DNA of 40,248 bases from contig JAFMMO010000008.1 of NCBI GenBank assembly GCA_017859655.1, positions 1 to 40,248 on the forward strand, written 5' to 3'. This stretch comes from Pseudomonadota bacterium. Lineage in GTDB: Bacteria > Planctomycetota > UBA8108 > UBA1146. Of the stretch, positions 1 to 40,248 are shown one piece after another (the stretch's first letter is position 1; every line of letters starts with the position of its first letter). A model generated the notes under the pieces. That model searched no databases. It had not been told where the DNA came from and saw only the letters and a program-made list of their open reading frames with translations. A program made the position numbers and the translations under genes.

Positions 1-271
1 GCTCCATCGCGCCCTCGTGGAAGAGGATCAGCTCATCCCCGGTCGCCAGAACGATCGGCCCCTCCGCGGCGAGGGACCGGGCGCGAGCCTCGGCGTAGGT
101 CACCCGGAAGTCGGCGTTGAGGAGCTGGAGCGGTGGAGGCGTCGCGCCCCGGCACGCGGGCACGAGGCCGAGTGCGGCGAAGAGGACGAACCGGAGCGTC
201 CTCCGCCGCAGGGAGCGCCGAGGCGGATGCTCCGCATCGATTTTCGCAGCGTGTTTCGCAGCGAGGAGCAT
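1..271 (-). CDS. Putative lipoprotein/secreted protein, N-terminal part only (runs off left edge)
   Basis: Reverse complement from ATG at 271 reads MLLAAKHAAKIDAEHPPRRSLRRRTLRFVLFAALGLVPACRGATPPPLQLLNADFRVTYAEARARSLAAEGPIVLATGDELILFHEGAME..., open to the edge. Basic N-terminus, hydrophobic stretch and lipobox-like LVPAC. Confidence 0.6.
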   Translation of the reverse strand, partial: MLLAAKHAAKIDAEHPPRRSLRRRTLRFVLFAALGLVPACRGATPPPLQLLNADFRVTYAEARARSLAAEGPIVLATGDELILFHEGAME

Positions 272-444
272 GAAACGGGCCTCGCGATCCTCCGGGGGAG
301 ATGCAGAAGACACCTGTCGGACCCATCCCGGGGCATTGGATTTCCCATTCCCATCGGACTAGGCTCCGCAGGTCGGCAGATGATAGCGGGACCCGTCGAT
401 CGAAGGTCCGTTTTCCACTTCCCGATCTGGCAAGGAGCAGCGAA

Positions 445-1353
445 ATGCGTTTCCTTCTGGCCCTTCTGGTGTTGGTCGGGTGGGCGGTGTTCTACCTGCG
501 CCCTTCTCCGGTGCCTTCCTCCATCGATGCGCTCGCCGAGCAGCAATTGAACAACTTCGTGTCTCGTTGGGATGGCGGCCCCTCCGCGCTGATTTGGTCC
601 TATGAAGCGAACGCGATCTGCGCGTTCAGCAGCGAGACGGCTCCGATCGCGGGGTTGGTAGCGATCGAGGCGAATCTCACCAAGGTCCTGGGTCCCGACG
701 GACCTCTCCATGCCACGAAGATCGAAGGAACCACGGGGGCCGTGGAGAGTCTCCCCGGGGGCTACTTCCGTGCCCACGGAAGCTACACGATCCGGGATGC
801 GGCCGGAGCGGTGCTGGATCAGGGTCTGTGGGGGAACGTCAGCCGTGAGGCGGACGGTGGGCCGCTCCTGGTTCAGGAGTCCGCGCACACGACCATCCCC
901 GAAGGCGCCGTTCTGCTGCCGCCGGAGGGAGACCCGGGCTCGGCCGAGGTCGAGGGGATCCCGGTCGGAGACCCCGAGCTGGAAGCGCACTTCCAGCGTT
1001 TCTTCGACGCGTGGAACCGGCAGGACGCGGCGGCGATCACGGAGGAGTTCTCCGAGGACGCATGGCGCATTGTCGCGGCGGCCCCCGAGCCGTTCATCGG
1101 CCGAGACGCGATCCGACGCAGCTTCGAGGAGAACTTCGGTGAATCCTCGCCCTTCCGGGGGTCCACGCTGAAGGGGATCCCGCTCCATGTCCGCATGCTC
1201 GACGCGGAGCATGCGATCGCCAGTGGAGTCTGGCGGATGCAGGACGCGGAAGGGGCGCTCATCGCCCGGGGAATCTGGGGAAACCTCTACCGTCGCGAGG
1301 ATGGGCGGTGGCGGATGCTCATGGAGTCCGCGGGAGCGGCCATCTTCGAGTGA
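445..1353 (+). CDS. Exported/membrane-anchored protein with two tandem NTF2-like (SnoaL/DUF4440-type) domains
   Basis: ATG at 445 (MRFLLALLVLVGWAVFYLRPSP) begins a hydrophobic N-terminus. Two similar halves: '...GSYTIRDAAGAVLDQGLWGNVSREADGGPLLVQES' and '...GVWRMQDAEGALIARGIWGNLYRREDGRWRMLMES'. Confidence 0.75.
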   Translation: MRFLLALLVLVGWAVFYLRPSPVPSSIDALAEQQLNNFVSRWDGGPSALIWSYEANAICAFSSETAPIAGLVAIEANLTKVLGPDGPLHATKIEGTTGAVESLPGGYFRAHGSYTIRDAAGAVLDQGLWGNVSREADGGPLLVQESAHTTIPEGAVLLPPEGDPGSAEVEGIPVGDPELEAHFQRFFDAWNRQDAAAITEEFSEDAWRIVAAAPEPFIGRDAIRRSFEENFGESSPFRGSTLKGIPLHVRMLDAEHAIASGVWRMQDAEGALIARGIWGNLYRREDGRWRMLMESAGAAIFE

Positions 1354-1456
1354 GCGATCACCGGGACGGACCTCGAGACTGCTTCCTTCGAGACTCCCGA
1401 ACGGGGGGCCGTCGGGGGTCTCGAGCCTCGCGCGATCTCCGGCGTTCGGATGCTCC

Positions 1457-2143
1457 TTGAGCCCATCACCGACCCGGGTCCACGGATACGATCGACTGGT
1501 CCGGCTCTATGACCCCCTCGCCGCGCTGTGGAGCGGTGGGGGGATCGGGGCGTGCCATCGCATCGTGGCCGATCGGATCCAACCGGGAGAGAGGGTCCTC
1601 TTCGCGGGAGCGGGTGGCGGCCGGGATGCGGTCGCGGCGGTCCGGCGTGGAGCGCGCGCCAGCCTGCTCGACACGAGCCCGCGCATGCTGGCGCACGCGC
1701 GGCGACGCCTCGAGCGCCGCGCTCCCGGCGCGGCGGTGGAGCTGCGGCAGGAGGATGTGCGGGATCACCGGCCCCCCACTCCCCCTGATGTCGTCGTCGC
1801 GTGCTTCTTCCTCAATGTCTTCCACGCCGACGAGGTGAAGGCGCTCCTCGGTCGCTTCCACGGGTGGCTGTCGCCGGGGGGACGCCTGCTCATCGCGGAC
1901 TTCGCCCCCCTGCGAGGCTCCGGCCTGCATCGCCACCTGCAGCGCCTCCATCACGACCTGCCGATGCACACCTTCGCCGCTCTCACCGGGAACGCACGCC
2001 ATCCGATCCACGAGCTGGGCGCCGCGGTCGCGTCGGCCGGCTTCACCCGGATCGAGCGAAGAGGCGTGCGCCTGGGCGGACGCGGACCGTGCTGGTACGA
2101 GGTGATCGAGGCGCATCGCGCGGATGCGGAGGTTCCGGCGTGA
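1457..2143 (+). CDS. Class I SAM-dependent methyltransferase
   Basis: ORF 1187..2143, likely TTG start at 1457. Contains YDRLVRLYDPLAALWSGG, Rossmann motif VLFAGAGGGRDAVAAV, and post-motif LSPGGRLLIADFAPL. Confidence 0.75.
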   Translation: MSPSPTRVHGYDRLVRLYDPLAALWSGGGIGACHRIVADRIQPGERVLFAGAGGGRDAVAAVRRGARASLLDTSPRMLAHARRRLERRAPGAAVELRQEDVRDHRPPTPPDVVVACFFLNVFHADEVKALLGRFHGWLSPGGRLLIADFAPLRGSGLHRHLQRLHHDLPMHTFAALTGNARHPIHELGAAVASAGFTRIERRGVRLGGRGPCWYEVIEAHRADAEVPA

Positions 2144-2937
2144 GCGGGACCATCCGACTCCTCACGCTCTCCGTGGAGTCCCGCCTCATCGTGGGTGCGG
2201 CCGCGGCCGGTCTCGTCGTCGCCGTCTCGCGAGTGCTCGGCGTCCCGGTCTCCCCGCCGCTGACGATGGCCGTGATGGCGGCCACCACGCTGATCTACAT
2301 CCTCGATCGCGGGATCGACCGTCGGAGCACGCCCGGGCCGCTCCCCCGGGCGATTCTCGTCGTCGGAGTCGCGGCGGGGGGATCCCTCCTCGGAGTCCTC
2401 CCTCTCCTCGCGGGGGAGACCCGCCTCGCGATCCTGCTGGGGCTGCCGCTCTGCCTCCTCTACGCGGTTCCCCTCCCCATCTCCCGACCGTGGTCGCGCC
2501 CGAAGGACCACCCCGTGGGGAAGGCCCTGATGGTCGCCACCCTCGTGACCGGGGCCACCGTCCTCCTGCCGCTCCTCGAGGCGGGGAGTCCGGTGCCGCT
2601 CCCCTCGATCATCGCCGCCCTCTCCTGGGTCTTTTCGATCCTGCTCGTGAACGCGGTCGCGTGCGACCTGAGGGATGTCGAGGCGGATCGGAGGATCGGG
2701 CAGAGAACGATCGCGACCGAGCTGGGGGGGCCGACGACGCGCGCCCTCCTCGCGCTGGCCGCGGTCGCGCTCGGAGCCGCGAGCCTCCTCGGCGCGCTGC
2801 TGGGGTTGCTGCCGCGAGGATGTCTCGTGGCCGCCCTGCTCCTGACCGGCGCGATCGTCGGGCTCGGGCCGGAGCGTCCGCGCTGGGCGTGGGGGCTCTG
2901 CCTCGACGGCGCCCTCCTGCCGCTGCTCCTCAGTTGA
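2140..2937 (+). CDS. UbiA-type polytopic membrane prenyltransferase-like protein
   Basis: GTG start at 2140 overlaps the upstream TGA (GTGA). Multiple TM segments; Asp-rich motif NAVACDLRDVEADRRIGQRTIATELG resembles the second UbiA motif. Confidence 0.7.
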   Translation: MSGTIRLLTLSVESRLIVGAAAAGLVVAVSRVLGVPVSPPLTMAVMAATTLIYILDRGIDRRSTPGPLPRAILVVGVAAGGSLLGVLPLLAGETRLAILLGLPLCLLYAVPLPISRPWSRPKDHPVGKALMVATLVTGATVLLPLLEAGSPVPLPSIIAALSWVFSILLVNAVACDLRDVEADRRIGQRTIATELGGPTTRALLALAAVALGAASLLGALLGLLPRGCLVAALLLTGAIVGLGPERPRWAWGLCLDGALLPLLLS

Positions 2938-4699
2938 GCGTCTCGCCCGAGAGGATCCTCCCCCACACCGGCCCGAGGCCGGAGGGGGACGGGCGCCACA
3001 CCCGGATCGTGCGATCGTCAGAGCCGCTCCACAGCTCGGCGCGACGCGGATGCCACGCGAGCGCTCCGATCGTGCCATCGGCGGCGTGCCCCTCGACGAC
3101 GGGGTTCCCCGCCGAGGTCGCGATCACGCGGAGAACGCCGGCGTCATCGCCGGTCGCGATCAACTGCCCCCGCGGGGCCCACGCCGCCGCGGTGATCCGC
3201 ACCCCATGCTCGACCGCGCCCTCGGGGGCGAGCTCCCTCTCCTCGGTGACCGGATAGAGCCGGAGCACCCCATCGTCTCCGGTCACCGCCAGCCGGTCGC
3301 CCCCGTCGGCGAATTCGACCCACCGCACCCAGCCCTCGGCCCCGGTCAGCGCGGTGATGACCTCGACGCGACGCGCTGGGGCGCCCCGCCGGCGGGCCCG
3401 GCCCACCGGGAAGTGGAGGAGGAGCGCGCATCCGTCGTCGCTCCCCGCCGCGAGCCGTCGACCATCGGGGGACCAGGCGAGGGCCCGAACCCAGTCACCG
3501 AACTCCGCGAGGACCCCCCCCTCGGTGAACTCCCCGCCCTCATCGACCCAGAGCCGCACCGTTCCGTCCGCCCCGGTGGAGGCGAGCCGAAGACCCTCGG
3601 GGGACCAGGCCACCCGTCGGATCGGACCGGCGTGACCGGAGCCCTTGGCCCCGCGCAGAAGCGTCGGTCGCCACCCCTCCCGGGTGACGCTCCAGACGCG
3701 GACCTCGCCATCGTCGCAGGCGGTCGCCAGCCGCGTCCCATCCGGACTCCAGGCGACCGAGCCGACCTCCGGGGGACCGTCACCGTCACTCGGATCGCCG
3801 TGGGCGAGGACCGCGTGCTCATGCCAGCGCCCGGCGCTCTCGCGCCAGATCCGAACCGTGCCGTCGACCGAAGCGGACGCGCACTCCGACCCGCGGGGAG
3901 AGGGGGCGAGGGCGAGGACGGGACGAGCATGCCCGGTCAGCTCGGCCCGGAGCGCCCCCCCCCGGGAGGGAGCCTCCCCATCGAGTGTCTCTCCGGCCCA
4001 GATCCGCACGCCGGCATCGGAGCCTCCGGAGGCGATCCACGCGCCCCCCGGTCCCCACTGCAGGGAGCGGACCCAGCCCCGGTGCCCGCTGAGCGCCTCC
4101 ACCGACCACGGCTCCACCCCCTCGGCTCGGACGACCTGGAGCGCATCAAGCGCCTCGCCACCGGGATCCGGGTCGAGGCGGAGGTGGGGCGCATCCTCGA
4201 TCACGAGGGAGCGCAGGCTCGCGGGGAGGCGCGGCAGCGACGCGGCGGGGGTCTCGCGAATCGTCAGCTCGCGGACCTCCTCCCCCCAGGCGCCCGGTCC
4301 GACCAACGCCGCGAGCTCCGCGAGGACCTCGAGCGGAATCCACGGACCGTCGGTGAGCTGAACCCGGGGGAGCGGGTCCTCGCGGATGTCCCGCGGATCG
4401 AGTGGGGCGAGGAGGAGGTGTCGAGCATCCGGATCGGTGGCGGCGAGGGTGCGACAGAGCTCGACCCCCTGGCGCTGTGCCCATCGCTCGTGCGACCAGG
4501 CGAGTCGCATCGCGGTGGCGAGGGCGCGCCGAAGGTCCGGCCTCGGGTCGAGGCGGGCCGCGAGCGCCGGCGCGAGCCCGAGGTCCTCCCGGCGCAGGCG
4601 CTCCTCGGTCTCGCGGTCGGGAGGCGGGATCGGCACGGGGCTCCTCGGGAAGGGGTCGAGCGAAGACCACCCGAACCGGCGGGTGGGTCGCCGGATCAT
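2930..4699 (-). CDS. WD40 repeat protein (about 8 blades) with N-terminal helical/LRR-like region
   Basis: Repeated GH-x(20-30)-W motifs, e.g. LSGHRGWVRSLQWGPGGAWIASGGSDAGVRIW, GSGHAGPIRRVAWSPEGLRLASTGADGTVRLW, SGSDDRTIRVW. Confidence 0.88.
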   Translation of the reverse strand: MIRRPTRRFGWSSLDPFPRSPVPIPPPDRETEERLRREDLGLAPALAARLDPRPDLRRALATAMRLAWSHERWAQRQGVELCRTLAATDPDARHLLLAPLDPRDIREDPLPRVQLTDGPWIPLEVLAELAALVGPGAWGEEVRELTIRETPAASLPRLPASLRSLVIEDAPHLRLDPDPGGEALDALQVVRAEGVEPWSVEALSGHRGWVRSLQWGPGGAWIASGGSDAGVRIWAGETLDGEAPSRGGALRAELTGHARPVLALAPSPRGSECASASVDGTVRIWRESAGRWHEHAVLAHGDPSDGDGPPEVGSVAWSPDGTRLATACDDGEVRVWSVTREGWRPTLLRGAKGSGHAGPIRRVAWSPEGLRLASTGADGTVRLWVDEGGEFTEGGVLAEFGDWVRALAWSPDGRRLAAGSDDGCALLLHFPVGRARRRGAPARRVEVITALTGAEGWVRWVEFADGGDRLAVTGDDGVLRLYPVTEERELAPEGAVEHGVRITAAAWAPRGQLIATGDDAGVLRVIATSAGNPVVEGHAADGTIGALAWHPRRAELWSGSDDRTIRVWRPSPSGLGPVWGRILSGETLN

Positions 4700-4794
4700 A
4701 ACCGCCCATACCCTCGCCCCGCTCCCCCGGGCTCGCTACGATCATCCGCGGTGCCCGGGCCTCCCCCGGCACCGATCCCCGGACGGAGGTCGAA

Positions 4795-5901
4795 GTGAGA
4801 CACGGAAGCGGTGGCGGCACCTCCGACGGCGAGGGCATCGGGCGGAGGGTGGATGCCGTCCGCCTCGCCGAGCTGGTCCGTCATGTGGCGGCCCGCGCGG
4901 ACGCGCCGCCCCTCTGCATCTGGGGGCCGGCGGGCGTCGGCAAGACGGAGATCGTCCGCGACCTCGCGCGGCAGGAGCGGTGGGGATTCATCGAGATCGC
5001 CCCCGCCCAGTTCGAGGAGATGGGGGACTTCCACGGCCTGCCGGCGGTGGAAGCGACCGATGACGGGACCGAGGTCACCGTCTATCGGCCGCCCGCCTGG
5101 GCCCCCCGCGCGGCAGGGCCGGGCATCCTCCTGCTGGACGACTTCAACCGGGCGGATGATCGGATCCTGCGGGGACTGATGCAGCTCCTCCAGCTCGGCC
5201 GGTTCCCCTCCTGGGAGCTGCCCCCGGGGTGGCGGATCGTGCTCACCGCCAACCCCGAGGGAGGAGACTACTCCGTCACCCCCCTCGATCCGGCGATGAC
5301 GACGCGGATGCTCCATGTGACCCTCGGGTTCGACCCGGCGCGCTGGGCCCAGTGGGCCTCGGCGCCCGGCACGGGCGAGGCACTCCCCTCCTCGGCGATC
5401 GACTTCGTGCTCCTCTACCCCGAGCTGATCACCCGCGGCGAGCGCACCACGCCGCGCTCCCTCGTCCACTTCTTCCGCTCCATCCGCGAGCTGGACTGGT
5501 CCGGCGACCTCGACCTGATCGAGACCCTCGCGGCGAGCGCGCTCGACCCATCCACGGTGACCGCCTTCATCGCCTTCCTCCGCGGAGAGATGGACCGCAT
5601 TCCTCCCCCCGAGGAGGTCCTCACCGCTCCGAGCCCGGAGGCGATCCCCGCCCTCGTGGCCCGCGTGGTGGAGAGCGACCGGATCGACCGCCTGAATGTC
5701 CTCGCCACCCGGGTCGTGGTGCGGTCGGGGGATCCCGAGCTCGGGGTCGATGAGAAGGTCCAGTCGAACCTGCGCGCCTTCCTGATCTCGCTCCCGAAGG
5801 ACCTCGCGGTGAGCATCCACCAGCAGCTCCTCGCTCTCGAGCGCCCCGAGGTCACCGACGGGCTCCTCGACAGCGCGGTCGCCCTCCATCTCGCCGGCTG
5901 A
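4795..5901 (+). CDS. MoxR-like AAA+ ATPase
   Basis: Walker A GPAGVGKT, Walker B ILLLDDFNRAD, sensor 1 VLTANPE, MoxR-like MQLLQLGRFPSWELP. GTG start at 4795. Confidence 0.88.
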   Translation: MRHGSGGGTSDGEGIGRRVDAVRLAELVRHVAARADAPPLCIWGPAGVGKTEIVRDLARQERWGFIEIAPAQFEEMGDFHGLPAVEATDDGTEVTVYRPPAWAPRAAGPGILLLDDFNRADDRILRGLMQLLQLGRFPSWELPPGWRIVLTANPEGGDYSVTPLDPAMTTRMLHVTLGFDPARWAQWASAPGTGEALPSSAIDFVLLYPELITRGERTTPRSLVHFFRSIRELDWSGDLDLIETLAASALDPSTVTAFIAFLRGEMDRIPPPEEVLTAPSPEAIPALVARVVESDRIDRLNVLATRVVVRSGDPELGVDEKVQSNLRAFLISLPKDLAVSIHQQLLALERPEVTDGLLDSAVALHLAG

Positions 5902-5904
5902 GCG

Positions 5905-7164
5905 ATGTCCCACGACCCGAACGAGGATGCGACCATCGATGCGCGGGCCCGCGACGCGGTCGACACCGCGGTGCGCGTCCTCCTCGTCGAGGAGCCGTTC
6001 TTCGCCCATGTCCTGTCGGGCATTCCCCGGCGGATCACCCGCAGCGTGCGGACCGCCGCGGTCGGCTTCCACGACCCCGGTGAGGGGGTCTGCAAGCTGA
6101 TGGTGAATCCCCGCTTCATCCTCGGGCTCCCCGAGCCGCAGCGGGTGGCGGTGCTGAAGCACGAGGTGCTCCACCTCCTCCTCCGGCATCCCTTCCGGGA
6201 TGCGGGGCGGGACCCGAGGATCCTCGGCATCGCGGCGGACCTCGTGGTCAACGCCCTCGTCCCGCCCTGGCCCCTCCCCGCGAACGCGGTGACGATCGAG
6301 CACTTCGCTCCCCTCGGTCTGCGGCCGGGGGAGTCGCTCGATCACTACTACCGGGCGCTCGAGCGCGCGGCGACGGAGCGCCCCGCCTTCGCGGAGTGGC
6401 TCGAGGGTGGGGAGGATCCGGAGCAGGAGCGGGGGATCGGACCGGGCAGCCATCGCCCCTGGCCCGGAGAGGGGCCCGAAGGAGAGCCGGACTCCCGTCG
6501 GACCGCGGCGGCGAAGCTCGTCGATGATGCGATCGAGAAGGCGTGGGAGCAGGTCTCCGAGGAGACGCGCTCGGCGCTGCCCGGGGAGGTCACCCGGGGG
6601 ATCGAGGAGCTGCTGACGCACCGGCGCGCGCCGCGCGACTGGACGCGGACCCTCCGTCGGTTCGCCCAGTCGGTGCGCCGTGCCCCGCTGCGGAACACCA
6701 TCCGTCGACCGAGCCGGCGCTTCGGGACCTATCCCGGCCTCCGCCTCCGGCGCACCAGCCGCCTCGCCGTGGTCGTGGACACCTCCCGCTCCATCGAGAT
6801 CCCGGTGCTGGAGCGCTTCTTCTCGGAGGTCGATGCGATCTGGCGGGCGGGGGCCGAGGTCGTGATCATCGAGTGCGACGCGGCGGTCCAGAGTGCGCGA
6901 CCCTACGACGGGCGACCCCCGACCCACGCCCGGGGGCGCGGCGGGACCGGCTACGACCCGGCGCTGCGCTGGATCCGCCAGGAGGAGCTGCGCCGCGCCT
7001 TCGACGGCATCATCTACCTCACGGATGGCTTCGCGCCCTCCCCGACCGTCCGGCCGCGCTGTCGGCACATCCTGTGGGTCCTGGCCCCCGGCGGCACGGA
7101 GAAGCACCTCCGCGGCGAGCATGTCATCCGCCTCCGACGCCTGCCTCACGCCGCCGGATCGTGA
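5905..7164 (+). CDS. DUF2201-type putative metallopeptidase with C-terminal VWA-like domain
   Basis: Zinc-peptidase-like HEVLHLLLRHP; VWA MIDAS-like VVVDTSRSI (DxSxS). 3 bp separates it from the upstream MoxR ATPase stop. Confidence 0.85.
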   Translation: MSHDPNEDATIDARARDAVDTAVRVLLVEEPFFAHVLSGIPRRITRSVRTAAVGFHDPGEGVCKLMVNPRFILGLPEPQRVAVLKHEVLHLLLRHPFRDAGRDPRILGIAADLVVNALVPPWPLPANAVTIEHFAPLGLRPGESLDHYYRALERAATERPAFAEWLEGGEDPEQERGIGPGSHRPWPGEGPEGEPDSRRTAAAKLVDDAIEKAWEQVSEETRSALPGEVTRGIEELLTHRRAPRDWTRTLRRFAQSVRRAPLRNTIRRPSRRFGTYPGLRLRRTSRLAVVVDTSRSIEIPVLERFFSEVDAIWRAGAEVVIIECDAAVQSARPYDGRPPTHARGRGGTGYDPALRWIRQEELRRAFDGIIYLTDGFAPSPTVRPRCRHILWVLAPGGTEKHLRGEHVIRLRRLPHAAGS

Positions 7165-7187
7165 TCGACGGACAGGAGAGTCGCGTG

Positions 7188-7215
7188 GGGCAGGTCGACC
7201 TTGGTCCACCTGCCC
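7188..7215 (+). terminator. Candidate hairpin terminator downstream of the VWA gene
   Basis: GGGCAGGT-c-GACC-tt-GGTC-c-ACCTGCCC inverted repeat; no T-tract. Confidence 0.4.
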
Positions 7216-7471
7216 TGACAGGTCGTTCAACACCTCCCTTTCGGGTGCTAGCTTCCGTAACAGGAGCAATGAGCAGCTGAGGTGAAGCACCTATTCGCGC
7301 CTCGCTGATCTCACCGTCGGTCACCGGAAAGACCGACTCCTCGAAAACTCACAAGGGCACCCGCCCTCCGGGCCGCCGGGGATCCCTCCGGCCGCATCCC
7401 CGATGCGGCGCGGCGGAGTCCCCGCAGGCGTTGCCGGCGGCGTGGCGTGCCGAGTTCGCATGGGAGGACAC

Positions 7472-9616
7472 ATGCGCTCATCCACGATCTTCCGTGGATC
7501 CTCCGTCGCCGGCCTCCTGCTGGTCGTCGGCGTCTCGCTCAGCGGCTGCGGCTCGTCCGGAGGAGGATCGAGCCCCCCCGCCGCCCCTGCCGACCTCAGC
7601 TACCCCTCACCGACGACCGCCCACCTGGGCGTCCCCCTCGAGCCCCTTCAGCCGACCGTGGCGGGAGCGGTCACCGAGTGGTCGGTGGACCCCGGCCTGC
7701 CGGATGGTCTGCTCCTCGACCCGGAGTCCGGGTGGATCGAGGGGACCCCGACGGCGCTGCGGCCCCTGGCGCCCTACACGATCGCGGCCCGCAACGCCGC
7801 CGGGGATGGTGTGGAGTTCGTCCTCGAGCTCGAGGTCGTGCCGGTCCCGATCCCTGCGGTCTCCTGGGAGACGGGGAGCTCGATCCTCGGCGAGGCGGTC
7901 GGGGGCGGAGCCCTGATCGTCCTCCTCTCGGAGCCGACGATCCACGAGGTCATCGTCCCCTTCACCACATCGGGGAGCGCCACTCCCGGCGCGGACCTCC
8001 TCATCGATCCGGGCCCCTTGGTCGTCCCCGCCGGAGAGACGATGGCCTCCCTCCTCCTCGGCGCCATCGATGATGACATCGCGGAGGGAGTCGAGGAGCT
8101 GGAGGTCATCCTCGGAGATCCGATCGGGGGGGTGCTCGGCGCGACCGTGGTCCACGTGGTGACGATCGAGGACGACGAGGGAGTCCCGGTCGTCGAGTTC
8201 ACACAGGACTCCCTCGCCGTGCCCGAGAGCGCGGGCTCCATCGAGATCCCCGTCGGGATCGACCCGGTCTCCGCGTTCGACACGACCGTGACGATCGAGG
8301 TCGACCCCGCCGTCTCCTCCGCGAGCGAAGGACTCGACTTCGGCCTCGCCGCGGCGGAGGTCACGATCCCCGCGGGCGCCTCGACGGCAACGCTCACCCT
8401 GCTCCTCCACGACGATGCCGACTACGAGCTCGAGGAGTTGGCGGGGCTCGAGCTGGTCGGGGCGAGCGGCGCCGAGGTCGGACCGGGCTCCACGCTCCTC
8501 ATCACGATCGAGGATGACGACCCGCTGCCGACCGCCTCCCTCTCTCCGCCCACCGCGAGCCTGACCGAGATCTCGGATCCGCTCGCCCTCACGGTCAGCC
8601 TCAGCGCGGCCTCGAACTTCGAGGTGACGCTCCTCGTGGAGACAAGCGGCACCGCGACGGCGGACGACTTCAGCGTCTCCCCGACCCTCCTCGTCCTCCC
8701 CCCCGGGTCCCTCACCGGGCTGATCGAGGTCACGCCGCTCATGGATGTGATCGAGGAGCCGGACGAGACGATCGTGATCACCCTCGTGGCCGCGGGCGGC
8801 GTCGAGGTCGGCCCCGCCGCCACCTCGGAGATCACCCTGCATCACACGCCCCCCCCTCCGGGCGGGCTCACCTACTCCGATGCGGACGCGTTCCTCGCCC
8901 TTCAGCAGCCGATGGTCCCCCTCGTCCCCACCCTCGCGGTGGGAGCCGCCGACGCCTGGACGGTCGATCCGCCCCTTCCGGCCGGGCTCCTCCTCGATCC
9001 GATGACCGGCTGGATCACGGGGACACCCACCGTCGAGGCGGACCCCACCGATCACACGATCACCGCCACGAACGCCCTGGGCTCGACCACCGCGGTGGTG
9101 CGGATCCGGGTGGGGATGGCCTTCCTCCTCTCCGGAGGGGAGGTCACCTCATCCCTCGGGGCGACGAGCTTCGTCATCGACATCACGCTCACCGAGAGCC
9201 CGAGCGGCCCGGGAGCCGGGTCCTTCCACGACATTCAGGGCTGGTCTCTGGGGATCGAGATCGACCCTTCGGTCGCGACCGTCCTCGGGGCGGTCCAGAG
9301 TCCGGATGTCCTGGGGATCAACGGCGGGAGCCCGGTGGACTACCACCAGACGAGCCTGCTCCCCACGGGGGTCACCTCCGCTTCGGTGGTCAACTTCGTC
9401 GGAGCCCACACCCTCGTCTGCGATGTCGAGACCGGGCTTCTCGAGATCACCTGCCAGGTCACCGCCGGCTTCGCCGCGGCGAACCCCTCGGGCGCGACCG
9501 TCGAGTTCCCGATCGTCGACACTCTGGGGAGTCCCCCGCTCGATGCCCTCCTGGTGATCGACACGGCCGCGGTCTGGCCCGAGCTGGAGCCGTGCACCGT
9601 GAACTTCCTTCCCTAG
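7472..9616 (+). CDS. Surface lipoprotein with putative Ig (He_PIG-like) and Calx-beta domains and a cohesin-like C-terminal module
   Basis: SD GGGAGGA before ATG 7472; lipobox LSGCGSS; Calx-beta endings VTIEDDEGVPVVEF, LLITIEDDDPLPTASLSP; He_PIG-like LPDGLLLDPESGWIEGTPT and LPAGLLLDPMTGWITGTPT. Confidence 0.82.
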   Translation: MRSSTIFRGSSVAGLLLVVGVSLSGCGSSGGGSSPPAAPADLSYPSPTTAHLGVPLEPLQPTVAGAVTEWSVDPGLPDGLLLDPESGWIEGTPTALRPLAPYTIAARNAAGDGVEFVLELEVVPVPIPAVSWETGSSILGEAVGGGALIVLLSEPTIHEVIVPFTTSGSATPGADLLIDPGPLVVPAGETMASLLLGAIDDDIAEGVEELEVILGDPIGGVLGATVVHVVTIEDDEGVPVVEFTQDSLAVPESAGSIEIPVGIDPVSAFDTTVTIEVDPAVSSASEGLDFGLAAAEVTIPAGASTATLTLLLHDDADYELEELAGLELVGASGAEVGPGSTLLITIEDDDPLPTASLSPPTASLTEISDPLALTVSLSAASNFEVTLLVETSGTATADDFSVSPTLLVLPPGSLTGLIEVTPLMDVIEEPDETIVITLVAAGGVEVGPAATSEITLHHTPPPPGGLTYSDADAFLALQQPMVPLVPTLAVGAADAWTVDPPLPAGLLLDPMTGWITGTPTVEADPTDHTITATNALGSTTAVVRIRVGMAFLLSGGEVTSSLGATSFVIDITLTESPSGPGAGSFHDIQGWSLGIEIDPSVATVLGAVQSPDVLGINGGSPVDYHQTSLLPTGVTSASVVNFVGAHTLVCDVETGLLEITCQVTAGFAAANPSGATVEFPIVDTLGSPPLDALLVIDTAAVWPELEPCTVNFLP

Positions 9617-9647
9617 CCTACGCCCCTGAACTCAGGGCAGATCAGAG

Positions 9648-9680
9648 GAGGCCCCCCCGGCTCGACCGGAGGGGCCTCTT
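9648..9680 (+). terminator. Rho-independent-like terminator
   Basis: GAGGCCCC...GGGGCCTC 8-bp stem followed by a T-rich TTCCCCTT stretch. Confidence 0.6.
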
Positions 9681-10047
9681 CCCCTTCCTCTCGTGAAGAT
9701 CGCTTCACGGCCTCCGGATCGGCGAGGGGCGCATAAAGGAGCCGTTCACACTTCATCCCCAAACTGGTACCTTCCCCGTGGGTCCGGACGTTGGGGGGTT
9801 CGCTCGGCTCGCGGCACTCCCCACCATCCCCATTTCAGGGCATTTCCTCCTGACGGAACTCGACTCCTCGGTCGGAACCGTGCAGGGCGTCCGGCTCGAT
9901 GTTCCCATCCCAGGGGTCCGTGCCCGGTGGCACGGTCCCGACCCCGCTCCCTCGTTGAGGCGGCGAAAGCCCCGGCGGACAGCCTCCGCCCGGGCTCCTG
10001 CCGGCTCGGCGAGCGCGGAGAAAACCGTCCCCTTCTACGGAGGCACC

Positions 10048-12225
10048 ATGCTCAACACTTCGTGGACCGCTCCGGTGAGGCTCCTCACCATCACCCTGGC
10101 TCTCTTCTCCGCGCTCTTCCTCGCGGGCTGCAACGACATCTTCGATGACGACCGCAACGAGCCGTCGATCCCGGTCGCGCCCTCCGGGCTGAGCTACCCC
10201 TCCCCGGTGGAGGTCTACCAGGGGCTCGCGATGACCACCCTCGTGCCGACCGTCAGCGGAGGCATCGACACCTGGAGCATCGCGCCCGCCCTCCCGGACG
10301 GGATCAACTTCAACACCGCCAACGGGCGCATCAGCGGGACCCCCACCACGGTGACCCCGAGCGCCAGCTACACGATCACGGCGGAGAACACCCTCGGCAG
10401 CGACTCGTTCAACCTGATCCTCGCGGTGATCCCCGTCCCCGTGCCGGATGTGAACTTCGAAACCACCAGCTCGACCGTCGAGGAGAACGGCGTGGGCAGC
10501 GAGCTCGTCGTCACCCTCTCGGAGACGACCCTCGTCGATGTGGTCATCCCGTTCTCGGTGGGCGGAACCGCCACGGAAGGCGATGACTTCACGATCACCG
10601 CCTCCCCGATCACGATCCCCGCGGGCAGCAGCTCGGCCCTGATCAGCGTGAACATGTCCGACGACGCGACCGCGGAGGGACTCGAGACCGTGGTCGTGAC
10701 CCTCGATCCGCCGACGAACGGAAGCCTTGGAGCGGACGTCGAGCACGTCGTGACGATCGTCGACGATGAGGGAGTCCCCACCGTGGTGTTCACCGCGCCC
10801 ACCTCCTCCGCCTCGGAGGCGGCCGGGACTGTGACGATCGGGATCTCCCTGGTCCCCGCGGCATCGAACGAGGTGGTCGTCACCGTGCAGCTCGGAACGA
10901 TGGGGGCCACGGCCACCGACGGGGAAGACTTCGACGTTCCCAGCGCGACGGTCACCATCCCGGCGGGCAGCATCTCCGGAAACCTCGCCGTCACCCTGAT
11001 CGATGACACCGAGTTCGAGGGAGACGAGACGATCGTCGTCGAGATCGCCGGTGCCACCGGGGCCGACATCGGCAACGAGACCACCCACACCCACACGATC
11101 ATCGACGACGACCCGGCACCCACCGCGGGGATCTCCCCCACGGCGGCGAACCTGATGGAGACCGACGCCCCGCTCACCCTCACCGTCGGCCTCAACACGG
11201 TCTCCTCCGTGGACACCGTGATCCCGTTCACGACCGGGGGCAGCGCGACGGTGATCGACGACTTCACCCTCTCCCCCGCCTCCCCCCTCACGATCCCGGC
11301 CGGCTCGCTCACCGCGAGCATCGTCCTCACGCCGGTGGATGACGGAGCGGACGAGGGGAACGAGACGGTGACGATCACCCTGCAGTCGAGCCCGACCGTG
11401 ACGATCGGCACCGGCACCGCCACGATCACCCTGGAGGATCCGCCCTCCCCGCCCGTCGGCCTGACCTACTCCGACGACGATGCGTTCCTCCCCATCGGCC
11501 AGCCGATGACCCCGCTCACCCCCTCCCTCGCCGCGGGCAGCGCGGACAGCTTCTCCGTGAACCCGGCGCTCCCGGCGGGTCTCTCGATGGACCCGGTCAC
11601 CGGCGTCATCGCGGGGACCGCAACCGCGGAGCAGGGACCGCAGGGCTACACGATCACGGCGACGAACGGCCTCGGCTCGACCGACGTGACGATCCAGATC
11701 CGGGTCGGCCTCGTCTTCACCCTCTCGGGGGACAGCCAGACCGTGAGCTTTGACCCCGCGAATGGTCTCGCGGCGCCCTTCAGCGTCCGGGCCAACCTGC
11801 TGGAGACCCCGAGCGGAATCGGCGCCCCCGGCTTCAGCGAGGTCGCGGGCTGGTCGTTCGGGATGGCGTTCGACGACACGATCGTCACCGTGATCAACGC
11901 GGTCCGGGGCGCGGATGCCGCCACCGCGAACAACGGCAACCCTCCGGCCTTCGAGACGATCAACCTCGTGACCGGCGGCGTGACGATGGGAGTCGTGGTC
12001 GACCTCTTCGGGGTCCAGACCCTGCTCGCCTCGACCACCCAGGAGCTCCTCGTCGTCAACTGTGAGGCAGTCCCGGCCTTCCTGCAGGCGAACCCTGCGG
12101 GGCTCACCGTGGAGTTCCCGTTCTCCGACAACCTCGGGAGCCCGGCGGTGGAGTCGGTCATCGTCGTCGGCGGCGCCTCGGTCCTGCCGAAGTTCGCCTC
12201 CGCGACGGTCGACTTCACGCCCTAG
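10048..12225 (+). CDS. Surface lipoprotein, paralog of 7472..9616 (He_PIG-like + Calx-beta + cohesin-like C-terminus)
   Basis: ATG 10048 preceded by ACGGAGG; lipobox FLAGCND; VTIVDDEGVPTVVF, HTIIDDDPAPTAGISP; LPAGLSMDPVTGVIAGTAT; same domain order as the upstream gene. Confidence 0.82.
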   Translation: MLNTSWTAPVRLLTITLALFSALFLAGCNDIFDDDRNEPSIPVAPSGLSYPSPVEVYQGLAMTTLVPTVSGGIDTWSIAPALPDGINFNTANGRISGTPTTVTPSASYTITAENTLGSDSFNLILAVIPVPVPDVNFETTSSTVEENGVGSELVVTLSETTLVDVVIPFSVGGTATEGDDFTITASPITIPAGSSSALISVNMSDDATAEGLETVVVTLDPPTNGSLGADVEHVVTIVDDEGVPTVVFTAPTSSASEAAGTVTIGISLVPAASNEVVVTVQLGTMGATATDGEDFDVPSATVTIPAGSISGNLAVTLIDDTEFEGDETIVVEIAGATGADIGNETTHTHTIIDDDPAPTAGISPTAANLMETDAPLTLTVGLNTVSSVDTVIPFTTGGSATVIDDFTLSPASPLTIPAGSLTASIVLTPVDDGADEGNETVTITLQSSPTVTIGTGTATITLEDPPSPPVGLTYSDDDAFLPIGQPMTPLTPSLAAGSADSFSVNPALPAGLSMDPVTGVIAGTATAEQGPQGYTITATNGLGSTDVTIQIRVGLVFTLSGDSQTVSFDPANGLAAPFSVRANLLETPSGIGAPGFSEVAGWSFGMAFDDTIVTVINAVRGADAATANNGNPPAFETINLVTGGVTMGVVVDLFGVQTLLASTTQELLVVNCEAVPAFLQANPAGLTVEFPFSDNLGSPAVESVIVVGGASVLPKFASATVDFTP

Positions 12226-12259
12226 GGACCCCGAGCGGAGTCCGAGGCGCCACCTCCTG

Positions 12260-12295
12260 AAGAGGCCCGAAGAGCGATGGCTCTTCGGGCCTCTT
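12260..12295 (+). terminator. Strong intrinsic-terminator-like hairpin
   Basis: Perfect 16-bp stem AAGAGGCCCGAAGAGC-gatg-GCTCTTCGGGCCTCTT, then CTCTT. Confidence 0.8.
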
Positions 12296-12357
12296 CTCTT
12301 GTCCACTCCTGTCTGGCCGATCTCTCGGTCCGGGGGAAGCTCAGCCTCGGGAGAGGC

Positions 12358-13392
12358 TCAGGAGATGACGTCCCCTCCCCCACCCCCGTCGGGCTCGGCC
12401 CTGAGGAAGGGGAACGAGGGAAGCAGGCCGGGGTCGATCCGAGGGGGGGGAGCCTCATCGACCTCGTCCCACGCTTCACCCGTGAGGGGCTCGGGCCGCT
12501 CACGGCCGGTCCCGAGATAGTAGTCCTCGAACTTGTGCGAGGCCCCGCGCACGCGATCGCGCCCCGCCTCGTCCGTGAGTCTCCACTCGCGGGCGGGGAT
12601 CCCGTAGGCCTCGGCGAAGATGACCCCGTGCAGCGAGGTCGAGACGATCCGCTCGCACTGCCACAGCGTGGTGAGGAACGGCTCGAGGCCCCCCTGGATG
12701 TCGAGCTGGACGATCGAGGGGTCCGCCGAGCTCGCCCCGAGCCTCTTCCGGACCTCCGGCTTGTCGACGTAGTGCGCCACGATGCCGACCCGGAACCGAG
12801 AGGTGATCTCCGGTGGCCGCGGCATCACCAGCGGGAGGAGAAGCGCCGGATCTCCGAAGATCTCGGGGCAGGGGATGCCCTCTTCCCGGAGCAGACTCCG
12901 GGTGAGAGGCCCGCGCACGGCCCGCACCTCGATCCTCCGGGAATGGGGGAGATGATCGGGCCGGAGCGAACCGGCACCCCAGATGATGTCCCCCCGACGC
13001 GCCCGCCCGAGGATCGATCCGCAGGCGAGGAGGCGGGGTCCTTCCCGCTTGCCCACGATGATCGTCGGGCGACCGGAGAGACCCTCCACGAGGACGCGGG
13101 CGATGGAGTCTCCCAGGTTGGGAGACCCGGACCAGTGGTAGAGGGGGATCGGCCCGCCCTCGAGCACGCTCTGCCGGACCTGAGAGCCCGGGTCAGCCGA
13201 GAAGAGGCCGCGAAGTCGTCGAGCGAGGGGCTGGAACAAGGGCGTCGGCTGCCGATCCGCGCAGGAGTGGGAGTCGGAGAGGCGCGGAAGATAGCAATGC
13301 GACCTTCCCATGTAAATGGCGCGCATGCCCGCGCTGGGCTCGAGCGCTTCAAGGTGCATGGTGGGGCGGTCTTTCCCCTTTGCGAGCCGCAA
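12358..13392 (-). CDS. Polysaccharide pyruvyl transferase family protein
   Basis: LYHWSGSPNLGDSIARVLVEGLSG, ILGRARRGDIIWGAGSL, VRGPLTRSLLREEG, FGDPALLLP, IVSTSLHGVIFAEAYGIPA are family-typical. The true start may lie further inside. Confidence 0.85.
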   Translation of the reverse strand: MRLAKGKDRPTMHLEALEPSAGMRAIYMGRSHCYLPRLSDSHSCADRQPTPLFQPLARRLRGLFSADPGSQVRQSVLEGGPIPLYHWSGSPNLGDSIARVLVEGLSGRPTIIVGKREGPRLLACGSILGRARRGDIIWGAGSLRPDHLPHSRRIEVRAVRGPLTRSLLREEGIPCPEIFGDPALLLPLVMPRPPEITSRFRVGIVAHYVDKPEVRKRLGASSADPSIVQLDIQGGLEPFLTTLWQCERIVSTSLHGVIFAEAYGIPAREWRLTDEAGRDRVRGASHKFEDYYLGTGRERPEPLTGEAWDEVDEAPPPRIDPGLLPSFPFLRAEPDGGGGGDVIS

Positions 13393-13559
13393 CCAGAGCT
13401 CTGTCTTTCCTGACTATCCTGACAAAGCACGCAGGACGACCTCTCCTCAACGGGACTCCCTTCCCCCGCTCGGCCTGGGGGCCGCGATGGCGCAGATTGG
13501 CCTAAACACCCCAAACAAGACGCCATGAGTGTCATATGAGTCAGGCAGCCGATCTGTTA

Positions 13560-13585
13560 GTCGCATTGAAAGTGACTAATGCGAC
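13560..13585. repeat. Inverted repeat GTCGCATT/AATGCGAC in low-GC upstream region
   Basis: GTCGCATTgaaagtgactAATGCGAC, inside a ~200-bp low-GC stretch. Confidence 0.6.
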
Positions 13586-13600
13586 ATACTTGCCAGCAGT

Positions 13601-13616
13601 AATTATCTTGATAATT
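13601..13616. repeat. AT-rich inverted repeat AATTATC-tt-GATAATT
   Basis: Perfect 7-bp arms with a 2-nt centre. Confidence 0.6.
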
Positions 13617-13773
13617 TTCTGGATCGGCCCCAAGACCTGTCGTATACATGCTGTCTAACATGTCTGTGTGGCCTGAGCTGACTCGCTCCTTACAGCACGC
13701 AAATCGCCCCCCAGCACCTTAGACTGGGGACTATCAGCGCTTGAGTGGTCGCTGTTCTGCCGGAGAGAGGAGG

Positions 13774-13833
13774 CCCACGGTCACAATCGTGGGTTACTGT
13801 TCGAAGGCCCGGGCTTCGCCCGGGCAACTTCGA
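13774..13833 (+). promoter_or_regulatory. Two consecutive leader hairpins just upstream of the peroxidase SD
   Basis: CCCACG-gtcacaat-CGTGGG (13774-13793) and TCGAAG-GCCCGGG-cttcg-CCCGGGC-aa-CTTCGA (13801-13833), followed by GGGGAGG and ATG 13854. Confidence 0.55.
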
Positions 13834-13853
13834 CAACGTGGGGAGGCTCTACT

Positions 13854-15749
13854 ATGAGATGGAGTCTGTGTTCTCATTTGGAATCGAAGCTGATCGGCGC
13901 CCTCGTGGTGTCGCTGATCGTGGGGGCTTCGACCGTGGTTTCGGCTCAGGAATATCGCTCGATCGATGGCTCAGGAAACAACGTGGCCGATGGAAGCATC
14001 GGCAGCGTCGGCATGATGCTGATGCGGGAGGTCAGTGAGGCGTACGAGGACGGCGTGCAGATGCCGGGGGGCATGACGCGACCGGGCGCCCGCCTGATCA
14101 GCAACACGATCTGCGACCAGACGACCTCACTGCCGAACTCGGCAGACGCCAGCGACTTCCTCTGGCAGTGGGGACAGTTCCTCGATCACGACATCGATCT
14201 CTCGCCCTCCCACGACTTCGGAACCCCGGGGGAGCAGCTCCCCATCCCGGTCCCGGCGGGGGATCCTCATTTCGACCCGTTCGGCACCGGCACCGAGACG
14301 ATCGGATTCATGCGATCGCTCTTCGAGCCGGGCTCGAGCCCCCGTCAGCAGATCAACATGATCACAACCTGGATCGATGCCTCGAACGTCTACGGATCCG
14401 ATGTGACCCGGGCCCTCGCCCTCCGAACCCTGGACGGCACGGGGCGCCTCCGCACGAGCGCGGGCAACCTGCTCCCCTTCAACGAGCAGGGACTCCCCAA
14501 CGCCGCTCCTCCGGGGCCTCCTCCGGGAGTCTTCTTCCTCGCGGGAGATGAGCGGTGCAACGAGCAGGTGGGGCTGATCTCGATGCACACGCTCTTCATG
14601 AGAGAGCACAACCGCCTCGCGACCCAGATCGCCGCCGCGACTCCGGGGTTGAGCGGGGACGAGATCTACCTGCGCGCCCGTCGCCTGGTCGGAGCCGAGA
14701 TGCAGCGGATCACCTTCGAGGAGTTCCTTCCGCTGCTGCTCGGACCGGGGGCGATTCCCCCCTACGCCGGCTACGACCCGACCGTTGACGGCAGCATCCG
14801 GAACCTGTTCTCCACGGCCTGCTACCGCGTGGGACATACGATGCTCTCGCCCACGCTCCTGCGCCTCGGACCGGGCGGTCAGGAGATCCCGGAGGGGAAC
14901 CTGCCGCTCGCCGCGGCCTTCTTCGCCCCGAACCTCGTCGTCGACGACGGGGGGATCGAGCCGATCCTCCGGGGGCTCGCCCTGCAGCGGGCCCAGTCGA
15001 TCGACACCAAGATCATCGGCTCGGTCCGGAACTTCCTCTTCGGGCCGCCGGGTGCGGGGGGCTTCGACCTCGCCTCCCTGAACATCCAGCGGGGACGCGA
15101 CCACGGCCTGCCGTCCTACGCGGATGCCAGAGTCCAGCTCGGTCTCGCGCCGGTGACGACCTGGTCCGACATCACGAGCGACCCCGAGGTCCAGACCGCG
15201 CTCGCGGCCGCCTACCCGACGGTGGGAGAGGTGGACCTGTGGATCGGGGGTCTGGCGGAGGATCATGTCGCCGGCGCGCTCGTGGGCGAGCTGTTCCACA
15301 GCGTCCTGAGCATGCAGTTCCGAGCGCTTCGGGATGGTGACCGGTTCTGGTACGAGAACGACCTCGAGCCGGAAGAGCTGGCGCTCGTCAACGACTCGAC
15401 CCTGAGCCGCGTAATCCTGCGTAACACCTCGATCAACACCCTGCCCGCGGATGTGTTCCGCGTCCCAAGCCCCGAGTTCGTGCGGGGAGAGTGCGACGGG
15501 GACGGTCTCAGCACCCTCGCGGATGCGATCGTGACCCTCGACTTCCTCTTCAACAACGGCCCGGAGATGCCCTGCATGAACGCCTGCGACGTGGACGGAA
15601 GCGGGACGGTGACGATCGGTGATCCGATCTACACCCTCGTGTACCTCTTCTCGACCGGACCGACGCCCTCGGCTCCGTTCCCGGATTGCGGATCGACCGG
15701 TCAGGGCGCGGGAGAGCTCCCGTGCTACGAGTCGACCAACTGCCCCTGA
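13854..15749 (+). CDS. Secreted animal-type haem peroxidase with C-terminal type I dockerin-like domain
   Basis: Signal peptide LIGALVVSLIVGASTVVSAQ; peroxidase motifs FLWQWGQFLDHDIDLS, WIDASNVYGSD, LFMREHNRLA, RVGHTMLSPT, LNIQRGRDHGLPSYADAR; dockerin-like CDGDGLSTLADAIVTLDFLFNNG...CDVDGSGTVTIGDPIYTLVYLFSTG. Confidence 0.93.
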   Translation: MRWSLCSHLESKLIGALVVSLIVGASTVVSAQEYRSIDGSGNNVADGSIGSVGMMLMREVSEAYEDGVQMPGGMTRPGARLISNTICDQTTSLPNSADASDFLWQWGQFLDHDIDLSPSHDFGTPGEQLPIPVPAGDPHFDPFGTGTETIGFMRSLFEPGSSPRQQINMITTWIDASNVYGSDVTRALALRTLDGTGRLRTSAGNLLPFNEQGLPNAAPPGPPPGVFFLAGDERCNEQVGLISMHTLFMREHNRLATQIAAATPGLSGDEIYLRARRLVGAEMQRITFEEFLPLLLGPGAIPPYAGYDPTVDGSIRNLFSTACYRVGHTMLSPTLLRLGPGGQEIPEGNLPLAAAFFAPNLVVDDGGIEPILRGLALQRAQSIDTKIIGSVRNFLFGPPGAGGFDLASLNIQRGRDHGLPSYADARVQLGLAPVTTWSDITSDPEVQTALAAAYPTVGEVDLWIGGLAEDHVAGALVGELFHSVLSMQFRALRDGDRFWYENDLEPEELALVNDSTLSRVILRNTSINTLPADVFRVPSPEFVRGECDGDGLSTLADAIVTLDFLFNNGPEMPCMNACDVDGSGTVTIGDPIYTLVYLFSTGPTPSAPFPDCGSTGQGAGELPCYESTNCP

Positions 15750-15764
15750 GGATATTGACCCAGG

Positions 15765-15796
15765 CCACCCTCGGGGACCCCACGCCCTGAGGGTGG
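15765..15796 (+). terminator. Candidate hairpin downstream of the peroxidase
   Basis: CCACCCTC...GAGGGTGG; no clear T-tract. Confidence 0.35.
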
Positions 15797-15872
15797 ATCC
15801 TGGATTCCGCTCCCCTGCGTGGGAACTTGAATGGGGGGTGCGGAATCGCGATTCGGGCCGCGACGAGAGGGC

Positions 15873-17825
15873 TCAGGCGCTCTTCGAGACCATGCTGTGC
15901 ACCGCGTCAATGAGCACTTCGCGACGAATCGGCTTGCTCTGATAGTCATCACAACCACACGCCAGACAGCGCGCGCGCTCGTCCGGGGTGTGGTTTGCCG
16001 TCAGGGCGATGATCTTCCCGAGGTAGCCGCGGTCCCTGAGCTCCCGGGTCGCGGAGTATCCGTCCAGCACGGGCATCTGCATGTCCATGAGGACGACGTC
16101 GTAGGGAGCGGAGCTGAGCTCTGCGTCCAGCGCGACCTCGACCGCCTGGCGACCGTTCTCGACGACCCGCACCTCGGCCCCCTCCCGCCTCAGGATGAAG
16201 GTCAGGAGCTCCTGGTTGTCGATTCCGTCCTCCGCGACGAGGATCCGCAGCCTTGAGAGGGCGCGCTCCATCAGGACCGGAACCGCGGTGGCCTCCGGGG
16301 GGGCGGCATCCGGTCCGCAGCGTCGGGCCGGAACGGAGAAGACGAAGCGGGATCCGAGTCCCTCGACGCTCGTCGCGGAGAGCGTCCCTCCCATCTCATC
16401 GGCGATCTCCCGACTGATCGAGAGACCGAGCCCCGTGCCTCCGTATCGACGGGTCATGCTCTCGTCCGCCTGAGTGAACGGGTCGAACACCTTCCGCAGC
16501 GCCTCCTCCGAGAGACCGATCCCCGTGTCGACCACGGAGATCAGGAGCTCGCACTCTTCCGATCCGCCGCCTCTGCACTCGATCTGGACCGTCACGCCTC
16601 CGACCTCGGTGTACTTGAGGGCATTGCCGGTGAGATTCAGAAGAACCTGTCGTATGCGAGTGGGATCGAGTTCGAGGAGCTCGGGAATCTCCCCGATCAC
16701 CTCCAGCTCGAGATGCAGACTCCGCTTCTGCGCCAGAGATCGGAGCGTCTCGAGACCGTCCCGCAGGAGATCGACGGGGTCGGTGGGCAGGACCTCCAGC
16801 GTCAGGTTCCCGGCCCTGCTCTTCGCGAGATCGAGGACATCATCCACGAGGCGCAGGAGGTGATCGCCGTTGCGCTGGATCGCATCCTGGGCGGCGCGGG
16901 TCTCCTCCGGCGTGAGATCGAGCCGACGGAGAATCTCTCCGAAACCGATCAGGGCGGTCAGGGGAGTTCGGATCTCGTGACTCATCTGAGCGAGAAACCG
17001 TGTCTTGGCGTTGTCCACCTCGTGCAGCTCGAACTCCTGACGGGCCAGATCCCGAAGGCCGGCGGAAAGAACATCATCCTGGTGGCTCAATCGTCGCCTC
17101 TGCCGCCGCAGATCGAGAGTCAGCCTCCGGCACTTGACGAGCGTGATCACGGTCAAGGAGAGCAGCAGCAGAGCGATCCCCCACTCATATCCGAGCAGGT
17201 CCCGAACCAGAGCGGTGTCGTGCATCATCGATCGCTCTTCGATCTCGTACACGAGGAGCAGCAGCTCGGTGAAGATCTCCCTCGCCTGCTGGCTCTCGGC
17301 GAGCAACTGCCCCGAAAGCGCCGTTGCCAGACTTCGTGTCTCCTCCGAGGCGGGGGGAGCGGGATCCGCGTCGAGCCAGCGGTTCCGCAGCTCCGAGATG
17401 ACGAGGAGCCGTCGCTTGAGAGTGTCAAGGAGCTGTCCGGCGGTATGCAGGTCCTGTCGCTGCGAAGTCTCTGAAGGTGTCGTGCCCGAACTCAGCTGCG
17501 CCAGCTGTTGCTTCAGCGCCTCGACCTCCTCCGTGATCGAAAGTCCGGAGAAGGTCCGGTCAATGATGTACGCCGGCGTGGTGGACCAGGTGTGGCGTTG
17601 GTGGAGCTGCTCGAGGGAGGCCCGGATCGACCGGTGGCGATCCGAGTGGCCCTCGACGAATCCGGAGAGGGACAGACCGAAGAAGATCGCCGTGCCGATG
17701 GAGAGCACGGCGCAGGCAGCCAACCCGAGGAAGGCACGATTCCAGCCATCGGAGGCGATGCGCCACCGGACGCCGGAACCCACGGTCTCTCCCTGCTGCT
17801 GATTTCCCTGCTGCTGACCCGACAC
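15873..17825 (-). CDS. Hybrid sensor histidine kinase/response regulator
   Basis: TM segments, HisKA FLAQMSHEIRTPL, N-box LNLTGNALKYTE, G-boxes VVDTGIGLS and GGTGLGLSIS, C-terminal receiver VLMDMQMPVLDGYSATRELR ... ALTAN ... KP. Confidence 0.93.
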   Translation of the reverse strand: MSGQQQGNQQQGETVGSGVRWRIASDGWNRAFLGLAACAVLSIGTAIFFGLSLSGFVEGHSDRHRSIRASLEQLHQRHTWSTTPAYIIDRTFSGLSITEEVEALKQQLAQLSSGTTPSETSQRQDLHTAGQLLDTLKRRLLVISELRNRWLDADPAPPASEETRSLATALSGQLLAESQQAREIFTELLLLVYEIEERSMMHDTALVRDLLGYEWGIALLLLSLTVITLVKCRRLTLDLRRQRRRLSHQDDVLSAGLRDLARQEFELHEVDNAKTRFLAQMSHEIRTPLTALIGFGEILRRLDLTPEETRAAQDAIQRNGDHLLRLVDDVLDLAKSRAGNLTLEVLPTDPVDLLRDGLETLRSLAQKRSLHLELEVIGEIPELLELDPTRIRQVLLNLTGNALKYTEVGGVTVQIECRGGGSEECELLISVVDTGIGLSEEALRKVFDPFTQADESMTRRYGGTGLGLSISREIADEMGGTLSATSVEGLGSRFVFSVPARRCGPDAAPPEATAVPVLMERALSRLRILVAEDGIDNQELLTFILRREGAEVRVVENGRQAVEVALDAELSSAPYDVVLMDMQMPVLDGYSATRELRDRGYLGKIIALTANHTPDERARCLACGCDDYQSKPIRREVLIDAVHSMVSKSA

Positions 17826-17974
17826 GACCGCTCCCGCTCAACTGTCCTCTACCTGACCATGATGCCGAACCGATCTTCGCGGCCTCACGGGCACGACTCC
17901 AGCAGGAGTCAGGTGGGTCAGGTCGGTCGCTTCTGGCCCGCAGGACACGAGAGCCACCTGCGATCGGAGAGGGA

Positions 17975-19837
<1,863 letters not shown>

Positions 19838-19858
19838 GGATGTCTCCCACAGCGGCTC

Positions 19859-19874
19859 GGAGCAGGCCTGCTCC
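19859..19874. repeat. Perfect 16-bp palindrome GGAGCAGGCCTGCTCC upstream of thiC start
   Basis: Read directly from sequence; lies 22-37 nt upstream of the chosen thiC ATG. Confidence 0.6.
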
Positions 19875-20112
19875 CCCTGAAGTTCGGATGGTCCGGGCTC
19901 GAACGAGAAGGAGCCCGCGGATGAGCCCCATGCCTCGGCCGGGAGGGGCCCCGAGAGGATAGCAACTCCGCCGTGATTGAAGCGTGCTTCGTGAGGCATT
20001 TCTCCTGCCCCTCCCGCGCCCCTCATCCCCACGCTCCGGGGTAGACTCGGGGATCGGCTCCCCGTGGGCGGAGCGCGCCCGAGGCCGAATCGATCCGAAG
20101 AGAGGAGCGGCC

Positions 20113-21003
20113 GTGTCCCGAGGCCCGAGCGATGCGCTGACCGCCTGGCTCTCGGAGGAGCTCGGCTCGATCCGCTCGTGCACTCCCTGCGGCTGGTCGG
20201 CCGGCCGAAACCGGGTCTGGCGAGTGCGGCGGGAGAACGGAGACTCCTTCCACGCCAAGGTGCTCGGCGAGGACCGGGCCTTCCGTCAGGAGGTCGAGGC
20301 GCTGAGGATCTGGCCGGCCGCGCTCCCCGCTCGCGCCGCCGGTCTCCCGCGGCTCATCGCCTCCCAGTCCGCGCTGCGCGCCGTCCTGATGACGAGCGTC
20401 CCCGGGCAGTCGTTCCTCTCCGAGGCAGCGGGCGCGCCGGGCGGGCGCGAGGTCTGGCGGCGGGCCGGGGAGTTCCTCCGTGAACTCCGGAGTCTCCCCC
20501 ATGTCGACACCGATCCGCTGCCCCTCCGCGATGCGATCCCCGCCCGTCTGGAGCTCTGGCTCGAGCGCGGCGGCGGGGAGGTCACCCGCGAGGAGGGACT
20601 CCTCGCCCGCCGGCTCGTGGGAGATGGCGCCCTCTTCCGCGATCGGACCCGGGTCGCCTGCCATCGCGACTTCCAGCCTCGCAACTGGATCGTCTCTCGA
20701 GAGGGTGAGCGTCTCCGGCTGTCGATCATCGACTTCGAGCACTCGCGCCCGGACCACCCTCTCACCGACCTCATCCGGGTGCTCGGACACGTGGGCACGG
20801 AGCGCGACCCGGAGTTCCGGGAGCTCGTCGGCGGGCTCGGTCTCGACCGTTGGGCTGATCTGGTCCCGGAGATCCGGGCCCTGACCGCCGTTCATGCGAT
20901 CGGCTGCATCGCCTGGGGGGTGAGGCACCGGGATCTCCCGCTGAGCCGGCAGGGGCACGCCCTGCTCGCGCGACTCGGCAGCGGAGCGGAAGACTCAGTC
21001 TGA
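20113..21003 (+). CDS. Aminoglycoside phosphotransferase (APH)-family small-molecule kinase
   Basis: Catalytic [12 protein letters not shown] and metal-binding [19 protein letters not shown] at 20113 with AGAGGAG upstream. Confidence 0.82.
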
Positions 21004-22224
21004 GGAAGGCGGGACGATGAGCTGGAGCTGGTAGGCGAGGCTGATCACCGGATACCTCACGTGGAGGCGGAAGAGGCGATATCGACCGAGATCGAGGCCC
21101 GCGATCCGCGCCGCCGCGCCGAGCATCTCCCGGTAGCGCGGCACCTCGGCGAAGTCCCAGCCCGGGGACTCCTCGCCGAGAGATCGGGCGGACTCGCAGA
21201 AGTCGAGGCGATCGGCGGCGGACTGCTCCGAGAGGGGGCGCAGGAGGACATCGCCCCGGCTGATCTCGACCTGCGGCTCGCATCCGGACCAGACCGCCTC
21301 ATCGACGAGGACATCGAGGAGCATGTGCTCCGATGGGGTCCGGGGAACGAACACGAAGTTCCGGGGTCCTCCCTCCGGGATCCGGGTCGGCCCGACCCCG
21401 CCATCGCGAGAGAGGAAGAGCACGGTGCTGATCTGGCTCATGCCATCCGGGTCCGCGGGGAGGGTGTAGAGGAGCTTGCGCCCCGACCTCTCGAGCTGGA
21501 GCGGCGGCAGGGGGTCGGAGCAGAACTCCCGCAGCGCGATCGAGGAGCCATCTCCGGGGAGCTCCTCGCTGAGGAGATTCCGTTCGGCGATCTCGACCCG
21601 TCGATCGAGCTCCTCCTCGGAGATCTCGGCGGACTCCCCGCAGAGCAGACGCCCCCCCAACAGGAGGCTGCGGTCGGGGCGGATCCTCCGCATCTCGACC
21701 GAGCCGTAGAGAGCGACCGCATCGAGAGTCTCGGAGTCGGTCGAGGATGGCTGGATCAAGTAGGTCGTGAGGGCGACCCGGGTGCTCGTGCCGTAGAGCG
21801 TGCTGAGCCCGCGGTAGACCCCCTGCTTGCTGCTCGCCTCGATCTTCTGTCGCGCCTCGACGAGGTCCACCCCGATCAGCGTGTCGAGGTTGGTCTTTCT
21901 TCCGCCGAGGGAGCGGATCACGGCATCCAGACGGTCGACCGCCGCCGCCGCCGCCTCGCGGATCTTCCGGGGGACCCCCTGGCCCTCTCCCGCCTCGACG
22001 ATGCTGCGAAGTCCCCCCGAAGAGGGCAGCTGGTGCAGGACTCGGAGCGGCTCGTCGTTGCGGAGGGCGGCGCAGGTGCGGACGCAGAGTGTCTGGTCGA
22101 GGGACCAGACCCGCGCGAGGTCGGTGGGCCGGGGCAGCTCCCCGTCCTTCGACACCAGAGCCCTGAGGGAGCTCTGGAGCGACTCCCCCAACTCCAGGAG
22201 GGTCTGGGATGAGATCTGGGACAT
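20995..22224 (-). CDS. Conserved-looking hypothetical protein (no family recognised)
   Basis: Long ORF starting MSQISSQTLLELGESLQSSLRALVSKDGELPRPTDLARVWSLDQTLCVRTCAALR. Ends in a 9-bp convergent overlap with the APH gene. N-terminal helical, possibly HTH-like, region. Confidence 0.7.
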   Translation of the reverse strand: MSQISSQTLLELGESLQSSLRALVSKDGELPRPTDLARVWSLDQTLCVRTCAALRNDEPLRVLHQLPSSGGLRSIVEAGEGQGVPRKIREAAAAAVDRLDAVIRSLGGRKTNLDTLIGVDLVEARQKIEASSKQGVYRGLSTLYGTSTRVALTTYLIQPSSTDSETLDAVALYGSVEMRRIRPDRSLLLGGRLLCGESAEISEEELDRRVEIAERNLLSEELPGDGSSIALREFCSDPLPPLQLERSGRKLLYTLPADPDGMSQISTVLFLSRDGGVGPTRIPEGGPRNFVFVPRTPSEHMLLDVLVDEAVWSGCEPQVEISRGDVLLRPLSEQSAADRLDFCESARSLGEESPGWDFAEVPRYREMLGAAARIAGLDLGRYRLFRLHVRYPVISLAYQLQLIVPPSSD

Positions 22225-22359
22225 GATCGGATCGCCTCGTCTACCCGCAGGGGGCTGGAGCGACGAACGTCGTTGGTGAGTGATGGAGACGGCAAGCGGA
22301 CGCTCCTCCACCGGCAAGATGAACCACAGCCTGCCGGGGGAGGCACCGAGGCCCGCCGG

Positions 22360-24912
22360 TCAGCACCCCCCGAGCGTGCAACCGAGCAGCGAAGCCTCGC
22401 TGTCGCACGCCGGATAGGGCGCGGGGGGCGCCGGCCCCCCGGCATAGAGGTGATTCAGGAGCAGGATCGCGTCGGAGAGCTGAAGCGCCGCATCCCCGTC
22501 GAAGTCCGCGGCATCTTCACAGGGAAGCGCCCCACCGCCGAAGAGTCCCATCAGGAGGGTGATGGGGTCCCCGAGATCGAGGTCCCCCGAAGCATCGACA
22601 TCGCCCCGGAGGAAGGCGACCGGTCGAGGGCGCGCCACGACGAGGAGCGCGTTCGCGTATCGACCCGAGGTCACACCCGGGGTTGAGTCGAGGGCGGCGA
22701 CCCGCAGGAGGACGCGACCATCCGGGCCCGGGTCCACCTCGACGAAGCGGGCGATCCAGCCATCCCGGTTCTCGGCCGGGAGGCGCGTGCTCGGATCATC
22801 GGAGTCGAGGAAGAGAAGTCCTCCCGAGGCTGGGTCCGGGTTCCCGCTGCCGAGGCTGCTGTCGTTGCGGAAGGAGTCCGCGCCCTCGATCGTCACGACG
22901 GATCCCTCGGTCCAGCCGCCATCGTTCCGATCCCCGAAGAACACGATCTCATGGTCTCGTGCGGGGTCGAGGCCGTTGAGCTCGAGGACGAGGTCCTGTC
23001 CGGATGCGGCCGGCGCCGGGGGTCCGATCGACCCGTGGGCATCGACGAGCAGCCCGAAGGCGAGCGCGGCATCGGTCTCGGGAAGCGGCGAGCCGCTCCG
23101 CGTGGTTCCCTGCTCGCCGCCGTCGTAGCTGCCCCCCATCACCGTGAGGGTGATCCCGGTCGGGGATCCGTCCTCGCGACTGACGAGCTCACCGGAAGAG
23201 GGCAGCCCGGAGCCGCCGTTCGGGGAGGTGAACCGGGTGAGGTTCGCGGTCGACTGTCCCGGCACCCAGGCGAGGTCGTTCACCACGATGAGCACATCCT
23301 CCTCGGCGGGCGCGAAGCGCGCGGTGACCGCGCGATCTCCGAAGAGGACCAGCTCGACGGTGGGGTCGGCGCCCGAGGCATCGCCCGTCCACTCGATGAA
23401 GGTCCAGCCGGGAGCTGGGACCGCGTGCAGGATGACGCTCTCGCCGTCCCCGTGGAGCGGGCGCCCGTTCGAGCGCGTGATCCGGCCGGCCCCCTCGACC
23501 TCGGTGACCAGGGTGTGAGTGCGGGTCCCCTTCGAGATGACGAAGCGATCGGTGATCGCTCCATCCACCCGGAGGTTCTCGAGCCAGAGCAGGTCCCCGT
23601 CGAACCGGAGCAGACAGGAGCCGTGCTCGAACTCCTCGCGCACCACGAGGGGATGGCCGCCGGTGCCACCGATGGTGCGGCCGCCGTGACCGGCGACGAC
23701 GCAGACTCCCCCCACCCCCGGGGGGCCGGGGGACTTCTCGTACGCGCCCGCGCCCGCGGGGTCGCCATCCCCCGCGTCGATGACGCGTCCATCGGCGATC
23801 AGGGTGGGGAGATCCGGGGTCGCGTAGTCGGGGATGGAGCCATACCCGTGCGCGCCGTCGATGAGGAAGGTGCGCTCGTAGCCATGAGAGTGCCCGGAGA
23901 TGACCAGATCGACCCCTCCGGCCTCCAGGAGCGGGAGCAGGTACTCGCGGGCGAGCACGAGCCGCCCCCCGGAGTCGGTGCCATCGTTCGAGTCGTGGGT
24001 CCCCTTCGAGTAGGGCGGGTGGTGGAAGAGCGCCACGACCCAGTCGGCGAGGGTGCCCTGCAGGTCCGCGGTCACCCAGTCGAGCATGGTGGAGGGGGGG
24101 ACGAGATCGCCGGTCGCGGTGTCGATCACGATGAAGTGGACATTGTGGTGATCGAAGGAGTAGTGCCCCTCGTTCCCGGAGGCGACACCTCCCATCCCCC
24201 CGCCCGCGGGGAGGGTGAACGCCTCGAACCAGGGACCGGCCTGGAAGGCCGGGGTCAGGCTGTCCGCATCGTGGTTCCCGATCGACGGCCACAGGCAGGA
24301 GCGGGAGAGGAGCGAGGCGTAGGCCCCGAAGACCCGCGCGGTGAACTCGCCATCCGTTCCGGTCTCATAGGCGATGTCTCCGGCGTGAAGGATGAGCTCG
24401 GGAGGATCGTCGCCCCCCAGGTGGCTGAGGAGGGAGTCCCGCACCGCGCGCTGGGGTGCTTCCCCGGTCCCGGAGTCGGCGAGCACCCAGACGGTGAAGG
24501 GGTCCGGCTCCCCCGGCGGGGCCGCGGTGCGGAAGCGATGCGCAGCGGTCCCCCCGCCGAGGACCCCATCGACGGTGGTCCCGAAGCGATAGTGATGGGA
24601 GCACGAGGGCACCAGCCCATCGAGGATCACCTCGTGGTCGCGCGCGGTCGGGGAGGAAGGAGGGATGACGGTCGTCCCGAGCGTTGTCTCCGTGTAGACC
24701 CCGGACTCGATGCCCCACTCGACGAAGGGTGCGCCGCCGGAGCCGGCGTCGGTGCGGAAGCGAATGATGACGCGGGTGTCGGAGACCTGCTGGAGGTAGG
24801 CGTCGCGAACGACGACGGGCGCCGTTCCCTGGGCGGAGGCGGAGGCCGCCGTGAGGAGCAGTCCGGCGATGCCGATCAGCCCGGCCCGAAGGAGGGAGGT
24901 CTCCTTCCTCAC
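22360..24912 (-). CDS. Secreted purple-acid-phosphatase-like metallophosphoesterase with InlB_B-type repeat and C-terminal dockerin-like domain
   Basis: Signal peptide; Fn3-like N-terminus (VVVRDAYLQQVSDTRVIIRFRT); LADSGTG, HAGDIAYETG, SIGNHDAD, LFHHPPYS, ISGHSHGYERT; InlB_B-like VEGAGRITRSNGRPLHGDGESVILHAVPAPGWTFIEWTGDASGADP...VTARF; dockerin-like LRGDVDASGDLDLGDPITLLMGLFGGG...ADFDGDAALQLSDAILLLNHLYAGG. Confidence 0.9.
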   Translation of the reverse strand: MRKETSLLRAGLIGIAGLLLTAASASAQGTAPVVVRDAYLQQVSDTRVIIRFRTDAGSGGAPFVEWGIESGVYTETTLGTTVIPPSSPTARDHEVILDGLVPSCSHHYRFGTTVDGVLGGGTAAHRFRTAAPPGEPDPFTVWVLADSGTGEAPQRAVRDSLLSHLGGDDPPELILHAGDIAYETGTDGEFTARVFGAYASLLSRSCLWPSIGNHDADSLTPAFQAGPWFEAFTLPAGGGMGGVASGNEGHYSFDHHNVHFIVIDTATGDLVPPSTMLDWVTADLQGTLADWVVALFHHPPYSKGTHDSNDGTDSGGRLVLAREYLLPLLEAGGVDLVISGHSHGYERTFLIDGAHGYGSIPDYATPDLPTLIADGRVIDAGDGDPAGAGAYEKSPGPPGVGGVCVVAGHGGRTIGGTGGHPLVVREEFEHGSCLLRFDGDLLWLENLRVDGAITDRFVISKGTRTHTLVTEVEGAGRITRSNGRPLHGDGESVILHAVPAPGWTFIEWTGDASGADPTVELVLFGDRAVTARFAPAEEDVLIVVNDLAWVPGQSTANLTRFTSPNGGSGLPSSGELVSREDGSPTGITLTVMGGSYDGGEQGTTRSGSPLPETDAALAFGLLVDAHGSIGPPAPAASGQDLVLELNGLDPARDHEIVFFGDRNDGGWTEGSVVTIEGADSFRNDSSLGSGNPDPASGGLLFLDSDDPSTRLPAENRDGWIARFVEVDPGPDGRVLLRVAALDSTPGVTSGRYANALLVVARPRPVAFLRGDVDASGDLDLGDPITLLMGLFGGGALPCEDAADFDGDAALQLSDAILLLNHLYAGGPAPPAPYPACDSEASLLGCTLGGC

Positions 24913-24923
24913 GACGATCCTCT

Positions 24924-25910
24924 CTAGCCGCCGTCCGGCGGAGCTTCGGTGGCTCCCTCCCCGGCGGGAGCCTCCGGGACAGACTCTCTGCGCTCTCGAA
25001 TCTCCGCCAGCAGCGTGGCGGCGAGAGCGAACTCGGGGACCCGCTCGAGGGCGAGGCGGGCATCGTCCTCGGCCGCGTCCAGCTCCCCCCGGGCGAGCCG
25101 CACGCGAGCCCGGGAGACGAGATGGACCGGCAAGGGTCGCCGGGCGATGACGCGATCCGCCTCGGCGAGCGCCGCATCGAGGGCCTCGATCCGACGAGCC
25201 TCGTTCCCCGCCGCCCGATAGACCTCGGCGCGGCGGAGGAGCCAGGGGGTCCGCACCGCGGCCCGACCCAGCTCCGCCCCGATCATCGCCAGCGCGCTCT
25301 CGAACTCCCCGCGGGCGATCTCGTTCGAGATCCAGGCATCGCGGATCAGCAGCGACTCCCCGAGACGCTCGATCGCCCGGGCGTAGAGGCGGGAGGCCGC
25401 CTCGAGGCGACCGGTCCCGCCCAGCGCCGCGCCGAGGGTGAGGGTCCGTTCGAGGGTCGGCAGCGCCTCGAAGGCGCGGCGTCGATCCTCGATGGCGCCG
25501 TCCAGGTTCCCCGCGGCCACGCGGAGGTCCGCCCGAAGATCGAGGGCTCCGGGATGGTCGGGGGCCTCCGTGAGCACCCCGTCGAGGAGCGCGAGGACTC
25601 CGTCCGATCGATCGAGATCGACGAGGACCTGTGCGCGCAGGAGCGGCGCGGTGAGGCGCCGCAGGGGAGAGTCGGGCATCTCCTCGAGGAGGAGGTCGAC
25701 ACGGTCGAGGTCTGCGAGGGCATCCGTCGGCTTGCCGTGCTCTCGAAGGAGCCGCGCCCGCTGGAGGAGCAGCTCCGGAGGCGGGGACTCGAGCTCGGCG
25801 ATCCGCGCGGTGATCTCCTGAATGTCGACGTGGAGACCATCATGTGCCCGAGCTCCTCCGGGCAGGAGGAGCGCGGCGCCGATGAGGAGGCCGGGGCGTA
25901 GACGCTTCAC
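24924..25910 (-). CDS. Secreted/periplasmic TPR-repeat protein, likely operon partner of the phosphoesterase
   Basis: Signal peptide MKRLRPGLLIGAALLLPGGARA; TPR-like helices (ALADLDRVDLLLEE, GALDLRADLRVAAGNLDGAIEDRRRAFEALP, ARGELDAAEDDARLALERVPEFALAATLL); 11-bp gap to next start. Confidence 0.82.
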   Translation of the reverse strand: MKRLRPGLLIGAALLLPGGARAHDGLHVDIQEITARIAELESPPPELLLQRARLLREHGKPTDALADLDRVDLLLEEMPDSPLRRLTAPLLRAQVLVDLDRSDGVLALLDGVLTEAPDHPGALDLRADLRVAAGNLDGAIEDRRRAFEALPTLERTLTLGAALGGTGRLEAASRLYARAIERLGESLLIRDAWISNEIARGEFESALAMIGAELGRAAVRTPWLLRRAEVYRAAGNEARRIEALDAALAEADRVIARRPLPVHLVSRARVRLARGELDAAEDDARLALERVPEFALAATLLAEIRERRESVPEAPAGEGATEAPPDGG

Positions 25911-26157
25911 GCTCGATCCTCATGCTCTCGAAGGGCGGGTCCCTCCCCGGGGCGGCACGCCCCCGGATCTCCGGGATCCGCGACCACCAGCCTCCGTCCC
26001 CTGCTGGGGATCGGTCGGCGCTCGAAACTCCGATTCTACCATGAGGGGGCGGATGCCGCCGGATTCCCGGCTCCCGGCCACACTCCCTCCCGGAGGGGTC
26101 TCCTTTGCGGTCGCAGGCGGACTCTGATAGCACGGGGCGCAGAGGAGAGGGGGTCCG

Positions 26158-27039
26158 ATGGTGGAGGGAGACAGGGGGGCCGGAGACAGGGGGGCCGGAG
26201 ACAGGGGGGCCGGCGAATCCGTGAACACCGGCCGCGCCGCGCCGACCCACGGCATCGATGCGCTGCCGCCGGCGGAGATCGCCCATCGGGCGGAGGAGGT
26301 GGGTGTCCGCAAGGCCAGGGGAGACCTCCTCTCGACCTTCCTCCTCGCCGTGCTCGCGGGGGCGTTCATCACCCTCGGCGCGATGCTCTGCTTCGTCGTG
26401 ATGGCGGAGAGCGGACTCGGCGCCGGTCCGACCCGGCTGCTCGGCGGGCTGAGCTTCTCCCTCGGGCTCGTCCTCGTCGTGCTCGCGGGCGCGGAGCTCT
26501 TCACCGGGAACAACCTCATCGCCATGGCTTGGGCGAGCGGGCGAATCGGCGGAGTCGAGCTGGTCCGGAGCTGGATCGTGGTCTACCTCGGGAACGTGAT
26601 CGGGTGCGGGGTCACCGCCGTGCTCCTGAAGCTGGCCGGCGCCGCGTCCATCGCCCCGGGGGTCGCCGAGGGAGTGCTCTCGGCCGCGCGCGCCAAGTCG
26701 TCTCTCCCCTGGGTCGAGGCCCTCTCCCGAGGCGTCCTCTGCAACGCGCTCGTCTGCCTCGCGATCTGGATCGCCCTCGGGGCCCGGAGCGCCACCGACA
26801 AGGTGATCGCCGTCGCGATCCCCGTGGCCGCCTTCGTGGCGCTCGGCTTCGAGCACGTGATCGCGAACTGGGGGATCTTCGCGCTCGCTCGGCTCATCGA
26901 CCCGCAGGCGATCGAGACGGGCCCGGCGATGACCGCGCTCGCGGCGGTGACGGTGGGGAACGTGATCGGCGGGACCCTGCTCGTCGGCGCGGTCTACTGG
27001 CTCATCTATCTCAGACCGCAGCGGCGGGGCGCGCGCTGA
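26158..27039 (+). CDS. Formate/nitrite transporter (FNT) family protein
   Basis: AGAFITLGAMLCFVVMAE, LVVLAGAELFTGNNLIAMAW, LGNVIGCGV, ALSRGVLCNALVCLAIWIALGARSATDKVIAVAIPVAAFVALGFEHVIANW, GNVIGGTLLVGAVYWLIYL. Confidence 0.92.
   Translation: MVEGDRGAGDRGAGDRGAGESVNTGRAAPTHGIDALPPAEIAHRAEEVGVRKARGDLLSTFLLAVLAGAFITLGAMLCFVVMAESGLGAGPTRLLGGLSFSLGLVLVVLAGAELFTGNNLIAMAWASGRIGGVELVRSWIVVYLGNVIGCGVTAVLLKLAGAASIAPGVAEGVLSAARAKSSLPWVEALSRGVLCNALVCLAIWIALGARSATDKVIAVAIPVAAFVALGFEHVIANWGIFALARLIDPQAIETGPAMTALAAVTVGNVIGGTLLVGAVYWLIYLRPQRRGAR
26167..26211 (+). repeat. Three perfect tandem copies of GGAGACAGGGGGGCC in the FNT N-terminus
   Basis: 15-bp unit x3, in frame, encoding repeated GDRGA. Confidence 0.9.
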
Positions 27040-27048
27040 GGCGGGGGG

Positions 27049-27534
27049 CTACTCGAAGACGAGGTTCTGACCCGCGCCCAGGAGTCGCTCGTAGGTGGTC
27101 CCGTCGGCGCTCTCGATCGGGGAGAAGCCGCGGGCATCCGCCCAGCGAGCCACAGCTTCGTCATCGCAGCGGAGGCGAACCCGGCGGAAGTTCCCATCCG
27201 CGTGGGCGAGGATGACCTGCAGAAGCGCGGAGCCGACTCCGGAGCGGCGCATCTCCTCGAGGATGTAGAGGTGGCGGATCCGCCCCGCGGTCGAGCCCTG
27301 GGTCGAGCTCGGGTCGACGGAGATCCCGCCGAGCCCGATGAGTCGGTCTCCCACCCGCACCTCGAAGAATGCCTCCTCCGGTCGGGAGAAGTCGCTCTCT
27401 CCGGACTCCCAGTCCTCCACGAGGCCGGTGAGGTGGCCTCCCCCGGCGCCGGTGTCCTCCTGCCGCAGCAGCTCGATCCCGGCGGGAGGTGAGTCGATCC
27501 GTCCAATGGCGAGGAGTCTCTGAGGGGTCGGCAT
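27049..27534 (-). CDS. GNAT-family acetyltransferase
   Basis: VGDRLIGLGGISVDPSS...RIRHLYILEEMRRSGVGSALLQVILAHA; RRSGVGSAL is the acetyl-CoA-binding loop. Confidence 0.87.
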   Translation of the reverse strand: MPTPQRLLAIGRIDSPPAGIELLRQEDTGAGGGHLTGLVEDWESGESDFSRPEEAFFEVRVGDRLIGLGGISVDPSSTQGSTAGRIRHLYILEEMRRSGVGSALLQVILAHADGNFRRVRLRCDDEAVARWADARGFSPIESADGTTYERLLGAGQNLVFE

Positions 27535-27615
27535 CGCTGGCTCCCTTGGCGGTCCGAAGAGGGGACCGACCCGGCGCCGGCCCTCTCTCTTCTTCGGCTC
27601 ACCCCGCGTCCTGCT

Positions 27616-28140
27616 CTACCGGAACTTCCCGGACGCGGTCCCCGCCGCCTCAGCTCGCTCCCGCCGCCTCCTCTCCTCCTCCGCGAATCGGACCAGCTCA
27701 TCGGGGATCGAAGGCCACTCCTGATCGGCGGCGCCCCACAGCCAGGGAGGCTCGGAGCGCAGCTCGGTGTCGAGGACCATCTCGAGCTCGAGGCGCGTCT
27801 GCTGGAGGACCGTCCCGTCCGGGCTCCAGAGGGTGGTCCGGACCCTGCCCCCCTCGTCCGCCTGGGTCTCCTGAACCAGATACCCGGTCTCGGGGTGCCA
27901 GACGCGCAGGCCTCCGACCTCGGCGACCCCGGGGCCCCGCCCCCGGGGCACGCGCTGCCAGCCGGGGCAGTGCACCCCATGAACCACCCGGATCACGGGG
28001 TGGATGTCCCAGCGCCAGTGCTCGAGCGCCCCGGGGCCGTAGGCCAGGGTGCCGACGGCGAGGAGCAGAAGGAGCACGGCTCCCAGAGTCAGGCCGGGTC
28101 GGGGACGGCGATCCGCCACGATCTCCTCCGGTGCGCTCAT
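27616..28140 (-). CDS. Hypothetical single-pass membrane-anchored protein
   Basis: ATG at 28140: MSAPEEIVADRRPRPGLTLGAVLLLLLAVGTLAYGPG..., one TM segment then a soluble domain. Confidence 0.6.
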   Translation of the reverse strand: MSAPEEIVADRRPRPGLTLGAVLLLLLAVGTLAYGPGALEHWRWDIHPVIRVVHGVHCPGWQRVPRGRGPGVAEVGGLRVWHPETGYLVQETQADEGGRVRTTLWSPDGTVLQQTRLELEMVLDTELRSEPPWLWGAADQEWPSIPDELVRFAEEERRRRERAEAAGTASGKFR

Positions 28141-28297
28141 GACGATGGACCTCCAACGCTGGGGAAAGGCAGAGCTTACACGAAACCTAACTTCCTTCGC
28201 CGATTCATCTTGAGAGGGGGACCGCAATCGGCCGAGGGGATCCTCCCGCTTCCGGGATAGGTCGTTGCGCAGGCCCGATTGTCATGTTGTCATGTTA

Positions 28298-28328
28298 GTC
28301 GCTATGCGACCGTCGTGGCTGCGACGGT
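28298..28328. repeat. Adjacent inverted repeats GTCGC-tat-GCGAC and ACCGTCG-tggctg-CGACGGT
   Basis: Read directly; low-GC region upstream of the 28472 gene. Preceded by direct repeat TGTCATGT-TGTCATGT (about 28281-28296). Confidence 0.6.
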
Positions 28329-28471
28329 AGTTCTGGCTCGATAGTAACGACAAACGACTCGAGAAGATTATCGGCGCTCCCGATCGGGGGCGCGCGAGGT
28401 GGTTCCTCACTCACGCCGGAGTCCGGAGTGAAGGGGGGACGCCTGTCGATCTATGAAAGCGAGGCCCGCTG

Positions 28472-31400
28472 GTGTCCGTACACAGCATCTCCCTGTCCTC
28501 CCCTCTCTCCGGGCGTCGCGCGCGACGGCTCGGGGCGCTGAGCGTCTGCCTCCTCCTCCTCGGCGCCGTCGGCGCCTCCTCGATCCGGGCAGAGGAGAAC
28601 GACAACACCGCCTGCACCCAGATCGCCGCGAGCGAGCACTTCGCGGTCGAGCTCATCGGGACGGAGTACCTCCCCGACGAGACGAGCGTCTGGAACTACG
28701 CGGTGACCTGGGACGGCATCGGGCCGGTGCTTGACCGCTTCATGCTGAAGCTCTGTCACGATGCGGATGTCGTCGAGGCGAGCCCGGCGGGGAGCTGGGT
28801 CGGCTACAGCGGCGAGATGGGACTCTACGGGATCAAGTGGAACACGAGCGGGATCACCTTCGAGCCCGGGATCCCGGTGCTCTTCAGCGTCACCCTCGAC
28901 GATGCCTACCTGATGTCGAGGACGAAGGTCTCCCTCAAGGCGGGCGACTACCCGCAGCAGCTTCACATCTGCGGGCCGAGCAAGTACTGCACCGAGGTCG
29001 AGTTCCCCCCGCAGGACCTGATCTGCACCCTCGACCCCTGCACGTGCGAGACCTTCCTCAGCTGGACCAACATCGGCTACTACGACCTGATCAACATCCG
29101 GGTGGACGGGGTCCTCGTGCAGACCCTCCCCGGGAGCGCGACCTCGACCACGCTCACCGTCGGCACCGGTGCCCACCTCATCGAGGTGACCGGGGTCGAG
29201 GACGAGGACTACGACGGGGTGTACGACCACTGCGGCGAGTACAGCCCCCACTCGGGAGGCCGCTTCAGCGAGGATGACCCTGACGAGCCGGACTACGAGG
29301 ACGATGAGGACGATGAGGACGACTACGAGGAGGGATGCGAGGATGACGAGGAGACCGATCCCGCCACCTGCATCGTCGTCTGCCCGGAGCTGACCCCAGC
29401 CTCCCCCTCCGCCCTCAGCTGCACCCCCGACCCGCTCACCTGCGCGGTCGACATCCAGTGGACGAACGAGCGTGTCTACACCGAGCTCGTCCTCTCCGTC
29501 GACGGCGTCCCCTACGCGACCCTCCCCGGGGATGCCACCTCCTTCACCCTGACGGAGGCGCTGGTCGGGTACCACTCCGTCTGCCTCAACGGAACCGACG
29601 ACTGCGGGCTCCCGTTCCCCGAGGTCTGCTGCAGCTTCTCCTGCGACGACCCGATCCCGCCCCCGGTCAACGATCTCCAGTGCCTGATCATCGACCCGTG
29701 CGACTGCTCCTTCTCCGTCTCCTGGACGAACGGAGCCGCGGACTACGACGTGATCCGGATCTTCGTCGACGGAGAGCTGATCACGACGCTGCCGGGCAAC
29801 GCCCGAAACGCGATCGTCTCCCCGACCGGTGGCCTCGACCCGATCCTCCTCCCCGGCGCGACCTCCAGCATCTGCATCGTGCCCGAGCGCAACGGCTACA
29901 CCGGGGACCAGACCTGCTGCTCCCTCACCTGCGAGGAGATCCCGAACGGCGCCCCGATGGCGCTGAGCTGCGATGCGCCGCCCGCCCCGGAGTGCACCGC
30001 GGACATCTACTGGCTGAACAGCGGAGACTACTCGACCATCGAGATCCTCCTCGACGGGATGCTCTACGCGACCCTGCCCGGCACCAGCCAGTCCGCCAGC
30101 GTGGCGATCCCCGAGCTCGGACCCCATGAGATCTGCGTCCGCGCGACCACGATCTGCGACGAGCTGCTCCCCGATGTCTGCTGCACGGTCGAGTGCATCG
30201 GGCCGCCGGACCCGATCAACACGCTGATGTGCACCCTCGATGACATCTGCACCTGCGAGTTCTCCCTCACCTGGATGAACGGGAACACGGACTACGACAC
30301 GATCCAGGTCCTCATCGATGGGGTCCTGCACGAGGAGCTCCCCGGCACCGCCACCAGCCTGCCCCTGAGCCTCTTCACCGAGGGCCCCGCGAACATCTGC
30401 CTGGTCCCGGAGCGCTACGGCCTCCTCGGTCAGGCGACCTGCTGCGTCGTCGACTGCCCGGGAATCCCGAACGACGCGGTCGAGGGGCTGACCTGCACGC
30501 CGGACCCCCTGACCTGCGTCTTCACCGCGAGCTGGAGCAACCCGGCCCCCTACACCCTGATCGAGGTGTCCCTCGACGGAGCGGTGATCGCGACCCTCCC
30601 CGGTGATGCGACCAGCTACGACTTCATGTCCCCGCTCACGGGTCCGCACCAGATCTGCGTGACCGCGACCACCATCTGCGGCGAGCTCTCCGCCCCCGCC
30701 TGCTGCGAGATCGACTGCACGATCCCGCCGCCCGACCCGGTCCTCGATCTCGTGTGCGGCGCGGTCGATCCGTGCACCTGCACGCTGGACCTCAGCTGGA
30801 CCAACGCCGAGTCGAACTACGATTCGATCCAGATCCTCATCGACGGCGTGCTCGACCAGACCATCGCCGGCTCGGCGACGACCGCGGCGATCGCGCTGCC
30901 GAGTCCCGACGACTACTCGCTCTGCGTCATCCCGATCCGCAACGGCGTGTCCGGAACCGCGAGCTGCTGCTCGGCGACCTGCCCGGTCACCGACCCGATC
31001 CCGCCGACCGTCCTCGAGTGCATCGTCGATGCCGTCTCCTGCAACGCGACGATCAACTGGATGAACAACTCGCTCTACTCCCAGGTGGAGGTGCGGCTGA
31101 ACGGCATCGTCGACCAGGTCGTCCCGGGCGCGAACGGGTCCGCGACGGTCCTGCTCACCTACCCGGGTGCGAACACCCTCTCGATCGTCGCCACCACCGT
31201 CTGCGGCGTGGTGACCGAGGAGGTCTCCTGCATCGTGTCCTGCCCGCAGCTCGAGCCCGACCCGGTCGGAAACCTCACCTGCACCCTGGCCGATGTCTGC
31301 ACCTGCACCTACGACCTGAGCTGGACGAACGAGGGCCCCTGGGCGTACGACTCCATCCGCGTCAACATCGACGGCGTGCTCGTCCAGACCCTTCCGGGCA

Positions 31401-33361
31401 GCGCGACCATGACCTCGCTGTCGGTGGGGGCGCCGGGTGCCTACGAGATCTGCCTGATCCCGGTGGTGAACGCGGTGGACGGCGATCCCGCCTGCTGCGG
31501 CGTGGACTGCCCGGATGTCCCGCTCCTGGCTCCGAACGGCATCACCGCCACGGTCGGCGACCACCCGACCTGCGCGACCGCCCTCGAGTGGCAGAACAAC
31601 TCCGACTACTCCCAGATCGTCGTCTCCATCGACGGGGCGCCCGTGGCGACCCTGCCCGGCACCTCGACCACCACCACGGTCAACCTGCCCGGCCCGGGGC
31701 TGCGGACGATCTGCCTCACCGCGACGACGATCTGCGGGGTCGAGCTGAGCCCGACCTGCATCGACGCGGAGTGCTTCTTCCCGCCCACGGCTCCGACCGC
31801 CGTCACCTGCACCCTCACCGATGTCTGCATGTGCCTCGGCACCGTCACCTGGATGAACACCGAGGCGGACTATGACGCGATCGAGGTCACCGTCGACGGG
31901 GTCCTCATCGCGACGCTCCCGGGGAACGCCGACAACGCCACCGTCATGCTGCCGCAGCCGGGGACCTCGAGCGTCTGCGTCACGGCGATCCGGAACGGGC
32001 TGAGCTCGGATGCGGCCTGCTGCTCGCTCGAGTGCGCGGGTCCGCCGCCGGTGACCGGTCCGGCCGCCGTGACCTGCTCGACGGGTCCCTGGCCGGGCTG
32101 CGAGACCACGGTCTCCTGGACGAACACCAGCCTCTACTCCCAGATCGTGGTGACCCTCGGCGGGGTCGTCATCGCGACCCTCCCCGGCGACGCGACGATG
32201 ACGACGGTCGCCCTCTCCACTCCCGGACTGCAGGAGATCTGCCTGATCGCGACGACGATCTGCGGGGATGAGGCGGCTCCGAGCTGCTGCCCGGCGGAGT
32301 GCATCTTCCCGCCCGATCCGATCGGGGGTCTGAGCTGCCTGATCGACTCCGACCCCTGCTCCGGCTCCATCTCGTGGATGAACGGGAACACCGACTACGA
32401 CTCCATCGAGGTCACTCTCGACGGGGCGGCGTACGCGACCCTCCCGGGTGGTGCCACCACCATCGAGTACGGGACGCTGGAGCCCGGACCTCACACCTTC
32501 TGCTTCACCGCGGTGCGGGCCGGCCTCGCCTCCGAGGAGCTCTGCTGCACCATCGACTGCCCGCTCCCGCCGCCGGCTCCGACCGGCGTCCAGTGCACGA
32601 TCGACGACAGCTGCCTCTGTCTCGGGACGCTGAGCTGGATGAACGCCGCCGGTGACTACGACGCGATCGAGATCCGCTCGGACGGGATCCTGATCGACAC
32701 CCTCCCCGGGTCGGCGACGAGCACGAGCGTGTCGATCGAGGTCGGGGCGAAGAACCTCTGCGTGACCGCGGTGCGGAACGCCCTCTCCTCGGCGGACGCC
32801 TGCTGCCTCCTCGAGTGCCCCGGGCCGCCGGCGCCCCAGGCCCCCTCCGGCCTGAGCTGCACGATCGTGAATGCGGACAGCTGCACCGTCGAGGTGACCT
32901 GGTTCAACCCCCAGACCTACTCCGGGCTCGAGGTCCTCGTGAACGGCGTCTCCTACGCGACCCTCGCCGGGGATGCGACCTCCGCGACGGTGAACCTGAT
33001 GGACATGAGCGCGGACATCTGCGTGGTGGGCACGACCTCCTGCGGCGATGCCACCGACCCGGCCTGCTGCTCGGTCCAGTGCTTCAACCCGTTCAGGCGG
33101 GGTGACTGCAACCTCGACGGGTTCATCGACATCGCGGACGGGATCTTCGTGGTGCGGTTCCTCTTCAACGGCTTCGAGCCGTCGAGCTGCCTCGATGCCT
33201 GCAACTTCAACGACGACGCGCTCATCGACATCGCGGACACCATCTACGCCATGAGCTATATCTTCCTGGGAGGCACGCCGCCCCCCGCGCCCCTCACCGA
33301 GTGCGGGGTCGACGCCGTCAATCCGATCGGCTGCGACAACTTCCCCGAATGCGACCTATAG
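28472..33361 (+). CDS. Giant secreted Cys-rich repeat protein (~1630 aa; 15 Fn3/Ig-sized modules) with C-terminal dockerin-like domain
   Basis: Signal-peptide-like LGALSVCLLLLGAVGASSIRAE; 15 modules with core W-x-N-...-YD-x-I-x-V-x-DG-x-x-x-x-TLPG-x-AT and ...CC-x-x-x-C; dockerin-like RRGDCNLDGFIDIADGIFVVRFLFNGFEPSSCLDACNFNDDALIDIADTIYAMSYIFLGG. Confidence 0.88.
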   Translation: MSVHSISLSSPLSGRRARRLGALSVCLLLLGAVGASSIRAEENDNTACTQIAASEHFAVELIGTEYLPDETSVWNYAVTWDGIGPVLDRFMLKLCHDADVVEASPAGSWVGYSGEMGLYGIKWNTSGITFEPGIPVLFSVTLDDAYLMSRTKVSLKAGDYPQQLHICGPSKYCTEVEFPPQDLICTLDPCTCETFLSWTNIGYYDLINIRVDGVLVQTLPGSATSTTLTVGTGAHLIEVTGVEDEDYDGVYDHCGEYSPHSGGRFSEDDPDEPDYEDDEDDEDDYEEGCEDDEETDPATCIVVCPELTPASPSALSCTPDPLTCAVDIQWTNERVYTELVLSVDGVPYATLPGDATSFTLTEALVGYHSVCLNGTDDCGLPFPEVCCSFSCDDPIPPPVNDLQCLIIDPCDCSFSVSWTNGAADYDVIRIFVDGELITTLPGNARNAIVSPTGGLDPILLPGATSSICIVPERNGYTGDQTCCSLTCEEIPNGAPMALSCDAPPAPECTADIYWLNSGDYSTIEILLDGMLYATLPGTSQSASVAIPELGPHEICVRATTICDELLPDVCCTVECIGPPDPINTLMCTLDDICTCEFSLTWMNGNTDYDTIQVLIDGVLHEELPGTATSLPLSLFTEGPANICLVPERYGLLGQATCCVVDCPGIPNDAVEGLTCTPDPLTCVFTASWSNPAPYTLIEVSLDGAVIATLPGDATSYDFMSPLTGPHQICVTATTICGELSAPACCEIDCTIPPPDPVLDLVCGAVDPCTCTLDLSWTNAESNYDSIQILIDGVLDQTIAGSATTAAIALPSPDDYSLCVIPIRNGVSGTASCCSATCPVTDPIPPTVLECIVDAVSCNATINWMNNSLYSQVEVRLNGIVDQVVPGANGSATVLLTYPGANTLSIVATTVCGVVTEEVSCIVSCPQLEPDPVGNLTCTLADVCTCTYDLSWTNEGPWAYDSIRVNIDGVLVQTLPGSATMTSLSVGAPGAYEICLIPVVNAVDGDPACCGVDCPDVPLLAPNGITATVGDHPTCATALEWQNNSDYSQIVVSIDGAPVATLPGTSTTTTVNLPGPGLRTICLTATTICGVELSPTCIDAECFFPPTAPTAVTCTLTDVCMCLGTVTWMNTEADYDAIEVTVDGVLIATLPGNADNATVMLPQPGTSSVCVTAIRNGLSSDAACCSLECAGPPPVTGPAAVTCSTGPWPGCETTVSWTNTSLYSQIVVTLGGVVIATLPGDATMTTVALSTPGLQEICLIATTICGDEAAPSCCPAECIFPPDPIGGLSCLIDSDPCSGSISWMNGNTDYDSIEVTLDGAAYATLPGGATTIEYGTLEPGPHTFCFTAVRAGLASEELCCTIDCPLPPPAPTGVQCTIDDSCLCLGTLSWMNAAGDYDAIEIRSDGILIDTLPGSATSTSVSIEVGAKNLCVTAVRNALSSADACCLLECPGPPAPQAPSGLSCTIVNADSCTVEVTWFNPQTYSGLEVLVNGVSYATLAGDATSATVNLMDMSADICVVGTTSCGDATDPACCSVQCFNPFRRGDCNLDGFIDIADGIFVVRFLFNGFEPSSCLDACNFNDDALIDIADTIYAMSYIFLGGTPPPAPLTECGVDAVNPIGCDNFPECDL
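29015..33085 (+). repeat. Array of 15 protein-level repeats (about 85-90 codons each) in alternating A/B types
   Basis: Modules aligned by eye; pattern A-B x6 then A-A-B (see findings). Confidence 0.8.
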
Positions 33362-33407
33362 AACCGTGGATCGGGACCGGTCCACCGACCGGACTGAGCC
33401 ATCCTTG

Positions 33408-33439
33408 AGCACGGCTCCGGAGCGATCCGGGGCCGTGCT
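33408..33439 (+). terminator. Intrinsic-terminator-like hairpin downstream of the repeat protein
   Basis: AGCACGGCTCCGGA-gcga-TCCGGGGCCGTGCT (14-bp stem, one wobble) followed by TCGTT. Confidence 0.65.
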
Positions 33440-33534
33440 TCGTTCATCCGGAGCCGCCTCCGAGGTCCTTTTCCTTGTCGAGTGGGCGCTCCCGGCGTAG
33501 CTTCGATCCGCGACAGACACGAAGGGAGTCGATC

Positions 33535-34890
33535 GTGAGACGACACGACATCCGCGCGAGCCGGAGCCCGCTCCGGCGCCTCCGCCCCGTCCTCCTCCTG
33601 CCCCTCGCCTTCGGAGTCGCCCTGACCCTCGCGACGGAGGATCCGGGGGGGCCGATCGCCTACTCCGGAGCCACGATCATCCCCGTCGACGGTCCACCGA
33701 TCCCCAACGGCGTGATGGTGGTGAACGACGGGAGGATCACCGCGCTCGGGCCGGCGGAGACGACCCTGCTCCCCGCCGGTGGGACGGTGGTGGACCTCTC
33801 CGGTCGCACCCTCATCCCCGGACTCATCTGCACGCACAGCCATCTGGGGCGCGGGGGAGGCGGAGACTCCGCCGGACCGATCCAGCCGGAGGCGGACATC
33901 TTCGAGGCGGTGAACATCCGCAACGCCGGGTTCCGGCGCGCGGTCGCCGGGGGTCTGACGACGATCAACGTGATGCCCGGCTCGGGGCATCTGATCTCGG
34001 GGCAGACCACCTACCTGAAGCTCCGGGATGGCAACACCATCGACGACCTCGTCCTGCGCGACGCCGACGGACTGCGGCTCGGCGGGCTGAAGATGGCGAA
34101 CGGGACGAACTCCCTCCGCGGCGCTCCCTTCCCCGGCACCCGCGCAAAGTCGGCGGCGCTCGTCCGCGCGAAGTACCTCGCGGCGCGAGAGTACGCCGAG
34201 AAGATCGCGCGCGCCGCCGGCGACCCGGAGAAGCTGCCGTCGCGCGATCTCTCCCTCGAGCCGCTCGTCGAGGCGATGGCGGGGAAGCGGGTGGTCCATC
34301 ACCACACCCATCGGCACGACGACATCCTGACCGTGCTGCGACTGGCGAACGAGTTCGGGTTCCGGGTCGTGCTCCACCACGTGAGCGAGGCGTGGAAGGT
34401 CGCGGATGAGATCGCCGCGGCCGGAGCGGCCTGCTCGCTGATCCTCATCGACAGCCCGGGCGGGAAGCTGGAAGCCCGGGACATCGACTACCGCAACGGG
34501 GCGATCCTCGAGTCCCGGCGGGTCCCCGTGGCGTTCCACACCGACGACTGGATCACCGACAGCCGTCTCTTCCTCCGCATGGCGGCGCTCGCCGTCCGCG
34601 CCGGCATGACCCGGGAGGGCGCGCTGCGGGCGCTGACCCTCTCCGGCGCGGAGATGCTCGACCTCGAGGCGCGCACCGGCTCGCTGACGGTCGGCAAGGA
34701 CGCGGACTTCGTCGTCCTCGATGGGGACCCCTTCAGCGTCTACACGAAGGTCCTCGCCACCTACGTCGAGGGACGGAAGGTCTTCGACCGATCGGTGCCC
34801 GAGGACCTCCTCTTCGCAGAAGGGGGCCGCGGGGCGGGGGATGACCAGACCTTCCAGGGATGCTGCATGGGAAGGCAGGGAGCGCGATGA
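33535..34890 (+). CDS. Amidohydrolase-family protein (exported; catalytic residues present)
   Basis: GTG at 33535 after GGGAG; LIPGLICTHSHLG (HxH), VVHHHTHRHDD, VVLHHVSEAW, VAFHTDDWITDSR, LTVGKDADFVVLDGDPF. Confidence 0.88.
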   Translation: MRRHDIRASRSPLRRLRPVLLLPLAFGVALTLATEDPGGPIAYSGATIIPVDGPPIPNGVMVVNDGRITALGPAETTLLPAGGTVVDLSGRTLIPGLICTHSHLGRGGGGDSAGPIQPEADIFEAVNIRNAGFRRAVAGGLTTINVMPGSGHLISGQTTYLKLRDGNTIDDLVLRDADGLRLGGLKMANGTNSLRGAPFPGTRAKSAALVRAKYLAAREYAEKIARAAGDPEKLPSRDLSLEPLVEAMAGKRVVHHHTHRHDDILTVLRLANEFGFRVVLHHVSEAWKVADEIAAAGAACSLILIDSPGGKLEARDIDYRNGAILESRRVPVAFHTDDWITDSRLFLRMAALAVRAGMTREGALRALTLSGAEMLDLEARTGSLTVGKDADFVVLDGDPFSVYTKVLATYVEGRKVFDRSVPEDLLFAEGGRGAGDDQTFQGCCMGRQGAR

Positions 34891-36233
34891 GCCCCTTCGC
34901 CGCGAGAACCGGACGACTCCGGACCGTCCTCACCCTTCTCCTCCTGCTCGCGACCGGCGCCGCGGCCGGGCAGGGAACCCCAGCCGACGGACCGATGGCG
35001 GGGCTCCCCGATCGCGCCCCGGCGAAGGGCCTCGAGCAGCCCCTGAGCAGCGGTCAGCCGACCGTGATCCGGGCGGGGATCCTCCACACGCAGGCCCGCG
35101 ATGCGACCGGCGCCTGGGCACCGCCGATCTCCGACGGGATCGTGGTGATCCGCGACCGTCGCATCGCGGCGGTCGGACCGGCGGGATCGGTCATCATCCC
35201 CGACGGCGCCCGGGTCATCGAGGCGCCGGTCGTCACGCCGGGCCTCATCGACGGGCGCTCCGTGGTCGGCCTCGCGGGATGGCTCAACTACGGTCATGAC
35301 CAGGACCAGCTGGAGGACTCGGAGCCGATCCAGCCGGAGCTGCAGGCGACCGATGCCTTCAACGGGCGAGAGCCCCTCCTCGAGTGGATCCGGAGCTTCG
35401 GTGTCACGACCGCCCACACCGGGCATGCGCCCGGCAACCTCATCTCGGGTCAGACGATGATCGTGAAGACCCGGACCGGGGAGCTCGAGGATGCGGTCGT
35501 GACGCCGCTGTTCGCCATCGCGGCGACCCTCGGCGACGATGCGATGGAGAGCGACAGGAGTCCCGGCACGCGCGCGAAGCAGCTCGCGATGCTCCGGCAG
35601 GCCCTGCTCGATGCGCGGGAGCACGCGGACCAGCTTCGCCGCGCCGGAGACGACCCGGAGAAGCGCCCCGGCCGGGACCTTCGCAAGGAGGCGCTGGGCC
35701 GGGTCCTCAGCGGGGAGGTCCCCCTGCTCCTGAACTGCCACCGGTCGATCGACATCCAGAACGCGCTGCGTCTCTCCGACGAGTTCGGGTTCCGGCTGAT
35801 CCTCGATGGCGCGGCCGAGGTCCTCGAACACGCGGACGAGGTCAAGGCCCGCGGGATCCCCGTGCTGGCGCACCCGCCGATGATGCGGGCGACCGGACAG
35901 GGAGAGAACGCCAGCATGACCACCGTGGCGAGACTGATCGCCGCCGGGATCCCGTGCGCGCTCCAGAGCGGCTATGAGGGGTATGTCCCGAAGACGCGGG
36001 TCGTGCTCCTCGAGGCGGCGATCGCCTGCGCCTACGGCGCCTCCTTCGCGGACGCGCTCGGGACGATCACCCTCTCCGCCGCGGAGATCCTCGGGATCTC
36101 CGCACGGGTCGGCTCGATCGAGGTCGGGAAGGACGCGGACATCGCCCTCTACGACGGCGACCCGTTCGAGTACACGAGCCACTGCATCGGGGTCCTCATC
36201 GAAGGTCAGGTCGTGAGCGCGATCGTCCGCTGA
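34887..36233 (+). CDS. Amidohydrolase-like protein with degenerate metal site
   Basis: ATGA overlap with upstream stop; signal peptide LTLLLLLATGAAAGQG; amidohydrolase scaffold (ISGQTMIVKTRTG, IEVGKDADIALYDGDPF), but GLIDGRSV replaces HxH. Confidence 0.86.
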   Translation: MSPFAARTGRLRTVLTLLLLLATGAAAGQGTPADGPMAGLPDRAPAKGLEQPLSSGQPTVIRAGILHTQARDATGAWAPPISDGIVVIRDRRIAAVGPAGSVIIPDGARVIEAPVVTPGLIDGRSVVGLAGWLNYGHDQDQLEDSEPIQPELQATDAFNGREPLLEWIRSFGVTTAHTGHAPGNLISGQTMIVKTRTGELEDAVVTPLFAIAATLGDDAMESDRSPGTRAKQLAMLRQALLDAREHADQLRRAGDDPEKRPGRDLRKEALGRVLSGEVPLLLNCHRSIDIQNALRLSDEFGFRLILDGAAEVLEHADEVKARGIPVLAHPPMMRATGQGENASMTTVARLIAAGIPCALQSGYEGYVPKTRVVLLEAAIACAYGASFADALGTITLSAAEILGISARVGSIEVGKDADIALYDGDPFEYTSHCIGVLIEGQVVSAIVR

Positions 36234-36254
36234 GCGGCGGACGGGGAGGAACCG

Positions 36255-36617
36255 ATGGGCGAGAAGGTGAACCTGGTCGAGAAGCTCGGGATGTTCACCG
36301 AGCACTGGAGCCCGCGGGTCGTCGGCGAGCTCAACGGCCAGCATGTGAAGCTGGCGAAGCTCCTCGGGGAGTTCGACTGGCATCATCACGCCGATGAGGA
36401 TGAGCTCTTCCTCGTCCTGAGCGGGCACCTCACCCTCCACCTCCGGGATCGAATCATCGAGCTGGGAGAGGGTGAGTTCTTCATCGTGCCGCGAGGCGTC
36501 GAGCACAAGCCGGTCGCGGAGGAGGAGACCCATGTCCTCCTGCTCGAGCCGACCTCCACCCTGAACACCGGCAATCTCCGCAACGAACGGACGATCGACG
36601 CTCCTCCGCGGATCTGA
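36255..36617 (+). CDS. Small cupin-domain protein
   Basis: FDWHHHADEDELFLVLSGHLTLHLRDRIIELGEGEFFIVPRGVEHKPVAEEE, the classical cupin motifs. Confidence 0.92.
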   Translation: MGEKVNLVEKLGMFTEHWSPRVVGELNGQHVKLAKLLGEFDWHHHADEDELFLVLSGHLTLHLRDRIIELGEGEFFIVPRGVEHKPVAEEETHVLLLEPTSTLNTGNLRNERTIDAPPRI

Positions 36618-36620
36618 GCC

Positions 36621-37034
36621 TCAGCGATCGAGGAGTCGATCGATCGTCCGGAGCAGGTCCCACGACTCGTAGGGCTTCCGGAAGTAGGCGTTGGCTCCGG
36701 ACGAGAGGGCCCGCTCGCGCAGGCCGGGCTTCTGGCTCGCCGTGAGCACGATGACCGGCGTCCCGGCCGTCGCCGGGCTCTCCCGGACCCGCTCCAGGAC
36801 CGCGAAGCCGTCTCCGGCCGGCATGTTGATGTCGAGGATGAGGAGCTCCGGCGCGGAGGCGAGCGCTTGCCGGGTCGCATCGATGCCATCCTGCGCGGTC
36901 CTCACCTCGAAGCCGCAGCTCCTCAGCCGGATGCCGAGGCTCTGGCAGATCGCCGCATCGTCATCGACGAGGAGGATGCTCCCGGTCCGTCGCGGCGCGG
37001 TGGTTCCCGGGTGGATGGGCGAAGGCGGGTTCAT
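36621..37034 (-). CDS. Single-domain response regulator (receiver)
   Basis: ILLVDDDAAICQSL, LLILDINMPAGDGFAVLERVR, VIVLTASQ, AYFRKPY; ATGA overlap with upstream kinase. Confidence 0.93.
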   Translation of the reverse strand: MNPPSPIHPGTTAPRRTGSILLVDDDAAICQSLGIRLRSCGFEVRTAQDGIDATRQALASAPELLILDINMPAGDGFAVLERVRESPATAGTPVIVLTASQKPGLRERALSSGANAYFRKPYESWDLLRTIDRLLDR

Positions 37035-38194
37035 GTCGTGAGCTCCTCTCGCGGAGCGGTGAGCTCCCTGGGGCGGGGAAGGGTGAACTGAACGCGGCAA
37101 CCGCCGCTCGCAGGGCTCTCGAGGCGGATGCTTCCCCCGTGGAGCTCGACGAGGTCCCGACAGAGGCCGAGCCCGAGGCCCAGCCCCCCGCCATCGCTCC
37201 CCTGACGGTGTCGGAGAAAGAGCTCTTCCGGATCCGCCGTGCCGATCCCGGGGCCGTCATCACAGACGCTCACGATGAACTCCCGCGCCTCCGGAGAGTC
37301 ATCGGGGCTCTCCTCGACCGAGATCGTCACCGTCCCCCCCGGCCGGGCGTGGCGCAGCGCGTTGTCGACGAGGTTGCTGAGGATCTGTCTCAGCCGGGCC
37401 GCATCCGCCTCGACGAGGAAGGGGGGCGCTTCATCCTCCCGCTCATCGGGATGAACCAGCTCCACCCCCCGCTTCCTCGCGAGGGGAGCCTCCGCCGCGA
37501 TGAGGTCATCAATGACCCGACCGAGGTCGATCGGCTCGGCGCGCAGGGAGAGCTTCCCGGTGTCGAGGCGCGAGAGGTCGAGGAGATCCTCGGTGTAGCG
37601 CTTCAGTTGATCGCAACCGTCGAGACATCGATGGAGGAACTCCCGCTGGGTCTCGTTCACCGGACCCGCGATGCCATCGGCAATGAGAGAGACGAACTCG
37701 CGGACGGAGGTGAGAGGAGTGCGCAGCTCGTGGGAGAGGAGGTGGTGGAACGCCTGCAGCTCGCGGCGCTGACGCAGAAGGAGGGCGTTCTCCGACTCGA
37801 GGGCACGGGTCCGCTCTTGGGTGATCCGCCTCACCTCGACCCGCTCCGCGGTCCGGATGACCGTGCGGATGAGCCGCGGGAGATCGAGCTCCGCGTGGGG
37901 GATCACCTCCCACGCTCCCGCCTGGAGGATCGTGGAGAGCGCCTCCTCCTCCCGGTCGGGAGTGAGGACGATGCGGGGAGGGTCGTCGGACGCGCTCGCG
38001 TCGAGCCAGGCCGGGTCGGAGTTCCCGCAGAGGATCAGATCGCAGGCGGACGGGTCAGGAAGGGGATCGCTCGAGCGGCGTGGCTGGACGAGGGTGACGC
38101 ACCAGTCGCTCGCCGAGTCCAGCAGGGACCGGACCTCCTCGTTGAGGAGGGGCTCCATGCACTCGAGGCCGATGCGGAGAGAGCGGGGCTCCAT
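37031..38194 (-). CDS. Sensor histidine kinase with N-terminal receiver-like region
   Basis: HisKA HHLLSHELRTPLTSV, N-box LSNLVDNALRHA, DDGPGIG, GGGLGLGLGLCRDLVELHGG. Confidence 0.93.
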   Translation of the reverse strand: MEPRSLRIGLECMEPLLNEEVRSLLDSASDWCVTLVQPRRSSDPLPDPSACDLILCGNSDPAWLDASASDDPPRIVLTPDREEEALSTILQAGAWEVIPHAELDLPRLIRTVIRTAERVEVRRITQERTRALESENALLLRQRRELQAFHHLLSHELRTPLTSVREFVSLIADGIAGPVNETQREFLHRCLDGCDQLKRYTEDLLDLSRLDTGKLSLRAEPIDLGRVIDDLIAAEAPLARKRGVELVHPDEREDEAPPFLVEADAARLRQILSNLVDNALRHARPGGTVTISVEESPDDSPEAREFIVSVCDDGPGIGTADPEELFLRHRQGSDGGGLGLGLGLCRDLVELHGGSIRLESPASGGCRVQFTLPRPRELTAPREELTT

Positions 38195-38343
38195 CGCGCG
38201 CTTCCCACGACACCAGATCGCCCACGGCGACCCCGGTCGACACCATCCAGCCCTCTCCCGGGCAGGACCGCGATGCGGACCTCCGCCCGATGAAGAGTAC
38301 CCCGTGGAGCCGAATCCGGCATGCAGGACCGGCCGGGACCGGC

Positions 38344-39603
38344 TCAGGCGGGGACGAGGAGCCCGGGCGCGCGCACCGGAAGCGGGAGCTCGAAGCAGAC
38401 ACAGGTCCCCTCCCCGGGGGAGCTCCGCAGGGTGATCTCGCCACCGAGCGCCTCGACGAGGCCGCGGCAGATCGCCAGACCGAGCCCCGGGCCCGGGGTG
38501 AGGGTCGGATCCTCGGCGCCGCACTTCTGGAAGCGCTCGAACACCCGCTCCTGCTCGACCGGGTCGATGCCCTGCCCGTCGTCGCTGACGGTGCAGACGA
38601 CGACGCCATCCTCTCCGGTTCGGGCATCGAGGACGATGCTCCCCTCCTCGGAGATCGATCGCAGGGCGTTGTCGACGAGATGGGTGAAGATCTGGGTCAG
38701 GCGGATCGCATCGGTGCGGACGACGAGGCCGCTGGGGATCGTGATGAGGTGGGCCTCCGACTGGAACGCGCGGCGACGGTGGATCGCGACCACCTGCTCG
38801 AGGAGCTCATCGAGGGAGCACCACTCGGAGCGCAGCTCGAGCTCTCCCACCTCGAGGCGCCGCAGGAGAGCCAGGTCCCGCCCGATGCGCCCGAGCTGGC
38901 GACAGCCCCCCGTCGCGATGCGCAGGAACTCCTGCGCCTCCTCGGAGATCGAGCCGACCTCCGCGTCATGGAGAGCCGCGATCGGCTCCCGCACCGCCTC
39001 GAGCGGACTCTCGAGCCCGCCCCCGAAGCTCTGGTGCAGTCTCTCGAGGCACGCCTCCAGCTGCCGTGTCCGGGCTCGGGCGACCTCGAGCGCCTCGCCG
39101 ATCCGGTGCAGCTCCCAGCGGGCGGACGCGTCCTCGGTCGCCTTGAGGAGGGCGCTCAGGCCGATCGGCGTCCCCCCTTCCAGCTCCCGCACCTCGACCA
39201 CCTCGCTCGCCCCGGCCAGGAGGAGCTCTCTGAGTCGGGGAGTGGGAAGCGGACCGTGGGAGAGGACCAGCAGGGCGATCTCCGGGTGGAGGGCGCGGGT
39301 CGCGCGCAGGAGCGCCTCACCGTCGGCATCGGCGGAGATGAGATGCAGGATCGGACCAACGACGGATGTCGGGCGGCGTGCGTCCGAGGCGACGGAGGCT
39401 CCCCCCTCGCGGACCGAGGGTCGAGAGACCCCGATCCGGCGGAGGTGCTCCTCCAGTCGCTCGATGGAGATCGCTCCATCGAGGCGGACGACGGCTCGCA
39501 GATGCGGGCTCGGCAAGAGTGAATTCCCCCCTCGGGACGCGCCCTCCCCTCGAGGACGCAGCTCCCCGCGGCGCCGTGGCGGGCGCGATCGAGGGCCAAG
39601 CAA
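38344..39603 (-). CDS. Histidine-kinase-like ATPase lacking the canonical phospho-acceptor His
   Basis: HATPase N-box FTHLVDNALRS, SDDGQGIDP, GPGLGLAICRGLVEALGGEI; H-box position reads QSFGGGLESPLEAV. Start (TTG) uncertain. Confidence 0.85.
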   Translation of the reverse strand: MLGPRSRPPRRRGELRPRGEGASRGGNSLLPSPHLRAVVRLDGAISIERLEEHLRRIGVSRPSVREGGASVASDARRPTSVVGPILHLISADADGEALLRATRALHPEIALLVLSHGPLPTPRLRELLLAGASEVVEVRELEGGTPIGLSALLKATEDASARWELHRIGEALEVARARTRQLEACLERLHQSFGGGLESPLEAVREPIAALHDAEVGSISEEAQEFLRIATGGCRQLGRIGRDLALLRRLEVGELELRSEWCSLDELLEQVVAIHRRRAFQSEAHLITIPSGLVVRTDAIRLTQIFTHLVDNALRSISEEGSIVLDARTGEDGVVVCTVSDDGQGIDPVEQERVFERFQKCGAEDPTLTPGPGLGLAICRGLVEALGGEITLRSSPGEGTCVCFELPLPVRAPGLLVPA

Positions 39604-39673
39604 GACTACCCCGCGCCGGGAGAGGCGGCATGCGACGAAATTCGTCGGTCCCCTCGCTCGGGCTCCCGGCGAA

Positions 39674-40248
39674 TCACGGAAGGGTCGGCAGGAGGATCAG
39701 CCCCGCCTCTTCCAGCTCCCGCAGCACCCGGAGGCTCGTCTCCACCTCGATCGGAGCCCCGCCGCGAAGCACCGGGAGGGAGACGAGCGCCGGGGAGTGC
39801 GATCCCTGCAGGACGGAGATCGACGGTCCCCCCTCCTCGACGAGGATGTCGCCCTCGCGAAGCGGAGTGGCGTCGAGAGCGGCGCGGGCGGCGGCGTCTC
39901 CCGGGCGGACCAGCGAGAGTCGCAACGCCTCGACCGGACGGGGGTCGAAGGTCACCTCCGTGTCGGCCGGCACCGTCACCGGGTGCCATCCTCGCTCGCC
40001 GCGGAGAGCGTAGCTCCCCGGGGGGAGACCATGGAAGAAGAGCACCATTCCCCGGATCTCGCTGGCGAACTGCAGGCGATCGAGCGGAGGATGCTCCAGG
40101 GAGAGGAGAGTGAGGCCTCTCCCTCGATCCTCCGGAGACCAGCGCACCGCGAGGGAGTGGCGGACCGGGATCCGGATGCGGAGCTCATTGAGACCGGGGC
40201 GCAGGACGGCGCGCATCGGCGGAGCCCAACGCTCCCCCACATCGAAGC
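39674..40248 (-). CDS. Hypothetical protein, C-terminal part (runs off right edge)
   Basis: Frame open through the edge (...FDVGERWAPPMRAVLRPGLNELRIRIPVRHSLAVRW...); segment DATPLREGDILVEEGGPSI is weakly PDZ-like. Confidence 0.55.
   Translation of the reverse strand, partial: FDVGERWAPPMRAVLRPGLNELRIRIPVRHSLAVRWSPEDRGRGLTLLSLEHPPLDRLQFASEIRGMVLFFHGLPPGSYALRGERGWHPVTVPADTEVTFDPRPVEALRLSLVRPGDAAARAALDATPLREGDILVEEGGPSISVLQGSHSPALVSLPVLRGGAPIEVETSLRVLRELEEAGLILLPTLP

Follow-up and report, generated by a model that had tools for sequence, protein, structure and literature searches.

The open reading frame at positions 28472-33361 (+) of the 40,248-nucleotide stretch analysed here (the window) is predicted to encode a very long secreted rod of 15 fibronectin type III (Fn3)-like beads of two alternating types, A and B. 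Cysteine covariation among related modules strongly indicates a disulfide staple between each A module and the B module directly after it, A(n)-B(n+1), a bond that we infer from this covariation. The frame is open throughout, begins with GTG and translates into 1629 residues: a signal peptide, an N-terminal domain of ~140 residues, the 15 modules and a dockerin-like tail (Table 1). The source organism is a marine-type planctomycete with a genome (G000) of ~3.5 Mb. An Fn3 rod as such is an already known kind of protein. The best explanation of the whole, which we consider quite probable, is a jointed rod of stapled A=B pairs that serves as a dockerin-docked stalk.

Table 1. Features of the gene for the 1629-residue protein, with nucleotide positions in the window.
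Feature	Position	Strand	Remarks
Signal peptide, aa 1-40	28472..28591	+	RRARR n-region, hydrophobic core, ...SIRA|EE; translation inspected
N-terminal domain, aa 41-177	28592..29002	+	genus-restricted; relative in G001:C272, 39% identity
Module 1, type A, A-specific Cys190	29003..29398	+	acidic insert nt 29195-29359, in the FG loop by alignment
Module 2, type B, B-specific Cys378	29399..29662	+	
Module 3, type A, A-specific Cys410	29663..29950	+	
Module 4, type B, B-specific Cys562	29951..30211	+	
Module 5, type A, A-specific Cys593	30212..30472	+	AF2 model, predicted Fn3 fold
Module 6, type B, B-specific Cys736 at FG-loop tip	30473..30736	+	AF2 model
Module 7, type A, A-specific Cys768	30737..30997	+	third module of the AF2 model
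Module 8, type B, B-specific Cys911	30998..31261	+	C4 and C5 both lost
Module 9, type A, A-specific Cys943	31262..31528	+	
Module 10, type B, B-specific Cys1088	31529..31789	+	C1 and C6 both lost
Module 11, type A, A-specific Cys1119	31790..32056	+	carries the partial Pfam PA-IIL match
Module 12, type B, B-specific Cys1264	32057..32314	+	
Module 13, type A by sequence	32315..32575	+	no B after; sole A without A-specific Cys
Module 14, type A, A-specific Cys1381	32576..32839	+	
Module 15, type B, B-specific Cys1524	32840..33091	+	
C-terminal dockerin-like tail and stop codon	33092..33361	+	two D/N-x-N-x-D...D..D calcium-loop repeats

The modules were delimited by their W-x-N anchor, which gives 15 modules at a spacing of 86-96 residues downstream of the signal peptide (28472..28591 in Table 1) and the N-terminal domain. 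The one exception is module 1, which reaches 132 residues because of an acidic insert of 55 residues (aa 242-296, nt 29195-29359) containing 30 Asp/Glu and two extra cysteines; this insert possibly binds calcium. The computed order is A B A B A B A B A B A B A A B, just as the first-pass annotation had read it, with strict alternation in modules 1-12 and then A-A-B. Mean identity among the 15 modules is higher within the types (A-A 42%, B-B 39%) than between them (A-B 34%), a gap reached by none of 10,000 label shuffles. The two types also separate in a module phylogeny, where one branch splits A from B with moderate support (66/90) and none of 500 shuffles did as well. The same annotation had counted about five cysteines per module, which is too few: there are 5-7 in a module, usually 7, and 111 in the whole protein.

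An AF2 model was made for modules 5-7 (A-B-A) from a 21-row alignment. It has seven strands per module (pLDDT 94.8, pTM 0.73), and its 50 best PDB matches in Foldseek are nearly all tandem Fn3 proteins, with E-values down to 4.7e-12 and fibronectin 12-14 at the top. Pfam fn3 does not occur among the hits to the 1629-residue protein up to E 10. Since the best fold matches are tandem Fn3 proteins, the modules are Fn3 domains as modelled, with membership by fold only, and so divergent that the Pfam fn3 model misses them; the disulfide-rich Fn3/Ig-like rod envisaged at first reading is borne out to this extent. Known tandem Fn3 arrays (fibronectin 12-14, tenascin, titin A-band FnIII, contactins) share the predicted fold and the end-to-end arrangement. 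In contrast to them, the rod has modules that are ~8-18% identical to theirs and escape the Pfam fn3 profile, two strictly alternating module types and, by prediction, three intramodule disulfides plus a complementary inter-module cysteine pair.

The sole Pfam match above cut-off is PF07472 (PA-IIL) on module 11, at 43.4 bits against a cut-off of 21, and in profile comparison RSC3288 and PA-IIL chains match weakly (E 0.045-0.6). These could be taken to mean that each module is a calcium-dependent fucose-binding lectin domain of the PA-IIL (LecB) type and the protein a multivalent lectin. However, the match covers positions 9-70 of the 107 in the profile, a similarity that spans strands B to F, and leaves the C-terminal part without a match; in LecB it is this part that carries most of the calcium and sugar ligands. 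Moreover, LecB is absent from the 50 best PDB fold matches. A lectin is extremely improbable, and PA-IIL identity was rejected on the partial profile match together with the Fn3 fold. The earlier statement that the repeat has no named family was thus nearly right: PF07472 does match, yet only in part, and the fold contradicts it. Searches with the 1629-residue protein gave nothing useful in NCBIfam or among PDB sequences (one spurious acidic match in the latter), PHROGs returned one weak match (E 0.027) to a family of unknown function, and a search for phage relatives found none.

Six cysteines are common to both module types: C1 (strand A), C2 (start of B), C4 (strand F), the adjacent C5 and C6 (CC, strand G) and C7 (end of G). 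A seventh is particular to the type. In A it lies in a D-x-C of the AB turn, two residues before C2; in B it belongs to a T-T-x-C-G that forms the tip of the FG loop. Loci of this planctomycete class supplied 491 distinct modules, over which the intramodule phi is 0.94 for C2-C7, 0.89 for C4-C5 and 0.75 for C1-C6. Losses are coupled in the same way. C4 and C5 are both absent from modules 1 and 8 of the 1629-residue protein, C1 and C6 from module 10, and C2 and C7 were lost together in the relatives L066 and L068. Judging from the strand limits of the AF2 model, C4 and C5 (residues 63 and 77) would face one another on the FG hairpin, whose turn is near residue 70. Three probable intramodule pairs, C1-C6, C2-C7 and C4-C5, are defined by these coupled losses. 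Whether the cysteines pair within or between modules had been raised as a question at the outset, and covariation answers it with six within and one between.

The type-specific cysteines were compared over 327 distinct adjacent module pairs. Strict motifs were adopted because loose cysteine definitions gave apparent exceptions, which on inspection were Cys-poor modules with a strand-F or C6 cysteine, loop insertions and contig-end truncation. Under the strict motifs, the A-cysteine of module n and the B-cysteine of module n+1 are both present in 95 pairs and both missing in 231; the single discordant pair is L209, where an inserted loop shifts a D-P-C that is still there. When both modules are C7-positive, the counts are 44 both, 20 neither and 0 discordant. 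The opposite order, B-cysteine in n and A-cysteine in n+1, is looser (21 both, 24 discordant), and not one of the 491 modules carries both type-specific cysteines. Clustering divides the 95-96 staple pairs into 12 groups at 40% identity and into 36 at 50%, so that they are not copies of one sequence, though related by descent; because the sampled species are related, the 95 pairs correspond to far fewer independent events. In the 21-row A-B alignment the only invariant cysteines are the two of the staple, C13 and C156, and they are retained where other cysteines have been lost. Unpartnered staple cysteines, when inspected, were explained by contig or locus ends, a misread C1 (L211) or an A module upstream that the profile had overlooked (L215). 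The one real case is L196, a B-like module that has the cysteine and no module upstream, and sits behind an apparent FG-GAP propeller.

Within the 1629-residue protein, the only A module that is not followed by a B is module 13, and it is also the only one that lacks the A-specific cysteine. Its orthologue in the sister species (module 10 of L031) likewise precedes an A and lacks the cysteine. Both nest beside the Cys-bearing module 5 in a tree of 80 modules, a position that points to loss of the cysteine after the partner had gone. At two A-to-B junctions of L050, from the sister genome, modules group with A and B and both cysteines are absent at each. The AF2 strand limits put the A-specific cysteine between strands 2-11 and 16-23 and the B-specific one between 144-154 and 163-169. 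In an Fn3 domain the FG loop is found at the upstream end and the AB turn at the downstream one. Geometrically, therefore, a bond A(n)-B(n+1) would be natural and a bond B(n)-A(n+1) would not.

Some of this association is simply the common descent of the A and B types. The 80-module tree separates all 34 A modules from 33 of the 37 B modules, with weak support for the deep A/B branches, so the labels are inherited together, and L045 (described below) alternates two types without any staple cysteine. It could be argued from this that the cysteines are free or merely historical, the types having diverged once, each with a different odd cysteine. Such an account is unlikely to suffice, as the staple cysteines are the most conserved of the pair and are kept when others go, exclude each other within a module, and vanish together, both in module 13 without its B partner and at both A-B junctions of L050. 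Pairing between chains, by which the odd cysteines of A and B would cross-link rods sideways into a sheet or bundle, fits the odd cysteine count that leaves one free per module, and secreted Cys-rich coats of this sort exist. We regard it as very unlikely, however, since the rule follows the order within the chain (A directly before B), is obeyed by proteins with a single A-B pair, and concerns an AB turn that, by general Fn3 topology and the AF2 strand limits, faces the FG loop of the next module. The staple between neighbours in one chain is the reading we prefer. A literature search with most subscription journals outside its scope found no paper on interdomain disulfides with Fn3, and a wider one of the same scope found no tandem Fn3 rod among the best 25 of its 190 matches. 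No description of the A-then-B pairing rule was found there, and this silence is weak evidence of novelty.

The history of the A-B pair can be followed in small relatives of ~450-500 residues, which consist of a signal, a cohesin-like domain, one A-B pair and a dockerin-like tail. Each of the 16 family genomes encodes such a protein, as does one genome from another family of the same taxonomic order. For one of them, L051, AF2 and Foldseek give a Clostridium cohesin-Fn3 construct as the best match and solved cohesins at TM 0.77-0.85; it is the only relative for which the cohesin fold was confirmed. That construct is the C. perfringens GH84C cohesin-Fn3 module (2w1n), where an Fn3 likewise follows the cohesin; scaffoldin cohesins are also among the closest known systems. 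Unlike 2w1n, the relatives carry a putatively stapled Fn3 pair and combine cohesin and dockerin in one chain, whereas the 1629-residue protein itself has no detectable cohesin domain. The latter differs from its sister-species orthologue by whole A-B units, after module 10. Taken with the single pair in 16/16 family genomes, this agrees with the early proposal of an A+B di-module as the unit of amplification; as judged from these sequences, the A-B pair is ancestral, older than the 1629-residue gene, and was amplified in this genus. The loss or gain suspected near modules 13-14 is likewise recovered, as a unit from which the B has gone. Module 13 falls together with module 5 (84/90), and the irregularity is shared with the sister species.

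A profile search in other genomes, suggested in the first-pass annotation, found the A-B profile in 20 of 296 genomes of the phylum, 18 of the 20 in this class. Matches outside the order are, as far as inspected, Cys-poor relatives or partial matches. Named records with A-B are planctomycete metagenome-assembled genomes, several of them marine by isolate name and a few labelled otherwise, e.g., Bacillota. A separate observation concerns L045 (G019:C172, 2-11122, -), a frame of at least 3707 residues with an N-terminal parallel-beta-helix-like region and 40 Cys-poor Fn3-like modules. These alternate between two types without staple cysteines (59% identity at the same parity, 32% at different parity). 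The staple is therefore not the cause of alternation, and di-module growth is possible without it.

The dockerin proposed for the C-terminus corresponds to a real, though divergent, dockerin-like tail. The tail (aa 1541-1629, 89 residues) contains the duplicated D/N-x-N-x-D-...-D-x-x-D repeats of dockerin calcium loops, and that of L051 has two helices in an AF2 model of modest confidence. Pfam Dockerin_1 gives no match to the window protein and 23.0 bits to the tail of the orthologue, against a cut-off of 22.9. A profile of the tail has 143 matches in genome G000, ~135 of them strong, and in 299 of 331 hits across the analysed loci the tail lies at most 5 residues from the C-terminus. The small relatives also served to build a cohesin-like profile, which has 58 matches in the same genome, where none of the cohesin-like domains passes the Pfam Cohesin cut-off. 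The 58 cohesin-like matches and ~135 tails suggest a large cohesin-dockerin network that standard annotation misses. In the window, copies of the tail are located at 33092-33358(+), 15471-15746(+) and 22375-22620(-), the latter two on an animal-haem-peroxidase protein (13854-15749) and a metallophosphatase (22360-24912, -), and cohesin-like matches at 9227-9607(+) and 11839-12216(+) lie at the C-terminal ends of ORFs 7403-9616 and 9778-12225.

Non-cellulosomal cohesin-dockerin proteins have been proposed to make up a 'planctosome' in freshwater planctomycetes (PMC6461901). The two systems are alike in being non-cellulosomal and in having an adaptor with both dockerin and cohesin; the likeness is one of domain content. 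The planctosome differs in its HYR, LTD and P-domains and peptidases, and the words fibronectin and cysteine do not appear in the text that describes it.

In the mechanism we propose, the protein would be exported by its signal peptide and the 15 modules would then each adopt the Fn3 sandwich, braced by as many as three intramodule disulfides: C1-C6 between strands A and G, C2-C7 between the start of B and the end of G, and C4-C5 between F and G. The AB-turn cysteine of an A module would face the following module and the FG-tip cysteine of a B module the preceding one, and the two would form the A(n)-B(n+1) disulfide. This would give seven locked and presumably rigid A=B pairs (modules 1-2, 3-4, 5-6, 7-8, 9-10, 11-12 and 14-15) and a lone A, module 13, with free, non-covalent B-A hinges in between. 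The ancestral stapled pair, single in the cohesin-A-B-dockerin proteins, would have been amplified into a long stalk in this genus. The dockerin-like tail probably plugs this stalk into a cohesin-bearing surface partner, a putative docking that would present the N-terminal domain at a distance; both the stalk function and the docking are reasoned guesses. More tentatively, and with rather less than even confidence, a cysteine 'key and keyhole' rule may hold throughout the lineage, by which pairing of Fn3 modules occurs solely in the order A then B and never within a module, and rods of locked segments and free hinges act as spacers in a large non-cellulosomal cohesin-dockerin surface network. 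If the proposed bonds hold, the full disulfide wiring of a large repeat protein, including the bond between neighbours, would be readable from natural sequence variation, and evolution would have arrived at a rule for making rods whose joints are locked and free in turn. A further point of interest is what looks like an extensive cohesin-dockerin system, so far uncharacterised, in planctomycetes that have not been cultured.

The N-terminal domain (aa 41-177) has no Pfam match, and its single other occurrence within the class is L230, from the sister-species genome (39% identity). It was considered as a divergent cohesin and rejected, the relationship to the cohesin-like domain being undetectable (hhalign E 0.14). 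Elsewhere in the genome, one open frame of 541 residues (G000:C67:22816-24210 (-)) combines VKOR and thioredoxin-fold domains; it likely encodes an oxidative-folding enzyme for exported proteins, which would suit the folding of the exported rod. Opposite the repeat gene, the antisense strand has an open frame of 1347 residues (28451-32494 (-)), which seems to be a side effect of high GC and regular codons and not a gene.
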